This document shows, one piece after another, positions 1-64,000 of a DNA stretch of 64,000 nt; position 1 is the stretch's first letter, and each line of letters starts with the position of its first letter. Both the position numbers and the translations under genes were made by a program. The notes under the pieces were generated by a model. It saw only the letters and a program-made list of their open reading frames with translations. It was not told the DNA's origin and did no database searches. Source of the DNA: Leptolyngbya sp. KIOST-1 (lineage in GTDB: Bacteria > Cyanobacteriota > Cyanobacteriia > Phormidesmidales > Phormidesmidaceae); the NCBI RefSeq assembly GCF_000763385.1, contig NZ_JQFA01000002.1:930001-994000 (forward strand), read 5' to 3'.

Positions 1-287
1 CTCCAGCTCGGCAATCCGTTGTTGGTCAGCCTCATGGCCTGAATCGGCCTCAAATATCGTGGTCGCGTGATCTAAAAATTCCTTTCGCCAGCGATTAAGC
101 ACGCTGGAATGGAGTTTGTGGCTTCGGCAAATCTCGGCTGACGTTTTCTCTCCCATTAGCATTTGCAACACCACTTTGGCCTTAAATTCAGCTGTGTACT
201 GTCGTCGGTTTGCGCTCATAGTTGCCCCCTCCTGTGGAACAAGGATACTGCTCTTAGCCTTGTGTCCGAAAATCGGGGGTCACTTCA
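1..287 (-). mobile_element. 5' end of an IS3-family insertion sequence (cut by window edge)
   Basis: Read on the minus strand, the segment starting at 287 begins TGAAGTGACCCCC, followed by TTTTCGGACAC and GGCTAAGAG. This follows the layout of IS3-group terminal repeats (TGA..ACCC..GGACAC..GCTAAG). The OrfA start codon follows about 67 bases further in. The right edge at 287 lies inside a second transposase fragment, so this element inserted into an older IS. The other end is outside the window, so target duplication cannot be checked. Confidence 0.75.
2..220 (-). CDS. IS3-family transposase OrfA, N-terminal part
   Basis: The 73 visible residues start MSANRRQYTAEFKAKVVLQM and continue with a helix-turn-helix segment (GEKTSAEICRSHKLHSSVLN) and RWRKEFLDHA. 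This is the typical start of the short upstream reading frame of IS3/IS911-type elements, which binds the IS ends and is joined to the DDE domain of OrfB by programmed frameshifting. The reading frame is open to the window edge, so OrfB and the frameshift site are not visible. The ATG at 220 is the natural start. Activity cannot be judged from this fragment. Confidence 0.85.
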
Positions 288-639
288 AGGGACTCAAGGT
301 CTCAGGCGGGTCGTGTGGGTGAGACCCGAGCATCCCTACACCGCGGTTAGCCCGCTAGTCGAGGTGCATGCCAACCATAACGAGGCTCACAATGCCGCCC
401 TGAGGCGGCGATGCAGCGCTTATCGTCGGCGTCAAAACCTCTATGCTAAGACTCGTGATGGATTGCAACGAACCTTGGATGTTCAGCGGATCCTCCACAA
501 CTGGGTCAGGCCACACTGGGGACTGGGCAAACGGACGACTCCGGCCATGGCGATCGGCTTGTGTAGTCGCTTGCTATCCACCCAGGAACTTCTCTGCCTG
601 AGAGGGTTTCAATGTATCTCCTCTTAACAGACCAGTGCC
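288..639 (+). pseudogene. 3' fragment of an IS1-like transposase, interrupted by the IS3 element
   Basis: From about 288 the sequence closely matches the C-terminal half of the transposase copy at 18475-19134. Shared blocks include EVHANHNEAHNAALRRRCSA, RRQNLYAK, and HWGLGKRTTPAMAIGL near the end. The frame ends with a stop at 625-627, and both copies share the terminal bases CAGACCAGTGCC (ends 639 here, 19134 there). The reverse complement of that terminus is GGCACTGGTCTG, which I take to be the IS terminus. The N-terminal half is missing because the IS3 element ends at 287. Family assignment rests on remembered cyanobacterial IS1-annotated transposases and is tentative. It is non-functional because it lacks the first half of the protein. 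Confidence 0.75.
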
Positions 640-815
640 ATATTCGCGACATCAGCGATATGCCCGCCATGGAGTTGGAGCGGATGGAGGAGTTTTTTGC
701 GGTCTACAAGCGCCTGCCCCAGGGTAGCGATGTGATCGAGCTGCGCGGCTTTGGCGACGCGAGGGAGGCCCAGGCGATGGTGCGTCAGGCCATTGATAGC
801 TACCGGGCGCAGTAG
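640..815 (+). pseudogene. ppa: C-terminal remnant of an inorganic pyrophosphatase gene
   Basis: Directly after the IS terminus at 639 an open frame reads IRDISDMPAMELERMEEFFA, then VYKRLPQGSDVIELRGFGD and ends SYRAQ. The spacing of DI.D.P, EFF..YK, the GF/GW.D block and a final Y resembles the last ~55 residues of family I soluble inorganic pyrophosphatases. The metal-binding N-terminal part is absent, so this is the tail of a gene cut by the IS. Translation could only start inside IS sequence. If the protein match is wrong, it remains an IS-truncated coding tail of unknown function. Confidence 0.6.
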
Positions 816-832
816 GGGTTAGTTTCGGGAAG

Positions 833-873
833 GGTGCGATCGCCTAGCCCTACAAATACTAGGCAATCGCACC
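833..873. terminator. Bidirectional hairpin between the ppa remnant and the CDF gene
   Basis: GGTGCGATCGCCTAG (833-847) pairs with CTAGGCAATCGCACC (859-873) over 15 positions with one G-T wobble and an 11-base loop. On the minus strand it lies just after the CDF stop codon, between convergent genes. The stem contains a HIP1-like GCGATCGC core. Confidence 0.6.
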
Positions 874-891
874 AGCTCCACACTTAATTTT

Positions 892-1818
892 TTAGTCAAC
901 TCCATCCAGAGAGGCAGCTTCAATAAAGATGCGTTTCACGTCTTGATGGGTGGCGCGAATGCTCTGCTCGATACGGCATACCGCTGTTTCAATCTCATCG
1001 GCAGAGAGATGATCGCAAAATTCAATATTCATCGCCAGCATGATATCCCGAGGGCCTAGGTGCAGGGTAATCGGTGGCCCCATATCAGAGACAGCCTGGT
1101 CAGCCTTGACGAGGGTTTTGATGCTGTCTCGCACCGCGATAGAAGCGCTTTCCCCCATCAGTAGACTCTTCGTTTCGATGACCAACAGCGTGGCGACTAC
1201 GATGAGCAATAGCCCAATCAGGATGGAAGCAACGCCGTCATAGAGAGCATTGTCGAACATCTGGGTGAGCACAATTCCACCAAAGGCAATGGCAAGCCCG
1301 ACCAGCGCAGCAGCATCTTCCACAATGACAATAAATGCGCTGGGATCTTTACTCTCGCGAATGGCTTGCCATAAACTAACCTCAGCTTTGCGGGGATAGT
1401 TTTTGTTAAACTCCCGAATAGATACGGCTAGGGCTAAACTTTCAAACAGGGCAGCGGCGGCCAGCACGACATAGCTGACCAAGGCATAGTTGCCAACCTC
1501 AGGGTGTTGAAAGCTGTGCCACCCCTCATACATCGACACGCCACCCCCCAGGGCAAAAATCAGCACCGCAACCATCAGCGACCAAAAATATAGTTCTTGC
1601 CCGCGACCTAGAGGAAATTGCTCGCTTGGGGGCGCTTCGCTTTGCTTGAGGCCATAGAGTAGCAGCAGCTCATTGACGGAATCGACCACCGAGTGGATAC
1701 CCTCTGACAGCATGGCCGAGCTGCCGCTAATGGCAGCACCGACAAACTTGGCAATACCAATAGCGATGTTGGCTCCCAATGCGGCATAGATTGAATTTTT
1801 GGATGTACCACCAGCCAT
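892..1818 (-). CDS. Cation diffusion facilitator (CDF) transporter, ZnT9-like
   Basis: A 308-residue inner-membrane metal/proton antiporter. From the ATG at 1818 it begins MAGGTSKNSIYAALGANIAI. The second helix carries the CDF metal site HSVVD (H42, D46) after SGSSAMLSEGI. A later helix reads VIVEDAAALVG, with the E-D pair usual for the SLC30A9-like subgroup. About five to six hydrophobic segments are followed by a cytoplasmic C-terminal domain (about 210-308). An upstream in-frame TTG at 1998 would add 60 residues with no CDF character, so the ATG is preferred. It probably exports Zn2+ or a related divalent ion; specificity cannot be read from the sequence. Confidence 0.85.
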   Translation of the reverse strand: MAGGTSKNSIYAALGANIAIGIAKFVGAAISGSSAMLSEGIHSVVDSVNELLLLYGLKQSEAPPSEQFPLGRGQELYFWSLMVAVLIFALGGGVSMYEGWHSFQHPEVGNYALVSYVVLAAAALFESLALAVSIREFNKNYPRKAEVSLWQAIRESKDPSAFIVIVEDAAALVGLAIAFGGIVLTQMFDNALYDGVASILIGLLLIVVATLLVIETKSLLMGESASIAVRDSIKTLVKADQAVSDMGPPITLHLGPRDIMLAMNIEFCDHLSADEIETAVCRIEQSIRATHQDVKRIFIEAASLDGVD

Positions 1819-2048
1819 GCTTGTCTTCTCACACACGCTCAACTCATTGTAGGGGCACGCTCGGCTTAGCCAGAAGCTGTGGTGCATTGTAATCAGGCCA
1901 AAGCTTATTGGGTTGGGAGGTTGACATCTGAGATGAACATCAGCTGCAGCAGCCAGGGCCGCCAATTCCTCCGTTAAGTTGGCAACGATGTCGTTCAATT
2001 ACCAGGGCTAAGGTGGTTTGACGGAGTGCCTTGTTCTAGGGTCATGAA

Positions 2049-3554
2049 CTAGATGTGAATCTTGCAATCACGTAGCGCTATTTCCTGAGTTTCCTCTAAC
2101 GAGTTCAGGAAAATAGAAAATGTTGATCCCTCTTCCAGTCTGCTGGTCACCTCAACCTGACCTCGGTGGGCCTGCACAATTTGTTGGACGATGGCTAGCC
2201 CCAGGCCTAGCCCGCCAGAGGCTTTGGTTCGTTTTGAATCCACCCGGTAAAACCGTTCAAAAATCATCGGCAGCGACTCGTTGGGAATGCCGACACCGTT
2301 GTCCTGCACCTCGATCACGGCCTGGTGTTCCTGCTGCTGTAAACGAAGCTGAATGTGTCCTCCAGCGGGCGTATACCGACAGGCGTTGCTGAGGAGGTTA
2401 GCGATCGCCTGACGCAGTAAATTGGCGTCGGCTTTTACCATGACGGCGGTAGCGGGCAACTGCGAGGAGAGTTGGAGGTTGTGGGCTTGGGCCTCGCTCT
2501 GCCAATCGCTGACCAGCTGAGCCGCCAGATCGCTCAGATCGACCGTTTGTAGGTTTTCTGGAGCCAGCAATCCCTCATAGCGGGCCAAAAACAGCAGTTC
2601 ACTGACCAGGGTGCTCATGGTTTTGGTCAGACTCACGATGTTTTCCAGACGTGGACGGATGTCGTTGAATTGGAGATCGGGTTCAGGATCCTCCAAGTCA
2701 ACCTCATCTATGGCCATCAGACCGACCTGGGCATTGCTCAGCACCGCAGCTAGAGGGGCGCGGAGTTCGTGGGAGGCGTTGGCGGTAAACCGCTGAAGCT
2801 GGCTGCAGGCATTTTCTAGACGCTGGTTAGTGGCCTTGAGATGTGCTTCTCGGTCAGCCAGTTCTCGCTCTAGCTGGTGGAGCAGGTGGATGGCGAAATA
2901 GGCGGCCAGAGTACCCATCACCACCAGCAAGCACAGGGCCAACCAGGCCACTTGCTGGTAGCGATCACGGTGCTGAATCCGCTGGGCCAGCAGCGCGTCT
3001 TCTTCCGCCATGAAGCGGTCGATGGCGTCGCGAGCGGCGTCCATGGTCTCTTTGCCCTCCTCCAGCCAGGTGTAGAGCGTGGTGGCGGGCACCAGGGTGC
3101 TGGGCTCCGCTGGAATCAGCTGGGGTTCCTGCTTGAGGGTCAATTTCTGCTGAAAAATGGCCAGGTTTTCTTCCACCAGTTGGCGAATGTCCTGCACCCG
3201 TTCGACCTGGGCCGAGTTGTCGCTGACCAGACTTTCGAGGCGGTTCAGGGAACTGGGAATTTCGCTTTGAGCCCAGCGGTAGGGCTCCAAAAACTCCTCC
3301 TGCCGGGTCAGGCCATAGCCGCGCACGCCGGTTTCAGCGTCGACTAAGGCCTTAACCAGGTATTTGGTTTCGAGCCGTACGGTTTGGGTGTGTTGGATCC
3401 AGGTTTCGTCTTCGGCTAAGCTGGCCTTAAGCCAGGCAAAGGCCGACAGTGCCGTAAACATACAGCTGACTGGGATGACAATAATCACCGCTCCCCGCAC
3501 TCGAATCGGCAGGCTTTGCCAGGGCTGAAACAGGCGTTGGGCCAGGTTTGCCAT
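2049..3554 (-). CDS. Sensor histidine kinase with CHASE3 domain
   Basis: A 501-residue membrane kinase. Transmembrane segments lie at about 20-42 and 201-222 and flank a periplasmic CHASE3-type helical domain (contains ETGVRGYGL and WAQSEIP). Then come a short linker, a HisKA domain with phospho-acceptor H262 in [12 protein letters not shown], and a HATPase_c domain with N box [12 protein letters not shown]1 DNGVGIP, F box FERFYR and G2 GLGLGLAI. It starts only 3 bases after the regulator stop codon, so the two are translationally linked. It is likely the cognate kinase of that RppA-like regulator. The stimulus is unknown; relatives of this pair in cyanobacteria respond to redox state or metals. 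Confidence 0.92.
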
Positions 3555-3557
3555 CGC

Positions 3558-4235
3558 TCAGGACTCAGGAGGGTCAAGACGATAGCCGACACCGTAGACC
3601 GTTTCAATCCAGGTGTCGGTTTCCAAACTGCGCAGTCGCTGCCGCAGTCGTTTGACGCGCGCGGTGACGGCGTTGCTCTCTGGTTCTGAGCCCCATTCCC
3701 AGAGGGCTTGCTCAATTTGGTCGTGGGTGAGCACTTGGCGGGGATGACGCAGCAGATATTCCAGCAGTTGAAAGTCGCGACTGGAGAGCTTGAGGCTATG
3801 ATCGCCCCGCTCTACTCGCATCGTATCCAGGTATAGCACCAGGTCAGCCACTTGCAGTACATCGCCGCACCAGAGGGGCGATCGCCGTCGTAGGGCACGC
3901 ACTCGCGCCAGCAGTTCTGCCACATCTATGGGCTTCACCAGGTAGTCATCGGCCCCGGCGTCTAATCCCATGACCTTATCGGCGGTGGTGTCTTTGGCCG
4001 TCAGCATCAGAACGGGGGCTGCCTTGCCCGCCAGGCGGTAATGCTGGCACAGGGAAATGCCGTCTTCTCCCGGCAGCATCCAGTCGAAAATGAGCAGGTC
4101 GTAGTCTTTTTCACCCATTAGCCAGCGGGCAGTGGTGCCATCTTCAACCGCATCAACCACATGGCCAGCGCGGGTCAACGCCGCCTGCAGGGGTTCCAGT
4201 TGTGCGGGGTCGTCTTCGGCCAGCAGGATGCGCAT
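3558..4235 (-). CDS. OmpR-family response regulator, RppA/NrsR-like
   Basis: A 225-residue DNA-binding regulator. The receiver domain has the acidic pair E7/D8/D9, phospho-acceptor D51 in DYDLLIFDWMLPG, T79 and K101 in YLVKPID. The C-terminal winged helix includes SSRDFQLLEYLLRHPRQVLT and ends TVYGVGYRLDPPES. Segments such as LTAKDTTADKV and EQALWEWGSEPESNA are characteristic of the cyanobacterial RppA/NrsR subgroup, as I remember it. It lies 21 bases downstream of the exported duplicated-domain protein and 3 bases upstream of its kinase, forming one operon. It probably controls that exported protein, but no operator is evident. Confidence 0.92.
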   Translation of the reverse strand: MRILLAEDDPAQLEPLQAALTRAGHVVDAVEDGTTARWLMGEKDYDLLIFDWMLPGEDGISLCQHYRLAGKAAPVLMLTAKDTTADKVMGLDAGADDYLVKPIDVAELLARVRALRRRSPLWCGDVLQVADLVLYLDTMRVERGDHSLKLSSRDFQLLEYLLRHPRQVLTHDQIEQALWEWGSEPESNAVTARVKRLRQRLRSLETDTWIETVYGVGYRLDPPES

Positions 4236-4256
4236 GGGCGAGAGATCCAGCCAGGG

Positions 4257-4820
4257 TTATGGATTGGGCCGAACGGTGGAGGCGTCGAATTCGCCGTTCT
4301 CGAATTCACCGGTCATGGTGATGCGATCGCCCACCGAAATGTAACTGGCCGTGTTGTCACCGTAGACATCCCAGGTATCGACCCGCAGGGTGCGATCGCC
4401 TGTATTGAGCTGAAAGCCATCTTCCCACACGCGCTCAACGGTACCGCTGACGGTGTTGGCAGCCGGGCGAGGGGTAGCCCCTGCTGCTGCGGCTTCAGAC
4501 GGGGCTGATGTGGCTGCGGGGGCAGTAGAGCCAGAGTCGGTTCCCGCAATAGTCGAGGCATCAAACTCGCGACCTTCAAATTCGCCTGTGATGGTCACTT
4601 CATCGCCCACCGAAATATGGCTGGCGGTGCTGTCGCCGTAGACAGTCCAGGCATCGACCCGGAGGGTGCGATCGCCCGTATTGAGTCGAAAGCCATCTTC
4701 CCACACTTTTTCAACGGTACCGGTGTGGGTGGTTTGGGCATGGCTGAGATTGGGCAGTACCAGAGCGGCCCCAATCCCACCGGCCACTAGGGCACCTATC
4801 ACAATGCGATTTATCATCAT
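4257..4820 (-). CDS. Exported protein with two tandem OB-like domains
   Basis: A secreted protein of about 187 residues. After a signal peptide (MINRIVIGALVAGGIGAALV ending SHAQT) it carries two near-identical ~60-residue units. Each reads roughly VEKVWEDGFRLNTGDRTLRV, a W-x-VYGD segment, and ISVGD-x-x-T-x-TGEFE ending EFDAST. They are joined by a Ser/Ala/Pro-rich linker. The pattern resembles small beta-barrel (DUF5666/OB-type) periplasmic proteins, several of which are stress- or metal-linked. Two ATGs at 4820 and 4817 follow GGAGG closely, and either is possible. It heads the operon with the RppA-like regulator and kinase, which suggests a periplasmic ligand-binding or sensing accessory role. 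Function is not established. Confidence 0.75.
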   Translation of the reverse strand: MMINRIVIGALVAGGIGAALVLPNLSHAQTTHTGTVEKVWEDGFRLNTGDRTLRVDAWTVYGDSTASHISVGDEVTITGEFEGREFDASTIAGTDSGSTAPAATSAPSEAAAAGATPRPAANTVSGTVERVWEDGFQLNTGDRTLRVDTWDVYGDNTASYISVGDRITMTGEFENGEFDASTVRPNP

Positions 4821-4912
4821 CTGCCTCCAGGAAATGATCCAAGTCAACCAGGGAACATTTGCAGTCTATAAACCAACCATGACTAAAAAATGACAGCTTG
4901 ATCAGCGGAGAC

Positions 4913-4954
4913 GGCTGGGCGATCTTTGATGATGGTTTAGTAATCGACCCAGCC
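4913..4954 (-). terminator. Possible terminator downstream of the porin gene
   Basis: GGCTGGG (4913-4919) with CGAT pairs with ATCG and CCCAGCC (4948-4954), with one bulged A and a 19-base loop. It lies 3' of the porin stop and 5' of the exported two-domain protein on the minus strand. There is no strong T tract, so the assignment is weak. Confidence 0.35.
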
Positions 4955-5011
4955 AGCGATTGTCTGGGCTGATACGCTGATCTTTGCCTGCCCGCCCCTT
5001 ATGGGGATTAG

Positions 5012-6457
5012 CTAAAACGTGAAGGTGGCGCGGATGGTGCCGATGTAGAGGGTGGGGTTGTCGCTGTCATGCTCGGGGTTGATCACCACAATCAGGCTGG
5101 GGGTGAGGGCGAGGTATTCGTTAACTGGCCAGCGGTAGAAGGCTTCTAAGTGCAGGGCGGCGTTGGGGTCGATCGCATCGGCATCAAAGGCATTGCTGAG
5201 CACGCGGGGCGGGGTACCGACAATTAGCCCCCCCAGGCTGCCCTCGGTGCCCAGGTCTCGCAGCCCCAGGCTGGCGGCCCAGGTGAACAGCTCGGCGGTG
5301 GGCTGGTTGTCCAGGTCTTGGGCGGTGGCCCACAGGTAACCCACCCGCCCTGAGAGGGTGAGCTGGGAAGACAGATCCCAGGCAACTTCGGCCCCGATCG
5401 CATGGGTTGCCACCGCGTCGGAGTCGCCGTCGAAGGGGTCTTCGCCCAGTTCGCTGCCGGTGCCGGTGCCCAAACTGTTGTAGGTGCGCACGTAGGTAAA
5501 AGCTAGGCCGGTGGTGTCGCTGGGGCGCAGGGTGAGCTGGGCGATCGCGCTGAATTGCTCCTCAAACAAGCCCACATCCGTCTCGTAGGCGTCGGGGGTG
5601 AGCACCGCCGCCGACAGGTTGGCCCAGTCGGTCAGGTCATAGCTGAGGCCCAGACCGGGGGCACCGCCCAGCCGCCGAATCGGGTTTTCGCGGCCAAAGG
5701 TCGAGATCGAACCATCGCCGCTGCCGCTAAACAGCGGGTTCACCGCTGGCACAAAATCCCCCAGGCCGCCGCCGGTAATTTGAAACAGCACCTCTAAATT
5801 GTCGGTGAGGGGTGTTTCGTACTCCAGCCGAGACAGTTCCAGGGTTTCGCCGGGGCCACCATCAAAGCCCAGGTTGGCCATTTGAGTGCCGGTGGCGTCT
5901 TCCAGTTCGGCAATGTCGCGGGCCTGGAGCCTGAGCCGCAACTGGTCGTCACCCGTGAAGCTGGCGACCACGTTGAGCCTGGCCCGATAGCCAAAGGCGA
6001 GGTTGCTGTCGATGGGGTCATCCGGGTCGTCAGCCCGTCCGGCACCGCTGGCGGCCAGTAGGGCAAAGACGGCCTCCCCCTCCAGGCGGGCGGTGGTAGA
6101 AAACTGTTGTTCTGCCAGGGTTTGAAAGTCAGCAGCCACGGCACTGACTCGGCTCTGAAGCTGCCCTTGCTCGGCAGCTAGTTCTACATAGAGCTGCTGG
6201 ACATACTGCAAATCGGCTGCCGAGGCCGAGCCGTCGCTAAGGCACTGGCGCAGGGCTGCCAATTGAGCTAGGGCATCGCTGTTGTCCGGGGGGCAGCGGT
6301 AGCGCTGGCGCAGGGAGTCTACCTGCTGCTGCTGCGGTTGGGTGAGGGTGGTCGGGGCCAGATCTGTCACCCGAGGCGCAGGCGAGGCCACCGCATCCAT
6401 GGTGGCCAGGCCGGGGAGCAGGGTGGTCGATAAAGCGATGGGCCAAAGGGCGTTCAT
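5012..6457 (-). CDS. Outer-membrane porin (cyanobacterial iron-uptake porin / OprB-like)
   Basis: A 481-residue protein from the ATG at 6457. A signal peptide (MNALWPIALSTTLLPGLATM) is followed by a short Gln-rich/helical segment with two Cys (about 55-75) and a coiled stretch (about 75-115). The rest is a beta-barrel with alternating aromatic/polar strands that ends in the typical aromatic terminus YIGTIRATFTF. The family normally carries an SLH domain near the N-terminus; I do not see a clear one here. The barrel features (RLNVVASFTGDDQLRLRLQA, GLGLSYDL, SGRVGYLWA) match the cyanobacterial iron-uptake porin family. It likely allows passage of small solutes or inorganic iron. It appears monocistronic. 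Confidence 0.8.
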   Translation of the reverse strand: MNALWPIALSTTLLPGLATMDAVASPAPRVTDLAPTTLTQPQQQQVDSLRQRYRCPPDNSDALAQLAALRQCLSDGSASAADLQYVQQLYVELAAEQGQLQSRVSAVAADFQTLAEQQFSTTARLEGEAVFALLAASGAGRADDPDDPIDSNLAFGYRARLNVVASFTGDDQLRLRLQARDIAELEDATGTQMANLGFDGGPGETLELSRLEYETPLTDNLEVLFQITGGGLGDFVPAVNPLFSGSGDGSISTFGRENPIRRLGGAPGLGLSYDLTDWANLSAAVLTPDAYETDVGLFEEQFSAIAQLTLRPSDTTGLAFTYVRTYNSLGTGTGSELGEDPFDGDSDAVATHAIGAEVAWDLSSQLTLSGRVGYLWATAQDLDNQPTAELFTWAASLGLRDLGTEGSLGGLIVGTPPRVLSNAFDADAIDPNAALHLEAFYRWPVNEYLALTPSLIVVINPEHDSDNPTLYIGTIRATFTF

Positions 6458-6636
6458 GGCAGGTTCTCGAATCGATAGCAAAGGAGAAAATGCCCACGGC
6501 AAACTCGCCCGCCCCAGGGCGGGTTATCCCAGCCTGCTCAAGCAGGCGTTCACCATGAGCCAGGGAGTGGATTCCCTGGGAGTTGTGGCCGCAGTCCCTC
6601 CGCCTGTGGGCCTGGGGAAACGGCTTGGCTGGGGGG

Positions 6637-7614
6637 CTACGGCCCTTGAGCCAGGCGGGCTTCGCAGAGGGAAAGCAGCGGGGCCGTGGTGGCGCGGCGG
6701 TGGGGGTGCTGGGTGCTGATGTAGATGTGGCGCACCAGGGTAAGGGTTTTGTAGGTGGCGATCGCCCCCCGGCTGACCTGACTGTCCAGTTTGCAGAATG
6801 CCTCCACTAGGGCGGTTTCTTGCTGGGTAAAGGCATCTGGATGGCCAAACCGACGCAGGCTTTGCTCGCTCAGGTGGGCAACAAAGTTGCCGATATCTAG
6901 CGCCGGGTCGCCCTGGCAGTAGAGGTCAAGATCCAGCAGGTAGAGGCGATCGCCGCTGACCAGCACCTGGTCGGGGTAAAAGTCGCGATGAATGCCAGTG
7001 GTGGCGGCCTGGGGCAGGGTCTTGGCCAGGGCGGCGCTGGCCTGGAGAACGTGCTCAATCCGCTCCTGCCACTGGGGGTGGATCTGGGCCACGCGGGGCA
7101 GCCGCTCTTGCAAAATGCGAATTTCATCGGCAGGGGTGTGGCACTTGCGGGCAGGAATGTTTGCCCGGTGCAGCTTGGCGATCGCCCCCGCAATCCGTTC
7201 CGCCAGCCCCACATCCTGCGGCAGCAATTCCGTCGCCACCCGCCCTGGCACCCACCGCTGCAACCACAGGTGCAGCTCCGGCATCACCCCCAGCGGCTCC
7301 GGCACCGAAACCCCGTCGGCGCTGGCGTCCTCAAACCCGTGGTGCCAAAGCTTGCGTTGCAGCTCATAGCTGTGGTGATCCAACCCCCGCGATCGCACCT
7401 TCCCCACCACCGTCACCACCTCCCCCGCCAGCTCAATGTCGTAGGCAATCAAACACCGCCGCCCCAGCTTGTGGCGCAGGGGACGGATGGCCCGGAGGGA
7501 GAGCGATCGCCCCAACACCTCCCCCAGCCGAGACCCCACCCAGGCCGGGGTAAGCGCCGGAGCCAAAAACGCCAGCGCCGGGTCACAGAGGAGAGTGTGG
7601 GGAGTTGGGGACAT
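6637..7614 (-). CDS. APH-fold phosphotransferase (last gene of the glycan cluster)
   Basis: About 325 residues from the ATG at 7614 (MSPTPHTLLCDPALAFLAPA). The extra upstream reading frame is only STRR repeat sequence. It has the aminoglycoside-phosphotransferase/choline-kinase fold. The catalytic loop is GIHRDFYPDQVLVSGDRLYL, followed by the metal-binding LLDLDLYCQGDPALDIGNFV. The usual loop Asn (H-x-D-x4-N) is Gln here, as in its neighbour. It probably phosphorylates a sugar or a lipid-linked glycan. It is separated from the preceding gene by a 91-base STRR-filled gap and lies at the end of a six-gene co-oriented cluster. Substrate unknown. Confidence 0.75.
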   Translation of the reverse strand: MSPTPHTLLCDPALAFLAPALTPAWVGSRLGEVLGRSLSLRAIRPLRHKLGRRCLIAYDIELAGEVVTVVGKVRSRGLDHHSYELQRKLWHHGFEDASADGVSVPEPLGVMPELHLWLQRWVPGRVATELLPQDVGLAERIAGAIAKLHRANIPARKCHTPADEIRILQERLPRVAQIHPQWQERIEHVLQASAALAKTLPQAATTGIHRDFYPDQVLVSGDRLYLLDLDLYCQGDPALDIGNFVAHLSEQSLRRFGHPDAFTQQETALVEAFCKLDSQVSRGAIATYKTLTLVRHIYISTQHPHRRATTAPLLSLCEARLAQGP

Positions 7615-7619
7615 GGGGA

Positions 7620-7755
7620 AGGCAAAAAGCAGAAGGCAGAAGACAGAAAGCGCAAACTCAAAACTCAAAACTCAAAATTCAAAACTCATCCACCCTCCCA
7701 CCCATCTACTCCCCACTCCCCACTCCCCACCCCTCACACCGCCCACCCACCTCCT
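7620..7755. repeat. Three adjacent heptanucleotide (STRR) arrays
   Basis: On the plus strand this reads GCAGAAG-type units (from about 7629), then five AAACTCA-type heptamers (7654-7688, one with a T), then ACTCCCC-type heptamers and C-rich CACCCA units to about 7755. The array fills the gap between the two phosphotransferase genes. It also encodes the last ~17 residues and stop codon of the upstream one. Confidence 0.9.
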
Positions 7756-9052
7756 CCCGCTGCAAAATCCCCTCAATCCGGTGCAGCAGCTTTTCCATGC
7801 GCGTAGGCCAGTCGGGGGCACGGTAGCGGAAGGGTTCGGGCAAAAGCTTAAACAGGTGCAGAGCCGTGTAGAGCCGCAGGGTATCGGGATCGGGGGCGGT
7901 GCCCTGGGTGGCGTAGCCCTGGAGCAGGCCAGCGGCGGCGGCGCGGCGGCGTGGGTCGTCCAGGCAGCCCCCCAGGTGCTGGTAGTCGAGCTGGGCCAAA
8001 AACGAGCCCAGGTCGCGGGCGGGGTGGGCGCGGGCGGCGCGGTCGAAGTCGAGCAGGGTGATGCGATCGCCCTTGACCAGCACCTGGTCGGGCTTGAAAT
8101 CGCCGTGGGTGGAGTGCCACTGCTGAGGCAGGTGAACCAGCCCCTCGGCAATGGCGCGGCTAAGGGATTTGAACCGGCCCGCCAGGCTGGGTTGCAGATA
8201 GCACAGGTCGCTGACCAACTCCATTACATCCAGGGCTTCGGCGGCGCAGCTCATCGGTTGCAGGCGCTTGAGCCGCTGCTGGTGCAGTTCGCCCAGGGCC
8301 ACCCCGACCCGCTGCAGAGTGCTGTGAACGGTGGAAATATCGCCCTGCATGGCCGTCTCCAGGGGTTGACCCTCCACCCAGGGGAAGGCCAGCATCTGGT
8401 AGCGGTGGCTGCGGCCCAGCAGGGGCGCGACCGCTAGCACTTCGCCAGAGCAGATGTCGCGGCTGTTGCGGCGGGCGGTGTCGTAGTCGTCCTGGGTGTA
8501 GGCTTTAACCACCCAGCGCTGGGATGGATCGGCCCCCACGTTGAGCCCGCCCACATAGCGGCGCTCGGGCTTGTAGTTGAGGGTTGTCAGGCTGATTTCG
8601 CCTGCGATCGCCTCATCCGGCTCCAGGGCCAACAGCTTGCGGCACACTTTGGGCCGGGTCGCAGAGTTGAGCAATTGGGCCACCGATCGCAGTTCGCGAT
8701 CGAGGGGAAAGGGCGCAATTGCCAGCCCCAGCGCATCCACCACCATTGGCGGCAGATGACTGTCCCTTGCTCGTTGACCCATCCGCTGGTACTTGGCCAG
8801 CTTTTCGACCCGATCCAGGGGATAGGCCTTGCCGTAGAGGCAGCAGGGCTGATGCTGCCCCGGACTGGTCACGGTGTAGGCCACCAGGCAGTTGGTGTGG
8901 GGCTTGTAGCGCAGGTAGGTGCTGGCGATCGCCGCCGCCGCATACCCCGCCGATCGCAGCCGGGCCAGCATGGCGTCGTCATCCAGCAGGGTGGCCAGGC
9001 CGGGCAGCTGGCGATCGCGCTCCACCAGGGCCAGATCAGCGGCGCACAGCAT
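7706..9052 (-). CDS. Second APH-fold phosphotransferase of the glycan cluster
   Basis: About 448 residues from the ATG at 9052 (MLCAADLALVERDRQLPGLA). An N-terminal ~150-residue kinase-like small lobe precedes a large lobe whose catalytic loop is STHGDFKPDQVLVKGDRITL, then LLDFDRAARAHPARDLGSFL. As in the next gene, the loop Asn is replaced by Gln (HGDFKPDQ). The start codon lies 17 bases inside the end of the ABC transporter gene, which implies translational coupling. The last residues (EEVGGRCEGWGVGSGE) are encoded by STRR DNA, so the natural stop was probably lost and replaced. The likely role is phosphorylation of a sugar or glycan precursor; the substrate is unknown. Confidence 0.75.
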   Translation of the reverse strand: MLCAADLALVERDRQLPGLATLLDDDAMLARLRSAGYAAAAIASTYLRYKPHTNCLVAYTVTSPGQHQPCCLYGKAYPLDRVEKLAKYQRMGQRARDSHLPPMVVDALGLAIAPFPLDRELRSVAQLLNSATRPKVCRKLLALEPDEAIAGEISLTTLNYKPERRYVGGLNVGADPSQRWVVKAYTQDDYDTARRNSRDICSGEVLAVAPLLGRSHRYQMLAFPWVEGQPLETAMQGDISTVHSTLQRVGVALGELHQQRLKRLQPMSCAAEALDVMELVSDLCYLQPSLAGRFKSLSRAIAEGLVHLPQQWHSTHGDFKPDQVLVKGDRITLLDFDRAARAHPARDLGSFLAQLDYQHLGGCLDDPRRRAAAAGLLQGYATQGTAPDPDTLRLYTALHLFKLLPEPFRYRAPDWPTRMEKLLHRIEGILQREEVGGRCEGWGVGSGE

Positions 9053-10904
9053 AGGCACCTCCCTGGGGCGGGAATGATTCCTGGTCAGCCAGTTTGCGAC
9101 GGGCCACCTGAAGCTGGTAGAGGGCGGCGTAGGGGCCACCCTGGGCCAACAGCTCGGCGTGGGTGCCGCTCTCCAAAATTTCGCCCTGCTCTATATAGAT
9201 GAGGCGATCGGCGGTGGCGGCCAGGGCCAGATCGTGGGTGATGATCAGCGTGGTACAGCCCTGGGCCACCTGCCCCAGGGCCTCGATCACGGTGCGCTCG
9301 TTGTCCCTGTCGAGGCCCGTGGTCGGCTCATCCAGCACCAGAATGGGCGAGTGGCGCACGGCGGCGCGGGCGATGGCAATCCGCTGGCGCTGCCCGCCAG
9401 AGAGGGTCACCCCCCGCTCCCCCAACACCGTGTCGTAGCCCTCGGGCAACCGCAAAATAAAGTCGTGGGCGTTGGCCAGTTGCGCTGCCACCAGAATATC
9501 GTCGTCGCTGGCCTGGGGGTTGCCGTAGGCGATGTTGTCGCGCACGCTGGCGGCAAACAGCAGACTGTCTTGCAGGACGACGCTGATCTGCGATCGCAGC
9601 GACTCCGCTTGGTACTCGCGAATATCCACCCCGTCGATCAACACCTGCCCAGCGCTGGGTTCGTAGAGGCGCAGCAGCAGGCTGGCCAGGGTCGATTTGC
9701 CGCTGCCCGACGGCCCCACAATCGCCAGCGATTGCCCTCGCAACGCCTCAAAGCTGATGTCTTTGAGAATCGGGTGGCCTGGCTCGTAGGCAAACTGCAC
9801 CTGCCGAAACGTCACCCGACCGCCAAAGCTGGGGGCCGGGCGGGCATCGGGGCGATCGACAATCTCTGGCACCTGATCCAGCAGGTCGAGGATGCGCTCC
9901 CCCGCCGCCGTGGCCTTGGCCAGCCGCCCGGTGTACTTGGCGAAGTCGCGCACGGGCTTAAAGGCGTTCTTCAAATAGGCCATGAACACCAGTAAATCTC
10001 CCGGCGTCAGGCTGCCGTGGGTGACCAGGTGCGCCCCGCGCCCCAGCACCAGGGCTGTGGCCAGGGCAATGATCAAATCCACCGATCGCTCCAGCTGGGC
10101 TGCCAGACGCTTGGCCTTCACCCCGTCCCTGAGGGTTTTCTGGCTGTGGCCCGAAAAAGTCTGGGCAAAGATTTTTTCCAGTGACAGGGTTTTCACTACC
10201 TTGATCGCCCCTATGGCCTCGGCGGCGGTGGAGGCCATCGCCCCTTCCTGCCGACGCTGCTTGCGCGAGACTTCTTTGATGCGGCGGCTGAGGCGCACCG
10301 TCGTCAGCGAAAACAGCGGAATCGTGGCCAGCGCCAGCAGGGTGAGTTCCAGGTGCAGCCACAGCATCAGCCCCACCATGCCGATCAAGATCAGCGTGTT
10401 GCCCACCATCGGCAAAAAAGCCGTCACCACCACATCCTTGAGCAGGCCCACATCGCTGATCACCCGAATGGTGAGGTCGCCGCTGCGGGCCTGGTTGTGA
10501 AAGCTCAACGACAGATTTTGCAGGTGCTGGTACAGGTCGTTGCGCACCTGGGTCAGCACCCGGTTGCCCACCAGGGCAAAGCCCACAGTGCTGCAATAGT
10601 CGGCCAGGGCGCGCAGCCCGGTGAAGGCCACCAGGGCGATCGCACTGCCCCACAGCAATGCCGTGGGCGACAGGGCATCGACCCAGGGCACCCCCGACTG
10701 CCCCCGGTTGGGCGTCGAGGTGATCACCTCGTCAAACACAAACTTCAGCGGCCAGGGCTCCAGCAGCCGCAGCCCCACCTGGGCCAGCAGCGCCGTCAGC
10801 CCGCCCAGCACCAGCCCCCACTGCTGACGAATGTAGGGCCAGAAGCGGCGCACAATCTGCCACAGACCGGGGGCGATTTCGGTGAGTTTTTGGGGTCGTG
10901 CCAT
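9036..10904 (-). CDS. ABC exporter (fused permease and ATPase, MsbA/LmrA type)
   Basis: A 622-residue half transporter. The membrane domain with six helices (about 25-320) is followed by a nucleotide-binding domain. That domain has Walker A GPSGSGKST, Q loop VVLQDSLLF, signature LSGGQRQRIAIARA, Walker B ILVLDEPTTGLD and switch H in IITHDLALA. It works as a homodimer in the plasma membrane and flips lipid-linked or hydrophobic substrates outward. It sits between three glycosyltransferases upstream and two phosphotransferases downstream, which suggests it exports the glycolipid or glycan the cluster makes. The stop codon overlaps the next gene's start. Confidence 0.93.
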   Translation of the reverse strand: MARPQKLTEIAPGLWQIVRRFWPYIRQQWGLVLGGLTALLAQVGLRLLEPWPLKFVFDEVITSTPNRGQSGVPWVDALSPTALLWGSAIALVAFTGLRALADYCSTVGFALVGNRVLTQVRNDLYQHLQNLSLSFHNQARSGDLTIRVISDVGLLKDVVVTAFLPMVGNTLILIGMVGLMLWLHLELTLLALATIPLFSLTTVRLSRRIKEVSRKQRRQEGAMASTAAEAIGAIKVVKTLSLEKIFAQTFSGHSQKTLRDGVKAKRLAAQLERSVDLIIALATALVLGRGAHLVTHGSLTPGDLLVFMAYLKNAFKPVRDFAKYTGRLAKATAAGERILDLLDQVPEIVDRPDARPAPSFGGRVTFRQVQFAYEPGHPILKDISFEALRGQSLAIVGPSGSGKSTLASLLLRLYEPSAGQVLIDGVDIREYQAESLRSQISVVLQDSLLFAASVRDNIAYGNPQASDDDILVAAQLANAHDFILRLPEGYDTVLGERGVTLSGGQRQRIAIARAAVRHSPILVLDEPTTGLDRDNERTVIEALGQVAQGCTTLIITHDLALAATADRLIYIEQGEILESGTHAELLAQGGPYAALYQLQVARRKLADQESFPPQGGAYAVRR

Positions 10905-10911
10905 GGGGGAA

Positions 10912-11035
10912 TGTGAGGGAGTGGATGGGTGGGGGGCAGGGGGTGGATGAGTGGATGAACCTTACGGAACCTCGGTTGGGGATGCCGCTGTCCCCTCCTT
11001 GGGAGGGGTGCCCGAAGGGCGGGGTGGGTCAAACC
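10912..11035. repeat. STRR-like GGATGGGTG array plus an inverted G/C-rich repeat
   Basis: Between the ABC exporter and the glycosyltransferase, GTGGATGGGTG-type units (10919-10962) are followed by CCCCTCCTTGGGAGGGG and CCCGAAGGGCGGGG. The latter is a palindromic block of a kind I recall as commonly repeated in filamentous cyanobacteria. It could form a stable RNA hairpin within the operon transcript. Confidence 0.6.
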
Positions 11036-11048
11036 TGTAATCGCCCCA

Positions 11049-12227
11049 TTAGCCCACCGCTCGCTGAACACTATCTCGCTGGGCCACCGCCAAAATCTCC
11101 CTGACCCGCCGATCCCAGCTGTGGTGTTCCACCACCGTCTGGCGGGCCGCTCGGCCCAGGCGCTGTCGCAGGCGGGGCTGAGCCTCTAGCTGTCGTAGGC
11201 GATCGGCCAGGGCGGCGGCATCCCCCGGCGGGCAGAGCAGACCGTCGATACCGGGGCGAATAATCTGCCGCAGCTGGCCCAGATCGCTGGCCACCACGGG
11301 CAGCCCCGCCGCCATGTACTCGTAGACCTTCAGCGGTGAAAAGTAAAAGTTTTCCAGCTGGGGATAGGGGGCGACCGCCACATCTACCGCCGCCAGCAAC
11401 CTGGGGATTTGCTGGGGAGAAACCCGCCCGTGCCAGGTCACCGCTGCCCCCAGGCCCCGCTCCTTTAGAGTTTGCTCCATGGCGGGGCGGGCGGGGCCGT
11501 CGCCAATCATCGAGAGGCGAGCCTGGGGGCAGTGGCGGTGGAGCTGGGTGAATGCCTCGGCGAGAATGGGCAGACCGTGCCAGGTTTTCATGGTGCCGAG
11601 GAAGCCGATGGTGTAGGGGCGCACCGCCGTGCGCCCGTTCTGAGAGGGCGGGGTGGGGTGGAATCGATCGACGTTGACGCCGTTGGGGATGACGTGGACG
11701 CGGCCCTCGGCTTGGGGAAAGGTGCCCAGGTAGGTGGCCACATCCTCAGAGACGGCGACCAGGGCAGTGGCGGTGGCAAAGACCCGCTGGGCCATGCGCT
11801 GGGCCTGCTCAGTGTGGATCAGCTGGCGGTATTGGGCCTGCTCTTGGAGCAGGGGGGCGTTGACTTCGAGGATGCTGGGGATGGTGCGATCGCGCCCGTA
11901 CTCCATGCCGCTCACGCTCCACAGGGAGTAGCGTTCGTACACTAGGTCAAAGGGCCCAGCGGTTTCCAGGGCAAAGCGCAGGTCGAGGTTCGCAGCCATT
12001 TCCGCCTGTTCTCGCTGCACCGGGTCGTGCTGGGGCACCTTGGGCAGGCGGTGGACGGGCACCTGCGCCAGGTCGGTGGGGGCCTCGCCTCCCAGGCGGG
12101 CAGCAAAGAGGGTCACCTGGTGGCCCTGGTTGACCAGGGCGCGCACCACCTCCTGCACATGAATCGAGCAGCCTTTGCAGCCAAAGACCGGGACGCCGCG
12201 ATCGGCGCAGACGTAGGCAATCTTCAT
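11049..12227 (-). CDS. Family 4 glycosyltransferase
   Basis: A 392-residue GT-B fold enzyme. The N-terminal acceptor domain begins MKIAYVCADRGVPVFGCKGC and continues SIHVQEVVRALVNQGH. The C-terminal nucleotide-sugar domain has TIGFLGTMKTWHGL, the E-x7-E segment ENFYFSPLKVYEYMAAGLPV and DGLLCPPGD. It is a retaining cytoplasmic transferase for a polysaccharide or glycolipid. Its ATG overlaps the preceding glycosyltransferase stop by 4 bases (12224-12227). The gap to the downstream ABC exporter is 144 bases and contains repeats. Sugar donor and acceptor cannot be told from sequence. Confidence 0.92.
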   Translation of the reverse strand: MKIAYVCADRGVPVFGCKGCSIHVQEVVRALVNQGHQVTLFAARLGGEAPTDLAQVPVHRLPKVPQHDPVQREQAEMAANLDLRFALETAGPFDLVYERYSLWSVSGMEYGRDRTIPSILEVNAPLLQEQAQYRQLIHTEQAQRMAQRVFATATALVAVSEDVATYLGTFPQAEGRVHVIPNGVNVDRFHPTPPSQNGRTAVRPYTIGFLGTMKTWHGLPILAEAFTQLHRHCPQARLSMIGDGPARPAMEQTLKERGLGAAVTWHGRVSPQQIPRLLAAVDVAVAPYPQLENFYFSPLKVYEYMAAGLPVVASDLGQLRQIIRPGIDGLLCPPGDAAALADRLRQLEAQPRLRQRLGRAARQTVVEHHSWDRRVREILAVAQRDSVQRAVG

Positions 12228-13462
12228 GGGCGCACCTCCTGGATTGCAGGTTGGACTAAGGGCTGGGAGACTGGCCGCACCTGGGGCTGAAACAACTGCC
12301 GCAGCTGGGCGGCGTTGCGGTGAATGTCGAAGTTGGCCTCGATCTGGCGGCGGGCGGCGGCGGCGAGAGTCACCCGCAGGGCGCTGTCTCGCAACAGGTG
12401 GCCCAGGGCGGCGGCCAGGGTCACCGGGTTGTGCTGGGGCACCTGAAGGCCGGTTTCGCCGTGGCGCAGCACTTCGGGAATGCCCGTCACATCGGTGGCA
12501 ACGCAGGGGGTGCCCAGGGCCATGGCCTCTAGCAGCACCGTGGGCAGGCCGTCCTGGTTGCCGTCGCGGCCTACCACGCAGGGGGCCGCCAGCACCGCCG
12601 CTCCCTGCACGATCGCCCTCAGCTCGGTCTGGGGGCGTGGCCCCACCAGTTCCACCCAGGGCTGTAAACCCGCTGCGTCGATTTGCTGCTGGAGATCCTC
12701 CGCCAACTCACCATGGCCGACGATTTGGCAGTGAAAATCAACTTGCCCCTGGGCCAGCAGTTCGCAGGCGGCGATTAAATCACCAAAGCCTTTCTTTTCC
12801 ACCAGGCGACCCACCGCCACAATTTTGGCAGGCCGATTTTGGGGCGGTTGGTAAGCAAACTGGCTCAGGTCAATGCCATTGTAGACCCGCTGCACTCGCG
12901 CCGCCGCCGGGCCATACTGCGCCTGAAGAAATTGCAGGTTGTAGTCGCTGACGGTGACCACACCTTTGGCATCGGCCAGCTTGCGGGCCATGTCCTCCGG
13001 CTGCACCTCCTGGTGGTAGATATCTTTGGCGTGGGCCGTAAAGCTGTAGGGAATGCCGCTGAACAGGCTGGCCAGCCGCGCCACCGAAGTGGCCGAGGTG
13101 CCAAAGTGGGCGTGGAAATGGGTAATGCCCTGGGACTGAGCAGACATGGATAGGGCGATCGCCTGACATAGATCCTGCGAATCCTCCCCCTGGGCCTGGG
13201 GCAACTTGGCCCAAAAGCCGGGCAGCACCGCCGCCGCCTCTTGCAGCAGTTGCCAAAACTTGCTGCCCCGCAGATCTTTGGTGGTCAGGTAAGTCACGGG
13301 CGCTTTTACCCGCGCGATGATGTCTTGAAAGTGGCTGTCCAGCGGGGGGCGGAGGGCATAGATGGCGATGTCTAACCCGGCGGCTTCGTGGGCCAAAATC
13401 TCTGACACCACAAAGGTCTCAGAAAATCGGGGATAGCGCTTGAGGATGTAGGCAACTCGCAT
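12224..13462 (-). CDS. Family 4 glycosyltransferase (WcaL/AmsK-like)
   Basis: A 412-residue GT-B enzyme that opens MRVAYILKRYPRFSETFVVS. This is the hallmark start of colanic-acid-type WcaL/AmsK galactosyltransferases. Later motifs are HFHAHFGTSATSVARLASLF, the donor-binding KIVAVGRLVEKKGFGDLI, and E-x7-E in DGLPTVLLEAMALGTPCVAT with VTGIPEVLRHGETGL. It is second in the cluster: 19 bases after the first transferase, with a 4-base stop/start overlap to the third. It is inferred to add one sugar of an exopolysaccharide or glycolipid. The WcaL resemblance is to the family, not proof of the same sugar. Confidence 0.92.
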   Translation of the reverse strand: MRVAYILKRYPRFSETFVVSEILAHEAAGLDIAIYALRPPLDSHFQDIIARVKAPVTYLTTKDLRGSKFWQLLQEAAAVLPGFWAKLPQAQGEDSQDLCQAIALSMSAQSQGITHFHAHFGTSATSVARLASLFSGIPYSFTAHAKDIYHQEVQPEDMARKLADAKGVVTVSDYNLQFLQAQYGPAAARVQRVYNGIDLSQFAYQPPQNRPAKIVAVGRLVEKKGFGDLIAACELLAQGQVDFHCQIVGHGELAEDLQQQIDAAGLQPWVELVGPRPQTELRAIVQGAAVLAAPCVVGRDGNQDGLPTVLLEAMALGTPCVATDVTGIPEVLRHGETGLQVPQHNPVTLAAALGHLLRDSALRVTLAAAARRQIEANFDIHRNAAQLRQLFQPQVRPVSQPLVQPAIQEVRP

Positions 13463-13481
13463 GGCTCGTTTGAGTTAGGGA

Positions 13482-14792
13482 TTAAACGGCGGCGGCTAGG
13501 GGCGATCGCCCCCCAGATCTGGGCTCGGCTACCACCTCGGCCAGCAGGTGGGGCAGGCGCTCAAGGCCGAGCAGATCGATGCGTCCAGGGCGATCGCTCC
13601 CCCGGCCCATGACCTCAGGCGGCCGCCCCCCCGCCAACCACTGGGTGAGGACGGCGGGGCCGATGTGGTCGGGATGCAGCAGGTCTACCAGCCCCATCTG
13701 GCGCAGGCGCTCAGCCCGAATCCACTGCTCGCGCCGGGGTTTGACGCGCGGCACAATCAGCGCTCGGGTGCCAAAGGCCAGCACCTCGCAGGTGGTGTTG
13801 TAGCCGCCCATGGCCACCACCGCCGCCGCCCGGTTCAACAGCCAGGTCGGCTCCGGGCAGTAGTCGAGCACCGTCAGTTCTGGTCGAGAGGCCGCGTATC
13901 GGTGCACCTGCTGTCGCGAGGTTTGGGGCATCAGCGGCCCAGCCACCAGCACCCCCTGCCAGCCCTCGGGCAGGGTCGCCTGGGCAAAAGCCGTGGCCAC
14001 CGCCGTCCCATCCTGGCCACCCCCTACCAGGCACAGAGCCAAGGGACGGTCGGGGGCGGGGGCGATTCTCCCCGGTCGGGGCTTCGCCAACGCCAGCGGG
14101 GGGCTGGCCGTCAGCCGTTGCCGACCGTCGAGGTAGCCCACGTAGCGCACCTTGGCGGCAATGTCGGCGGGCCAGCGGTAGGCCGCCACCGGGTCGTACA
14201 CCGCCGGGTCGCCGTAGATCCAGATGGCGTCAAAGTAGCGGCGCACCGCCGTTTCGTTGCCCGCCTTGCGCCACTGGCGGCGCACCACCGCCGGGTCGTC
14301 TAGAATGTCGCGCAGCCCCAGCACGCAGCGGGTCTGGGGTTGCTTTTTCAAAAACTCCAGCACCCCGTCCAGCTCCCGCAGCGCCCCCCGAGGCACGTTG
14401 TCTACCAAAAACACATCGGGGTTGAAATTGTCCAGCGCAGCGCGAATGATCTGGCCCCGCAGCTGCGCCAGCTCTTGCTGGGAAAGATCGAGCCGTCGAG
14501 GTCGGTACTCGCCCTCGGTGGTTTTGTGCCAGGCGGGCAGAGCCAAGTAGTCAACGCCGGGGGGCAGATTCTCAGCATTTCCTTCTACCATGCCGGTGAT
14601 TAGCAGCACCGAACAGTGGGGCACCTGGCGCACCAAACTCTGAGCAATCAGCAGGTTGCGGCGCTTGTGGCCCATGCCCATAGTGTCGTGGGAATAGATG
14701 GCCACCCGCAGCCCAGCGGCGGGGGCCGCGCGGTGGTGCGATCGCCCCTTGTGGGGGGCATACGGTCGCGATCGAAAACTATCGTTCACCAT
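13482..14792 (-). CDS. MurG/GT28-like glycosyltransferase, first gene of the glycan cluster
   Basis: A 436-residue GT-B protein. The N-terminus reads GLRVAIYSHDTMGMGHKRRN, the Gly-rich acceptor loop (GMGHKRR) of GT28-like enzymes. The C-terminal domain has LCLVGGGQDGTAVATAFAQA, LLNRAAAVVAMGGYNTTCEV and ALIVPRVKPRREQWIRAERL, which is the UDP-sugar site pattern of Glyco_tran_28_C. The first ~28 residues are basic and low in hydrophobicity. The ATG at 14792 starts the six-gene minus-strand cluster running to 6637. The 560 bases upstream contain repeated TTCTTAGG boxes that could bind the two-component regulator encoded further upstream. Confidence 0.88.
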   Translation of the reverse strand: MVNDSFRSRPYAPHKGRSHHRAAPAAGLRVAIYSHDTMGMGHKRRNLLIAQSLVRQVPHCSVLLITGMVEGNAENLPPGVDYLALPAWHKTTEGEYRPRRLDLSQQELAQLRGQIIRAALDNFNPDVFLVDNVPRGALRELDGVLEFLKKQPQTRCVLGLRDILDDPAVVRRQWRKAGNETAVRRYFDAIWIYGDPAVYDPVAAYRWPADIAAKVRYVGYLDGRQRLTASPPLALAKPRPGRIAPAPDRPLALCLVGGGQDGTAVATAFAQATLPEGWQGVLVAGPLMPQTSRQQVHRYAASRPELTVLDYCPEPTWLLNRAAAVVAMGGYNTTCEVLAFGTRALIVPRVKPRREQWIRAERLRQMGLVDLLHPDHIGPAVLTQWLAGGRPPEVMGRGSDRPGRIDLLGLERLPHLLAEVVAEPRSGGRSPLAAAV

Positions 14793-15352
14793 GACTCACA
14801 ATTCCAGATGGGGCAATTAGGGGTGTGGACAGATAGATGTAGACATAGTTGGAGCTATCGAAATCCGATTCCAGATATCAGCTTGCAACCGCTTTAGCAA
14901 CACACCAATGAGCCGGAATCAGAGCAAATCCAATGCGTCTACAGACATCCAAAACAGATGGACTCAATCACACCAGCTCTTGACCCTCAAAACAGGTTAA
15001 GAAGTAGTTAAAACTTAAATCAAAACCCTTAAAACATCCATTAGACAACCCTAAGAAATCCTAAGAAAACTCTTATAAAGCCATGGATATATCCATCAGT
15101 CAGAGCAGTAAAACAACTCCTCAGTTTGTTTTTGCGCGTACAGGAAAATCCGCAAAACTCTTCTATCGAGAGATAGATTTTGCCGATTTGAACAGCTATT
15201 TCTAAACCTTGGCAGCTAGCGGCTTTTCGCAAGCAAACGCCGTCAGAAGCAACCAGAAGCTACCCAGGTCAGGCAACTTTCCGCCAAAAATAGGCTTTCC
15301 TAAAACTACTGACGGTAGCCCCAGGGACTCGTTCCGATTCCTAAGAACACTC
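14793..15352. other. AT-rich intergenic region upstream of the glycan cluster
   Basis: These 560 bases hold no convincing gene. A 63-codon frame near 15041-15232 has no recognisable composition. The region is AT-richer than its surroundings, contains the repeated CCTAAGAA boxes listed separately, and must hold the promoter of the 14792 glycosyltransferase and the 3' end of the response regulator transcript. Confidence 0.6.
15050..15078 (-). promoter_or_regulatory. Tandem TTTCTTAGG boxes, candidate OmpR-type binding site
   Basis: On the plus strand CCTAAGAAAT (15050-15059) and CCTAAGAAAA (15060-15069) are direct repeats at exactly 10-base spacing, followed by CTCTTATAA. Direct repeats one helical turn apart are the usual target layout of OmpR/PhoB-type regulators. 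The site lies about 260 bases upstream of the first glycosyltransferase start. The adjacent upstream operon encodes such a regulator. Confidence 0.4.
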
Positions 15353-15358
15353 TTATAA
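15340..15358 (-). repeat. Second copy of the CCTAAGAA(A/C)ACTCTTATAA box at the regulator stop codon
   Basis: CCTAAGAACACTCTTATAA (15340-15358) matches 15060-15078 at 18 of 19 positions. Here it overlaps the TAA stop of the response regulator. Its flanks do not match, so this is not a large duplication. It may be a second regulator site or part of a 3' element. Confidence 0.5.
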
Positions 15359-16021
15359 TCTGAAGCGGTAGCCAAAGCCGCGCACGGTTTCAATTGCCCG
15401 TGCCCCCAATTTCTTCCGCAGATACCCGACGTAGACATCGACCACATTGGAGGATTCATCGTAGTCATAGCCCCAGACCTCGCTGAGCAGTTCGGCGCGG
15501 CTAATGGCCTCCTGGTGGCGTCGCATAAACAATTCCAGCAGCGTAAATTCGCGGGTCGAAAGCTCGATCAATTGGCCCGCTTTGCGCACCTGCCGCTGGC
15601 GCAGATCGAGCACAATGTCCCCCACCTCTAGGGTGAGTTGGGCGGGTTTGCTGGCCTGGGCTTTTTTGCGCAGCTGCACCTGAATGCGCGCAATCAATTC
15701 TTCTAGCTGAAAGGGTTTGGTAACGTAGTCGTCGGCCCCACCGTTCAGCCCTTGCAGCTTGTGGCGCAGGTCGTCGTACACCGTCAAAATAATGACCGGA
15801 ATCGTCTCCCCCTGGCCGCGAATGTGCTCCAGCACCGACAGCCCGTCCTGGTCGGGCAGCCCCAGGTCAAGAATCAGCAGATCAAAGTCGTCGCTGTTGG
15901 CCAGGTAAATGGCGCTCTGCCCGCTGTCTACCGCCAGGGTGCTGAACCCGCTGGCTTCCAACCCCTTGCTCAAAAACGAGGCGATCCGAGGCTCGTCCTC
16001 AACGATCAAAATCTTGCTCAT
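15353..16021 (-). CDS. OmpR-family response regulator (QseB/CusR-like)
   Basis: A 222-residue regulator. The receiver domain has E8/D9, phospho-acceptor D52 in DDFDLLILDLGLPDQDG, T80 and K102 in YVTKPF. The winged-helix effector domain (about 125-222) includes STREFTLLELFMRRHQEAIS, SSNVVDVYVGYLRKKLG and ends GFGYRFRL. The ATG overlaps the kinase stop by 4 bases (16018-16021), so kinase and regulator are co-translated, with the kinase first. The repeated TTCTTAGG boxes downstream suggest it may control itself and the glycan cluster. That is inference from position only. Confidence 0.92.
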   Translation of the reverse strand: MSKILIVEDEPRIASFLSKGLEASGFSTLAVDSGQSAIYLANSDDFDLLILDLGLPDQDGLSVLEHIRGQGETIPVIILTVYDDLRHKLQGLNGGADDYVTKPFQLEELIARIQVQLRKKAQASKPAQLTLEVGDIVLDLRQRQVRKAGQLIELSTREFTLLELFMRRHQEAISRAELLSEVWGYDYDESSNVVDVYVGYLRKKLGARAIETVRGFGYRFRL

Positions 16022-17436
16022 GGCTGGGCGCTGTCTTGGGGGGGCTCTAGGGGAAGCACAAGGGTAAATATAGTGCCCTTGCCAGGGCTGCTGGCAAGGG
16101 CGACTGTGCCACCGTGGGCATTGGCTATGGCCTGCACGATCGCCAGCCCCAGCCCTGCCCCCTCCGAGCGACGGCTGGCGGGGGCGCGGGCAAACCGCTG
16201 AAAAATGCGGGCCTGGTCGGCGGGGCTGACGGTGGAGCCGCTGTTGTGAACCCAGAGGTGGATCTGCTGGTTGACCAGGCGCGAGCCAATTTCAATGGTG
16301 TCCTCGGGCTGGGTGTGTTCCACGGCGTTTTGGGTGAGGTTCATCACCGCCTGGGTGAGGCGATCGCGATCGCCCACAATCCGCACCTTAGCCACCTGGG
16401 CCAGATGCCACTGACGGGGGGCAATGGCCTGGGCTTTGGCGTAGATGGTCTCCATCAGCTCATCCACCTGCACCATGGTCAGATCGAGAAAGTCGGGGCG
16501 CTCCGCCCGAGCCAGCAGCAGCAGATCCTTCACCAGGCGGCTCATGCGCTTTAGCTCGTCCTGCATCAGCCAGAGGGTTTTGGGGCGATCGCCCTGCTCC
16601 TTACCCAACAGTTCCAGATGGCCCTGGATCACCGTAATCGGCGTTTGCAGCTCGTGGCTGGCGTCGTTGATGAAATTGCGCTGGCTGGCAAACGAGGCCC
16701 GCAGACGGCTGAGCATGTCGTTGAAGGTGTCGGTCAGCGCCGCAATTTCCCGGGTGCCCCGCACCGGAATCCGCTGGTCTAGCTCGTCGTCTGCCGATTT
16801 AATCGACCGGGCGGTTTCCGTCAGCAACTCCAGGGGCGCAAGCACCTGCCCAATCACCAACCAGGCGGCCATCAGCGCCAGCAGAAACGCGCAGCCCATC
16901 ACCGCCGACATAATCAGCAAAATCTGCCTGAGCTCCTGGCGGCGGTTGGTCAGCGAGAAGGCCACCACAAATACCCCCTTGCTCGCCGAAGCCGTCTCAA
17001 TCGGGTAGACCTTGTAGGCCAGCGTCTCCATGGGGGTTTTCAGCTGGCCCTGCTGCACCTGGCTCAGGGCAGACCAGCGGGCGATCGCACTGTCGTCAAA
17101 TTGCAGCGCCTCCGGCAGGGCGATCGGGCTGGTGGCATAGATCTCGCCGTCCAGCAGCGCCAGAAAATATTCATCGTCCTCGGGCACGCTGCGGGCCAAA
17201 AATACGTCAAACGCCGCCCCCACATCGTCGCCAAAGGGCTCCCCCGTGGTGGGGTTAAAGCCGTTGAGCAAGCGCTGAAATTCCTCAATTTCCTGCGCCA
17301 GGGCGCTGTCGATGCTGTCGTCGATCTGCAACAGCAAAATTTGCCGCGCTGCCAAAATCGACCCCGCCGTCGCCAGACAGATCAGGGCCGTCAGCCAGGT
17401 CAAGATTCGCGATCGCGTACTGCTCAGGAAATGCAT
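16018..17436 (-). CDS. HAMP-containing sensor histidine kinase
   Basis: 472 residues from the ATG at 17436 (MHFLSSTRSRILTWLTALIC). A longer frame from 17511 adds 25 residues without a membrane segment. TM1 lies at about 11-32. A periplasmic domain of ~140 residues (contains EIEEFQRLLNGF and MPLxxx-free LDGEIYATSP) is followed by TM2 at about 172-196, HAMP (about 197-250), HisKA with H261 in NDASHELQTPITVIQGH, and HATPase_c with NLTQNAVEHT, FQRFAR and GAGLGLAIV. It is co-transcribed with the downstream regulator. The upstream 240 bases (17437-17657) show no gene. Signal unknown. Confidence 0.92.
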   Translation of the reverse strand: MHFLSSTRSRILTWLTALICLATAGSILAARQILLLQIDDSIDSALAQEIEEFQRLLNGFNPTTGEPFGDDVGAAFDVFLARSVPEDDEYFLALLDGEIYATSPIALPEALQFDDSAIARWSALSQVQQGQLKTPMETLAYKVYPIETASASKGVFVVAFSLTNRRQELRQILLIMSAVMGCAFLLALMAAWLVIGQVLAPLELLTETARSIKSADDELDQRIPVRGTREIAALTDTFNDMLSRLRASFASQRNFINDASHELQTPITVIQGHLELLGKEQGDRPKTLWLMQDELKRMSRLVKDLLLLARAERPDFLDLTMVQVDELMETIYAKAQAIAPRQWHLAQVAKVRIVGDRDRLTQAVMNLTQNAVEHTQPEDTIEIGSRLVNQQIHLWVHNSGSTVSPADQARIFQRFARAPASRRSEGAGLGLAIVQAIANAHGGTVALASSPGKGTIFTLVLPLEPPQDSAQP

Positions 17437-17657
17437 TGAACAATGGGCCGGGGGGCATTTCTGGGGCCTGGCCTGAAGAACGAGGCTGGACAGGGTATCT
17501 ATTCTATCCATAGCCCAATGCCGTTACCGCCGCCCAACTCGGCCAGGGCCTGCCTTAACAATCGCCCGTTAGCGTGTCAGCCAGAGCTTTCCCGGCCTGA
17601 ACTGCCAACACCAGCGTGCTGTAGGTTTGCTCACCACAGTGCTGGGTTCCCTTTGGG

Positions 17658-18180
17658 TCAAAACAGGTCATAGCATAGGAGTTTTGCCCCAAATCCGCAG
17701 GGCATCAATCCCCAGGCCAATCCCAAAAGCAGCGGCGTCCACTGTTGGGGGTTGAGGGACAGCGCCTGAATGGCTCGACTGAGGCGATTGTGCCAGCCCG
17801 CCAGGGCCATGGGGTTGAGAAAAGGAACCCTGGGAACCTGGTTTGGGCTAATTTACGCTAGCCCAAACCAGATCAGCAGCAGCCTGGTGACTAGGGCAAC
17901 GCTTTGCCGCAACGGGCTGCCGAGGCTCGCCATGTGTCCACTGGCCACCAGCACCGACCCCAGTGCCCCAATCATGAGGCCGATCAGGGTACAGCTGATC
18001 AGCCGCCCCAGGTTGCTCAGTAGATTAAAGCCAACCTGCTGCCAGCAACCACAGACTGAGACTGCGAGAAGGCAACTGTAATTGGCCCGCACATGCCCAG
18101 GCAGTATCCAACGCTACCCAGAAATCGTAGAGTGGCCATGAGCAAGAGGCCGAGCAAACCGGCGTTGCAGCGCTAGAAAG
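17658..18180 (-). pseudogene. Broken TauE/SafE-family (sulfite exporter-like) membrane protein gene
   Basis: Three minus-strand pieces join into one protein when a frameshift near 18060 and an in-frame TAA near 17852 are ignored. They are GLLGLLLMATLRFLGSVGYC followed by LGMCGPITVAFSQSQS; then LLSNLGRLISCTLIGLMIGA with LGSVLVASG and LLLIWFGLA; then NPMALAGWHNRLSRAIQAL with WTPLLLGLAWGLMPCGF. The GHC-like/GMCGP motif, the NLGR segment and the AWGLMPCG segment are in the order seen in cyanobacterial TauE/SafE-like proteins. The C-terminal remainder is missing after MPCGF. Several independent lesions show long-standing decay. Confidence 0.8.
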
Positions 18181-18426
18181 CATTTCTGAGGTTAACACCC
18201 TGACTGGCTGGGTGGCTTTTGATAGCTTGTCCGTTGACAAGTGCGTTAGTGGTGGTCTTGCCGCTCTCACGAGCACTGATCCGCTACAGGAAATTGGTGC
18301 TTGAACAGCTAGCCTATGGACAGGCATGCCTGTGGGCAGATTGAGGTAGGAAATTGGTAGGACGGTTTATTGAGAACCGCTATAATCAAGAGACAGAAGG
18401 GATTAGAAGATTTTCTGAACTTCGTT

Positions 18427-18466
18427 CGGGACGAAGGGGCCGTGGGTTCGAATCCCGCCATCCCGA
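18427..18466 (+). pseudogene. Internally deleted tRNA-Pro remnant
   Basis: CGGGACG (18427-18433) can pair with CATCCCG (18459-18465) as an acceptor stem with one mismatch. The T arm GTGGG-TTCGAAT-CCCGC (18442-18458) is intact, preceded by AAGGGGCC and followed by discriminator A. This matches both ends of a cyanobacterial tRNA-Pro (GGG-type), with the D arm and most of the anticodon arm (~33 nt) deleted. A TATAAT lies at 18381-18386. It cannot make a functional tRNA. Confidence 0.65.
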
Positions 18467-18474
18467 TTCTTCTA

Positions 18475-19134
18475 AAATCTACTGCGGAAGCGCCTTGTTG
18501 TACGTTCCGATGGACGATTCACTTTATTGAACGCCGAAGCCGCTACTGGGTGTCCACGATAGCGGGGCATAAGGACGAACTGCTGTTTCAGCGGGGGACC
18601 CAACAGGCCTGGTAGTGGGCCAAAGCCTGCTCGTTCATTCGCTGGTTTACTGACGGAGAACATCGCTATGCCAAGGCGTTATGGGACTTAGCTAGCGTCT
18701 ATTTGGCCCTGCGGGAGCGTCCCAGTCAGTATCGCACCCGAAAAGTCTGGCGGCATGGACTTGAAGTCGCCATGAAAATCAAAGGGTCTCAAGGTCTGCG
18801 GCCGGTTGTCTGGGTGAGGCCAGAGCATCCTTACACTGCGCTTAGCCCACTGGCTGAGGTGCATGCCAATCATAACGAGGCTCATAATGCAGCACTGAGG
18901 CGACGATGCAGCGCCTATCGTCGGCGTCAAAACCTCTATGCCAAAACCCAAGCCGGATTGCAGCGGGCCTTAGATGTCCAGCGGCTCCTCCACAACTGGG
19001 TCAAGCCCCATTGGGGTCTCGGCAAACGGACGACTCCGGCTATGGCGATCGGTCTTTGGCATCGTCCGCTATCTACTCAAGAAGTCCTCTGCATGAGAGG
19101 GTTTCAATGTATCTCCTCTTAGCAGACCAGTGCC
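18475..19134 (+). pseudogene. IS1-like transposase copy with one internal stop codon
   Basis: One reading frame runs from about 18475 to the stop at 19120-19122. It is interrupted only by TAG at 18613-18615 (QQAW*WAKACSFIRWFTDG), which probably replaces a Glu codon. Conserved parts are RRSRYWV, GHKDELLFQ, IRWFTDGEHRYAKALWDLAS, WRHGLEVAMKIKGSQG, EVHANHNEAHNAALRRRCSA and NWVKPHWGLGKRTTPAMAIG. The last ~115 residues match the 288-639 fragment. The terminal CAGACCAGTGCC ends at 19134. The left IS end is not recognisable; the frame begins directly after the tRNA-Pro remnant, so the 5' part is probably lost. Confidence 0.75.
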
Positions 19135-19239
19135 GACCTCGGCCCCCAGGGCGCGCAGGCGATCGCCCGCCAGCCCCAGGGCTAACTGACTGTACGAATT
19201 GGGCCGCAAACTGCCGGCCATCCCCACAAATTTCACCAT
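19135..19239 (-). pseudogene. N-terminal fragment of an NADPH-dependent FMN reductase, cut by the IS
   Basis: From an ATG at 19239, preceded by a strong AGGAGG ribosome site, 35 residues read MVKFVGMAGSLRPNSYSQLA LGLAGDRLRALGAEV. This is the flavodoxin-like start (GSLRPNSYS phosphate loop) of the NADPH-dependent FMN reductase family. The frame then runs into the IS terminus at 19134. The remaining ~150 residues expected for the family are absent on the far side of the IS. The gene is dead, but its translation start is intact. Confidence 0.75.
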
Positions 19240-19455
19240 AGCCACCTCCTAGCCGCTTATACGTACTCGTTATGGCTTCAATCTAATAAGTTTTGTGGCG
19301 TTCTGTCAAGGCCGACCAGGCAATGATCTGAATTCCCCGATACCCCGACAGTTTTTTCGGCCTATCCCCCCCCAGGATTGGCTCATCCCCCCAGGATTGG
19401 CTATAGTGGCGGCACACTGAGCCTTCGTCTGGGGAGGTCGTGTTTGGAGGTTGCC

Positions 19456-20493
19456 TTGGGCAAACCGACACCGGAATCGCTGCGGCGCATGGGGGCGGCC
19501 AACCTGACGGCCTCGGCGGCGCTTCCCCTTTCACCACTCACCATCGGGGGCGAAACCATCCCCCGGGGCAAGCGCGTGCGGCTGGACTTGCCGATCGCCC
19601 GCCTTACCACCGGCACCATGATGTCGCTGCCGGTGACGGTGATCTGCGGCAAACAGCCGGGGCCGCGCCTGTGGCTGAGTGCTGCCATCCACGGCGACGA
19701 GCTGAACGGGGTCGATATCATACGGCGGGTGGCAAAGGGGCTAAAGCCCAGTCGCCTGCGCGGCTCGGTGATTGCGGTGCCGGTGGTGAATATCTTTGGC
19801 CTGCTGGAGCAGTCCCGCTACCTGCCCGATCGCCGCGACCTGAACCGGTCCTTTCCGGGCTCGGCGCGGGGGTCGATGGCCAGTCGTCTGGCGGCCCTGT
19901 TTATGCGGGAGGTGGTCAGCCAGTGTACCCACGGCATCGACCTGCACACGGCGGCGATTCACCGGGTCAATTTGCCCCAGGTGCGGGCCGACCTGGACGA
20001 CCCGGCCACCAACGAGTTTGCCAGGGCCTTTGGGGCACCGGTGATCATTCACGCCTCCCACCGCGACGGTTCCCTGCGTCAGGCCGCCGCCCGGCGACAT
20101 ATTCCCACCCTGCTCTACGAAGCGGGCGAAGCGCTGCGGTTCGACGAAGCCGCCATTCAAACCGGGGTCGATGGCATCTACCGGGCGATGGCCTACCTGG
20201 GCATGTATGCCCCCCCGGCCACCGCCCCCCCGGCCACCCTGGAAGTGAGGGAAACTCGCTGGGTGCGCGCCTCTCGCGGCGGCATCTGGCACCGGTCGGT
20301 GTCCCTGGGCGACCCGGTCAAACAGCGCCAGCCCCTGGGTTTTATCAGCGATACCTTTGGCGACAAGCCGGTGCAGGTGCGCAGCCCCAGGGCGGGCATC
20401 GTGATTGGCCACGGTCAAAACCCGCTGGTCAACCAGGGCGATGCGCTGGTCCATATCGCCAGCGTGACGGCAGAGACTGAGCAGGAACAGTAG
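19456..20493 (+). CDS. Succinylglutamate desuccinylase/aspartoacylase-family metallohydrolase
   Basis: A zinc carboxypeptidase-like enzyme of about 345 residues. Motifs: GPRLWLSAAIHGDELNGVDI (metal ligands H and E in HGDE), DRRDLNRSFPGS, and CTHGIDLHTAA (third ligand H). A C-terminal biotinyl-like beta domain contains VKQRQPLGFISD and RSPRAGIVIGHGQNPLVNQG. Start choice: TTG at 19456 has GGAGG five bases upstream, and the first ATG is at 19489 with a weak ribosome site; I favour the TTG. It hydrolyses an amide-linked acyl-amino acid; the substrate is unknown. The upstream region 19240-19455 holds only a 16-base tandem CCCCCCAGGATTGGCT duplication near 19370. Confidence 0.85.
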   Translation: MGKPTPESLRRMGAANLTASAALPLSPLTIGGETIPRGKRVRLDLPIARLTTGTMMSLPVTVICGKQPGPRLWLSAAIHGDELNGVDIIRRVAKGLKPSRLRGSVIAVPVVNIFGLLEQSRYLPDRRDLNRSFPGSARGSMASRLAALFMREVVSQCTHGIDLHTAAIHRVNLPQVRADLDDPATNEFARAFGAPVIIHASHRDGSLRQAAARRHIPTLLYEAGEALRFDEAAIQTGVDGIYRAMAYLGMYAPPATAPPATLEVRETRWVRASRGGIWHRSVSLGDPVKQRQPLGFISDTFGDKPVQVRSPRAGIVIGHGQNPLVNQGDALVHIASVTAETEQEQ

Positions 20494-20529
20494 GATGAGC
20501 AAAGCGAAGCGTGCCCATTGCCCCCATCC

Positions 20530-22218
20530 ATGCAGCGATTCACCCAGCTTTTTCAGGATATAGACGCGACCACCTCGACCAATGAAAAGGTGCGATCGCT
20601 GCAGGCCTACTTTCAGGACGCTGACCCCGCCGACAAAGTGTGGGCGCTGTACCTGCTGCTGGGCAAAACTCGCCGCCGCACGGTGACCTCGCGGGTGCTG
20701 CGGGATGTGTTTCTGCAAATTTCCGACATTCCCGAGTGGCTGTTCAAAGACTGCTATGCCCAGGTGGGCGACTCGGCGGAGGTGATCACCCTGCTGCTGC
20801 GCGACGTGGATTTAGCCGGTCAGTCCGTCGCCCAGAGCGGCGTTTCCCGGAAGGGCAATCGGCCGTTTGCCCCTACCAAGGCTGATGGCAATGCCCAAAC
20901 CCATTCCTCCAATCCCATTCCCCTGCACCAGTGGATGGAGGAGATTATTCCAATGTTCAGGGCGATGGAGACCGACGCAGAGCGGCGCGATCTGATTGTC
21001 TCCTGGTGGGCCGCGCTGGACAGCACCGAGATCTTTGTGCTCAACAAGATTCTCACCGGAGCGTTTCGGGTGGGGGCTTCGGTCAAGCTGGTGATCAAGG
21101 GGCTCGCGACCGCCACGGGCATTGCCGAGGCGGTACTGACCCACCGGTTGATGGGCGACTTTAGCCCCACCGCCGAGTTTTACACCAGCCTGACCAGCGA
21201 GGAGGCGACGCAGAATGCCCCCAGCCAGCCCTACCCGTTCTTTTTGGCCACCTCCCTGGACGAGGAAAAATTTCAGAGCGAGGAGGTTGAGCGCTGGCGG
21301 GCCGAGTGGAAATGGGACGGCATTCGTGCCCAGGTGATCAAGCGAGACGACCAGGTGTTTGTCTGGTCGCGGGGCGAAGACCTGGTCACCGCCCAGTTTC
21401 CGGAGGTGGAGGCCATGATGGCCACCTTTCCCAACGGCATCGTGATGGATGGGGAAATTCTCTGCTGGCAGGACGGTCGGCCCCTGTCATTTAACCACCT
21501 GCAAAAGCGCCTGGGCCGCAAGAAAGTGAGTCAAAAGGTGATGGCGGCAAATCCGGTGCACTTTATCGCCTACGACTTGCTGGAGTACGGCGGCATCGAC
21601 ATTCGTGAAAAGCCCTGGGGCGATCGCACCCAGTCTCTCTCCACCCTGCTGAAGGTACACACCGCCCCCAACCTGCACCAGTCCGTGCCGCTTGAGTTCG
21701 ATTCCTTTGCCGCACTGGCGGCGCTGCGCCAAAACGCCCGCCAGCAGGGAGCAGAAGGGCTGGTGGTGAAGGCGATCGACAGCCCCTACCTGGTGGGCCG
21801 CAAGCGTGGCTACTGGTGGAAGTACAAGGTGGACCCCATGAGCCTCGATGCGGTGCTGATCTACGCCCAGGCGGGCAGCGGCAAGCGGGCCAACCTGTTC
21901 ACCGACTACACCTTTGCCCTCTGGCAGGGGGAGACGCTGGTGCCCTTTGCCAAAGCCTACAGCGGGCTGGACAACGCCGAAATTGACGCGCTGGACAGGT
22001 GGATTCGCCGCCACACCACCGAGCGGTTTGGGCCGGTGCGATCGGTGGAGCCAATTCACGTGTTTGAGATTTGCTTTGAGGGCATTGCAGAATCCACTCG
22101 CCACAAGTCGGGCATATCGGTGCGCTTTCCCCGCATTCTGCGCTGGCGCAAAGACAAGCCCGCCGCCGAAGCCGATACCCTGGAGGCGGCCAGGGAGCTT
22201 CTGTCGGCGTTTCAATGA
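20530..22218 (+). CDS. ATP-dependent DNA ligase
   Basis: 562 residues from the ATG at 20530. The N-terminal DNA-binding domain (about 1-200) is followed by the adenylation domain. Motif I is AEWKWDGIRAQ, with the lysine that forms the ligase-AMP intermediate; then SRGEDLV, DGEILCW, LEYGGIDIREKPW and EGLVVKAIDSPYLVGRKRGY, then WWKYKVDP. A C-terminal OB-fold follows (about 440-562). It is the archaeal/bacterial LigB-type enzyme, which acts in repair beside the essential NAD-dependent LigA. The usual ligase-associated exonuclease and helicase genes are not next to it. It lies 36 bases after the desuccinylase-like gene, so they may be co-transcribed. Confidence 0.95.
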   Translation: MQRFTQLFQDIDATTSTNEKVRSLQAYFQDADPADKVWALYLLLGKTRRRTVTSRVLRDVFLQISDIPEWLFKDCYAQVGDSAEVITLLLRDVDLAGQSVAQSGVSRKGNRPFAPTKADGNAQTHSSNPIPLHQWMEEIIPMFRAMETDAERRDLIVSWWAALDSTEIFVLNKILTGAFRVGASVKLVIKGLATATGIAEAVLTHRLMGDFSPTAEFYTSLTSEEATQNAPSQPYPFFLATSLDEEKFQSEEVERWRAEWKWDGIRAQVIKRDDQVFVWSRGEDLVTAQFPEVEAMMATFPNGIVMDGEILCWQDGRPLSFNHLQKRLGRKKVSQKVMAANPVHFIAYDLLEYGGIDIREKPWGDRTQSLSTLLKVHTAPNLHQSVPLEFDSFAALAALRQNARQQGAEGLVVKAIDSPYLVGRKRGYWWKYKVDPMSLDAVLIYAQAGSGKRANLFTDYTFALWQGETLVPFAKAYSGLDNAEIDALDRWIRRHTTERFGPVRSVEPIHVFEICFEGIAESTRHKSGISVRFPRILRWRKDKPAAEADTLEAARELLSAFQ

Positions 22219-22346
22219 CGGATCGCGCCAGCGGCGTGGGGCCGCGCCCACAGCCTGTCGGTGTCAATCCCCCACAATTTAGTAAGCTTTAGGTTGCTGC
22301 GGTGCTCGCGGGGTAATGTGGCACAGTGTAATAAGCTGCGCGATCG

Positions 22347-22365
22347 CCCCTAGCGCAGGGGTTTT
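22347..22365 (+). promoter_or_regulatory. Hairpin with T tract immediately before the cdsA start codon
   Basis: CCCCT (22347-22351), loop AGCGC, AGGGG (22357-22361), then TTTT and directly ATG at 22366. It can be the terminator of the ligase transcript, or a stem that hides the cdsA ribosome-binding region. No Shine-Dalgarno sequence is otherwise seen in front of the ATG. Confidence 0.4.
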
Positions 22366-23280
22366 ATGCCCCAAGTCTCCCCCCATCCTCCCTCTTCATC
22401 CTCGCCTATGCCCTGGCCTCGAATCATTAGCGGAATCGTTGCGATCGCGGTGGCCCTGGCCATGATTGGGCTTGGGGGCTGGTACTTTACCCTGGGTTTT
22501 GGCATTTTGATCTGTTTGGGCCAGCTGGAAATTTTTGCCCTGGTCAAAGCCAAGGGCATTTTACCGGCAGCCAAGACTACCCTCGTGGTGAGCCAGCTGC
22601 TGTTGATTACGGCTCACCTGTCGCCATCCCTGGCCGATGCCCTGCTGCCGATCAGCGGCACGTTTATCTGCTTTTACCTGCTGTTTCAGCCCCAGGTGGC
22701 CACCATTGCCGATGTGGCGGCGTCTATTTTGGGGCTCTTCTACGGCGGCTACCTGCCCAGCTTTTGGGTGCGCCTGCGCGACCTGGGCGACACCGCCACT
22801 CCCCTGCCCCTGGGCGGCTACTGGCCCGAGACCTGGCCCCCAGCCCTAGAAGCCTTGCCCTACGGACTCGTCGTCACCCTGCTGGCCTTTGCCTGCATCT
22901 GGGCCTCCGACATTGGCGCTTACACCGCCGGAAAAATGATTGGCCGCACGCCCCTGTCTAACATCAGCCCCAAGAAAACCGTCGAGGGGGCGGCCTTTGG
23001 CATGCTGGGCAGCACGGTGGTGGCCCTGGCGGGCAGCTACTGGCTCCAGTGGCCCCTCTGGCCTGCCACGGGCGCAGCCCTGGGCTTGATGGTCGGCACC
23101 TCCAGCCTGCTGGGCGACCTGACCGAATCGCTGATGAAACGCGATGCCGGGGTGAAAGACTCTGGCGCTCTCATCCCCGGCCACGGCGGCATTTTAGACC
23201 GCACCGACAGCTATGTATTTACGGGCGCGCTGGTGTTCTTCTTTGTCACCCTGCTGCTGCCCCTGCTGCCAGCGGGCTAG
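22366..23280 (+). CDS. cdsA: Phosphatidate cytidylyltransferase
   Basis: A 304-residue membrane enzyme that makes CDP-diacylglycerol from phosphatidic acid and CTP, the entry to phosphatidylglycerol synthesis. About eight hydrophobic segments are visible. The C-terminus has the full family signature: SLMKRDAGVKDSGALIPGHG, then GILDRTDSYVFTGAL, with the catalytic KR, KD and DRxD. It also has ASDIGAYTAGKMIGRTPLS and SPKKTVEGA, as in the family. The N-terminal ~20 residues are Pro/Ser-rich and partly dispensable. It is convergent with a small minus-strand gene that overlaps its stop codon. Confidence 0.95.
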   Translation: MPQVSPHPPSSSSPMPWPRIISGIVAIAVALAMIGLGGWYFTLGFGILICLGQLEIFALVKAKGILPAAKTTLVVSQLLLITAHLSPSLADALLPISGTFICFYLLFQPQVATIADVAASILGLFYGGYLPSFWVRLRDLGDTATPLPLGGYWPETWPPALEALPYGLVVTLLAFACIWASDIGAYTAGKMIGRTPLSNISPKKTVEGAAFGMLGSTVVALAGSYWLQWPLWPATGAALGLMVGTSSLLGDLTESLMKRDAGVKDSGALIPGHGGILDRTDSYVFTGALVFFFVTLLLPLLPAG

Positions 23281-23408
23281 CGACCCCGCATTTCCCAGAA
23301 GTTTAGCTCCTGACGAATGCGATCGCGCTCCTGGGGCTGCGCAAACCGCAGCTGATGGCGCAGTTCACCGATCACCTGACGTCGCTCACTGGCAGACTTG
23401 TTCTCCAT
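23277..23408 (-). CDS. Small 43-residue charged protein, unknown function
   Basis: From an ATG at 23408 with GAGGA eight bases upstream, the frame reads MENKSASERRQVIGELRHQL, then RFAQPQERDRIRQELNFWEM and ends RGR. It is predicted to be fully helical and rich in Arg/Glu/Gln, without a signal peptide. The stop overlaps the cdsA stop on the other strand by 4 bases. A clean inverted repeat sits 17-40 bases upstream of the start. I do not recognise the family. The ribosome site and the operator-like dyad argue that it is real. Confidence 0.55.
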   Translation of the reverse strand: MENKSASERRQVIGELRHQLRFAQPQERDRIRQELNFWEMRGR

Positions 23409-23424
23409 ACCAATTTCCTCGAAA

Positions 23425-23448
23425 AAACTGTAGCTATAATTACAGTTT
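23425..23448. promoter_or_regulatory. Perfect 8-8-8 inverted repeat upstream of the small ORF
   Basis: AAACTGTA (23425-23432), spacer GCTATAAT, then TACAGTTT (23441-23448). It is a perfect dyad with 8-base arms. The spacer contains TATAAT on the plus strand. It is placed as an operator would be for the 23408 start on the minus strand. Confidence 0.5.
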
Positions 23449-23486
23449 AGTAAATTAAATTCCCGGGGCTCTCCCCCCTTACAAAT

Positions 23487-23597
23487 CTTTGGGATGAGCG
23501 CTCATTTGTGTCGAGGCGCATCACCCAGGAGCATTGTTTGGTTTACGAAGTCCGCGAAGACCAGGCTCGCATTTTGGCCTGCCGCTATCCCTATTAA
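23487..23597 (+). pseudogene. C-terminal remnant of a YoeB/Txe-type toxin gene
   Basis: The frame ending at TAA 23595-23597 reads SRRITQEHCLVYEVREDQAR, then ILACRYPY. YoeB/Txe mRNA interferases end with a segment of the form SRRI..EHRLVY..........CRYHY. Here the Arg of EHRLVY is Cys and the last His is Pro. No start codon or N-terminal domain is present, and no antitoxin is seen nearby. It is a decayed fragment of a toxin-antitoxin module. Confidence 0.6.
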
Positions 23598-23603
23598 ATC
23601 GTC

Positions 23604-24860
23604 CTAAATGGCTTCAGCCCCTACCGTACCTGAACTTTTGGGATCCGGCAGCTTGGTCGTAATCAGCGCCGCCGCCAGCACAAACAGGCTCGACACCCAC
23701 AGGCAGCCCACCAGCCCAAACCACTGGTAAAACAAGCCTGAAGTAATCGTGCCCAGCAGCCGCCCGCCCGAATTGGCCATGTAGTAAAAGCCTACATTCA
23801 GCGACACATCCTTATCTTCGGTGTAGGCCAGCACCAGGTACGAGTGCACCGCCGAGTTAAAGGCAAACACTACGCCAAATACCACCAGCCCCCCCGTCAC
23901 CGCAATGTCGCCCCGCAGCCCCGACATCAGAGCGATGGCAATCAAAGCCGGAATCGCGGTGAGCAGGGATGTCCAAAACAGAATGGTTTTAGCCCGGGGC
24001 ACCACCTTGCCCGTGCGATCCTTACGCAGCAATTGCGGAGCCAAAAACTGCACAATGCCGTAGCCAATCACCCAGATGGCCATGTAGGTGCCCACCTGCA
24101 TAAAGGTCCAGCCCAGCACCTCGTACAGAAACACCGGCAGCGCCACCACAAACCACACGTCCCGCGAACCGAACAAAAAGAACCGCGCCGCCGAGAGAAT
24201 GTTGATCTCCTTGCTCTTAGAGAACAGCTCCCGGAACTGCACCTTCTTGCCGATTTTGCCCATGCCCGCCGGCAGCAGCGCCCCCGACAGCAAAATCACC
24301 ACCAGCACCGCCGCCTGAATCAGCAGCGCCGACCGAAAGCCCACCCACTCCAGCAGCGCCGCCCCGACGAAAAAGCCCACCCCCTTCAGCGCATTCTTTG
24401 ACCCGGTCAGCACCGCCACCCACTTAAACAGTCTCGACTCGGCCTCCTTGGGCACCACCAGGCGAATGGCGCTCTTCGAACTCATCTTGGTCAGATCTTT
24501 GGCGATCCCCGAAAACGCCTGAGCCACCATCACATAGCCCACCTGCACCGGCACCGCCCAGTCCGGGTTCAAAAAGCTCAGCATCCCCAGGGCGAAGACC
24601 TGTAGGGCGATGCCGCCGTAGAGGGTCTGCCGAATGCCAATCTGGGAGCCAATCCAGCCGCCCAGAAAATTCGTCACCACGCCGAACACTTCGTAGAAGA
24701 GAAACAGCATGGCGATCTCGAACGGGGTGTAGCCCAGCACGTGGAAGTGCAGCAGCACCAGCATCCGCAATGCCCCATCGGTGATGGTGAAGCCCCAGTA
24801 GGCGGCGGTGATGATCGCGTAGTTGCGCAGGCTCTCGGGTTTGAAGGTGGAGGAGGACAT
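23604..24860 (-). CDS. arsJ: Organoarsenical efflux MFS permease ArsJ
   Basis: A 418-residue major facilitator protein with about 12 helices. It begins MSSSTFKPESLRNYAIITAA, then YWGFTITDGALRMLVLLHFH. Helix 2-3 contains LFYEVFGVVTNFLGGWIGSQ, and FSGIAKDLTKMSSKSAIRLV is well conserved in ArsJ. ArsJ exports 1-arseno-3-phosphoglycerate, which breaks down outside to arsenate. The gene lies downstream of, and co-oriented with, a dedicated GAPDH that makes that compound. This pairing is the defining context and gives high confidence. The 133-base gap between them is filled with STRR units and a GGTGGGCA/TGCCCACC hairpin. Confidence 0.92.
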   Translation of the reverse strand: MSSSTFKPESLRNYAIITAAYWGFTITDGALRMLVLLHFHVLGYTPFEIAMLFLFYEVFGVVTNFLGGWIGSQIGIRQTLYGGIALQVFALGMLSFLNPDWAVPVQVGYVMVAQAFSGIAKDLTKMSSKSAIRLVVPKEAESRLFKWVAVLTGSKNALKGVGFFVGAALLEWVGFRSALLIQAAVLVVILLSGALLPAGMGKIGKKVQFRELFSKSKEINILSAARFFLFGSRDVWFVVALPVFLYEVLGWTFMQVGTYMAIWVIGYGIVQFLAPQLLRKDRTGKVVPRAKTILFWTSLLTAIPALIAIALMSGLRGDIAVTGGLVVFGVVFAFNSAVHSYLVLAYTEDKDVSLNVGFYYMANSGGRLLGTITSGLFYQWFGLVGCLWVSSLFVLAAALITTKLPDPKSSGTVGAEAI

Positions 24861-24861
24861 G

Positions 24862-24955
24862 GGGAAGGATGGGGTGGATGGGTAGGCGGGTGGATGGGTG
24901 GATGAGTGGATGGGTAGGTGAGGCTAGCTGTAGGGTGGGCATTGCCCACCAACGA
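24862..24955. repeat. GGATGGGT-type STRR array and a TGGGCA/TGCCCA hairpin
   Basis: GGATGGGTG and GGATGAGTG units run from about 24866 to 24920 between arsJ and its GAPDH. They are followed by GTAGGGTGGGCATTGCCCACC-type sequence (24931-24951), a short palindrome I recall as recurring in cyanobacterial genomes. Confidence 0.7.
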
Positions 24956-24993
24956 CAATATGCTGTCCAGAATTTACCCCAGAGGAAAGACGT

Positions 24994-26001
24994 TCAAAGA
25001 CTCTGCGCCACCTTGCGGGCCAGCTCGGCCATACGGCAGGAGTAGCCCCACTCGTTGTCATACCAGGCGAGAATCTTCACCTGGGTCTCATCCACGACCA
25101 TGGTGGAGAGAGCGTCGATAATTGAAGAGCGCGGGTCGTCTTTGTAATCCACCGACACCAGGGGCCGGGTTTCGTAGCCGAGAATGCCGTGGAGCGGGCC
25201 ATCGGCGGCGGCTTTGAGTAGCTGGTTAACTTCTTCGACGGTGGTGGGGCGATCGACCTCAAATACGCAGTCGGTTAGCGATGCGTTCAATAGAGGCACC
25301 CGAACCGCTAGACCATTCAGCTTGCCCTTGAGTTCGGGGTAGATCAGGGTAATGGCGGTGGCCGACCCCGTGCTGGTGGGAATCAGCGACATCCCTGTGG
25401 CTCTGGCGCGGCGCAGGTCTTTGTGGGGGGCATCCACAATTGTTTGGGTATTGGTGTGGTCGTGGATGGTGGTGATCACCCCGTGGCGAATGCCCAACCC
25501 TTCGTGGATGACCTTAACCACCGGGGCCAGGCAGTTTGTAGTGCAAGAAGCGGCGGTGAGCAGGTGGTGCTCTGCCGGATTATAGAGGTGGTCGTTGATG
25601 CCATAGACCACATTCAGCGCCCCTTCTTTCACCGGGGCGGCGACGATGACTTTTTTGACGCCGCGATCGTAGTAGGGGGCCAGGGTTTCCGGGGTGCGAA
25701 ACTTACCAGAGCACTCCAGCACCAGCTCCACGCCGTAGTCGGCCCAGGGCACCTCGCCGGGGGAGGCGTGGCTGCTGACGCTGAGGGGAGCGCCGTCAAT
25801 GGTAAGCTTTTCGCTGCCCACAGCCTCTACGTCGTGGTTCCAGCGTCCGTGAACCGAGTCGAAGGTGAGCAGGTGGGCGGCGGTTTCGGCCCCGCCCTTG
25901 ACCTCGTTGATGTGGACAAACTCCAGTTCGGGGAAGGCCCACCCGGCCCGCAGTACCAGCCGCCCAATGCGACCAAACCCGTTGACAGCAACTCTAACCA
26001 T
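24994..26001 (-). CDS. ArsJ-associated glyceraldehyde-3-phosphate dehydrogenase
   Basis: 335 residues from the ATG at 26001 ([20 protein letters not shown]), with GAGGA seven bases upstream. The NAD-binding Rossmann motif is NGFGRIGR and the catalytic Cys is in [11 protein letters not shown]. The C-terminus is [20 protein letters not shown]. It differs clearly from the photosynthetic Gap2 at 47.3 kb (for example [20 protein letters not shown] in place of [17 protein letters not shown]). It uses arsenate in place of phosphate to form 1-arseno-3-phosphoglycerate, the ArsJ substrate. Two 18-base direct repeats upstream look like ArsR-type operators. No arsR gene is in the window. Confidence 0.92.
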
Positions 26002-26059
26002 TACGGCATCCTCTCTAGCACAGGCAAAATGAAGCTGGCCACGGCGCAACCAGCCTCAT

Positions 26060-26102
26060 TTCAAAAAAAGTTGATGCTTCCATTGTTTCAAAAAAAGTTG
26101 AT
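26060..26102 (-). promoter_or_regulatory. Two tandem ArsR-type operator candidates
   Basis: The 18-base sequence TTTCAAAAAAAGTTGATG occurs perfectly twice (26059-26076 and 26086-26103), 27 bases apart, 58-102 bases upstream of the GAPDH start. On the minus strand each contains ATCAA-N6-TTGAA, an interrupted palindrome. The same ATCAA-N6-TTGA layout occurs upstream of the truncated acr3 gene at 63443-63458. Confidence 0.6.
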
Positions 26103-26144
26103 GTGTCAAGTTGTGCAGACTACATTGGGTCGGGCTGGGGCCAC

Positions 26145-26657
26145 CTACCGCCAGGGCCAGTAGACGGGGTAATAGCTGCGGACTCCTCGGTAGGCTTCGA
26201 TGCCGACCACCAACATACACAGCACCCGCAACCCCAGCACCAGGGGCGAAAGCGCGATCAGCAATCCCAAAACTATCCAACCTCCTACATGGTCGGCGTT
26301 CTGGTAGGCCGCGTCCATCCAGTAAAAGGTTCCTGCGATCAGGCCAATGGCCAGGGTAGACAGCGCCACAGACGTTACCTGAAACCTCAACACCTGCTCC
26401 AGGTGGTAGCGCACAAAGCCGTGGCCCCGCCCCAGCAAAAGCCAGATCCCCAGACCAACCACCAGTTCTAGATAGGGACTGAGCCAGGTGGCAAGGGCAA
26501 CGTCTGCACCCGTGGTCCAGAAGCTGTCGAGGGCAAAGTTGGCCTGGGTGCTGCCCGCGACCAGGTGGCGAGTGAGGGCGATCGCCCCCAACGGCAAAAA
26601 ATGGCACCAGGCCCCCAGTCGTCGATGCCTCAGCGATACGGGCCGCTCAGCCTCCAT
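26145..26657 (-). CDS. DUF4870/Tic20-like membrane protein
   Basis: About 170 residues from the ATG at 26657 ([20 protein letters not shown]). Four hydrophobic segments are seen. The segment [18 protein letters not shown] corresponds to the signature of DUF4870 proteins (short polar loop, then a helix starting near ALNFQ). The C-terminus [13 protein letters not shown] resembles the basic/aromatic tail of that group. The start overlaps the end of the oxoprolinase gene by 11 bases, so it is translationally coupled to it. Function unknown; the link to oxoprolinase may be incidental. Confidence 0.65.
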
Positions 26658-29600
26658 AGCCGCCGCCGCCCGGTGTGGCAATCTGAATGCAGTCCCCCGG
26701 TTCCACCGCCACGGTCGCCTGCCCCGGCAGCACCGCCACCCGGCCATCGGCACGGATCACCCGGTTTTCGCCCACCTGCCCTGGCTCGCCCCCGGCCAAC
26801 CCAAAGAGCGGCACCTGGCGGTGGTTGGAGAGAATCGCCGCCGTCATCGGTTCGCGAAACTCGATGGTGCGGACAATGCCGTTGCCGCCCGCAAACTCCC
26901 CTGCCCCACCGCTGCCCTGGCGAATAGCGAATTCCCTGAGCAGCACCGGGAAGCGCCACTCCAGCACCTCCGGGTCGGTCAGTCGCGAGTTGGTCATGTG
27001 GGTGTGAACCGCATCGGTGCCGGGGAAGCCGGGGCCAGCACCGGAGCCGCCGCAGATGGTTTCGTAGTACTGGTGGTGGTCATTGCCGAAGGTGAGGTTG
27101 TTCATGGTGCCCTGGGAGGCCGCGATCGCCCCCAAGGCCCCGTACAGCGCATCGGTCACCGCCTGGGACACCTCCACATTGCCCGCCACCACCGCCGCCG
27201 GATACTGCGGGTTCAGCATCGAGCCCTCGGGGATGACAATCTCCAGCGGCTTCAGACAGCCCGCATTGAGGGGAATGTTGTCATCCACCAGGGTACGAAA
27301 TACATAGAGCACCGCCGCTTTGCACACCGCCGCCGGGGCGTTGAAGTTGCTGGGCCGCTGGGGCGAGGTGCCCGCGAAGTCAATCCGGGCGCTGCGGGTC
27401 TGGCGGTTGACCGTGACCTGCACCGCAATCTGGCTACCGTCGTCCATGGGGTAGGTAAACTGGCCGTCCTGGAGGCGATCGATTACCCGCCGCACGCATT
27501 CCTCGGCGTTGTCCTGCACATGCTGCATATAGGTCTGCACGGTGTCGAGGCCGTAGTGATTCACCAGCTTTTGCAACTCCTGCGCTCCTTTCTCGTTGGC
27601 CGCAATCTGCGCCTGCAAGTCAGCGATATTCTGGGCTGGATTCCTCACCGGGTAGGGTGGGGCAGTCAGAATTTCCAGCAGTTCAGCCTCTAAAAAGCGC
27701 CCTCGATCCACCAGTTGAACATTGTCGAGCAACACCCCCTCTTCCTCAATGCTGGTGCTGTTGGAGGGCATGGAACCTGGGGTAATGCCACCGATGTCGG
27801 CATGGTGGCCGCGGGAGGCGACGTAGAAGAGTGGGCGGGTGGATGGGTGGATGGGTGGATGGGTCTTTGCCAAAAAGACGGGGGTGATTACCGTGATATC
27901 GGGCAGGTGGGTGCCGCCGTTGTAGGGGTTGTTTTGCAGGTACACGTCGCCGGGTTTGAGGCGATCTCCCCTAGCCTCAATCAAACTCCGCACGCTTTCC
28001 CCCATCGAGCCCAGGTGGACTGGAATGTGGGGGGCGTTAGCGACGAGTTGCCCGTGCTGGTCAAACACCGCGCAGGAGAAGTCCAGTCGCTCTTTGATGT
28101 TCACCGAGTAGCTGGTGTTTTGTAGCGCGATCCCCATTTCCTCGGCTACGGCGCGGAAGAGGTTGTTGAAGATTTCGAGCAGGACGGGATCGGGAGTGGG
28201 GGGTAGGGGGTGGGGGGTAGGGGGTGGGGGGGTGGTAGCGTGGGTTGAGCTAAATTCCACAGAGCCACGGTCCAGAATTTCCCCGCTGGCGAAACCCACG
28301 GAACCCGTCCGTGAAGCATCTTTCTTCAATATCAAATGGCCTTTGGTGGTTAGCTTTGCGTTCCAACCCGGTTCGATGACGTTGGTACCGGTGGCTTCGA
28401 TGATCAGGGCGGGGCCTGCGATCGCATCCCCCGGACACAAATCATCGCGGTGGTAAACCGGCGTCTTGTGCCATGCCTCGGCGGTGTAGACCGGGACGGT
28501 GGCTTTGGGCACCAGCGGAGTGGTGCGAGCCCTATCGATCTCTGGCTCCTCGGGGCTGTGGGTGTGGCCGATCACCTCCACCGCTGCCGTATCGACGATC
28601 AGGCGCTTACCCTCCTGGGCAAAGCCGTAGCGCTGGCGGTGCAGGGCGGTGAACTGCGATCGCATCGCCTCCACCCCAGCAAAATCCACCGCCAGCGCCG
28701 AATCCGTTCCTTCGTACTTCAGCAGCAACCGGGGCAACACCTCTGGCGATTTTGGATTTTGGATTTTGGATTTTGGCTCGTCCCCGACCGGGAGGGGCAG
28801 GGGTGGGTCTGCCGGAGACCTTGAATTTTGAATTTCAAACCCCTGCTGACTCAGTTCATCCAATCCCTTGCTAATCAAAGCCTCCACCACCCGCTGGAGC
28901 TCAGGCAGCGTACCTTCCTCCAGGGGCAGCTCCACCGATCGCTCATTCAGCGACCTGACATCCGCCAGCCCCATGCCGTAGGCCGACAGCACCCCGGCGT
29001 AGGGGTGTAGAAACACCTCCGTCATGCCCAGGGCATCGGCAATTAAACAGGCGTGCTGGCCCCCGGCCCCGCCAAAGCTGCACAGCACGTAGTCCGACAG
29101 GTCGTAGCCCCGCTGCACGGAGATTTTTTTGATCGCGTTGGCCATTTTCTCTACTGCGATCGCCAGGAACCCAGCCGCCACCTGCTCCGGGCGGCGCACA
29201 TCCCCCGTGGCCGCCTGAATCTCCCCCGCCAGGGCCGCGAATTTCTCGCGCACCACCGCCCCATCCAGGGACAGATCGCCCCCCGGCCCAAACACCTGGG
29301 GGAAAAACTCCGGCTGGAGCTTGCCCACCATCACATTGCAGTCGGTCACCGCCAGGGGGCCGCCGTGGCGGTAGCAGGCCGGCCCCGGGTAGGCCCCCGC
29401 CGACTCGGGCCCCACCCGGTAGCGGCTGCCGTCAAAGCTGACAATCGAGCCGCCCCCCGCCGCCACGGTGTGGATCGCCATCATCGGCGCTCGCAGCCGC
29501 ACCCCGGCCACCTCGGTTTCAAAGGTGCGCTCGTACTCGCCCCGGTAGTGGGACACATCGGTGGAGGTGCCACCCATGTCGAAGCCGATCATGCGATCGT

Positions 29601-30483
29601 ACCCGGCCTGGCGGCTGGTCTGCACCGCGCCAACGACGCCCCCGGCGGGGCCAGAGAGAATGCTGTCTTTGCCCTGGAACAGCGCCGCATCGGTGAGGCC
29701 GCCGTTGGACTGCATGAACATCAGCTTCATCTGAGGCACAGCTGGCTGTGCCTCAGATGAAGGCATTAATTGCGCTGCGACCCGTTCTACATAGCGCCTG
29801 AGAATGGGCGATAGGTAGGCATCCACCACCGTGGTATCGCCTCGGCTGACCAGTTTGATCAGGGGGCTGACCTGGTGGGAGAGGGAGATTTGGGTGAAGC
29901 CCACCTGGCGGGCCAGTTCCCCCAGGCGCAGTTCGTGGGCGGGGTAGCGATAGCTGTGCATGAGCACAACGGCAGAGGCACGAATTCCAGCATCATAGGC
30001 TCGCTGGAGTTCCTGAATCAGCCGTTCTTCTTCCTCAGGATGCAAGGGTATCAGCACCTCCCCCTGGGCGCTGAACCGTTCGTTCACCTCCACTACCCGT
30101 TCGTAGAGCATTGTGGGGAGTTCAATGTGGCGAGCAAAGATGTCGGGGCGGTTCTGATAGCCGATGCGGAGGGCATCGCGAAATCCTTTGGTAGTGAGCA
30201 GCAGGACGCGATCGCCCTGGCGCTCCAGCAGCGCATTGGTGGCCACTGTCGTGCCCATCTTCACCGCCTCGATCGCCTCGGCGGAAATCACCTCCTCTGG
30301 TCCCAGCCCCAGCAGGTCGCGGATGCCCTGGAGGGGGGCATCGCTGTAGCGATCGGGGTTCTCTGACAGCAGCTTGTGGAGCAGGATCTGCCCATCGGGG
30401 CGGCGGGCGACGATGTCGGTAAAGGTGCCGCCGCGATCGATCCAGAACTGCCAGCGCGGGCCAGGGAGACAAGATGGGATCAT
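26647..30483 (-). CDS. 5-oxoprolinase / hydantoinase A-B fusion protein
   Basis: A 1278-residue ATP-dependent amidohydrolase. The HyuA-like half begins [20 protein letters not shown] and contains [28 protein letters not shown] and [19 protein letters not shown]. The HyuB half (about 765 to the end) contains [51 protein letters not shown] and ends TPGGGGYGG. It most likely cleaves 5-oxo-L-proline to glutamate in glutathione turnover. Three stretches are encoded by STRR-like DNA and kept in frame: about residues 555-590, the A-B junction near 746-763, and about 871-882. It overlaps the downstream DUF4870-like gene. Confidence 0.9.
27838..27869. repeat. GGATGGGT octamer array inside the oxoprolinase gene
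   Basis: Repeats of GTGGATGGGTGGATGGGT encode the segment [12 protein letters not shown] between VFLA and [15 protein letters not shown]. The same units occur in intergenic regions of this window, so this looks like an in-frame repeat insertion. Confidence 0.8.
28190..28245. repeat. GGGGGTA/GGGGGGT array at the HyuA/HyuB junction
   Basis: Alternating GGGGGGT and AGGGGGT heptamers encode [17 protein letters not shown] between the HyuA-like and HyuB-like halves. The frame is preserved and the Pro-rich linker replaces what is normally a short junction. Confidence 0.8.
28744..28840. repeat. GATTTTG heptamers inside the HyuA part
   Basis: Four GATTTTG units (about 28747-28774) and a second TTGAATTTTGAATTTC block (28822-28838) flank a G/C-rich palindromic piece. 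On the minus strand they encode FEIQNS...[12 protein letters not shown], an insertion between QQG and [15 protein letters not shown]. This sequence type is otherwise intergenic. Confidence 0.8.
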
Positions 30484-30651
30484 AGCGTCAAGGGATGGGG
30501 AAACATGAGAGTAGCCTTAGGCCCATTGTGAACTACGGCTAAACTCTAGGAGCAGCCCGTTGCCATTGCCCAGGGCCAGTGTCAGACTCATGCCAGTGGG
30601 GTGCAGCCATCTACATAAGTGCTTGTGTAATTGCTATCTCAACAAACTTTT

Positions 30652-31605
30652 ATGGATACTCACTCTAAGATCTATGTTGCCGGCTCCCGCGGTCTGGTCG
30701 GGAGCGCTCTGGTCAGAACGCTTCGCGCCCAGGGCTATGAAAATTTACTGCTGCGCTCCAGTCAAGAGCTAGATCTGCGTAACCAGGCGGCGGTGGATGA
30801 GTTTTTCGCCACTGAGAAGCCGGACTATGTCTTTCTCGCGGCGGCCAGGGTGGGCGGCATTCAGGCCAACAACACCTATCGGGCCGAGTTTCTCTACGAC
30901 AATTTGATGATCGAGGCCAACATCATCCACAGCGCCTACCGCCACGGGGCGAAAAAGCTGCTGTTTCTGGGGTCTTCCTGCATTTACCCCAAGCTGTGCC
31001 CCCAGCCGATGAAGGAGGAGTACCTGCTAACCGGTTTTTTAGAGCAGACTAATGAACCCTACGCGATCGCCAAGATCGCTGGCCTCAAACTCTGCGAAAA
31101 CTACTGCCGCCAGTACGGGGTCAACTTTATCTCGGCCATGCCCACCAACCTCTACGGCCTCAACGACAACTTCGACCTGGCCAACTCCCACGTGCTGCCC
31201 GCCCTGATGCGCAAGTTTCACGAGGCCAAGGTGAAGGGTGATCCTACTGTTACTGTGTGGGGTACCGGCACCCCCCTGCGGGAATTTCTTTACGTCGATG
31301 ACCTGGCCGATGCCCTGGTGTTTTTGATGAACACCTACAACGAGGTTGACTTCGTCAACGTGGGCACCGGGCAAGAGGTGTCGATCCGAGAGCTGGCCCT
31401 GACCATGAAGGCCGTGGTGGGCTACGAGGGCGAACTGGTGTTTGACACCACCAAGCCCGACGGCACCCCCCGCAAGCTGCTGGATGTATCGCGGCTCAAC
31501 GCGGCGGGCTGGCAGGCCAAAACCGACCTCAAGACCGGTATTGAGCAGACCTACGCCTGGTTCTTGCAGAGCTACGATTCGCTGCGGGGGCGCGAAGCGG
31601 CTTAG
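30652..31605 (+). CDS. fcl: GDP-L-fucose synthase
   Basis: 317 residues from the ATG at 30652 ([20 protein letters not shown]). It is a short-chain dehydrogenase of the extended type, with NADP site [10 protein letters not shown] and catalytic triad S-Y-K in [20 protein letters not shown] and [10 protein letters not shown]. Conserved [20 protein letters not shown] and [13 protein letters not shown] are as in Fcl/WcaG. It epimerises and reduces GDP-4-keto-6-deoxymannose to GDP-fucose for surface polysaccharide. The partner gmd is not in the window. It could supply donor sugar to the glycosyltransferase cluster 16 kb away; this is inference. Confidence 0.95.
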
Positions 31606-31750
31606 AGTATTCCATCTAAATAAACGTCCCCTTTAAGGTCGCCAACTCGGCCCGTTGGGCCGGTGCCATTAAACCCTGGATGAGTATTTAGCTGGAACAC
31701 TCTTAACTCGATAGTCCTGACCAGGGCGGAACGGGTCGGCGGCCTAACCC

Positions 31751-31942
31751 TCAGGCGGGGTTACACTTGCCGCTGCGAATCAGCCCAACGCGGCGGGCGA
31801 TCGCTTCGTCCTGGGTGGCGTAGGGGCCCCACATCGGGCGCTGAGCCTGAAGGCGTTCTCGACTGATGTTCTCGGCGGAGAGCACCTGGCACGTGCCGTC
31901 TTCCCCCTGCACGATATACCAGCCCTCATTTCGGTCTACCAT
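31751..31942 (-). CDS. Small conserved-looking hypothetical protein (63 aa)
   Basis: From the ATG at 31942, preceded by GAGGACGGCA, it reads MVDRNEGWYIVQGEDGTCQV, then LSAENISRERLQAQRPMWGP and ends GLIRSGKCNPA. It looks like a small globular beta-alpha unit with a YATQDEAIARRVGLIRSGKC tail, typical of short cyanobacterial proteins of unknown role that read a query sequence as in SPOR-like or DUF units. I do not recognise a named family. It stands alone between fcl and the pseudopilin gene. Confidence 0.6.
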   Translation of the reverse strand: MVDRNEGWYIVQGEDGTCQVLSAENISRERLQAQRPMWGPYATQDEAIARRVGLIRSGKCNPA

Positions 31943-32013
31943 TGCCGTCCTCAAAACCACTCATGGTGCTAACCCATTAAACTCGGTTTTGTCCCCGATG
32001 GGTTGTCGGATCG

Positions 32014-32586
32014 TCAGTAGCAAAAGCGATCGTTGCCGTTGGCCCTGGGCTGTCCTCTACCCTTACGCAGAGCGCCCAGCACAGTCGAAACCACGACGCA
32101 TCGATGGGTGTCCCGCTTCCCAGAAATGGTCATGGTGATGGTGCCCTGTTCCCCAATGGCTTTTGATTTCAGGTTGCCGTACATGTCGAACCGGGTGTAG
32201 TAGACACCGCCGCTTCTGGTCAGGGTGTTGTCAATATCCGCCAGTACAACACCATCGGTTAAAGGCTGCCAGACCGTAACCCGACTGGCGGGCACAGCCT
32301 CGGGATGGTTTGCCCACTCAATCCGGCCGTTGCGTTCGCGCAGGCTAAAGCGGCGGTCATGGCGCTGCTGCATGGCATCGGCCTGGGTGAGGCGCAGGGC
32401 CTGGTAGACCATGTCCCGGGCTACGTTGATCTTGTGCTGCTGCCAGAATCCCCATAGAGAGGGAGCCGCGATCGCCAAAAGTAGCCCCACGATTACCGCT
32501 ACAATCAACCCCTCGGTAAGCGTAAACCCAGCCACCGGAGGTGGCCCGCCAGACGGTTTGGAGAACCGTCGCAAAGATGTATTCAT
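32014..32586 (-). CDS. GspH/FimT-type pseudopilin
   Basis: 190 residues from the ATG at 32586 (MNTSLRRFSKPSGGPPPVAG). The class III leader ends at Gly, and the mature protein starts FTLTEGLIVAVIVGLLLAIA, with the conserved Glu at position 5 and a hydrophobic helix. The rest resembles the FimT/GspH beta domain (ARDMVYQALRLTQADAMQQR). It is processed by PilD and probably a minor component of the type IV pilus, relevant to motility or natural transformation. It is isolated from other pil genes. No truncation is seen. Confidence 0.85.
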   Translation of the reverse strand: MNTSLRRFSKPSGGPPPVAGFTLTEGLIVAVIVGLLLAIAAPSLWGFWQQHKINVARDMVYQALRLTQADAMQQRHDRRFSLRERNGRIEWANHPEAVPASRVTVWQPLTDGVVLADIDNTLTRSGGVYYTRFDMYGNLKSKAIGEQGTITMTISGKRDTHRCVVVSTVLGALRKGRGQPRANGNDRFCY

Positions 32587-32812
32587 AAGATAGATGCACA
32601 AAGCCTGATAGGGTCAAAGTGCCCAGCGGACGGGGGGCGCAGCTGAGCGATCGGACAACATCGGCCATTGTGCCGGAACATGTCTGGGAAAGCTGACAGA
32701 TGGTTTAAGGAGCGCAAAGTCGGTAAGCTGACCTAGTAGGGGTAACCCAGCAGGATTTGGCCTTAGACCCCAGCCAGTACCACTATTTCAACGCTCAAAG
32801 GAGACTTCGCCC

Positions 32813-33922
32813 GTGGATGTAAGAGCTGCCGTTGCCCATGGCCCAGGCCAACCCCTCACCGTCGAAACCGTTCAGCTCGAAGGCCCCCGCGAGGGTGAGG
32901 TACTGGTCGAAATCAAAGCCACCGGCATCTGCCACACCGATGCCTATACCCTCTCGGGCAAAGACCCGGAGGGCCTGTTTCCGGCGGTGTTGGGCCACGA
33001 GGGGGCCGGAGTGGTAGCCGAAGTCGGCCCCGGCGTCACCAGCCTCAAACCTGGCGACCACGTGATTCCGCTCTACGTGCCCGAGTGCCGCCAGTGCGAG
33101 TACTGCCTCAGCTTTAAGACCAACCTCTGCCAGGCCATCCGCCTTACCCAGGGGCGGGGCCTGATGCCCGATGGCACCAGCCGCTTTTCCCTGGGCGGCG
33201 AGCCCCTGTTTCACTACATGGGCACCTCCACGTTTTCGAACTACACCGTGGTGCCCGAGATTGCCCTGGCCAAAATTCGTCCCGATGCCCCCTTTGAAAA
33301 GGTCTGCTACATCGGCTGTGGCGTCACCACCGGCATCGGCGCAGTAATTAACACCGCCAAGGTGGAGCCCGGGGCCAACGTGGTGGTGTTTGGCCTCGGC
33401 GGCATTGGCCTCAACGTCATCCAGGGCTGCCGCCTGGTAGGGGCCAACAAAATCATCGGCGTCGATATCAACCCCAGCAAAAAAGCCCTGGCCGAAAAAT
33501 TTGGCATGACCCACTTCGTCAACCCCAAGGAAGTCGAAGGCGACCTGGTGCCCTACCTGGTAGAGCTAACCGGCGGCGGCGCCGACTACAGCTTTGAATG
33601 CGTCGGCAATGTCAAGCTCATGCGCCAGGCCCTGGAGTGCTGCCACAAAGGCTGGGGGGTAAGCGTAATTGTTGGTGTCGCCGCCGCTGGCGAAGAAATC
33701 AGCACCCGCCCCTTTCAGCTCGTCACCGGGCGCGAGTGGAAGGGCACCGCCTTTGGCGGAGCCAGGGGCCGCACCGACGTGCCCAAAATTGTCGACTGGT
33801 ACATGGACGACAAGATCAACATCGACGACCTGATCACCCACGTCATGCCCCTCGATGAGATCAACACCGCCTTCGACCTCATGCACAAAGGCGAAAGCAT
33901 CCGCAGCGTCGTGACATTTTAG
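32813..33922 (+). CDS. frmA: S-(hydroxymethyl)glutathione dehydrogenase (class III alcohol dehydrogenase)
   Basis: A 369-residue zinc enzyme that oxidises the glutathione-formaldehyde adduct to S-formylglutathione. It starts with GTG at 32813 behind AAGGAG. The catalytic zinc ligands are in [18 protein letters not shown] and [13 protein letters not shown]. The structural zinc cysteines are in [18 protein letters not shown]. The NAD site is [13 protein letters not shown]. The C-terminus [19 protein letters not shown] is typical. The next enzyme of the pathway, S-formylglutathione hydrolase, follows after a 175-base STRR-filled gap, so the pair forms a formaldehyde detoxification unit. Confidence 0.95.
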
Positions 33923-34095
33923 GGGGGGGGTATCAGGTGCCAGGTATCGGGTATTAGGTGTCAGGTATCGGTTCACGGCACATGGCGCACAGCCTACCAA
34001 AACCCGAAACCCAAAACCCGAAACCCAAAACCTGAAACCCGAAACCCAAACACCCCTTCACCCATCCGCCCGCCCACCCATCCACCCCATCACCC
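33917..34095. repeat. Three STRR families between frmA and frmB
   Basis: The gap holds degenerate NNNCAGG/TATCGGG heptamers (about 33927-33971), then seven tandem heptamers AAACCCG/AAACCCA (34000-34048), then CACCCATC-type units to about 34095. It separates two genes of one pathway and leaves no room for another gene. Confidence 0.9.
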
Positions 34096-34097
34096 CC

Positions 34098-34949
34098 ATG
34101 CCCCTAACCCTCCACAACCAACACACCTGCTTCGGCGGCACCGTGGGCTACTACAGCCACCCGTCGGCCACCTGTAGTTGTGACATGCGCTTCGCGGTGT
34201 ATGTGCCGCCCCAGGCCCAGGCTGGCCCGGTGCCGGTGCTGTTTTACCTGTCGGGGCTGACCTGTACCGAGGACAATTTCACCAGCAAGTCCGGGGCCCA
34301 ACGCTACGCCGCCGAGCACGGGCTGATGCTGGTGGCTCCAGACACCAGCCCCCGCGGGGAAAGAGTGCCCGACGAAGCCGACGCCTGGGACTTTGGCACC
34401 GGGGCGGGGTTTTATGTGGATGCCACGGAGTCGCCCTGGAGCACCCACTACCGCATGTACAGCTATGTGGTGCAGGAACTGCCAGAACTGATTGCCCAGG
34501 AATTTTCGGTGCGGCGCGATCGCATGGGTATTTTTGGCCACTCGATGGGGGGCCACGGGGCGCTGGTGTGTGGGCTGCGTAACCCAGACCGGTTCAAGTC
34601 GATCTCGGCCTTTGCGCCGATCGCAGCCCCATCCCAGTGCCCCTGGGGCCAAAAGGCGTTTTCCGGCTATTTGGGCACCGACCGGATCGCCTGGAAAGGC
34701 TACGACGCCACAGCGCTAGTGAAGGACTACGCCCGACCCGATCGCACAATTTTGATCGACCAGGGCGATGCCGACCCGTTTTTGGCCCAGAACCAGCTGT
34801 TGCCCGAGGTGTTTGAGGCGGCCTGCAAGGAGGCTGGGCAACCCCTACATTTACGCATGCAGCCAGGGTACGATCACGGCTACTTTTTTATGGCATCGTT
34901 TATGGCCGATCACCTGCGCCACCATGCCGAAGTGCTAACAACAGGCTAG
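34098..34949 (+). CDS. frmB: S-formylglutathione hydrolase
   Basis: A 283-residue esterase-D-type alpha/beta hydrolase that releases formate and glutathione from S-formylglutathione. The nucleophile is in RMGIFGHSMGGHGALVCGLR, the acid in ILIDQGDADPFLAQNQ and the His in MQPGYDHGYFFMASFMADHL. The oxyanion region YLSGLTCTEDNFTSKSGAQR is conserved. The ATG at 34098 matches the family start. It completes the frmA pathway. An unrelated DUF4168 protein follows. Confidence 0.95.
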   Translation: MPLTLHNQHTCFGGTVGYYSHPSATCSCDMRFAVYVPPQAQAGPVPVLFYLSGLTCTEDNFTSKSGAQRYAAEHGLMLVAPDTSPRGERVPDEADAWDFGTGAGFYVDATESPWSTHYRMYSYVVQELPELIAQEFSVRRDRMGIFGHSMGGHGALVCGLRNPDRFKSISAFAPIAAPSQCPWGQKAFSGYLGTDRIAWKGYDATALVKDYARPDRTILIDQGDADPFLAQNQLLPEVFEAACKEAGQPLHLRMQPGYDHGYFFMASFMADHLRHHAEVLTTG

Positions 34950-34997
34950 GCTAGGGAAAACTTTTTAGGCTGACTCGCGTAATCAGGAGACTCCGCT

Positions 34998-35567
34998 ATG
35001 GTGAGATATTGTGCTGCTGCCCTACTCGTAATGCTGGCGTGGCTGATCCCAGGACCGGCCTGGGCTAGCCCTGCCGCCCCGCTGTTGGCCCAAGAGGCCC
35101 CGGTTGAAGTAGCTGATGTCGCCCCAGCCACGATCAGTGAGAGTGACATTCCCCTCTTTGCTAAGGTCTATCAAGCTGTGCAGCTCCTGCGCCTGCGGGC
35201 CGAGCAGGAGATGGCGGCGGCGGTTGAGGAGGAAGGGCTGAGCATTGAGCGCTTCAATGCGATCGCCGAAACCCAGATCCCCAGCGGTGCGGACAGCCCC
35301 GAGGACATTGCGAAGGTCGCCGAAAAAGCCAAGATTTCGAAAAAAGAAAACAAGCAGTTTAAGGCCGCCGTAGACCGCATTATCGCCATTCGCCAGAGTA
35401 CCGAAGCCGATATGGAAAAAGCTATTGAAGCCGATGGTATGGCGATCGCCACCTTCAATACCATCCTGGAGCAGTCCGCCGACAATCCCGAGCTGAAGCG
35501 AAAGATCAGCGATGAAATTGTCCAGCAAACCCTGGCGAAGTCAGAACCAGCCGCCCCGGCTGAATAA
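34998..35567 (+). CDS. Exported DUF4168 protein (copy 1)
   Basis: A 189-residue protein. A signal peptide (MVRYCAAALLVMLAWLIPGP, ending WASPA) is followed by two helical DUF4168 repeats, each with ISESDIPLFAKVYQAVQ- or QFKAAVDRIIAIRQSTEAD-like heptads and a short EGLSIERFNAIAETQ or DGMAIATFNTILEQ turn. It is rich in Ala/Glu and probably periplasmic or lumenal. A paralogue lies at 41265-41762. Function unknown. A strong hairpin 15 bases after the stop ends the transcript. Confidence 0.85.
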   Translation: MVRYCAAALLVMLAWLIPGPAWASPAAPLLAQEAPVEVADVAPATISESDIPLFAKVYQAVQLLRLRAEQEMAAAVEEEGLSIERFNAIAETQIPSGADSPEDIAKVAEKAKISKKENKQFKAAVDRIIAIRQSTEADMEKAIEADGMAIATFNTILEQSADNPELKRKISDEIVQQTLAKSEPAAPAE

Positions 35568-35581
35568 TGGACCCTTCGGCG

Positions 35582-35616
35582 TTGCTCTGCCCCCCAAATC
35601 CTGGGGGGCAGAGCAA
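35582..35616 (+). terminator. Strong 14-bp hairpin after the DUF4168 gene
   Basis: TTGCTCTGCCCCCC (35582-35595) pairs perfectly with GGGGGGCAGAGCAA (35603-35616) across a 7-base loop. No T tract follows. It is likely a terminator or an mRNA 3' stabiliser. Confidence 0.75.
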
Positions 35617-35676
35617 ACTTGATTGGTAACCTTCTCCTGGAACTGTCATTGGTTAGCCGCCAAACGCTCAGAAAGC

Positions 35677-35759
35677 AAGGGTTACAGCCCCTAGCCTGTC
35701 ATTTGGGGCGGGCGTGGCTGGGCTTGAGAGCATCGGTCGTTTAGCCACAATTGATGACA
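35677..35759. repeat. Dispersed palindromic repeat, copy R1
   Basis: Module A, AAGGGTTACAGCCCCTAGCC (35677-35696), is followed about 44 bases later by module B, TTTAGCCACAATTGATGACA (35740-35759). The same two modules occur at 40.5, 44.2 and 54.4 kb. The remainder of the 35568-35888 gap shows no gene. Confidence 0.7.
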
Positions 35760-35888
35760 AGCTCTGTGCTTAAGAGTAGTTATCTCAGGTTTTATGAGGT
35801 TATGTGAACGTGCTCCCAGGGCCTGGGATTATGGCGTCACAATGAGCGTCAAGAGCGCACTTGCGCTCACCTCTACGGGGCTACAATC

Positions 35889-36494
35889 ATGGTGCCTTTC
35901 TTCAAAGCCGCCGCTGAAGTCGATACCGAAACTAAGATTTTGCAGGCGGCGCTCAAGCTGTTTGCCAAGCGGGGGTACGGCGCTACCACCACGCGCGAAC
36001 TGGCCCAGGTAGCGGGGGTGGCGGAGGGCACGCTGTTTCGCCACTTTGAAAACAAGAAAGCCATTCTGGTCGCGGTAGCCAGCCAGGGCTGGGTCGAAAT
36101 TCTCACCGACCTGCTCACCGAACTGAGCGAAATGGCCAGCTACAAGGCAATTGGCCAGGTGATGCAGCGGCGGATGCTGAATCTGCAAAAAAATTCGGCC
36201 CTGATGCGGGTGTGCTTCATGGAGGCGCAGTTTCACCCCGAACTGCGGGAGCAGATTCAAACCGAAGTGATCGGCAAGATGATCGACGTGGCCGAGGCCT
36301 TCTTTCAAACCGCCATGGATCGCGGCGTCTACCGTCCCATGAACGCCCGTATGGTGGCGCGGGTGTTTTTGGGCATGTTTACCGTCGCCGGTTTCAGCCA
36401 GGACACCCTCGGGGACGAAGCTGCCTCGCCCCAGTCGATGAAAGACCTGGCGGAATGTTTGACGGATATTTTCCTGAACGGGGTGCTGGCCTAG
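35889..36494 (+). CDS. TetR/AcrR-family transcriptional repressor
   Basis: A 201-residue regulator. The N-terminal DNA-binding domain has TKILQAALKLFAKRGYGATT TRELAQVAGVAEGTLFRHFE and the usual NKKAILVAV continuation. The ligand and dimer domain (about 65-201) is typical in length and contains ARVFLGMFTVAGFSQDTL. It starts at the ATG at 35889. The target is unknown; there is no divergent partner with a shared promoter. It lies downstream of the formaldehyde genes on the same strand, separated by a terminator and a repeat. The following 92 bases to the convergent GST gene are STRR units forming an inverted pair. Confidence 0.92.
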   Translation: MVPFFKAAAEVDTETKILQAALKLFAKRGYGATTTRELAQVAGVAEGTLFRHFENKKAILVAVASQGWVEILTDLLTELSEMASYKAIGQVMQRRMLNLQKNSALMRVCFMEAQFHPELREQIQTEVIGKMIDVAEAFFQTAMDRGVYRPMNARMVARVFLGMFTVAGFSQDTLGDEAASPQSMKDLAECLTDIFLNGVLA

Positions 36495-36586
36495 GGGAGT
36501 GGGTGGGTAGGTGTGTGGATGGGTAGGTGCTGGCTATACTCAGCCCCCACTCACCCAAGTCACCGACTCACCCACACCACCCTCGC

Positions 36587-37273
36587 TTACCGTCTGCCCT
36601 GGCCAAACAGAATCTTCTTGGCCTCCTCGGTCATGGTCGACTCTGAGCTGATGGTTTGGGCGATGTCGTAGGCTCGCTGCACCGCCGGGCGGCTCTGGAT
36701 GGCCTCAAACCAGCGTTTTAGATTGGGGAAGTCGGCCAAATTCTGCTGCTGGGTTTCGTAGGGCACAATCCACGGATAGCAGGCCATGTCAGCAATGGAG
36801 TAGTCGCCAGCGATGAAGTCTTTACCCTCCAGCTGGGTGTCGAGTACGCCGTAGAGACGCTCGGTTTCTTTGACGTAGCGGTTGATGGCGTAGGGGATTT
36901 TTTCGGGGGCGTAGGTGCCGAAGTGGTGGTTTTGGCCCAGCATTGGCCCCAGCCCGCCCATCTGCCAGAACAGCCACTGCATGACGTTGGCGCGATCGCG
37001 CACCCCCTGAGGCAAAAACTGCCCGGTTTTCTCCGCCAGGTACTGCAAAATAGCCCCCGACTCAAACAGGCCCAGGGGTTCCCCGCCATCGGCGGGCTCG
37101 TGGTCAACAATGGCGGGAATGCGGTTGTTGGGCGCGATCGCCAGAAAATCGGGGTTAAACTGCTCCCCTTTGCCGATGTGAATGGGCTTGATGGTGTAGT
37201 CCACGTCGGCCTCCTCGAAAAAAATGGTGATCTTGTGGCCGTTGGGGGTTGTCCAGTAGTACAGGTCAATCAT
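36587..37273 (-). CDS. Glutathione S-transferase family protein (YfcG-like)
   Basis: A 228-residue enzyme. The thioredoxin-like N-terminal domain has MIDLYYWTTPNGHKITIFFE (Thr/Asn active-site loop as in YfcG/Nu-class), then NNRIPAIVDHEP and LFESGAILQYLAEKTG. The all-helical C-terminal domain has MQWLFWQMGGLGPMLGQNHH, FIAGDYSIADMACYPWIVPY and PAVQRAYDIAQ. Nu-class members act as glutathione-dependent disulfide reductases. It is monocistronic and convergent with the TetR gene. The start is the ATG at 37273. Confidence 0.93.
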   Translation of the reverse strand: MIDLYYWTTPNGHKITIFFEEADVDYTIKPIHIGKGEQFNPDFLAIAPNNRIPAIVDHEPADGGEPLGLFESGAILQYLAEKTGQFLPQGVRDRANVMQWLFWQMGGLGPMLGQNHHFGTYAPEKIPYAINRYVKETERLYGVLDTQLEGKDFIAGDYSIADMACYPWIVPYETQQQNLADFPNLKRWFEAIQSRPAVQRAYDIAQTISSESTMTEEAKKILFGQGRR

Positions 37274-37606
37274 GGAGATCTATCCTTAAAGCCAGAGCGC
37301 AGGGGCAATGCAAATTAGCCTAACCGAGTCTGCTGACCTTGTGAATCCGCAATCATAGTACATTTGACCTATTAAGCGTTATGCTAAAGGTTAGTCTATG
37401 CAAATGGCCATGGTACCGGTCTTCATTCGTTGCCCTGTAGCGTTCTCGCGCAGACTGCTAGAGCTTGCATAGGGGAACACAACATTTCTTTCGATTTTGG
37501 TCCTTTGGAAATTGCAATCTGGGCTTAGAATCAAGCGATAATTTTAGCCCCGTGCCCTATAGCCTGGCCCAAACAGGCCACCTTCAGCCTCAGAGGATGA
37601 CTTTTT
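37274..37606. other. Divergent promoter region between GST and the TIR-like gene
   Basis: These 333 bases between divergent genes have no open frame of interest. They must contain both promoters. I see no clear operator, hairpin or RNA gene. Confidence 0.5.
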
Positions 37607-38374
37607 ATGGCCATTATTGCTCTCAAAGCCTGGTATCTCGAAGCCTACGAGCCGGTGCGGGATCTGGAAAAGCGCCCCCATGACCTGCGGCTGAGCAAAA
37701 ATAGCCTGTTGAAGTCGGCGCTGCGGGCTGATTTTCTTGACGACAGCGCCGATGTAAAGCAGTCCGCCTGGTTTCAGCGCTACCTGGATGGCGAAACGGT
37801 AGAGTTTTACATTGAGGGCAGTGGCGGCTATGGGATCGCCAATATCGATCTAATCAGCCACGAGATCTACTTCACCAAGCTGGAGGTAATGGCCCACCTG
37901 GAGCCCATCATCTACTTCTGCTACCAGCAGGAATACGGTGAGTCGGCGCAGATGCTGCACCAGGCGCTGACCGATGCCGTCGAAAGTTTGAACAAAACAT
38001 CGCGGGTGCCCCTCACCCTGGAGGTGTCCAACCGCCTCAGCGACGGCCCGGCCCGGCTGAACAGCGCCCTGACCCGCAAAATTCGCAAGTCGCTGCTGTT
38101 TGTGGCCGACGGTACCCCCATCACCTCGGTGGCGGGCAACACTACCCTGCTGGTGCCCAGTCCCCATGTGTGCGTGGAGATGGGCTACGCGCTGCAGGCC
38201 AAGCCAGCGGAGCAGATTTTGCTGACTCAAATGGAGCGATCGGACATCATTGGGCAGTATCCCTTTGACCTGCCCGCCCAAAACCGACTCACCTTTAAGA
38301 CCAAAGGCGACATTGCCAAGCATCTGCCCAGGGCGCTGGAGCAACACTTATCTCGCTTTAATCTCTGGACCTAG
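37607..38374 (+). CDS. Hypothetical protein with a TIR-like/nucleotide-binding C-terminal domain
   Basis: A 255-residue soluble protein. The N-terminal half (about 1-140) is not recognised. From about 150 the order is TRKIRKSLLFVADGT (beta strand ending in a D-G), then LLVPSPHVCVEMGYALQAKP with Glu191, then EQILLTQMERSDIIGQYPFD LPAQNRLTF. This order matches the predicted nucleotide-binding TIR-like fold (D-T-P, SPNVxxExGYAL, ILL...PFDL.), in which the Glu is catalytic in NAD-degrading members. It has no obvious partner: GST lies divergently upstream and DUF4079 downstream. Enzymatic activity is inference. Confidence 0.6.
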   Translation: MAIIALKAWYLEAYEPVRDLEKRPHDLRLSKNSLLKSALRADFLDDSADVKQSAWFQRYLDGETVEFYIEGSGGYGIANIDLISHEIYFTKLEVMAHLEPIIYFCYQQEYGESAQMLHQALTDAVESLNKTSRVPLTLEVSNRLSDGPARLNSALTRKIRKSLLFVADGTPITSVAGNTTLLVPSPHVCVEMGYALQAKPAEQILLTQMERSDIIGQYPFDLPAQNRLTFKTKGDIAKHLPRALEQHLSRFNLWT

Positions 38375-38521
38375 GGCGATCGCTACTGTAGATTCAGCAA
38401 CGGTCACCCGACTGCGCTTGCTGAACGCCATAACTGTTAAGCGGATCACGGCGTGAACTGGGCTGGTGGCCTAAAGTAAAGGAAAACTCTGCCCCCAGCG
38501 CGTTTGCTCAGAGGACTTCCG

Positions 38522-39211
38522 ATGCTAGACACTCCCGATCTGCTGAGACTGCTACATCCGTTTCTGGCCGTTACCATCGTGATGCCGCTGATCGGCATCG
38601 CCGTTTACTTTGCCGTGCAGACCCGCCAGCGGCGGCTGGCCCTTGTTGACAACGCCAAAACCACGATTTCACCGGTAGTGGGCAAAGAGCATGTGCGGGT
38701 CGGGCAGTGGCTATCTGGGGCTGTGGTAGGGCTAGTGCTGCTGGGGCTGGCCCACCCCATTTTCAAAACCATCGCCCGGGAAAATGCCTGGAGCGAAGAC
38801 CCGTTTCGCGGCATCTTTGTGGTGGCGATGTTTGGTCTGACCCTGGCGACGCTGGTGGCGCTGTACAAAGCGAGAACGCCCCTATGGCGGGGCGTGATGG
38901 CGACTCTGACCGGCACCGGACTGTGGCTGTTGGGCATGCAGCCGGGGGTGTGGCGGCGTGGGTTTGAGTGGTATGTGTCCCACTTCTACCTGGGGATGGC
39001 GGCGGCCATGCTGATGATTTTTGCCCTCGCCACCCTGCCCGAAATCTACAAGTCCAAGCGCTGGCGAGTGGCCCACGCGGTGCTCAATACGGTGGCGGTG
39101 CTGCTGTTCATTAGTCAGGGCATTACCGGCGTGCGCGACCTGCTGGAAATTCCGCTGCACTGGCAGGAGCCGTTTATCTTCCAGTGCGATTTTGAAAACC
39201 GGACCTGCTGA
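38522..39211 (+). CDS. DUF4079 membrane protein
   Basis: 229 residues from the ATG at 38522 (MLDTPDLLRLLHPFLAVTIV), with AGAGGA upstream. A TTG six codons earlier is possible but less likely. Five to six hydrophobic helices are seen. Conserved family segments are LLHPFLAV near the start, YVSHFYLGMAAAMLMIFALA and RWRVAHAVLNTVAVLLFISQ GITGVRDLL, with His residues in helices that suggest a cytochrome b561-like layout. It is common in cyanobacteria and probably in the thylakoid or plasma membrane. Function unknown. Confidence 0.85.
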   Translation: MLDTPDLLRLLHPFLAVTIVMPLIGIAVYFAVQTRQRRLALVDNAKTTISPVVGKEHVRVGQWLSGAVVGLVLLGLAHPIFKTIARENAWSEDPFRGIFVVAMFGLTLATLVALYKARTPLWRGVMATLTGTGLWLLGMQPGVWRRGFEWYVSHFYLGMAAAMLMIFALATLPEIYKSKRWRVAHAVLNTVAVLLFISQGITGVRDLLEIPLHWQEPFIFQCDFENRTC

Positions 39212-39231
39212 GGGGGCGACCCTGGACCTGT

Positions 39232-40278
39232 CTAATCCTCCTCCACCATCAGCTGCCAGCGAATGGTCTGGGCGGTGACGCTGTCGATTTCGCCCAGGCG
39301 CACCTGCACCGTTTCGCTGGTGACCGGGCCAAGGGCGGTGAGCAGGGCGCGCAGGTTGGGAGTACTTTCGCCGCTGTCCACAAAGACCCGCTCGGCCAGC
39401 TGGTTGAGGCGTTTCCAGGCGGTGTAGAGTTTGACGGCGGTTTGCTCGATCTGGGCGGCTTGGGCCACCATATCGGCGGCGGAGTTGAGGCAGCCCACCC
39501 GCAGGGCCTCCTCTAGGGCAAGTTCGAGGTCAATGCCGCTGGCTTCGAGCAACTGGACCTGGTTGGCGGAGGCCAGGTACTTTGACAGGTAGCGGGCTTC
39601 GGCGGTGACCTGTTTCAGGGTATCCAGGTCGGGGTTTAGCTCGACCTCGGTTTTGAGGGTGCTCTGGTGAATGGGGGGCAGTTTCTCCATCTCCTTTACC
39701 AGAGGGGCGATGTAGCGGGTGGGGATGGTGTTGTTGGCGGCTTTTTCCCGCAGGGTTTCGGGGATTAGCTCAGAGGTCATGGCGGCCCACTCGTTGGCCA
39801 CCTGACGCACCTCGCGGCGGGTAATATGATCGCCCTTGCGGGCCGAGTCGCTGACCAACTGCTGCACTTCGGGGGCCGACTTGGCCGTTTCCACAAAGGC
39901 GCGCTTGCTGAACTGGTTGACCTCTTGGGGGGTGAGCATGCCCGCGTCGAGCAGCTGGTCGGCGCTTTCGGCCAGTTCGATCAGGTTGTAGGCATGGCTT
40001 TTGGTGATTTCGCGGTCTTTGAGCCAGTTGAGAAAGCCGGTGCCGCGTCCATCGCCGCCGCGCTTTTCGCGATCGCGCACCGTCCGCAAAATCCGCCCTC
40101 GCCAGATGTCGGTTTGCAGATCAAAGCGATCGCACACCTGCCAGGCGGCTTCCATCTGCTGATTAAACTCGTAGTCAGAAATCTTCTCGTCGTTGGGGTC
40201 AGGCAGGGTAAAGGCCAGCTCTCCCGCCTGCATCGCTGACTCGATCGCCTCAGAGGAATAGGGCATTGCCGCCGTCAT
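39232..40278 (-). CDS. Conserved cyanobacterial hypothetical protein
   Basis: A 348-residue soluble, mostly helical protein, starting at ATG 40278 or 40266. The region about 70-165 (GTGFLNWLKDREITKSHAYN, LIELAESADQLLDAGMLTPQ, EVNQFSKRAFVETA) has the composition of a helix-turn-helix/ParB-like segment. The C-terminal part (about 200-348) is rich in Leu/Glu heptads (VTAEARYLSKYLASANQVQL, QAAQIEQTAVKLYTAWKRLN), suggesting a coiled-coil interaction surface. I cannot name a function. It is convergent with DUF4079, with 20 bases between stops. Confidence 0.7.
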   Translation of the reverse strand: MTAAMPYSSEAIESAMQAGELAFTLPDPNDEKISDYEFNQQMEAAWQVCDRFDLQTDIWRGRILRTVRDREKRGGDGRGTGFLNWLKDREITKSHAYNLIELAESADQLLDAGMLTPQEVNQFSKRAFVETAKSAPEVQQLVSDSARKGDHITRREVRQVANEWAAMTSELIPETLREKAANNTIPTRYIAPLVKEMEKLPPIHQSTLKTEVELNPDLDTLKQVTAEARYLSKYLASANQVQLLEASGIDLELALEEALRVGCLNSAADMVAQAAQIEQTAVKLYTAWKRLNQLAERVFVDSGESTPNLRALLTALGPVTSETVQVRLGEIDSVTAQTIRWQLMVEED

Positions 40279-40496
40279 ACCGTTGTCACCACACGCACAG
40301 GCAGTTTATTCTCCCACGACTGTTGGCCCTAGGGGGCGATCGCGCCCCAATCAGTTTTGCAAGGTTGGGCGAGGTTGGGGGCCAACCCCTCAATGCTGGG
40401 GGCATCAATCGGTTGATGGATGAGAGCCCCCAGGGCGTGTTATCCATTGGGGCCAAAAGCCTGGCCTATTGAGCCTTGCCACGCCCGAGCTAAAAG

Positions 40497-40560
40497 ACAG
40501 GCTAGGGGCTGTAACCCTCAATTTTCAAGCGTTTAGCCGCTAATTGATGACAGCCCCTAG
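40497..40560. repeat. Dispersed palindromic repeat, copy R2
   Basis: ACAGGCTAGGGGCTGTAACC (module A reversed, from 40497) and AATTGATGACAGCCCCTAG (module B, ends 40560) form terminal inverted arms CTAGGGGCTGT/ACAGCCCCTAG around a ~36-base core. The last bases include the TAG stop of the CAP-domain gene (40557-40559 on the minus strand). The rest of the 40279-40496 gap has HIP1-type and C-rich sequence but no gene. Confidence 0.75.
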
Positions 40561-41150
40561 AGGGGACGCATAAACAGCTGGGTGAAGTAGTAAGTATTGT
40601 CCCGCTGCCACACCCCCACCCCCGTTTCGGTAAAGCCCGATCGCAGGATGTTTTCCCGGTGGCCGGGGCTATCCATCCAGCCCTGCACCGCCAGGGGAGC
40701 GGGGTCAGGGGCATTGGTGCTGGTGAACAGGTTTTCCCCCACCATTGCGTAGGAAATATTGGCCGCTGACACCCGTTGGGCTGGCCCATCCCCGGCGGGG
40801 CTGACGTGGCTAAAAAAGTTTTCGTCGGCCATCCGCTGGCTGTACTGGCGGGCCACCTCAGCCAACGGTCCGTTGGGCTGTAGGGGGGCGAGCCCTGACC
40901 GCTGGCGAATCTCGTTGATGCGCTCGTACACCAGGGTCTCCATATCGACCGTCGCCGATGACTGTGCCCCGGCGGCATCTGGCGCGGTGGGCGGCTCCCG
41001 CCCGATGCGGGTGACCGGGGGAATGCGCTCCACCAGTTGCTCTAGATCGGCGGGTTTGCACCCGACCAGGGCCAGGGCGATCGCTATCAACCCGGCGACT
41101 GGCAGCGCCCTGTCCGCCCAAGGATGGGCAAAATACTTTGGAATAGGCAT
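40557..41150 (-). CDS. CAP-domain (SCP/PR1) lipoprotein
   Basis: 197 residues from the ATG at 41150 (MPIPKYFAHPWADRALPVAG). The hydrophobic stretch LIAIALALVGC ends in a lipobox Cys. A ~40-residue Pro-rich linker precedes the CAP domain (about 70-197), with ERINEIRQRSGLAPLQ, FFSHVSPAGDGP, ISYAMVGENLFTS and the signature MDSPGHRENILRSGFTETGV. It is probably an outer-surface or periplasmic lipoprotein; bacterial CAP proteins have been linked to cell wall and calcium, without a firm role. The stop codon is supplied by dispersed repeat R2. Confidence 0.88.
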   Translation of the reverse strand: MPIPKYFAHPWADRALPVAGLIAIALALVGCKPADLEQLVERIPPVTRIGREPPTAPDAAGAQSSATVDMETLVYERINEIRQRSGLAPLQPNGPLAEVARQYSQRMADENFFSHVSPAGDGPAQRVSAANISYAMVGENLFTSTNAPDPAPLAVQGWMDSPGHRENILRSGFTETGVGVWQRDNTYYFTQLFMRPL

Positions 41151-41264
41151 GGGCGGTAGTTTGACGTGAATTAGCCCTGGAAATAGCCTGGGGACGAGGT
41201 CGTCGCACCAGGGCATCTCCAGGGCTTTGGGAGGGTTTGAGCGATCGAGTCAGGAGTAGCCTCG

Positions 41265-41762
41265 CTAGCTGCCGCTTCTGAGGCGCTCCACGATGGCCTG
41301 TTGCAGGGCCGGGTCCTGCTGAGCCTGGGTCAAGATTTGCTCAAACTCTTCAATCGTCATCTCTTCAGCCGCGATCGCGGCCTGCATTTCCTCGCGGGCT
41401 CCCTGCCGCAGGGTGGTGACCTGGGCAGCGGCGGCGGCAAACTGCTCAGCCTGCTCGGCGGGAACTTCGGCCGCGGTTTCGGGCGACTGCTGCGACTCGG
41501 CGATCGCGTTGTAGTCATCGACGGTCAGCCCCTCGGCCTCAACGGCGGCGACCAGCTCGGCCTGTACCGCCTCCTGAATGGCCTGAATGGATTGATAGGC
41601 GCTGACAAAGCGATCGATCTGGCCCTCAGACACTTCAACCTGGGTGGGCTGTTCGGCCTGGGCAGGGGCGGGAGCCTCCTGCCCCTGGGCGATCGCCGCG
41701 GCTGGAACACCTAGCAGGAGGGTGGCGGCCAGCAAACTGTTTAAAACGGTTGACGGTTGCAT
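41265..41762 (-). CDS. Exported DUF4168 protein (copy 2)
   Basis: A 165-residue protein. A signal peptide (MQPSTVLNSLLAATLLLGVP, ending AIAQG) is followed by two DUF4168 helical units, VSEGQIDRFVSAYQSIQAIQ and QFAAAAAQVTTLRQGAREEM, each followed by an EGLTVDDYNAIAESQ/EEMTIEEFEQILTQAQ turn. It is paralogous to 34998-35567 in layout but with little identity outside the motif. Probably periplasmic; function unknown. The next gene on the strand (CAP protein) begins 115 bases downstream. Confidence 0.85.
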   Translation of the reverse strand: MQPSTVLNSLLAATLLLGVPAAAIAQGQEAPAPAQAEQPTQVEVSEGQIDRFVSAYQSIQAIQEAVQAELVAAVEAEGLTVDDYNAIAESQQSPETAAEVPAEQAEQFAAAAAQVTTLRQGAREEMQAAIAAEEMTIEEFEQILTQAQQDPALQQAIVERLRSGS

Positions 41763-42088
41763 AGCGATTGTCCTCGCATATCATCAGCCGCAAACTTCGC
41801 TGCGGAAGTCTACGGCAGGCACTGGGAACAGCGCCCATGGGTTGACACCCTATGGGGCGATCATGGCTGCCATATGACGACCGTATGGCGATGATGTGAC
41901 GATGGCGCGAACTTATAGCCCTTTGACCAACCGTTATGCCTGAGATTTCTCAATCTTTTTCGTTTGGAATGCTGAAGATTTTAGCTCCGTTGCCGCAAGA
42001 CCAGCGGCCTGGAGGCCCGGCCTGGGTGGGGAAGGGTAACTATGCCTTAAACTAAAGGGGCAAATCACAACCACAACCATTAGTGACC
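41763..42088. other. Divergent intergenic region before ndhS
   Basis: Promoter space for the DUF4168 gene (minus) and ndhS (plus). A stretch near 41866-41910 repeats ATGGCNGC/ATATGACG-like words without a clear period. No gene, RNA or clean operator is recognised. Confidence 0.45.
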
Positions 42089-42280
42089 ATGATTTTTCCA
42101 GGGGCTCCGGTTACGGTCGTTAACGTCAACGATACCTACTACGGTTTTCAGGGCCTGGTGCAGCGCATTACCGATGGCAAAGTGGCCGTGCTGTTCGAGG
42201 GCGGCAACTGGGACAAACTCGTCACCTTCAACATGTCAGAACTGGAGCCCGTGAGCACCGGCAAGCGGCGAGGCAAGTAA
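42089..42280 (+). CDS. ndhS: NAD(P)H-quinone oxidoreductase subunit S
   Basis: 63 residues from the ATG at 42089 ([20 protein letters not shown]). A GTG two codons upstream also fits. The remainder, [35 protein letters not shown], is the SH3-like fold of NdhS (CRR31/Ssl0352 type). NdhS caps the peripheral arm of the photosynthetic NDH-1 complex and forms the ferredoxin-binding site for cyclic electron flow. It is followed after 2 bases by the HAS-barrel gene, so the two are co-transcribed. Length and motif order are normal. Confidence 0.92.
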
Positions 42281-42282
42281 CC

Positions 42283-42939
42283 ATGCGGCTACCCCTGCCC
42301 CAGACAGCGGCCCAGGCGCGGCAGCCCGACCACATTGCCGAAGTGATCGAGACGGCGACCAGCGAATTTTTGGCCCAGTGTCTGGAGCCGGAGGCGCTGG
42401 CCTTTTCAGCGATGCCCCCCTTTGGCAGCTGGGTTACCGCCGTGGACGAAGAGTCGGGTAATACGGTATACGGCGTGGTGTATCACGCCACCACCAGCCC
42501 CATCGACTCGGTGCACCGGGCCCGGGCCCTGGGGCTATCCCTCGACGATCTGCGTCAGCAGCAGCCCCAGATTTTTGCCATGCTCAAGACCGAATTCAAG
42601 GCGGCGATCGTGGGGTTTCGCGCCCCTGACCTGGCCGGTCAACCCCTGGGGCCGCTGTTTCAGCACCTGCCACCGCGGCCGCCCCAGGTGCACCAGGCCG
42701 TGTACCGCTGTCCCCCCGAAGCGGTAATCGAGTTTACCGAGCAGCTCGACTTTTTAAGAACGCTGCTGGCCATGGGCGGTGCCCCGGTGGACAGCCTGGT
42801 GGCAGCGGTGCTGCGCCAGGGCTACCAGCTGCGTAAGCTCGATCGCCCCTGGCTGGTAGAAGCAGGCCGCACCCTGAGCGTGTTTCTCAAAGATGACTAC
42901 GATCGCCTTCGCATCATTTTGGGCCAGGTCTACGCCTGA
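42283..42939 (+). CDS. HAS-barrel domain protein, cyanobacterial
   Basis: A 218-residue soluble protein. The N-terminal segment DHIAEVIETATSEFLAQCLE, then PPFGSWVTAVDEESGNTVYG VVYHATTSPIDSVHRARALG, is a HerA/ATP-synthase-type beta barrel as annotated in many cyanobacteria. A helical C-terminal domain (about 140-218) ends FLKDDYDRLRIILGQVYA. It starts 2 bases after ndhS and may be translated by reinitiation. Function unknown; conserved linkage to ndhS would suggest a thylakoid role. Followed by ~85 bases of degenerate GGTGTCAGG/CCCATCACC repeats. Confidence 0.75.
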   Translation: MRLPLPQTAAQARQPDHIAEVIETATSEFLAQCLEPEALAFSAMPPFGSWVTAVDEESGNTVYGVVYHATTSPIDSVHRARALGLSLDDLRQQQPQIFAMLKTEFKAAIVGFRAPDLAGQPLGPLFQHLPPRPPQVHQAVYRCPPEAVIEFTEQLDFLRTLLAMGGAPVDSLVAAVLRQGYQLRKLDRPWLVEAGRTLSVFLKDDYDRLRIILGQVYA

Positions 42940-43039
42940 GGGTGGCAGGTGTCAGGCAGAACCCTAAACCGCCAACCCTATACCCATCACCCAAACTCCA
43001 AAATCCCCGTTCTTCTTCCCGCCTAAACCAGAGTCACCT

Positions 43040-44221
43040 ATGCAAACCTTTGACTGGATTGTGGTCGGCAACGGCCTGGTGGGGGCGGCGGTCAGCTACG
43101 AACTGGCCCGGTGCGGGCTCTCGGTGCTGCTGCTGGACCGCGCCCTAGAGCCGGGTAACGCCACCCGCTACAGCTACGGCGGCATCCCCTACTGGTCAGG
43201 CACCACCGCGCTCACCCGGCAGCTTTGCCAGGAGGGCATTGCCAAGCACCGCCAGCTCAGTGACGAGCTGGACGACGACACCCAGTTTCGGGAACTAGAC
43301 CTGGTGCTCACCCTGGCGGCAGGTGAGGATCCAGACGCTGCCGCAGAGCCCTACGCCAAGTACGCAACGCCGCCCCGGTTTGTGTCTACCGCCGAGGCCA
43401 AAGCGCTGGAGCCGCTGCTGAATCAGGATGCGATCGCGGGGGCTTTCACCGTTCGCCACGGGCATGCCTCGCCGGTAGCCCTGGTGAATGCTTACAATCA
43501 GGCATTTCGGCGCTTAGGCGGCACCCAGATTGTGACCTCTGGGGTGAATCTGGTGCGGATCAACGATCGCGTGACCGGAATTTTGACCACCGAGCAGGCT
43601 TACCCCGCCAGGCAGGTGTTGGTGGCCGCTGGGGCCTTTAGTCGAGCCCTGCTGCGCCAGGCCAAGCTCACCGTGCCGCTCTACTACACCTACGCCGAAG
43701 TGATCGAAACGCCGCCCGTGGATCTCACCCTACGAGCCCTGATCATGCCCGCCCAGACCGAGCGCTTTGCCCTGGAGGCCAAGGCCAGCCGCCCCGACAC
43801 CGACGCCCAGTGGGATGAACCCGGTCACGAGATGACGCCCCCTATCCTCGACAGCGGGGCGATTCAGTTTCGAGATGGCCACCTCTGCCTAGGCCAGATT
43901 AGCCGTACCCTGACCAGTCTGGAGGCGGACCTGGATGCGGTGACCAGCGAGGACCAACTGCGGGGGGCGATCGCGGCCCAGCTGCCGGCACTGGCCGAGG
44001 TGCCCGGCACCTGGCGCTCCTGCCGGGTTAGCTTTAGCCGCGACGGGCTGCCCCTGGTCGGCCCCCTGCCCGGCATCGAGGGGCTGCACCTGATGGCCGG
44101 ATTTAGCGCTCCCTTTGTCTACCTGCCGCCCGTGGCCCAGCGGTTTGCCCAGGCGGTGGTGGGGGAAGCCGACCCGGCGATCGCGGCGATGGCGATCGAT
44201 CGCTTTAGCGAACCCACCTAG
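43040..44221 (+). CDS. FAD-dependent oxidoreductase (DAO/glycine-oxidase family)
   Basis: A 393-residue flavoprotein. The dinucleotide site is FDWIVVGNGLVGAAVSYELA, followed by LLLDRALEPGNATRYSYGG. The substrate domain has FTVRHGHASPVALVNAYNQA, and the C-terminal FAD contact is DGLPLVGPLPGIEGLHLMAG FSAPFVYLPPVAQ. It oxidises an amine or amino acid; the substrate is not evident, and the fold is shared by sarcosine and D-amino acid oxidases. The stop (TAG 44219-44221) lies in the left arm of dispersed repeat R3, directly opposite murB. Confidence 0.9.
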   Translation: MQTFDWIVVGNGLVGAAVSYELARCGLSVLLLDRALEPGNATRYSYGGIPYWSGTTALTRQLCQEGIAKHRQLSDELDDDTQFRELDLVLTLAAGEDPDAAAEPYAKYATPPRFVSTAEAKALEPLLNQDAIAGAFTVRHGHASPVALVNAYNQAFRRLGGTQIVTSGVNLVRINDRVTGILTTEQAYPARQVLVAAGAFSRALLRQAKLTVPLYYTYAEVIETPPVDLTLRALIMPAQTERFALEAKASRPDTDAQWDEPGHEMTPPILDSGAIQFRDGHLCLGQISRTLTSLEADLDAVTSEDQLRGAIAAQLPALAEVPGTWRSCRVSFSRDGLPLVGPLPGIEGLHLMAGFSAPFVYLPPVAQRFAQAVVGEADPAIAAMAIDRFSEPT

Positions 44222-44264
44222 CCTGGTTTTGGGGATTTAGCAGCTAATTGATGACAGCCCCTAG
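44214..44264. repeat. Dispersed palindromic repeat, copy R3
   Basis: Left arm CACCTAGCCTGGTTTTGGGG (44216-44235) resembles module A. The right arm AATTGATGACAGCCCCTAG ends at 44264. The element is the whole gap between the FAD oxidoreductase and murB. It provides TAG stops to both convergent genes (44219-44221 plus strand; 44261-44263 minus strand). Confidence 0.7.
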
Positions 44265-45172
44265 AGGGCAGGAAATTCGCCCACAAACTTGACCTCCGGA
44301 GAGAGTTGAACGGCCCAGCGATCCACCACCTCGGCCTGAATATGGCGGATGAGCTGGCGAATATCCACGGCAGTGGCTCCGCCCAGGTTGACAATGAAGT
44401 TGGCGTGGCGCTCAGACACCTGAGCATTGCCAATCCGGTAGCCCTTCAGTCCGCTTTGCTCAATCAGCGACCCCGCCGTGTGGGGGTAGGGGTTGCGAAA
44501 CACGCTGCCGCAGTTGGGTAGGTCGTAGGGCTGAGTGGCCCGCCGCTGGTTCAGCCCTGCCAGGGTGTCGGCGACTACCGCCGCCGGATCGTGCCCCGGC
44601 TCCAGTTGAAAGGTGGCCTCCAGCACCACCTGCTGCCCCCCCTGCAGGTTAGAGGTGCGGTACTGAAAGTCCAGATCGGCGGGGGTCAGCGATCGCAGGC
44701 CGCCGACAGGATCGAGAACGGTTGCCGACCTCAGCACATCGGCGGTACAGCCGCCGTGGGCGCCGGCATTCATCACTACGGCCCCGCCCACGGTACCCGG
44801 AATGCCCACCGCCCACTCCAGACCGCGCAGACCGCGCTTGGCAGCTTTCCAGGCCAGGGTGGGCAGGGGTTCGCCAGCAGCCACGGTGACGCACCCGGCT
44901 CCGTCGAACCGGGTGCTGCGCCAGCGACGGGTGCAAAGGACCAGGCCGGCGATGCCACGATCGCTGATCAGCAGATTTGACCCTGCCCCCAGGGGCGTGA
45001 TCGGAATACCGGCGGCGATCGCCCAGTCCAGAACCTGGTGACACTCACCCCGGTGGCGCGGCATAGCCAGCCATTCAGCCGGTCCTCCCACCCGAAAGGT
45101 CGTCAGCGGCTGTAGCGGTACCTGTGGTTTCAGGCAAGCCAGGTTTGGTGCAACCCCAAGGGTTTGGTTCAT
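44261..45172 (-). CDS. murB: UDP-N-acetylenolpyruvoylglucosamine reductase
   Basis: 303 residues from the ATG at 45172 ([20 protein letters not shown]). A TTG five codons earlier is possible. FAD-binding motifs are [38 protein letters not shown] and [25 protein letters not shown]. The catalytic Ser is in [25 protein letters not shown], and C-terminal [13 protein letters not shown] is typical. It reduces the enolpyruvyl group to lactyl in cell wall precursor synthesis. It lies 59 bases after murC, as is usual in cyanobacteria. The stop codon comes from repeat R3. Confidence 0.95.
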
Positions 45173-45231
45173 GTCCCCAGTGCTCAACGGTTGTCCCCCA
45201 TGTTAGTCAAATGGGTGGGGGGTGCCGCTGC

Positions 45232-46776
45232 TCAACAGGCCTCCTGAAGCGAAGGCACCTCTGCCTCAGCATAGTAAGCCATTACCTGAGGAATAATCTG
45301 ATTGAGGTTGCCCGCCCCCATAAACAGCACCAGGTCACCCGGGCGCAGGCTGTGGGCCAGAGCCGCCTGAATATCGTCCAGGGTGTGACCGTAAAGCACG
45401 CGGGGGTGCGAGTGGGCAACCGCATCCGCCAGCTGACGCCCCGAAACCCCAAACGTATTGCTCTCACCAGCGCTGTAGATGTCGGCCATAATCACCTGGT
45501 CAGCATCGCCAAAGGCCTCGGTAAAATCGTTGAGCAGAGCGGCGGTGCGGCTGAAACGGTGGGGCTGAAACACCGCCACCACCCGACGTCCCTCGTAGCT
45601 ATGGCGGCCGTCGGCCAGGGTGGCAAGGGATTGATCGGCCTTGAGGCGAGCCGCCGCCAGCGTTGCCCGAATTTCACTGGGGTGGTGGGCGTAGTCGTCG
45701 AAAAATTGAATGCCGTTGTAGCTGCCTCGGTGCTCAAAGCGGCGACGGGCTCCGCAGAAATCTTCCAGACTGTCGACAATGTCGGCGAAGGCGATCCCCA
45801 GGTGCCGACCAACTGCTACCGAAGCCAGGGCATTGCTGAGGTTGTGGCAACCCAACACCCGCAGGTGCAGGCGACCCAGGGGCTGCCCCTCCTCCCAGAC
45901 CAGAGCGGAGGTGCCATCGGCGCCAAACTGGACCTCAGTGACATAGTAGGTTGCGCCAGTGGCAGGGTCCAGACTGTAGGTGACATCCGGGTTCAGGCTG
46001 GTGCCGACCACAGCACAGTCAGCACTGGCCACCAGCAGCCCACACTGACGCTGGAAGGTCTGGAACGTCGCCACCACCTGAGCCAGGTCCTGGTAGTGAT
46101 CGGTGTGGTCGAGCTCAATATTGGTAACCACGCCAATGCTGGCCGTGAGCTTGGCCAGGGTACCGTCGGACTCGTCGGCCTCGGCCACCAGGTAGGGACC
46201 CTGGCCGAGGCGAGCATTGCCGCCCCAGCTCGACACCTCACCGCCGACCACAATAGTGGGATCGAGATTGGCGTTGAGCAGCAGGTGGCCAATCATGCTG
46301 CTGGTGGTGGTTTTGCCGTGGGTTCCGGCCACCGCAATACTGCTGTATTCTTGGATCAGCGCGGCCAGCAGATCGGAGCGGTGCAAGATTGGGCAACCAA
46401 GCTCTAGGGCGGCCTGGTACTCAGGGTTGCGGGTGTCAATCGCCGTGGAACAAACCACCTGCGGCGTTGCGTCTGAAGCCAAGACGGCAGGGGCGGCTTT
46501 TAGCGCCCGGGCCACCCCAGCGGTGCTCGCGGTGACGGTGCTCGGCAGGGGAGGCTGGTTGGCACTGAGGAAGTAGCTGAGATTGGCGGCCTCTTGCTGC
46601 CAAAAGATGTGGGCTCCGGCCTCTTGTAGGCGACGGGTTATGTGGCTGAGACGGAGATCAGACCCGGATACTGGCAGGTTGCGTTTGGTCAAGATGTAAG
46701 CCAGCGCCGACATGCCAATGCCCCCTATCCCAATAAAATGAAAGGGTCTGCCGGTAAAATCTACGGTAATCGGCAT
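45232..46776 (-). CDS. murC: UDP-N-acetylmuramate--L-alanine ligase
   Basis: 514 residues from the ATG at 46776 with AAGGAG upstream (MPITVDFTGRPFHFIGIGGI). The N-terminal UDP site is FIGIGGIGMSALAYIL and SGSDLRLSHIT. The ATP loop is SIAVAGTHGKTTTSSMIGHL. Mur ligase segments are ADESDGTLAKL, NIELDHTDHYQDL, DDYAHHPSEIRATLAAARLK and VVAVFQPHRFSRTAALL. It adds the first amino acid of the peptidoglycan stem peptide and is the first gene of the murC-murB operon. Length is slightly above the E. coli enzyme, as usual in cyanobacteria. Confidence 0.96.
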   Translation of the reverse strand: MPITVDFTGRPFHFIGIGGIGMSALAYILTKRNLPVSGSDLRLSHITRRLQEAGAHIFWQQEAANLSYFLSANQPPLPSTVTASTAGVARALKAAPAVLASDATPQVVCSTAIDTRNPEYQAALELGCPILHRSDLLAALIQEYSSIAVAGTHGKTTTSSMIGHLLLNANLDPTIVVGGEVSSWGGNARLGQGPYLVAEADESDGTLAKLTASIGVVTNIELDHTDHYQDLAQVVATFQTFQRQCGLLVASADCAVVGTSLNPDVTYSLDPATGATYYVTEVQFGADGTSALVWEEGQPLGRLHLRVLGCHNLSNALASVAVGRHLGIAFADIVDSLEDFCGARRRFEHRGSYNGIQFFDDYAHHPSEIRATLAAARLKADQSLATLADGRHSYEGRRVVAVFQPHRFSRTAALLNDFTEAFGDADQVIMADIYSAGESNTFGVSGRQLADAVAHSHPRVLYGHTLDDIQAALAHSLRPGDLVLFMGAGNLNQIIPQVMAYYAEAEVPSLQEAC

Positions 46777-47341
46777 CGTTACACTCCTTAGAACACCACA
46801 CCACACCAAGTGTCAGGCGTAATCATAGCAAGAATTGCTGAATTGGCCTAAACATCGGCACTAGCTTGCTTCCCCAGCCGCAGTCCCTGTTGCCTGCGGC
46901 AAAGCTAGCCTGAGTCTGTGGATTGGTTTTCCTTTGGACAGGAGCTAGGGGCTTGTCAGCAAAGGGGTTTACCCGCTGGCAGGCTCAGCGCCTTTCCACA
47001 ACAAAACTGCCGAAACGCAGCCGTCGAAAAAACTAAATATATATAGACAGTAAGAGCCGCATATCAATTTTCTATGAGACCCAAACAAACGGAGTAGAAA
47101 TGCTTATGCCAATTCTTCCCTACGGTTCGCTTCGCCTGATCCCAAAGGGGTACTGGTCGATTGCTGCCGGGGTAACGCCCACCACGCCTGACCAGGGTGC
47201 CATAGAAGGGTGCCCTTTTTATTTGAAGGACGCATAGATTCAGTTCAATGCTTGGCCCCTATAAAGTGGATCATGCTTTGCGATATTATAGTTTCGTCTA
47301 AGAATAGATACCTAGTCGACTACAACAGAGGGTTAAACGCA
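46777..47341. other. Long leader/promoter region of gap2
   Basis: 565 bases between the divergent murC and gap2. Seen: AGCTAGGGGCTTGTC near 46948 (a degenerate module A of the dispersed repeat), TATATATAGACAG near 47036, and a short AAGGG-TG-CCCTT stem followed by TTT at about 47207-47221. ATTATAG at about 47287 could serve as a -10 for gap2, about 55 bases upstream of its GTG. No gene is recognised. Confidence 0.4.
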
Positions 47342-48355
47342 GTGGTTAGAGTAGCAATTAATGGTTTTGGCCGCATCGGTCGTAATTTTCTGCGCTGCTG
47401 GTTGACGCGCGAAAACAGCCAGCTCGAGGTGGTAGCTATCAATGATACGTCTGATCCCAAGACTAATTCCCACCTGTTGAAGTACGACTCCATGCTGGGG
47501 CGTCTCGATGCTGACATCAGTGCCGGAGAAGACACTCTAATTGTTAACGGCAAGACGATTAAGTGCTATTCCGACCGCAACCCCAACAATCTTCCCTGGG
47601 GAGCGTGGGACATCGACCTGGTGATTGAGTCCACTGGCGTGTTCGTCAGCGAAGAGGGTGCCTCTCGCCACATCGAAGCCGGGGCCAAGAAAGTGCTGAT
47701 CACGGCTCCTGGTAAGGGTGGCGGCATTGGCACCTACGTGATGGGGGTCAACCACGAAAGTTATAGCCACGACAAGCACAACGTGGTGAGCAACGCCAGC
47801 TGCACCACCAACTGTCTGGCGCCGGTAGTCAAGGTGCTCAACGACAACTTTGGCATCGTCAAGGGCACGATGACCACCACCCACAGCTACACCGGCGACC
47901 AGCGCCTGCTCGACGCCAGCCACCGCGACCTGCGTCGGGCCCGTGCCGCTGCGCTGAACATTGTGCCCACCACCACTGGGGCAGCCAAGGCTGTGGCGCT
48001 GGTCATTCCTGAAATGGAGGGCAAGCTGAACGGGATCGCCCTGCGGGTGCCCACCCCCAACGTGTCGGTGGTTGACTTGGTGGTTCAAGTGGAAAAGCCT
48101 GCGATCGCCGACCAGGTGAATCAGGTGCTCAAGACGGCCTCTGAGGGGGCGATGAAGGGCATCCTGGCCTACAGCGACCTGCCGCTGGTGTCCATCGACT
48201 ACCGCAAGACCGACGAGTCCTCCATCGTTGACTCCAGCCTGACGATGGTGATGGGCGGCGACATGGTGAAAGTGGTGGCCTGGTACGACAACGAGTGGGG
48301 CTACAGCCAGCGCGTGGTTGACCTGGCTGAACTGGTGGCTGCCAAGTGGCAGTAG
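47342..48355 (+). CDS. gap2: Glyceraldehyde-3-phosphate dehydrogenase, Calvin-cycle type
   Basis: 337 residues from a GTG at 47342 (read as [20 protein letters not shown]). The longer upstream frame has no family match. The catalytic Cys is in [16 protein letters not shown]. Gap2-type segments are [40 protein letters not shown] and RTDSSxx-like [19 protein letters not shown]. It works with NADPH or NADH in CO2 fixation and gluconeogenesis and is distinct from the arsenic-linked GAPDH at 25 kb. A 20-bp hairpin terminator follows 67 bases after the stop. Confidence 0.96.
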
Positions 48356-48422
48356 GCCAATTCGGCAGCGGCGGGGCCAGCCTGCGCCCCCGCCGCCCCT
48401 GCCATTGACCGATGACATCCAT

Positions 48423-48465
48423 CACAAAAAGAGGGGCCGCAGGTACTGCGGCCCCTCTTTTTGTG
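48423..48465. terminator. Perfect 20-bp hairpin terminator after gap2
   Basis: CACAAAAAGAGGGGCCGCAG (48423-48442) pairs with its perfect complement at 48446-48465 across a 3-base loop (GTA). The 3' arm contains CTCTTTTT, and the A/T tracts on both sides make it bidirectional. Confidence 0.95.
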
Positions 48466-48485
48466 GTTTCCAGCGAAATTTTTCC

Positions 48486-48618
48486 TGGTATAGCCATCGC
48501 CAGAACCGTTAGAACATGACCCATGCCCCGAAGCGATGGCTATACGCCATTGCGCCGCCCCAGTTTTCGCCGTTGGAAGAGCCCAATGTCCTAAGCGCAA
48601 TGGCCATCGCTATAGGTC
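48486..48618. repeat. Nested inverted repeats with GCGATGGCTATA words
   Basis: GTATAGCCATCGC (48488-48500) and GCGATGGCTATAC (48532-48544) are inverted. CGCCATTGCGC (about 48545) and GCGCAATGGC with CATCGCTATAG (to about 48616) make a second, overlapping inverted pair. The block occupies the gap between the gap2 terminator and the TPR gene end. It resembles a small hairpin-rich mobile or structural element. Confidence 0.6.
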
Positions 48619-48622
48619 GCGC

Positions 48623-49582
48623 CTATCCCATGGAGGTCAGCTCTGGCCGCAGAACCGCCACCCGCGCTTCGCTCAGCGCCACGTAGCTGCGCTTGAGATC
48701 GTCGATCAGGCTGGCTGCACCTTTGGTGTCGCCCAGGGCGCAGGCGATCGACAGGTGATGCTGGAGATGCACGATCGCCCGGTTGTGATCTCCCCTGGCC
48801 AGGCTGGCCAGGGTGAGCTGGGTGAGAATGCGGCGGGTGGTGCGGTTGTCCACAGCCCCTTCCCCGTTTTCATGCAGGGTTAAAAACTGCTCGTAGCAGT
48901 CGATGGCCTGGGCGTACTCCTGCAGGGTGAGGTAGGTGTTGCCCAGGTTTTGCAAAATCTGTAGCTTAGTGTTGCGATCGCCCAGGGTAGTCGCCAGCAT
49001 CAGGCTGGCTTCGTAGAGAGTGGCGGCCTGACGGGTGAGCCCCTTGGCCCGGTAGACCATAGCCAGGTTGTTGAGCGATCGCATTTCACCGGGGCGATCG
49101 CCTATTTTTTTGGCCATCGTCAGGCTCTGGCCCATGTACTCCAGGGCCCGCTGCAGGTTGCCCAGGTGGCGGTAGCTGTTGCCCAGGTGGCCCAGGGTCT
49201 GCTGCATCAGGGACTGGTCGCCGAGGTCGTGGGCCACCCGCAGGCACTGCCGCCCGTAGTCTGCCGCCCACAGGTAGTCGGCCACTCGGTAGTAGAGGTG
49301 GGCCAGGGTGAGCAGCACCCTGGCCTGGCGCTCCCGATCGCCCAGGTTGCGATACCCCTGGAGCGCCTGCTGCAACAGGGCCAGCGCAGGGGTGTACTGC
49401 CCCTGGCGCAGATGGGCCATGCCCTGCTTGAGCCACTGGGATGCCTCTGCCGCCTGGCACTGGTGGTAACCCTGGGCAATGCGCTCGGCCTGAGCCAGTA
49501 GGGAAGGGTCGCGCGGAATTCGCACGGTGGCCTCGTCGGCCAGGATGTAGGTGGGGCGCATGGGAGAAGTTGGGGAAGTCAT
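48623..49582 (-). CDS. Tetratricopeptide-repeat protein
   Basis: A 319-residue soluble protein with about six TPR units (about 55-280). Typical words are GMAHLRQGQYTPALALLQQA LQGYRNLGD, ARVLLTLAHLYYRVADYLWA, LGNSYRHLGNLQRALEYMGQ SL, SLNNLAMVYRAKGLTRQAAT and LGNTYLTLQEYAQAIDCYEQ. The first ~45 residues are a separate region with RIPRDPSLLAQAERIAQGYH. No catalytic or DNA-binding domain is visible. It is probably a protein interaction scaffold. Starts at the ATG at 49582; monocistronic. Confidence 0.85.
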   Translation of the reverse strand: MTSPTSPMRPTYILADEATVRIPRDPSLLAQAERIAQGYHQCQAAEASQWLKQGMAHLRQGQYTPALALLQQALQGYRNLGDRERQARVLLTLAHLYYRVADYLWAADYGRQCLRVAHDLGDQSLMQQTLGHLGNSYRHLGNLQRALEYMGQSLTMAKKIGDRPGEMRSLNNLAMVYRAKGLTRQAATLYEASLMLATTLGDRNTKLQILQNLGNTYLTLQEYAQAIDCYEQFLTLHENGEGAVDNRTTRRILTQLTLASLARGDHNRAIVHLQHHLSIACALGDTKGAASLIDDLKRSYVALSEARVAVLRPELTSMG

Positions 49583-50013
49583 AGGCCGAAACCGCAGTGT
49601 CGCTGCGGATGCATCTAAAGGGTTGTCATCACGGTGAGATTGCCAGGTAGATCGCGCTGACTTAATCGTAGATTTATGCTCGTCAGGTCAACACCGTGCT
49701 TTTACGACATATTGTCTGGGCAAGACCTCACCTCCTGCGCAAATCAACTGATAGACTTCGGGTTTGGGTGAGCAAAGCGGTTGCCAAACCGGCGGCTGGA
49801 GCAAAATTTTGTCAAGTTGACGCGACTCAGATCCTCGTCTTTATAAAGCCAGCTGGTCTGGCCTGTAATTCTACAGACCCCCGATGGCGGCTACCCAAGC
49901 CCTTGCCCTGGAGGAAGGCTATATCTACTGATTGGGCTGGCACCGATGGCGCTGGCACTGATTACACTGGCACTGATTACACTGGAGAAGCTGCTCAGTT
50001 ATAGCGCTATCCC
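49583..50013. other. Divergent intergenic region with a 15-bp tandem duplication
   Basis: 431 bases between the TPR gene and the radical SAM gene. TGGCACTGATTACAC is present twice in tandem (49953-49967 and 49968-49982), shortly before the TTG start at 50014. Related GGCACCGATGGCGCTGGCAC words precede it. No gene or RNA is recognised elsewhere in it. Confidence 0.6.
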
Positions 50014-51633
50014 TTGGCTCCCCTCCCCCTCTCCGACGAAACGCTGTTGTTTGAACCCGCCGCGCCCCACGACGAGGCGCTGGCGGTGGTGTTCGCCTTT
50101 CCCAACCAGTACACCGTGGGCATTACCAGCCTGGGCTACCAGGTGGTTTGGGCGACCCTGGCCCGCCGGGCCGACGTCAGCGTCAGCCGGCTGTTTACCG
50201 ATGGCCACGAGCCGCTGCCCGCGACGATTGATGTCCTGGGGTTTTCGCTGTCCTGGGAGCTAGACTACGCCAACCTGCTCACCCAGCTGGAAACCCTAGA
50301 CATTCCGATCTTTGCCCAGGATCGCAGCGACACCCACCCCCTGGTCTTTGGCGGCGGCCCGGTACTCACCGCCAATCCTGAGCCCTTTGCCAACTTTTTC
50401 GATGTGATTTTGCTGGGGGACGGCGAGACGCTGCTGGATGATTTCTTTGACGCCCTAGTTGAGCTAAAGTCTGCCTCCCGTGCTGAAACCCTGCGACATC
50501 TGACGAAGGTGCCGGGCCTTTATATCCCGTCGCTATACAGCGTTACCTACGATGGGCCGACCGGTGGCATCAGGGCGATCGCGCCCCTGGAGACCGACAT
50601 TCCCGCCACCGTGCAAAAGCAGACCTACCGGGGCAACGTGCTCTCGGCCTCGACGGTGGTCACCCCCCACGCCGCCTGGGAGAACATTTTCATGGTCGAG
50701 GTGGTGCGCAGCTGCCCCGAGATGTGCCGCTTCTGCCTGGCCAGCTACCTGACGCTGCCGTTTCGCACCGCCAGCCTGGAGGAGTCGCTACTACCCGCCA
50801 TTGAGCGCGGGCTGGCGGTGACCAATCGGCTGGGGCTGCTGGGGGCGTCGGTGACCCAGCACCCCGAGTTTGAAACCTTGCTGGACTATTTGAACAAACC
50901 CCAGTTCGACGACGTGCGCCTCAGCCTGGCCTCGGTGCGCACCAACACCGTCACCCCAAAGCTGGCCGAAACCCTCACCCGCCACGACAGTCGCTCGATC
51001 ACGATCGCGATCGAGAGCGGATCGGAGCGGGTGCGCCAGATTGTCAACAAAAAACTCGAAACCGACGACATTGAGCATGCCGCCGTCAACGCCAAAGCCG
51101 GGGGCCTCAGCGCCATGAAACTCTACGGCATGGCGGGGGTGCCGGGGGAAACCATGGCCGACCTGGAACAAACCGTGGCCCTGATGCTGCGGCTCAAAAA
51201 GGCAGCCCCCGGCCTGCGCCTGACCCTGGGATGCAGCACCTTTGTGCCCAAGGCTCACACCCCCTTCCAGTGGCGCGGGGTAAATCCAGAGGCTGAAAAA
51301 CGGCTCAAGTACCTGCAAAAGCACCTGCGCCCCAAGGGCATTGACTTTCGGCCCGAGAGCTACAACTGGTCGGTGATCCAGGCCTTGATTTCGCGGGGCG
51401 ATCGCCGCCTTGCCCCCCTGCTCGAACGGGTGCGCCACTACGGCGACTCCCTGGGCAGCTACCGCCGCGCCTTCAAAGATTTTCAGGGGCAAATTCCACC
51501 GCTGGAATACTACGTCCACGAGGACTGGGATCTGTCCCAGCCGCTGCCCTGGGACCATCTGCTGGGACCACTGCCCAAAGCCACCCTACAAAAGCATTTT
51601 GAGGCAGCGGGGGTGGAGGCGGTGGCAGTGTGA
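50014..51633 (+). CDS. B12-binding-domain radical SAM protein
   Basis: A 539-residue protein. The only usable start with a stop codon just upstream (50002) is TTG at 50014. The N-terminal cobalamin-binding-like domain (about 20-170) contains PNQYTVGITSLGYQVVWATL and LVFGGGPVLTANPEPFANFF, DVILLGDGE. The radical SAM core has the cluster motif VVRSCPEMCRFCLASYLTLP, GxIxG-like SGSERVRQIVNKKLETDDIE and MKLYGMAGVPGETMADLEQT. This is a widespread cyanobacterial radical SAM family without an agreed substrate; it resembles the N-terminal half of TIGR03960-like proteins. Confidence 0.88.
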   Translation: MAPLPLSDETLLFEPAAPHDEALAVVFAFPNQYTVGITSLGYQVVWATLARRADVSVSRLFTDGHEPLPATIDVLGFSLSWELDYANLLTQLETLDIPIFAQDRSDTHPLVFGGGPVLTANPEPFANFFDVILLGDGETLLDDFFDALVELKSASRAETLRHLTKVPGLYIPSLYSVTYDGPTGGIRAIAPLETDIPATVQKQTYRGNVLSASTVVTPHAAWENIFMVEVVRSCPEMCRFCLASYLTLPFRTASLEESLLPAIERGLAVTNRLGLLGASVTQHPEFETLLDYLNKPQFDDVRLSLASVRTNTVTPKLAETLTRHDSRSITIAIESGSERVRQIVNKKLETDDIEHAAVNAKAGGLSAMKLYGMAGVPGETMADLEQTVALMLRLKKAAPGLRLTLGCSTFVPKAHTPFQWRGVNPEAEKRLKYLQKHLRPKGIDFRPESYNWSVIQALISRGDRRLAPLLERVRHYGDSLGSYRRAFKDFQGQIPPLEYYVHEDWDLSQPLPWDHLLGPLPKATLQKHFEAAGVEAVAV

Positions 51634-51730
51634 CAGCGAGGAGCCTAGAGCACCGGTTCAGTATGGCTGGGATCTCGAATCTGCCACCGCGGGGTCTACA
51701 GAGCTTTAATGATTCCTTGGCAGAACAGAG

Positions 51731-51841
51731 GTTTAAACCGATGATCGATCCCTCCTTTCCGTCGGGTCCAGGGCGGCGGAACGCCCCTGGTCGACGGGGG
51801 TCTGGGGCCAGCGACATGGCCCCAGTAGCATCTTGGGCTTA
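51731..51841 (+). ncRNA. Structured repeat element, copy A (possible RNA)
   Basis: This matches the minus strand of 55596-55711 without insertions or deletions across about 110 bases. It starts at GTTTAAACCGATG. Hairpin 1 is CCAGGG...CCCTGG (51768-51790). Hairpin 2 is CTGGGGCCA-GCGACA-TGGCCCCAG (51802-51825). Between the copies, two base pairs of hairpin 2 change on both sides (C-G to T-A and T-A to G-C), keeping the stem. It lies ~100 bases after the radical SAM gene. The same strand is also open as a peptide frame, so RNA is the favoured but unproven reading. Confidence 0.5.
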
Positions 51842-52161
51842 GCACCGCAGTTGTGGCTCGCGTGCCCCAACCTCGCTGAAACACAAATACTGTACCGATG
51901 CTCTAGCTCTCTCCGCTGGGATCCGCCGGGGTCGAGCTGGTAGCGGAGCTGGGCCTTTCGACTCAATGTCGCAGGTGTTAGCTTGGCCAGGGCGCTTAAG
52001 TTAAGAACTAGGTGTCTGTGGCAAAACCTGGGACAGCGCTCTGGCAAGGCCAGTGCAGCCAGGAGGGCTGCCACAGTGAGTCGGTTGCTCCAGAGCTGGG
52101 GCTGGGCGACGACGCTGAGGAACTGGAAGTCTTGTTGGTCATATTCCTGCTTTACCGACAC
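51842..52161 (-). other. Possible small gene downstream of the pentapeptide protein
   Basis: A minus-strand frame opens with GTG at 52161, overlapping the pentapeptide gene stop by 10 bases. It reads VKQEYDQQDFQFLSVVAQPQ, then LWSNRLTVAALLAALALPER and RHLVLNLSALAKLTP. Its codons have the high-GC third positions of real genes for about 70 residues. It then runs into repeat element copy A and loses that character. It may be a truncated gene or chance. I recognise no family. The region 51634-51730 shows nothing else. Confidence 0.25.
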
Positions 52162-52658
52162 CCCAGGCTGTCTCTGGTCGAGATCCCAGTCACTTCATTC
52201 ACCCCATCGGCGTACTTACACATCTGAGCCACCTGGAAGCGATCGATAATCGCCCCCGAAAAGTCGGCCCCAGTGATGTTGGCCTCGCTAAAGCTGCTGC
52301 TGGTGAGCAGGGCCTCGGTAAAAATGGCATTGGAGAGGTCAGCCCCGTCGAAAATGACGCGATCGGCAAAGGTGCGCGACAGGTCTGCAAACGATAGGTT
52401 GGCCCGCAAAAATGAGGCCTTGGTCAGAATAGTTTTGCTCAGGTTGGCTTTTCTAAAATTGGCCTCCCGCATTTCTGCCGCCGCAAAGGAGGTGCCCGAG
52501 AGCTGCTTACCGGAAAAGTCGCGGAAGCTGAGGTCGGTGAGGGTGTAGTCCACTGTGTTGTCCTGGGCGTAGGCGGCGGGAGCAATGCCGAGCCACCCGG
52601 CAATCGCGATCACCAGCGTACAGACGACAGCGAGGGCTTGGGGGAGAGTGAAGAACAT
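52152..52658 (-). CDS. Exported pentapeptide-repeat protein (lumenal type)
   Basis: 168 residues from the ATG at 52658 (MFFTLPQALAVVCTLVIAIA), where a Sec-type signal ends AAYAQD. The upstream frame lacks character. About fifteen pentapeptide units follow (for example LSFRDFSGKQLSGTSFAAAE, MREANFRKANLSKTILTKAS, FDGADLSNAIFTEALL). The end QVAQMCKYADGVNEVTGIST RDSLGCR, with its Cys pair, is typical of thylakoid-lumen pentapeptide proteins. It forms a right-handed beta helix; its role is unknown. Confidence 0.85.
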   Translation of the reverse strand: MFFTLPQALAVVCTLVIAIAGWLGIAPAAYAQDNTVDYTLTDLSFRDFSGKQLSGTSFAAAEMREANFRKANLSKTILTKASFLRANLSFADLSRTFADRVIFDGADLSNAIFTEALLTSSSFSEANITGADFSGAIIDRFQVAQMCKYADGVNEVTGISTRDSLGCR

Positions 52659-52823
52659 AGCTGGGGCAACCGTAAAAGGGGCAAGGGGGCCAAAGCGTAC
52701 CCAGCCAACCATCGCGCTAGATTGCAGTTGGCCCGCCTTGCTCATCCTACAAAGTTTTAAGCCAAGTTTTGGAACCAAGTTTTGGAGCCAAGCTGCGAGG
52801 GGAAGTGCAGAAAAATGATGGCA

Positions 52824-53243
52824 TCAAAGCATAGTGGCTAGGGCAGTTCGCAGGGAATCTGGCAGGCGGCGCAGCACCCGCCGGGTTTTGACATCCACTG
52901 GGGCCAGGGTCACGCTGCCCTCAAGGCAGGTTTCCTGAGTGGCAGCGTTTTGAATGTCGTAGAACCACAGAAAGCGCACGCCTCTGGCGGGCTCCAGACG
53001 GGCTCTAACCAGGGCGGTGTCGCCCAGGGCGAGCGATCGCCGGTACTTGAGCCCCAAATCGACCACGGGCAGGTCCACCCCGGCTTTGACCCAGTCGGCA
53101 AAGGTCAGCCCGCACTGGGCCAGATAGTTGACCCGCGCTTCCTCCATCCAGGCGATGTAGGTGCCGTGCCAGACAATCCCGGCGTAGTCCGTGTGGTGGG
53201 GCTGCACCACAACCCGGTGCTCATACCAGCGAGAAGGTTCCAT
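52824..53243 (-). CDS. Hotdog-fold acyl-CoA thioesterase (YbgC/4HBT type)
   Basis: A 139-residue enzyme with the catalytic loop QPHHTDYAGIVWHGTYIAWM EEARVNYL, where Asp of TDYAG is the general base of 4-hydroxybenzoyl-CoA-type thioesterases. Later YRRSLALGDTALVRARLEPA and the C-terminal ETCLEGSVTLAPVDVKTRR are typical. In cyanobacteria one member of this fold makes phylloquinone (DHNA-CoA thioesterase); I cannot decide whether this is that enzyme. Starts at the ATG at 53243. The 238 bases upstream to uspA hold no gene. Confidence 0.85.
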   Translation of the reverse strand: MEPSRWYEHRVVVQPHHTDYAGIVWHGTYIAWMEEARVNYLAQCGLTFADWVKAGVDLPVVDLGLKYRRSLALGDTALVRARLEPARGVRFLWFYDIQNAATQETCLEGSVTLAPVDVKTRRVLRRLPDSLRTALATML

Positions 53244-53481
53244 TAATCCACGTATCGGCCCGACTGAGGACAGACTCTACTACAAATTATGAATTGCGCC
53301 AAAATAGGCCCAAAACCAGTGCCTATGATGATTGAGAACACCTTAACTCACGTTTATATCCCGTTGATCCGATGGTCTGAGCCGGTCACATGCAGCATGA
53401 GTTGGAATCCTGCAATCACCGTTGCGGTTTCAGCCGTGCAGTTGAGCCCCTTGCCGTCGAGCGCAACCCTACGAGGACATC

Positions 53482-54336
53482 ATGATAGAAAAAATTCTTT
53501 TGGCCGACTCTGGCACTGGTAACACCGAAGCCATGATGAAGGCGCTGATGGACATTCCCCTGGTGCAGCGGGCTTCGGTCACGGTGCTGCACGTGGTGCC
53601 CTCTCAGGTGTCCGCCGAGACCATGGCCGAGCGCTGGGAAGCCGGGGGTCGCACTCTGGCTACAGCCATTACCAATCTCAACCTCGATCCCGGTCGGGTA
53701 AATGCGGTGCTGCGGGAGGGCGACCCCAAGGATGTGGTGATTCAGGTGGCCGATGAAGTCGATGCCGACTTGATCATCATGGGGTCGCGGGGGTTGCAGG
53801 GGCTGAAGGCGATTCTTGAGAATTCAGTCAGCCAGTACGTATTTCAGCTGTCGTCGCGGCCCATGCTGCTGGTTAAAGACGACCTCTACAGCATTCGCCC
53901 GATCAAGCGGGTGATGGTGGCGATGGACAAGTCGGACTCCGCTCGGGAGGGGCTGAACATTGCCATTTCGCTGCTGCGCGATGTCAAGGGCAGCGAGATT
54001 ACGCTGGTACACACGGTGTCGAGCCTCAAGACCAAGCCCTTTGACGTCGCCAGCACCGACCCCAGCCAGGACCCGATTTTGACCAATGCCCTGGCCGAGG
54101 TGAAGCGCTACGGCATCGACTACAAGCTTGCCGCCCCCGAGGGCAAGCCCGGCCGCCGCATCTGCCAGCTGGCCGAAGAGCGCAACATGGATTTGATCAT
54201 CCTGGGGTCGCCCGATCGCCGTCCTACCATTGCTAAGGGTTTACCCGATTTAGACAAGGTGCTGGGCGAGTCGCTGACCGACTTCGTACGGGTGTATGCC
54301 CCCTGCCCGGTGCTGCTCACCCGGATGGCGGGCTAG
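53482..54336 (+). CDS. Universal stress protein with two UspA domains
   Basis: A 284-residue tandem UspA protein. Domain 1 (about 1-140) has MIEKILLADSGTGNTEAMMK, VLHVVPSQ and IIMGSRGLQGLKAILENSVS QYVFQLSSRPMLLVKDD, with the G-2x-G-9x-G(S) ATP loop. Domain 2 (about 145-284) has KRVMVAMDKSDSAREGLNIA and IILGSPDRRPTIAKGLPDLD, LGESLTDFVRVYAPCPVLL. It binds ATP and is probably induced in stress. The TAG stop (54334-54336) is part of dispersed repeat R4. Confidence 0.93.
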   Translation: MIEKILLADSGTGNTEAMMKALMDIPLVQRASVTVLHVVPSQVSAETMAERWEAGGRTLATAITNLNLDPGRVNAVLREGDPKDVVIQVADEVDADLIIMGSRGLQGLKAILENSVSQYVFQLSSRPMLLVKDDLYSIRPIKRVMVAMDKSDSAREGLNIAISLLRDVKGSEITLVHTVSSLKTKPFDVASTDPSQDPILTNALAEVKRYGIDYKLAAPEGKPGRRICQLAEERNMDLIILGSPDRRPTIAKGLPDLDKVLGESLTDFVRVYAPCPVLLTRMAG

Positions 54337-54461
54337 GGGCTGTCGTCACCTGGCCTCTGACTAGTCCAAGCATTAAGGGTCACAGCCCTGGCCTGTTTTT
54401 GAGCGCTGGCGCGGCAACGCTGCTATAAAAGGCTTTGGCCAGAATTGATGACAGCCCTAAG
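54331..54461. repeat. Dispersed palindromic repeat, copy R4 (long form)
   Basis: It starts GGCTAGGGGCTGTC (54331-54344) at the uspA stop codon. Module A AAGGGTCACAGCCCTGGCCT follows at 54375, and module B AATTGATGACAGCCCTAAG ends at 54461. It has the same module order as R1 at 35.7 kb. The rest of the gap to 54687 is AT-rich upstream DNA of the heme oxygenase gene, with no gene seen. Confidence 0.7.
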
Positions 54462-54687
54462 CCCATGGGCGGCGCAATTGTTTCCTTAGAAAAACAGAGT
54501 TTTGGTAACAGCTTGTAAAAATTCGTAATAGAAACGGTCGACAAATCGGTCTAACTTAAACAAATGTGGCCGTTGTAATGGCAAGTTAAGGCTCTCTCAG
54601 GTTTAGGGCCAAGCTGGCCTGAGTTGGCTAACCAAAACTCTGCTTAAATTTCACCGTTTAAATTCACCCTAGAGCGAGACAGTCAGC

Positions 54688-55404
54688 ATGAGCAGTAACC
54701 TATCCACCGAGCTGCGCGAAGGCACCAAGAAAGCCCACACCATGGCCGAAAACATGGGCTTTGTACGCTGCTTTTTGCGGGGCGTGGTTGAGAAGAACTC
54801 TTACCGCAAGCTGGTGGCCAATTTTTATTACGCCTACGCAGCAATGGAAGAAGAGCTGGAGCGCCACAAAGATCACCCTGTTGTCTCCAAAGTCTACTTC
54901 CCTGAGCTACACCGCAAGGCCTCTTTGGAATCTGACCTGGCCTATTACTACGGTCCCAACTGGGCAAACGAAATTGCCATGACCCCCGGTGGTCAGCGCT
55001 ATGTCGATCGCATTCGTGAGGTAGCCAATACCCAGCCCGAGCTGCTGGTCAGCCACTCCTACACCCGCTACATTGGCGACCTGTCGGGGGGACAAATTCT
55101 CAAGGGGATTGCCCAGCGGGCGATGAACCTCTCCGAGGGTGAGGGCACGGCGTTCTACGAGTTCCCCGAAATTTCTGACGAGAAGGCGTTTAAGGCGAAG
55201 TACCGGGAGTCGATGGATGCGGCCCCGGTGGATGAGGCCATGGTGGCCAGCATTGTGGAAGAGGCCAACGATGCCTTTGGGTTGAACATGGAGATGTTCA
55301 AGGAACTGGAGGGGAACCTGATTAAGGCGATCGGTCAGATGCTGTTCAATACGCTGACCAGCCGCCGCCGTCGGGGCAGCACCGAGCTGGCCACCGCCGA
55401 GTAG
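54688..55404 (+). CDS. ho1: Biliverdin-producing heme oxygenase
   Basis: A 238-residue soluble enzyme that opens heme to biliverdin IXalpha using ferredoxin; it is the first step of phycobilin synthesis. The proximal heme His is in LREGTKKAHTMAENMGFVRC FLRG. The distal helix is SYTRYIGDLSGGQILKGIAQ RAM with its kinked Gly-rich segment. ANFYYAYAAMEEELERHKDH and FPELHRKASLESDL are typical of plant and cyanobacterial HO1. It starts at the ATG at 54688. A 14-bp hairpin with a T tract follows 44 bases after the stop. Monocistronic. Confidence 0.96.
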   Translation: MSSNLSTELREGTKKAHTMAENMGFVRCFLRGVVEKNSYRKLVANFYYAYAAMEEELERHKDHPVVSKVYFPELHRKASLESDLAYYYGPNWANEIAMTPGGQRYVDRIREVANTQPELLVSHSYTRYIGDLSGGQILKGIAQRAMNLSEGEGTAFYEFPEISDEKAFKAKYRESMDAAPVDEAMVASIVEEANDAFGLNMEMFKELEGNLIKAIGQMLFNTLTSRRRRGSTELATAE

Positions 55405-55448
55405 GTTCGCTGAGGCTACAGCTCAGGTTCCTATATTCGATTACCGTG

Positions 55449-55487
55449 TTGAGGAAGCGACCGCAGGTCGCTTCCTCAATTTGTTTT
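55449..55487 (+). terminator. Rho-independent terminator of ho1
   Basis: TTGAGGAAGCGACC (55449-55462) pairs perfectly with GGTCGCTTCCTCAA (55466-55479) over a 3-base loop, followed by TTTGTTTT. Confidence 0.95.
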
Positions 55488-55595
55488 GGACCGCAGGGTG
55501 CATAACGCTCAGGCGAGGCTTCGCCAACGCGCAGGGATGCACCGCTGGGGTAATTTGCCTAAGCGATAACCTGCGGAGTCAGCATTGAGCGATGG

Positions 55596-55711
55596 GTAAA
55601 AGCCAGATCTACTGCTGGGGGCGTTTCGATTGGCCCCCAGCCCCCCTCGACCAGGGCCGTGCCGCCGCCCTGGACCCAACGGAAAGGATTGACCTGCCAT
55701 CGGTTTAAACT
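55596..55711 (-). ncRNA. Structured repeat element, copy B (possible RNA)
   Basis: Read on the minus strand from GTTTAAACCGATGG, it aligns gap-free with 51731-51841. Hairpin 1 is CCAGGGC/GCCCTGG (55651-55673) and hairpin 2 is CTGGGGGC/GCCCCCAG (55615-55640). Compensatory changes relative to copy A keep hairpin 2. It lies between ho1 and lnt, with both neighbours on the opposite strand. The remaining parts of the 55405-55850 gap carry a CTTCGCC-type palindrome (about 55515) and the lnt promoter. Confidence 0.5.
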
Positions 55712-55850
55712 TCTGTATTGCCAATTGGCTAGTTGATGCCTCTGGTTAGGCTAAAGCGGAGCACCGTAGTGGACACTGCCCACCACTTGGGCAGGGAAAC
55801 TGTCAAAGCACTACCCTGGTAGGGTAAGCGACTTAGCTAGATTGGGGTGC

Positions 55851-57458
55851 ATGAAAGCAGCGGCGACCAAGTTGCAAAAACTTATCCACGGCTGGAGCTG
55901 GGGGCAGGCTAGTTGGGTCATCCTCAGCGGGTGCTTGATGGCGATCGCGCTGCCGCCCTGGAGTCTGTGGCCGCTGGCCTGGGTGGGGCTGGTGCCGCTG
56001 TGGAGGGTGGTGCGGACGACCCCGGCGATCGCGCTGGCGGCGGCCTATGGGCTACTGTGGGGGCTGGTTTACTACGGCATTTCGCTGGCCTGGATTACGC
56101 ATCTGCACCCGTTGATGTGGATGGGGGTGCCGTGGTTGAACAGTGTGGCGATCGCCCTTTCGGCCTGGATTTTCATTGTGCTCTGGGGCTCGGTCTGTAT
56201 TGCGGTGTGGGGTGGGACGGTGGCCTGGCTGTCCAGACGTTGGCCGGGGCGATCGCTCTGGCTGGTGCTGGCCGGGACAGCCCTCTGGTGTGCCCTGGAA
56301 GCTCTGCGCAACTACAGCCCCCTCGACTGGTCACCCCTCAGCCTCACCCAGAGCCCCAGCAACCTGTGGATTCTTCACCTCACCCGCCTGTCGGGGCCGC
56401 AGATTCTCTCCGCCCTCCTCGTCGCCACCAATGGCCTGCTCGCCTACGCCCTCCCCACCCCCAAGCTTCACCCTACCCACCCACCCACTCACCCACCCAT
56501 CCACTCACCCACCCTCCCCCTCGCCCTCACCCTCATCCTCGCAGGTCACCTACTGGGCGCCCTGCTCTACGCCCAAACCGCCCCTATCCCCCCCGGCCAA
56601 TCCCTCAGCCTGGGCCTGGTGCAGGGCAACGTACCCACCCGGGAAAAGCTGACGCCCCAGGGAATAAGGCAAGCGCTGGAGGGCTATACCGAGGGTTACC
56701 AATCCCTGGTTGCCCAGGGGGTGGCGGCGGTGGTGACGCCGGAAGGGGCGCTGCCGCAGCTATGGAACCCCAATTCGCCCCAGATGGCGGCTATGCTGCA
56801 AACCGTAGGCGAGGCGGGGGTGCCGCTGTGGCTGGGCACCTTTGCCCCCGTGGCGGGGAACGGCCGGCAGCAGTATACCCAGAGCATTTTGGAACTGCGC
56901 GCCGATGGCCAGTACCACGGACGCTACGACAAAGTGCAGCTGGTGCCCCTGGGGGAGTACATTCCCTTTGAGGCGCTGCTGGGCCGCCTGATCAGCCGCC
57001 TCTCGCCGCTGGACAGCTACCTGGTGCCGGGGCAGCCCAGGCAGCAGTTTGCCACCTCAGTCGGGAGGGCCACGGTGGGCATCTGCTACGAGTCGGCCTA
57101 CAGCCGCCTGTTCCGCCGTCAGACCCAGGCGGGGGGCGAATTTATCGTGACCGCCTCCAACAACGACCCCTACCCGGTGTGGATGATGCAGCAGCACCAC
57201 GGCCTCGATGTGCTGCGGGCGGTGGAGAGCGATCGCTGGGCGATCCGCGTCACCAATACCGGCCTCTCGGGCCTGGTCGACAACCACGGCCGCACCCTTT
57301 GGCTGAGGGAGCCGCAGACCTACCTCGTGCACCGGGCCGAGCTAGAGCGCCGCCAAACCCTCACCCCCTACGTGCGCTGGGGTGACTGGCTGACGCCGCT
57401 GCTGCTGGGGCTGGCCCTGGGCTGGGGCTGGTGGGGCGATCGGCATTCGCCCCTTTAG
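55851..57458 (+). CDS. lnt: Apolipoprotein N-acyltransferase
   Basis: 535 residues from the ATG at 55851 (MKAAATKLQKLIHGWSWGQA). The N-terminal half has six to seven membrane helices. The C-terminal nitrilase-like domain carries the triad E in VVTPEGALPQLW, K in HGRYDKVQLVPLGEYIPF and C in TVGICYESAYSRLF, with ASNNDPYPVWMMQQHHGLDV and RVTNTGLSG as in Lnt. It adds the third acyl chain to lipoproteins. Residues about 204-222 (KLHPTHPPTHPPIHSPT) are encoded by an STRR-type array placed between helices. The stop overlaps the convergent EamA gene by 4 bases. Confidence 0.95.
   Translation: MKAAATKLQKLIHGWSWGQASWVILSGCLMAIALPPWSLWPLAWVGLVPLWRVVRTTPAIALAAAYGLLWGLVYYGISLAWITHLHPLMWMGVPWLNSVAIALSAWIFIVLWGSVCIAVWGGTVAWLSRRWPGRSLWLVLAGTALWCALEALRNYSPLDWSPLSLTQSPSNLWILHLTRLSGPQILSALLVATNGLLAYALPTPKLHPTHPPTHPPIHSPTLPLALTLILAGHLLGALLYAQTAPIPPGQSLSLGLVQGNVPTREKLTPQGIRQALEGYTEGYQSLVAQGVAAVVTPEGALPQLWNPNSPQMAAMLQTVGEAGVPLWLGTFAPVAGNGRQQYTQSILELRADGQYHGRYDKVQLVPLGEYIPFEALLGRLISRLSPLDSYLVPGQPRQQFATSVGRATVGICYESAYSRLFRRQTQAGGEFIVTASNNDPYPVWMMQQHHGLDVLRAVESDRWAIRVTNTGLSGLVDNHGRTLWLREPQTYLVHRAELERRQTLTPYVRWGDWLTPLLLGLALGWGWWGDRHSPL
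56463..56516. repeat. CACCCAC/CACCCATC array inside lnt
   Basis: CCCACCCACCCACTCACCCA units and relatives encode a His/Pro/Thr-rich stretch in a loop between two membrane helices of Lnt. The frame is kept. The same units are intergenic elsewhere in this window. Confidence 0.85.
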
Positions 57459-58354
57459 CTTGGGTTGTTCGTCATTCCAGCCCGGAAGAAATCAAGGGTA
57501 GCCAGCACCGCACCGCCCACGATTAACCCGCAGGCCAGACCCACCGTCCAGGTGGCCTCGGCCCGGCCAGCGGCGATCAGCAGCAGGGTCGAGAGCAGCG
57601 GGGCCGCGTAGGACAGCGCCCCCAGCACGCGAATATTGCCGTGCTTCACCCCGTAGTCCCAGGTAAAAAAGGCCAGACCCACCGGCCCCAGCCCCAGCCC
57701 CAAAATCGCCAGCCACTCCCACCCCGCAGGCATCACCGTCGTTTCAAACAGCCCGTGGCAGACCCAGGCCAGCGCGGCGGTGGCGCCGCAAAAGCCCCCT
57801 ACGGCATTGGTGGGAATGGTGCCAAACCGGCGGGAGAGAAGGGAGTAGCCCGACCAGGTGAGGGCACAGACCAGCGCCGCCAGGTATCCGGTGCTGTACT
57901 GGGCCTCAAAGCTAAACCCCTGACCCCGGGTGACCAGCAGCCCCGCCCCCAGAAAGCCTGCGATCGCCCCAGCCCCGTGAAACCACCGCAGCCGCTCCCC
58001 CGGCAGCAGGGCCGAGAAAAACACGATCAGCAGCGGCCACAGGTAGGCAATCAGGCTGGCCTCCACCGCCGGGGCGTGGCGCAGGGCCAGGAAGTAGAAA
58101 AAGTGGTAGCCAAACAGCCCCACAATGCCGAGAGCCCAAACCCGCCAGGGCAGCCGCAGGTGGCGCAGCACCGGCCCCCCGGCCTGGACCCAGGCAGCGA
58201 TGCCAATGGCAAAGGCGATCGTAAAGGCCATGGCTGTGAGCTGAAACGGCGGTACCGTACCGCTGAGGTCGGTCAGCAGGGCCAGGGTGGCCCACAGCAG
58301 CACTGCCGAAAACCCAATCGCGGTCGCCTGTCGCTGGTTTGAAGTGGGGGCCAC
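57455..58354 (-). CDS. EamA/DMT-family transporter
   Basis: A 299-residue permease with ten predicted helices in two EamA repeats. It starts with GTG at 58354 behind GAGGAACCAGCC. Repeat 1 contains GFSAVLLWATLALLTDLSG and ASLIAYLWPLLIVFFSALLP GERL. Repeat 2 contains ALTWSGYSLLSRRFG and FFTWDYGVKHGNIRVLGALS YAAPLLSTLLLI. It resembles aromatic amino acid exporters of the YddG group in layout. Substrate unknown. Its stop overlaps that of lnt. Confidence 0.9.
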   Translation of the reverse strand: MAPTSNQRQATAIGFSAVLLWATLALLTDLSGTVPPFQLTAMAFTIAFAIGIAAWVQAGGPVLRHLRLPWRVWALGIVGLFGYHFFYFLALRHAPAVEASLIAYLWPLLIVFFSALLPGERLRWFHGAGAIAGFLGAGLLVTRGQGFSFEAQYSTGYLAALVCALTWSGYSLLSRRFGTIPTNAVGGFCGATAALAWVCHGLFETTVMPAGWEWLAILGLGLGPVGLAFFTWDYGVKHGNIRVLGALSYAAPLLSTLLLIAAGRAEATWTVGLACGLIVGGAVLATLDFFRAGMTNNPS

Positions 58355-58448
58355 GGCTGGTTCCTCTGGTATCGCCTGCTGTGTATTGTAGAGAGGTTGG
58401 TGGGCTCAACGACCCCGCGCGGCAAACATGGGTGATTTTGGGTGATGC

Positions 58449-59129
58449 ATGGAGACTGGCCGAGCGTTGCTGTCTGTCGAGAACCTGGGCCGCCAGGTGG
58501 GCGATCGCTGGCTGTGGCGCGGGGTGAGCTTTGAGCTGGCAACGGGGGACTGCGTTGGCCTGGTGGCTCCCTCGGGGGCAGGCAAAACCCTGCTCATGCG
58601 CAACCTGGTGCTGCTCGACCCACCGCAGCGGGGGGAGGTGAGGTTTGAGGGCAAAACCCCAAGGGAGTGGGGGGTGCCCGCCTACCGCCGCCGGGTCATG
58701 TACCTGCCTCAGCGGGCGGTTGCCCTTGAGAACGGGGGGCAAAACGCCCTGGAGGGCACCGTGCAGGACAACCTGATGCAGGTGTTTGAGTTAGGGGGCC
58801 ATAGCCAGCACCAGTTTGACCCGGCGACGATCCACACCTGGCTGACCCAGTTGGGTCGTGGCCCAGAGTTTTTGAAGTTGCAGGGGGGGCGGCTGTCGGG
58901 GGGCGAGGTGCAAATCTTGGCGCTGCTGCGGGCCTTGCAGCTCAACCCCCAGGTGCTCTTGCTCGATGAGCCCACCGCCTCCCTCGATGCCGCCACCACC
59001 GCCAGGGTCGAAGCCCTCCTGCACGACTGGCTCCGGCACCCCCACCGGGCCTGCCTGCTCACCAGCCACGACACCGAGCAAGTTCACCGGGTGACGCACC
59101 GGCAGCTCAACCTAGCGGAATTTGCCTGA
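58449..59129 (+). CDS. fetA: ABC transporter ATPase, FetA-like
   Basis: A 226-residue ATP-binding subunit. Walker A is VAPSGAGKTLLMRNL, signature RLSGGEVQILALLRALQL, Walker B VLLLDEPTASLD, and the switch His is in LLTSHDTEQVHRVTHRQL. It starts at the ATG at 58449. The stop TGA overlaps the next gene's ATG by one base (TGATG at 59127-59131). With FetB it forms the exporter described in E. coli as improving iron homeostasis under oxidative stress. The Ala in APSGAGKT is a minor departure from GxSGSGKS. Confidence 0.9.
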   Translation: METGRALLSVENLGRQVGDRWLWRGVSFELATGDCVGLVAPSGAGKTLLMRNLVLLDPPQRGEVRFEGKTPREWGVPAYRRRVMYLPQRAVALENGGQNALEGTVQDNLMQVFELGGHSQHQFDPATIHTWLTQLGRGPEFLKLQGGRLSGGEVQILALLRALQLNPQVLLLDEPTASLDAATTARVEALLHDWLRHPHRACLLTSHDTEQVHRVTHRQLNLAEFA

Positions 59130-59932
59130 TGGAAAACAATTACATTGTCATTGGCTACGGGCAGCTGGCCCTGTCGGCCCTGCTGATTCTGGTGAATGTG
59201 GCGCTGTCGGCGGTGCTGCGGCTGGGGTTAGCTCAGTCCCTGCTGATCGGCACCCTGCGGATGGTGGTGCAGCTGCTGCTGATTGGCTTTGTGCTGGAGT
59301 GGCTGTTCACCCAGGACAACGCCCTGATCATTCTGGCGATCGCCCTGGTGATGACCGCGATCGCGGGAGTTGCTGCGGTCAACCGCACCCAGCGCCGCTT
59401 TGTGGGCATCTACTGGAACAGTTTGCTGTCGGTGCTGGGGGCTTCGGCCCTGGTGACGGGCTTTGCCATGGTGGGCATTATCCGGGTGCAGCCCTGGTAC
59501 GACCCGCAGTACCTGATTCCCATGCTGGGCATGGTGCTGGGCAACACCCTCAACGGCATTTCCCTGGGGCTGGACCGCTTCATGGAAGGGCTGATTGGCC
59601 AGCGCGATCAGGTCGAAACCCTGCTGGCGCTGGGGGCCACCCGCTGGGAAGCCGCCCACGGCCAGGTGCGCAACGCCATTCGCGTCGGCATGATTCCCAC
59701 CATTAACTCGATGATGGTGATGGGGCTGGTTAGCCTGCCGGGTATGATGACCGGGCAAATTCTGGCCGGGGCCGACCCCATCGATGCCGTGCGCTACCAG
59801 ATTGTGATTCTGTTTATGATTGCCGCCGGAGCGGCCCTGGGCCTTTTTGGCGTGGTGTTGCTGGCCTACCGTCGGTTGCTCAGCCCCGACCATCAGCTGC
59901 GGCTCGACTATCTGGAGAAAGCCAGCCGGTAA
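59129..59932 (+). CDS. fetB: ABC transporter permease, FetB (UPF0014) family
   Basis: A 267-residue membrane protein with about seven helices. Family markers are VNRTQRRFVGIYWNSLLSVL, YDPQYLIPMLGMVLGNTLNG ISLGLDRF, TLLALGATRWEAAHGQVRNA IRVGMIPTINSMMVMGLVSL PGMMTGQILAGADPIDAVRY QI. These belong to the UPF0014/FetB family of metal-export permeases. It is translationally coupled to fetA. A 212-base gap with a terminator separates it from the convergent SLH gene. Confidence 0.93.
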   Translation: MENNYIVIGYGQLALSALLILVNVALSAVLRLGLAQSLLIGTLRMVVQLLLIGFVLEWLFTQDNALIILAIALVMTAIAGVAAVNRTQRRFVGIYWNSLLSVLGASALVTGFAMVGIIRVQPWYDPQYLIPMLGMVLGNTLNGISLGLDRFMEGLIGQRDQVETLLALGATRWEAAHGQVRNAIRVGMIPTINSMMVMGLVSLPGMMTGQILAGADPIDAVRYQIVILFMIAAGAALGLFGVVLLAYRRLLSPDHQLRLDYLEKASR

Positions 59933-60055
59933 TGGGCTTTATAGCCATGGTTAATTCGATTGAGACATGCAAAAATCTGAGAAACGTTTGAACGTTTTTA
60001 GGGAAGCTGTCCTAACCAGACTGGCTACGGCTATAGCGTGAATTGTTTACGAAAA

Positions 60056-60085
60056 ACGGGGTTCCCGCCTGCACAGGAACCCCGT
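60056..60085 (-). terminator. Terminator of the SLH-domain gene
   Basis: ACGGGGTTCC (60056-60065) pairs with GGAACCCCGT (60076-60085). On the minus strand the stem is followed by TTTTTCG, a T tract, about 60 bases after the SLH gene stop. It may also stop fetAB transcripts from the other side. Confidence 0.85.
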
Positions 60086-60144
60086 CATCCAGGGAGTGTT
60101 TAGGGCCTGGTGGAATAGCCGTTTAGGCTTTCCACGCTCATGCC

Positions 60145-61401
60145 TCAGTTGTTGGCGATCGCATCGACCGTAAATTCCGATCGCACGATCAAATCCAGAT
60201 CGCTGGGGCGAATGACGACAACGGCACTGGTCGAGGTGGGCTGGTTCTCGCCGGTAATAATCTCGCCCACAATGCTGCCGAGGCCGCGATTGCCGGTAAT
60301 GGTGGCCAGAATGGACTCAGCCGCGCCGGTAATCAACGCCCCCTGCAGGGTAGTGTTGTTGACGCTGCTGGTGGCCGCGATCGGGCTCGATTCGGCGTTG
60401 ATGGTGTAGGTGCGCCCGTTGATGTTGAGGGCATCGGCGACGAACCGGGCCGCCGTCACCTGAGCGCCGCGAATCTCCACCGGCACAATGCGGCCTTGGA
60501 CAGTGCTGCCCTCGGGAATCAGCACCTGGTTCTGGCTGTTGCGAACAGGCTCAGCAATCTGCAGGCTGGTGGCCACGGTCTGCCCTGGGGCCACCACAAT
60601 GTCCACATCGGCGTTGGGATAGCGCACATTCAGACGGGTGCCGTTGGGCACCAGGCGCGGCGAACTGCTCGTAGGCCCAGAACCAGCCCCGGCCCCAGGG
60701 GCGTTGCCCACGATGTAGTTACTGGCGCTCAGTCCGGCCTGCAGGGCGGGCATGCGGCCCTGGGCCACCAGGGCCTGGTAGATAAAGGCGGCCACATCGG
60801 CGCGGGTGGCGGTGCGCTGGGGGCCGAGCACATCGATGTTGGGGTAGTTGACCACCAGGCGGTTTTGGGTGGCAGCGGCGACGGGGCCCTGGCCATACTC
60901 AGGAATCTGGCCGCGATCGCGGTAGACGCCCAGCACCTCATTCACCGAGCCACTGGGGTTGTAGCCCAGGCCATTGGCTAGGGCCACCAACACCTGCACC
61001 CGAGGAATCTGGGTTTCGGGCTGAAACGCGCCGTTGGGGTAGCCGGAGAGAAACCCCTGGCTGTAGGCGTCGGCGATCGCGGCGCTGGCCCAGTAGTTGT
61101 TGGGCACATCGGTGAAGCGGGGGGCGGTGCGATCGAGGGGCTGCTGAAAGGCGTTGCGCACAATGGCCGCAAACTGGGCGCGGGTCACCGGCTGGTCGGG
61201 TCGAAAAGTGCCGTCGGGGAACCCGGCGATGATCTCCTCACTGGCCAGGTTTTCAATGAAGGGGCGGGCCCAGTAGTTGGAGCCCACGTCGTTAAATTGG
61301 GTGGTTTGGGCCTGGGCGGGCAGGGGCAGGGTGACCACCGCCACCGCTCCCAGACTTGCCAGGGCTGCCGTTCTCACGGAATAATTCAGGACCGTGCTCA
61401 T
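60145..61401 (-). CDS. SLH-domain exported protein with unknown C-terminal domain
   Basis: 418 residues from the ATG at 61401. A signal peptide (MSTVLNYSVRTAALASLGAV, ending PAQAQ) is followed by SLH repeats: FNDVGSNYWARPFIENLASE with GFPDGTFRPDQPVTRAQFAA; FTDVPNNYWASAAIADAYSQ with GYPNGAFQPETQIPRVQ; and a diverged third (NYPNIDVLGPQRTATRADVA AFI). The C-terminal domain (about 240-418: LRVRYPNADVDIV-like, SLQIAEPVRNSQNQVLIPEG, GRIVPVEIRG) is a beta-rich unit seen in cyanobacterial SLH proteins. It is probably anchored to peptidoglycan in the cell envelope. Confidence 0.88.
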   Translation of the reverse strand: MSTVLNYSVRTAALASLGAVAVVTLPLPAQAQTTQFNDVGSNYWARPFIENLASEEIIAGFPDGTFRPDQPVTRAQFAAIVRNAFQQPLDRTAPRFTDVPNNYWASAAIADAYSQGFLSGYPNGAFQPETQIPRVQVLVALANGLGYNPSGSVNEVLGVYRDRGQIPEYGQGPVAAATQNRLVVNYPNIDVLGPQRTATRADVAAFIYQALVAQGRMPALQAGLSASNYIVGNAPGAGAGSGPTSSSPRLVPNGTRLNVRYPNADVDIVVAPGQTVATSLQIAEPVRNSQNQVLIPEGSTVQGRIVPVEIRGAQVTAARFVADALNINGRTYTINAESSPIAATSSVNNTTLQGALITGAAESILATITGNRGLGSIVGEIITGENQPTSTSAVVVIRPSDLDLIVRSEFTVDAIANN

Positions 61402-61924
61402 GTCAGTAACCTTCCTTAACAAAATATGTCAAATAAAATTGAGTGAGGATATCAGTGGAGGGATATTGCCGACCGCTGCAAACCAGCCCCAGAACAAGCC
61501 AGAGGCGGTAAAGACGGTCGACGTAGAGCCTGACCTTGTTCTGCCGCACTTTTGATCCAGATCAATAAAATCAGACGTTTTATCGACCTGGCACTCAAAA
61601 AATGGGCGGGAACCTTTTGAATTTTGGTTGTGCCTTTAGTCACCAGACCAATGGCACCAGGGTACGGTTCCCCACTGTCGGGCCTGGACCCCAAAAGCTG
61701 GCGGAAATCAGCCTGGGGAGATACCGCCATCGCCCTCTGGATCTCCCTGCCCCTGGCAGCCCTGGTCTCACCAGTCTAGTGATGGCCCAGACAGAAGCAC
61801 CTGTACCAACAGGTAGGCCTTGCCCCCCGCCCCAGGCAGGAGATGGCCCTCACCCCTTACACTGAGTCACACCGAGATGCGTCCTGCCGCGCCTGTCTCC
61901 CGTTCACCCAGCGATCGATTCCCC
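61402..61924. other. Intergenic region without recognised content
   Basis: 523 bases between the SLH gene and the MDR gene, which diverge. AT-rich DNA next to 61402-61600 probably carries the SLH promoter. Short open frames on both strands here lack family character or a ribosome site. No RNA gene or repeat is evident. Confidence 0.5.
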
Positions 61925-62938
61925 ATGAAAGCCGTTGCCCTTACCCAGTATTTGCCCATCAGCGACCCGCGATCGCTGTTTGACACCGACCTGCCAACCC
62001 CCACCCCCACGGGGCGAGATCTGCTGGTGCGGGTCGAGGCCGTTGCGGTCAACCCCGTCGACACCAAGGTGCGAGCCCCCAAAGACAAGCTGGAGGACAG
62101 CCCCAGGGTGCTGGGTTACGACGCCGCTGGTGTCGTCAAAGCCGTGGGCGATGCCGTCACCCGCTTTCAGCCCGGCGATGCCGTCTACTACGCGGGCGAC
62201 ATCACCCGCCCCGGCTCCAATGCTGAGTTTCAGCTGGTGGACGAGCGGATTGTGGGTACCATGCCCAACCTCTCCTTTGCCGAGGCCGCCGCGCTGCCGC
62301 TGACCACCATCACCGCCTGGGAGGCCCTGTTTACCCGCCTTGGCATCCATCGGGCCGGGGGCAATCGCGGCCAGTCGATTCTCATCCTCGGCGGAGCCGG
62401 GGGAGTGGGGTCGATCGCCATTCAGCTGGCTAAACTGGCGGGACTGGTGGTCATCGCCACCGCCTCCCGGCCCCAGTCCCAGGCCTGGGTACGGCAGATG
62501 GGGGCCGACCACAGCGTGGACTACAGCGATGCGCTGATCGAGGAGATGGCCCAACTCGGCCACCGCGAGGTCGATTTCATCGCCAACTTCAACAACACCG
62601 ACGCCTACTGGGGGGTGATGGCGGAGCTGATTCGGCCCCAGGGCAAGATCGTCGGCATCGTCGGCAATACCGACCCCCTCGATCTGAATTTGCTCAAAAA
62701 CAAGAGCGCCACCTTTGCCTGGGAGTTTATGTTCACCCGATCCATGTACCAGACCACCGATATGGCCGACCAGGGCCACCTGCTCGGCGAGGTGGCGGCG
62801 CTGATCAATGCCAACGCGATCCGCACCACCCTGGGGCAAACCCTGTCACCCATCAACGCCGCCAACCTGCGCCAGGCCCACGCCCAGATCGAGTCGGGGC
62901 GGACGATTGGGAAGCTGGTGCTGGCGGGGTGGGGGTAG
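61925..62938 (+). CDS. Zinc-independent MDR oxidoreductase (quinone reductase-like)
   Basis: 337 residues from the ATG at 61925 (MKAVALTQYLPISDPRSLFD). It has a medium-chain reductase fold with substrate domain VEAVAVNPVDTKVRAPKDKL, GYDAAGVVKAVGDAVTRFQP GD, and NADPH site ILILGGAGGVGSIAIQLAKL AG. The zinc-ligand cysteines of alcohol dehydrogenases are absent, as in the quinone-oxidoreductase/ZADH subgroup. Frame beyond the usual start (61820) is not needed. The end overlaps, on the opposite strand, the runaway frame of the truncated acr3 gene. Confidence 0.9.
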   Translation: MKAVALTQYLPISDPRSLFDTDLPTPTPTGRDLLVRVEAVAVNPVDTKVRAPKDKLEDSPRVLGYDAAGVVKAVGDAVTRFQPGDAVYYAGDITRPGSNAEFQLVDERIVGTMPNLSFAEAAALPLTTITAWEALFTRLGIHRAGGNRGQSILILGGAGGVGSIAIQLAKLAGLVVIATASRPQSQAWVRQMGADHSVDYSDALIEEMAQLGHREVDFIANFNNTDAYWGVMAELIRPQGKIVGIVGNTDPLDLNLLKNKSATFAWEFMFTRSMYQTTDMADQGHLLGEVAALINANAIRTTLGQTLSPINAANLRQAHAQIESGRTIGKLVLAGWG

Positions 62939-62950
62939 GGGAGGGGGGGG

Positions 62951-63406
62951 AGCGGTGCAGGGGGCAATGCCCAGCAGAATGGTCCCGGCAATGTACGAAT
63001 CGGCCAGGGCAATCTCGCCGCCGCGCAGAATCTCGGTGCCCGCCAGCAGGGGCCGAAACAGCCCGCCCAGAAAGACCTGGGCAAACAGCACCATAGTGAA
63101 GGGTTTGATCAGCCAGTTCACCGCCAGGGTGAGTAGCACGGGCCGGGGGGTTTGGGCCGCCCGCTTGGCCTGGGCAAAGTCGATCTTCACCATGATCGGG
63201 TACATCATGAAAAAGAGACAGATGGCGATCGGTACCGACACCTGGTAGATGCTCATGGCATCCAGGGCGATCGCCACCCCGGGCAGCAGCCGCCCCAGGG
63301 CAATGCCAGCCGCAATGCACAGCAGCACCCACAGGGTGAGGTAGCGCTCGAAAATGTTGAGCTGTCCCCCGGCGACTGGGGCAGCGGCAGGCTGTCTGGT
63401 GGACAT
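62951..63406 (-). pseudogene. acr3: Truncated ACR3-family arsenite efflux gene
   Basis: From the ATG at 63406, 152 residues match the N-terminal part of ACR3 arsenite permeases: RYLTLWVLLCIAAGIALGRL, YQVSVPIAICLFFMMYPIMV KIDFA, VNWLIKPFTMVLFAQVFLGG LF and DSYIAGTILLGIAPCTA. At the point where ACR3 continues with a Met and the remaining ~200 residues, the frame enters a run of C residues (62940-62950). It then reads PPPPLPPPRQHQLP against the antisense of the MDR gene, stopping at 62846. The pump lacks half its helices and cannot work. A palindromic ArsR-like site stands upstream. Confidence 0.85.
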
Positions 63407-63442
63407 AGAGGTTTGAAGCTAATGATTCTAGGGCCAGTATAC

Positions 63443-63458
63443 ATCAATAAAAATTGAT
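63443..63458 (-). promoter_or_regulatory. ArsR-type palindrome upstream of the acr3 remnant
   Basis: ATCAATAAAAATTGAT is a perfect inverted repeat (ATCAAT/ATTGAT), 37 bases upstream of the acr3 ATG. Written as ATCAA-N6-TTGAT, it has the same layout as the two sites before the arsJ-GAPDH operon. Confidence 0.6.
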
Positions 63459-63496
63459 ATATTGAGCAGTATCCTGTCCTAACGGTTATTACTCTG

Positions 63497-63661
63497 CAGC
63501 AGAAGTCAGTCGACTGTACGGGGACGGTGGTGGCGGCCTGTCTGGTGCGGCTGGGCTACAGCGCTGAGGCGGCGATCGCCACGGTGCAGAGCGTCCACGC
63601 CGGGGCCCTTGGCGTAGTCGCCCAGCGGACCTTTATCCACGACTTTGCGGCCCAGACCTAG
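63497..63661 (+). pseudogene. C-terminal remnant of a dual-specificity/tyrosine phosphatase
   Basis: The frame ending TAG at 63659-63661 reads QQKSVDCTGTVVAACLVRLG, then YSAEAAIATVQSV and RTFIHDFAAQT. This resembles the part of the PTP fold right after the P loop (HCxxGxGRTGTVxAxxL), with the loop itself destroyed (only CTGTVVAACL left). No start codon or upstream domain is present. It lies between the acr3 remnant and the EamA gene, whose stop it overlaps. Confidence 0.6.
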
Positions 63662-64000
63662 GGCGGGGCCTCCAGGCTCTTGTCGGGCAGGCTGGCCCAG
63701 AGGGTGGTGCCCAAAATAATCGCGCCGCCGACCAGGGTGCGGGGGACGGGCACTTCCCCCAGCAGCAGGGCCGCCAGGGCAATGCCGTAGACCGGCTCCA
63801 GGCCGCTGATCACGCTAGCGGTCTGGGCTCGCAGCACCGCCAAACTCTCAATAAATAATGTGTGGGCGACGGCGGTACACAGCACCCCCAGCACCAGCAG
63901 CAGGCCCAGGTCCTGGGGTGTCAGGGCCAGGCTGGCCAGGGGGGTGACCAGCAGCAGGCAGAGGAAGGCAAACAGGTCCTGGTAAAAGGCGATCGCCACT
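63658..64000 (-). CDS. EamA/DMT transporter, C-terminal part (window edge)
   Basis: The 113 visible residues are the last three to four helices of an EamA permease. YQDLFAFLCLLLVTPLASLA, LVLGVLCTAVAHTLFIESLA VLRAQTASVISGLEPVYGIA and LLGEVPVPRTLVGGAIILGT contain the family hallmark GLEPVYGI (normally the second-repeat signature). The N-terminal repeat lies beyond the window. It is unrelated in detail to the EamA gene at 57.5 kb. Substrate unknown. Confidence 0.88.
   Translation of the reverse strand, partial: VAIAFYQDLFAFLCLLLVTPLASLALTPQDLGLLLVLGVLCTAVAHTLFIESLAVLRAQTASVISGLEPVYGIALAALLLGEVPVPRTLVGGAIILGTTLWASLPDKSLEAPP

Follow-up and report, generated by a model that had tools for sequence, protein, structure and literature searches.

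Very small repeats of cyanobacteria have reportedly been treated by Elhai and others. In other bacteria, REP palindromes have been proposed to act at mRNA 3' ends as barriers or terminators. Several of the closest described systems are built on such palindromes. Bacterial interspersed mosaic elements (BIMEs; PMC6006769, PMC3733652) are intergenic and dispersed, place inverted REPs around other conserved sequence, and lie 3' of genes in both orientations. The same sources present GTAG-tagged REPs as short, strand-specific hairpins with a conserved foot. REPINs consist of a pair of REPs inverted relative to each other (PMC6006769). MITEs of the IS630/Tc1-mariner type, exemplified by ISY100 (PMC2170065), have terminal inverted repeats of ~20 bp and mostly TA ends.

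The element analysed here shares features with each of these. It is dispersed, intergenic and found 3' of genes in both orientations like a BIME, often with REPs around it; unlike a BIME, it has a large inner part (~165 nt) that covaries as two hairpins and persists at orthologous sites, and its flanking REPs share one direction instead of being inverted. True GTAG REPs often adjoin the element, and its own hairpins are likewise short, strand-specific and footed. Unlike those of GTAG/CGTC REPs, however, they have the foot GGTC, differ from each other and stand in direct order, and they flank no RAYT gene among 30 Y1 loci. Two hairpins within one short repeat recall a REPIN, but the direct order and the unlike stem sequences do not. 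Some copies (class a, including copy 1 of the window) are borne by a MITE with ends of the IS630/Tc1-mariner kind. The MITE merely carries these copies, whereas class b copies are without such ends. Covarying hairpins and a one-strand wobble bias are also properties of the structured RNAs in Rfam; the element, known here from sequence alone, matches no family of that collection.

Copies in the window and their relatives

The window is a stretch of 64,000 nucleotides from the genome of Leptolyngbya sp. KIOST-1. A repeat search of the window found inverted-repeat arms at 51717-51810 and 55631-55724 that are 83% complementary, and a covariance model places two copies at 51717-51839 (+) and 55601-55724 (-). 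The sequence-only reading had put the blocks at 51731-51841 (+) and 55596-55711 (-), each with two adjacent G/C-rich hairpins. Both searches bear out these coordinates, and the hairpins are present in both copies. With copy 1 as query, copy 2 is recovered genome-wide at E = 1.6e-22, so the likeness is not due to chance. The features are as follows.

51646..51905, plus strand: MITE carrying copy 1, delimited by terminal inverted repeats with TA at each end
51646-51664 and 51887-51905: terminal inverted repeats of the MITE (TAGAGCAYCGGTWCAGTAT)
51717..51841, plus strand: conserved core of copy 1, comprising the 5' block, both hairpins and the 3' tail; one of 41 genome copies
51717..51746, plus strand: 5' block of copy 1, TTGGCAGAACAGAGGTTTAAACCGATGATC, from conservation in genus copies
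51759..51797, plus strand: hairpin 1 of copy 1, from covariation
51768-51775 / 51782-51790, plus strand: inner arms of hairpin 1, copy 1, with loop GCGGAA at 51776-51781
51802..51825, plus strand: hairpin 2 of copy 1, arms CTGGGGCCA / TGGCCCCAG, loop GCGACA, from covariation
55448..55480, plus strand: terminator-like hairpin 3' of the heme oxygenase gene, distinct from the element
55493..55543, plus strand: type II REP palindrome (GTAGGGTGCAT..ATGCACC) with a nested palindromic insert, from orthologue alignment
55601..55724, minus strand: copy 2, conserved core, flanked by genes of the heme oxygenase and LNT types (Pfam)
55615..55640, minus strand: hairpin 2 of copy 2
55651..55682, minus strand: hairpin 1 of copy 2
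55766..55784, plus strand: type I REP palindrome (GTAGGGTGGGCASTGCCCACC), partly decayed here, from orthologue alignment

Contrary to the first supposition, the element is not confined to two copies. A covariance model search of the 6.3-Mb genome yields 41 copies at E <= 0.01, and 44 matches when the cut-off is relaxed to E <= 1. The idea of a lone two-copy RNA was dropped on this count: the element is a family of short folded repeats long kept between genes, not a lone pair of RNA genes. When 388 genomes of the taxonomic class were sampled, relatives turned up in 36, every one within one family, and the carriers are Nodosilinea and its allies; among 57 genomes searched as relatives, 25 have the element (own genome counted). 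These interspersed, structured repeats of ~165 nt have so far been found only in one cyanobacterial family. The earlier statement that no named RNA has this form agrees with Rfam, where no family reaches its gathering score within the window; at E <= 5, four loci gave five matches, all outside the elements. Among the papers listed in a literature search that covered few subscription journals, none describes the repeat in its title or abstract. Carriage by phages was also considered and set aside, one exact pattern of the element having no match in viral contigs.

Copy 1 is the cargo of a recent MITE. The 19-mer of the MITE end, with up to 3 mismatches, has 41 matches in the genome, against 1 for the reversed control. 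Terminal inverted repeats are present in class a copies. Most of these have TA at both ends, the pattern that a TA target duplication would leave; in a related genome (G008) the corresponding spacer has diverged too far for the joint to be read. The own genome has seven DDE_3 (IS630-type) loci, all more than 3 kb away from every one of the 41 inverted-repeat matches, and an own IS630-type transposase was accordingly rejected as the source of the MITE. Three unpaired inverted-repeat matches were also examined. One is a short copy without the core, one adjoins a DDE_Tnp_1 transposase, and no transposase was noticed at the last.

The fold and the strand that forms it

Both inner hairpins covary strongly in two alignments. 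In the first (A4), 90.6% of cells are paired and two-sided changes number 148 against 41.6 in shuffles, and in the second (A5), which excludes every own-genome copy and hence all copies used for the model, they number 149 against 59.1; the shuffles are the standard of comparison, and, the rows being related, these counts are not independent events. Covariation among homologues had been proposed beforehand as a test, and its outcome favours structure. The two double changes first seen in hairpin 2 (C-G to T-A, T-A to G-C) do exist in ungapped columns, but they are not compensatory: the alignment of ten copy-2 orthologues resolves them into a one-base register shift that preserves the C-G and T-A pairs, each displaced by a column. 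A genuine compensatory change in this hairpin is the inner C-G to G-C (A4 columns 174/192: CG 60, GC 29, AU 3). With just 66-74% of cells paired, the outer helix of hairpin 1 is weakly supported and is not claimed past its first pairs. A third hairpin, suggested by eye from a 10/15 arm match in the 5' block, was discarded after pairing in 110 copies proved close to the column expectation.

The two hairpins share a build, with foot GGTC and loop GCGRAA. The foot is found on both in most copies, and the commonest hairpin 2 loop across the family is GCGAAA, where copy 1 has GCGACA. Long inserts occur nine times in the hairpin 1 loop and nine times directly after hairpin 1 in the linker, the latter judged by eye.

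An open frame on the element strand, spanning 70 aa in copy 1 and 71 aa in copy 2, had been put forward as an alternative explanation. It fails on indels and stops. Among 123 cores without long inserts, lengths are 122 nt (55), 123 nt (41), 121 nt (12) and 124 nt (7), and stops interrupt frame 0 in 81, frame 1 in 102 and frame 2 in 118. A conserved short peptide is therefore refuted, and the probability left to it is negligible.

Wobble pairs point to one strand. On the element plus strand, the inner stems hold 45 G-U and 9 A-C pairs. The loop-closing pair of hairpin 2 opposes this bias (A-C 14, G-U 0, mostly from one locus), and adding it together with one poorly aligned pair gives 57 G-U and 23 A-C; with related rows, these counts too are not independent events. 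Divided by the direction of the neighbouring genes, the G-U to A-C ratio is 16:2 for 'same' and 12:2 for 'opposite'. These ratios favour the element plus strand as the one that folds, irrespective of the direction of its neighbours. Selection on structure, claimed at first from two copies, is strongly supported by covariation far beyond them; its attribution to RNA broadens to a single-stranded plus strand, which may be either RNA or DNA.

The same counts bear on two other roles. Class b copies lie 3' of genes: 49 spacers comprise 41 tandem, 8 convergent and 0 divergent, against 77, 18 and 51 in the background. This placement, and the ability of the hairpins to form on both strands, would suit a cis-acting block in mRNA 3' ends, serving as exonuclease barrier or terminator in either orientation. 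Copies opposed to the gene should then have more A-C than G-U pairs, but the observed numbers are 2 and 12. At the copy-2 locus a terminator-like hairpin separates the element from the gene upstream, and a barrier needs neither conserved loops nor a 5' block, which leaves this role unlikely. Alternatively, the palindromes could serve as double-stranded DNA, either bound by proteins or extruded as cruciforms, with chromosome packing as one conceivable use. Centred on TTTAAA, the 5' block forms an imperfect palindrome whose pairing does not covary, as expected of a protein site, and two copies have the hairpin 2 loop in reverse-complemented form, at no cost to a cruciform. Stem wobble is strand-asymmetric, however, and in most copies the loops are conserved and non-palindromic, so that a double-stranded site appears quite improbable.

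Constraint at shared sites and the 5' block

Fourteen of the 19 own non-MITE copies have a counterpart at the identical site in at least one of two sister genomes. Across 17 orthologous pairs, core identity is 88.7% (1742/1964), against 64.2% (1453/2263) for the remainder of the same spacers and 82.5% for the flanking genes. Scoring gaps as mismatches lowers these figures to 69% for the core, 44% for the spacers and 72% for the coding flanks; the gap-counted core is no better than the coding flanks, yet well above the spacers. Copies cluster with others of their locus, not with others of their genome (11 versus 23 changes), which argues against gene conversion as the source of conservation. 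Locus 127 is mixed, and conversion may occur at single loci. Copy 2 is found at the equivalent place in 13 genomes, and its spacer is without the element in two sister genomes of identical gene order. A recurrent neighbour as autonomous partner was also considered and rejected: those that recur (own genome, G012, G008, G033, G029) are mainly what we take from sequence to be ABC ATPases, a common family. Constraint at fixed sites exceeds the needs of a spent mobile repeat, a point that weighs against the repeat reading preferred below.

The 5' block is nearly invariant. Each of the seven positions of its TTTAAAC is kept in 100-103 of 103 distinct genus copies; the following six bases vary, and conservation resumes at TCCTTTCC in these 103 copies. 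In copy 1 the block also reads TTGGCA-N17-GATGAT. A less likely alternative is that the copies form a multicopy family of small-RNA genes, each with a promoter TTKGCA-N17-GATGAT and a start just before TCCTTTCC, whose twin-hairpin transcript acts in trans. The near-invariant block with variable bases at the discriminator position, the constraint at orthologous sites and a wobble bias independent of neighbouring transcription would all fit. The sole sigma-70-like site in 51600-55800 also coincides with the block of copy 1, but 1.5 are expected there by chance and the scan found none at copy 2. GATGAT is absent from 10 of 11 copy-2 locus sequences, six of which read GATGGC, and it is the spacer, rather than either hexamer, that holds the best-conserved bases. 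No hairpin is directly followed by a U-run, two other genera examined have not retained the 5' block, and a dozen to forty loci are many for one small RNA. Doubtful as well is a version in which a promoter-bearing small-RNA gene, once within REP transposition units, became fixed at a dozen or more sites, its near-invariant UCCUUUCC 5' end being able to pair with ribosome-binding sites.

REP palindromes and a proposed history

By relaxed match, a REP lies within 300 nt of 76 of 116 distinct copies of the genus, on which the association was measured (background 0.049 per 600 bp). Of 51 class b copies, 25 have exact GTAGGGTG at a distance of 260 nt or less, with 34 matches and a background of 0.037 per 640 bp. 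All but one of these 34 tags share one relative orientation; the REP pairs are therefore direct, not inverted. Since 26 of the 51 have no exact GTAGGGTG nearby and 40 of the 116 no REP even by relaxed match, REPs are not an obligatory part of the element. Their distance from it varies from 15 to 145 nt, so they could have landed beside it independently. Copy 2 forms a REP-element-REP cluster, in which the type II tag at 55493..55543 reads GCAG; the GTAG tag is intact in most orthologues.

Genes of the Y1 (RAYT) type with these REPs on both sides are found at three of 31 distinct Y1 loci (L292, L294, L295), which belong to three sister genomes. Neither of the two Y1 genes of the own genome has a type I or II REP; other palindromes adjoin them. 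The element itself has no credible match beside a Y1 gene in 30 Y1 loci. A direct RAYT partner was rejected, as two weak matches at another locus (L283; E 0.003 and 0.005) are unrelated C-rich repeats.

The preferred reading, at roughly even odds (about 50%), is a new BIME-like structured repeat, anciently spread, probably with REPs, and now held by selection on its single-stranded fold. The proposed unit, comparable in behaviour to the interior of a BIME-type mosaic, is the conserved 5' block followed by two like-built hairpins, often embedded between GTAG-tagged REPs in one fixed orientation. Its dispersal would date back to ancestors of the genus, with the element probably travelling along with the REPs and possibly mobilized by RAYT-type HUH transposases, which can cut and rejoin REPs as single-stranded hairpins. 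Copies would have survived almost only in spacers 3' of genes, and one sublineage probably moved again later as cargo of an IS630-like MITE. The single-stranded plus strand, as transcript or lagging-strand DNA, is predicted to fold into the twin hairpins, and a protein may bind their feet and loops. Such binding could preserve the fold and spare the old copies from decay, perhaps in a role for the host.

Short palindromic repeats are usually seen as decaying selfish DNA. This REP-tied element differs: it combines strong covariation and a one-strand bias with conservation above the rest of its spacers at sites shared across the genus, and it represents a structured family that Rfam does not contain. 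The question whether host functions accrue to REP-type mosaics thereby becomes directly testable in culturable strains. If the small-RNA reading were true, a cyanobacterial lineage would possess a redundant, multicopy regulatory RNA, and selfish hairpin repeats would be seen to have given rise to a family of regulatory RNAs.

Window copies and extent of the family

The element occupies two sites in the window, at the positions that the sequence-only reading had given for its two blocks.

51717-51841, plus strand: copy 1, 3' of a radical-SAM gene
55601-55724, minus strand: copy 2, flanked by a heme oxygenase and an LNT-type gene

Used as query against all 6.32 Mb of the KIOST-1 genome, copy 1 yields 53 matching pieces, in some cases two halves of a single copy, and retrieves copy 2 at E = 1.6e-22. 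The covariance model R1, trained on 21 KIOST-1 copies, finds 41 copies at E <= 0.01 in this genome. The window pair, taken at first for a two-copy element, is therefore part of a dispersed family. Conservation among 103 distinct genus copies (core length 120–125 nt) extends from ~25 nt 5' of the core to ~20 nt 3' of it, so that the unit measures about 165 nt.

Of 57 genomes searched as relatives, KIOST-1 counted, 25 contain matches to R1. Under stricter filters, matches occur in 36 of the 388 class genomes sampled and in 8 of 159 genera, every one in a single cyanobacterial family. Within the genus (26 genomes), KIOST-1 carries 41 copies, 14 genomes carry 12–24, five carry 1–7 and six have none at threshold. 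A pattern scan of named genomes returns 26 stretches; their sources are Nodosilinea nodulosa PCC 7104, three other Nodosilinea, Phormidium tenue FACHB-1052, Tildeniella torsiva, the filamentous cyanobacteria CCP3, CCT1 and CCP5, and three cyanobacterial MAGs.

Other repeats are also present in the window: G-rich arrays with an 8-base step (GGGTGGAT-like; 24847-24936, 27804-27885, 36480-36545), a further inverted repeat pair (35634-35724 / 40472-40562; 91 nt, 77%) and a direct repeat (287-586 / 18782-19081; 300 nt, 83%).

Fold, folded strand and 5' block

Covariation among homologues, suspected from the window copies, is borne out in two alignments. A4 comprises 97 matches (95 distinct) at 90 loci; 90.6% of its cells are paired and two-sided changes fall at 16 pairs, in 148 cells, where shuffles give 41.6 and sliding the partners gives no more than 58. 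In A5, a second set of 79 distinct sequences that excludes KIOST-1 copies, 88.2% are paired, with two-sided changes at 12 pairs, in 149 cells, where shuffles give 59.1 and slid partners no more than 34.

Two-sided changes at column pairs of alignment A4
Columns 174/192: CG 60, GC 29, AU 3
Columns 175/191: CG 79, GC 9, UA 5
Columns 64/113: CG 59, AU 30, GC 3
Columns 63/156: CG 65, GC 24

The double changes originally seen in hairpin 2 are present in ungapped columns, but fare differently in an alignment with 10 orthologues. Here copy 2 and seven or eight of the 10 have the CT of the CTGGGG arm one column before its position in copy 1, L093 and L069; the C-G and T-A pairs are thus displaced by one column, not substituted. 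Pairing is strong in the inner part of hairpin 1 (96%) and in hairpin 2 (97%), and weak in the outer pairs of helix 1 (74% and 66% in A4 and A5). The foot GGTC and the loop GCGRAA are common to both hairpins in most copies, two other genera included.

Inserts of at least 8 nt number 19, counted with a model search that would detect stem-insert copies less readily. Nine lie in the hairpin-1 loop. Nine others are put by the model at the base of the hairpin-1 3' arm (positions 72-73), and by reading start after TCG, in the linker. The last, in the truncated fragment L179, is of doubtful meaning. Two kinds of nested, hairpin-forming insert recur in many KIOST-1 copies (e.g. L023, L028, L033), both those inside an IS630-like MITE (class a) and those without MITE ends (class b): the hairpin-1-loop kind reads ..GCGCCCCAGTAGGGGCG, the kind after hairpin 1 TAGGCCGNAGGACGYGCGRAGC. 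The hairpin-2 loop is the reverse complement of its usual form in L011 (element 1501-1625), L024 (498-619) and, more weakly, L025, pointing to inversion within palindromes.

The strand that folds can be read from wobble pairs. When C changes to T in a G-C pair, a wobble remains on the element plus strand; on the opposite strand such a change leaves A-C. Inner stems of 170 distinct matches, which as related rows are not independent events, hold 45 G-U against 9 A-C, leaving out b9 (the loop-closing pair of hairpin 2) and the poorly aligned pair a6. The counts are 16 and 2 for copies in the same sense as tandem neighbours, and 12 and 2 in the opposite sense. With b9 and a6 included the totals are 57 and 23; b9 contributes 14 A-C, largely from the copy-2 locus (A4 rows hold 11, 10 of these there). 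This bias favours a plus strand that is single-stranded, whether RNA or DNA, and speaks against cruciforms and hairpins serving in whichever mRNA holds them.

The main rival explanation, a family of RNA genes with their own promoter, would place that promoter in the 5' block. In the 103 genus copies GCAGAACAGAGGTTTAAACCGATGATC is nearly invariant, as is TCCTTTCC after six variable bases; taken as a promoter, the block would have the form TTKGCA-N17-GATGAT with a free discriminator. A scan of 51600-55800 finds a single promoter-like site, at the copy-1 block (1.5 expected by chance), and none at copy 2. GATGAT is absent from 10 of 11 sequences at the copy-2 locus, and the block is not kept in the copies of the related genomes G033 and G029, so the promoter reading stays a lead. 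A hairpin in the 5' block is unsupported.

Inheritance, placement and mobile surroundings

Class a comprises 22 labelled KIOST-1 copies, three of them diverged, and includes copy 1. Class b includes copy 2; absence of MITE ends was judged in KIOST-1, and copies of the sister genomes G012 and G008 were all assigned to it by default. In G012, 11 of 15 copies examined (16 found) share locus and orientation with a KIOST-1 copy; in G008, 7 of 17 lie at such a locus, one by a single flank. Partners in either or both exist for 14 of 19 KIOST-1 class b copies. Across 17 orthologous pairs with both flanks matched, identity, gaps excluded, is 1742/1964 (88.7%) in the core, 1453/2263 (64.2%) in the rest of the spacers and 12650/15341 (82.5%) in neighbouring genes; with gaps as mismatches the values are 69%, 44% and 72%. 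Core exceeds spacer in 17 of 17 pairs, the smallest margin being 87 vs 86. On a 31-copy tree the locus changes 11 times (minimum 7, shuffled 18.1) and the genome 23 times; the copy-2 locus forms one side of a branch (86/85), and several other loci are mixed. Many copies are therefore inherited together with the site they occupy, and change in the core is restrained.

By simple gene calls, 70 of 73 copies in the three genomes are intergenic. Class b spacers are tandem same (22), tandem opposite (19), convergent (8) or divergent (0) and class a spacers tandem (7), convergent (12) or divergent (2), against 77 tandem, 18 convergent and 51 divergent among background spacers of at least 150 nt, with orthologues entered more than once. 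Four divergent placements are called in the wider set of 170 matches.

Class a copies share their outer sequence: terminal inverted repeats TAGAGCAYCGGTWCAGTAT, with TA at the ends in most. Allowing up to 3 mismatches, the genome holds 41 occurrences of the inverted-repeat 19-mer (reversed control, 1), and a core-less short MITE version lies at L220. Eight class a copies are 95-98% identical to copy 1, which indicates recent spread inside the MITE. For the IS630-type element ISY100, insertion into TA with TA duplication is reported (PMC2170065). None of the seven DDE_3 loci of KIOST-1 lies within 3 kb of the inverted repeats. At eight class a loci (L118, L120-L122, L131, L140, L144, L150) a predicted gene end falls 68-69 nt before or 64-65 nt after the core and coincides with the MITE's terminal TAG, as if insertion at putative CTAG stop codons had left the predicted gene intact.

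The copy-2 locus keeps its order in 13 genomes: heme oxygenase, terminator-like hairpin, a GTAGGGTGCAT..ATGCACC palindrome (decayed in some), the element reversed, a GTAGGGTGGGCASTGCCCACC palindrome and the LNT-type gene. G005 and G001, with the same gene order, have neither the element nor an intact REP there. Of 51 class b copies, 25 have an exact GTAGGGTG no more than 260 nt away (34 matches in KIOST-1, G012 and G008, orthologous loci entered more than once), as do 3 of 22 class a copies, against 0.037 per 640 bp elsewhere; near class b copies, 33 of the 34 tags are on the strand opposite to the element. A relaxed search that tolerates mismatches places a REP within 300 nt of 76 of 116 distinct genus copies, and 28 of these have one on each side; the background is 0.049 per 600 bp. 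Of the two types of GTAG-tagged REP, type I prevails upstream (35 to 16) and type II downstream (46 to 15). A palindromic insert of ~25-30 nt (AACGCTCAGGCGAGGCTTCGCCAACG; 55504-55530 in the window) sits within the type II REP of the copy-2 locus, also in orthologues L194, L195 and L196, and is missing as a clean block from the other nine; it is a tiny palindrome nested inside a REP.

Type I/II REPs stand in inverted orientation on both sides of 3 of 31 distinct RAYT-type (Y1) transposase loci scanned in the genus (L292, L294, L295), the arrangement described for RAYT genes in PMC6006769; three more loci have a single REP match. The element itself is near none of 30 Y1 loci searched. The two RAYT-like genes of KIOST-1 adjoin other palindromes, AGATCCCAGGGTT..AACCCTGGGATCT, on both sides at L304 and downstream at L283, perhaps a second REP-like family.

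A probable REP-associated repeat

The element acts as the inner part of a BIME does; true GTAG REPs often flank it, and it has spread in the same niche. Its own foot sequence sets it off from REPs, and its flanking REPs, direct and not inverted, set it off from a BIME. On the likeliest reading it is an ancient repeat associated with REPs, with a plus-strand fold bound by a putative protein. What sets the element apart is a covarying fold with a one-strand bias, retained at old sites.
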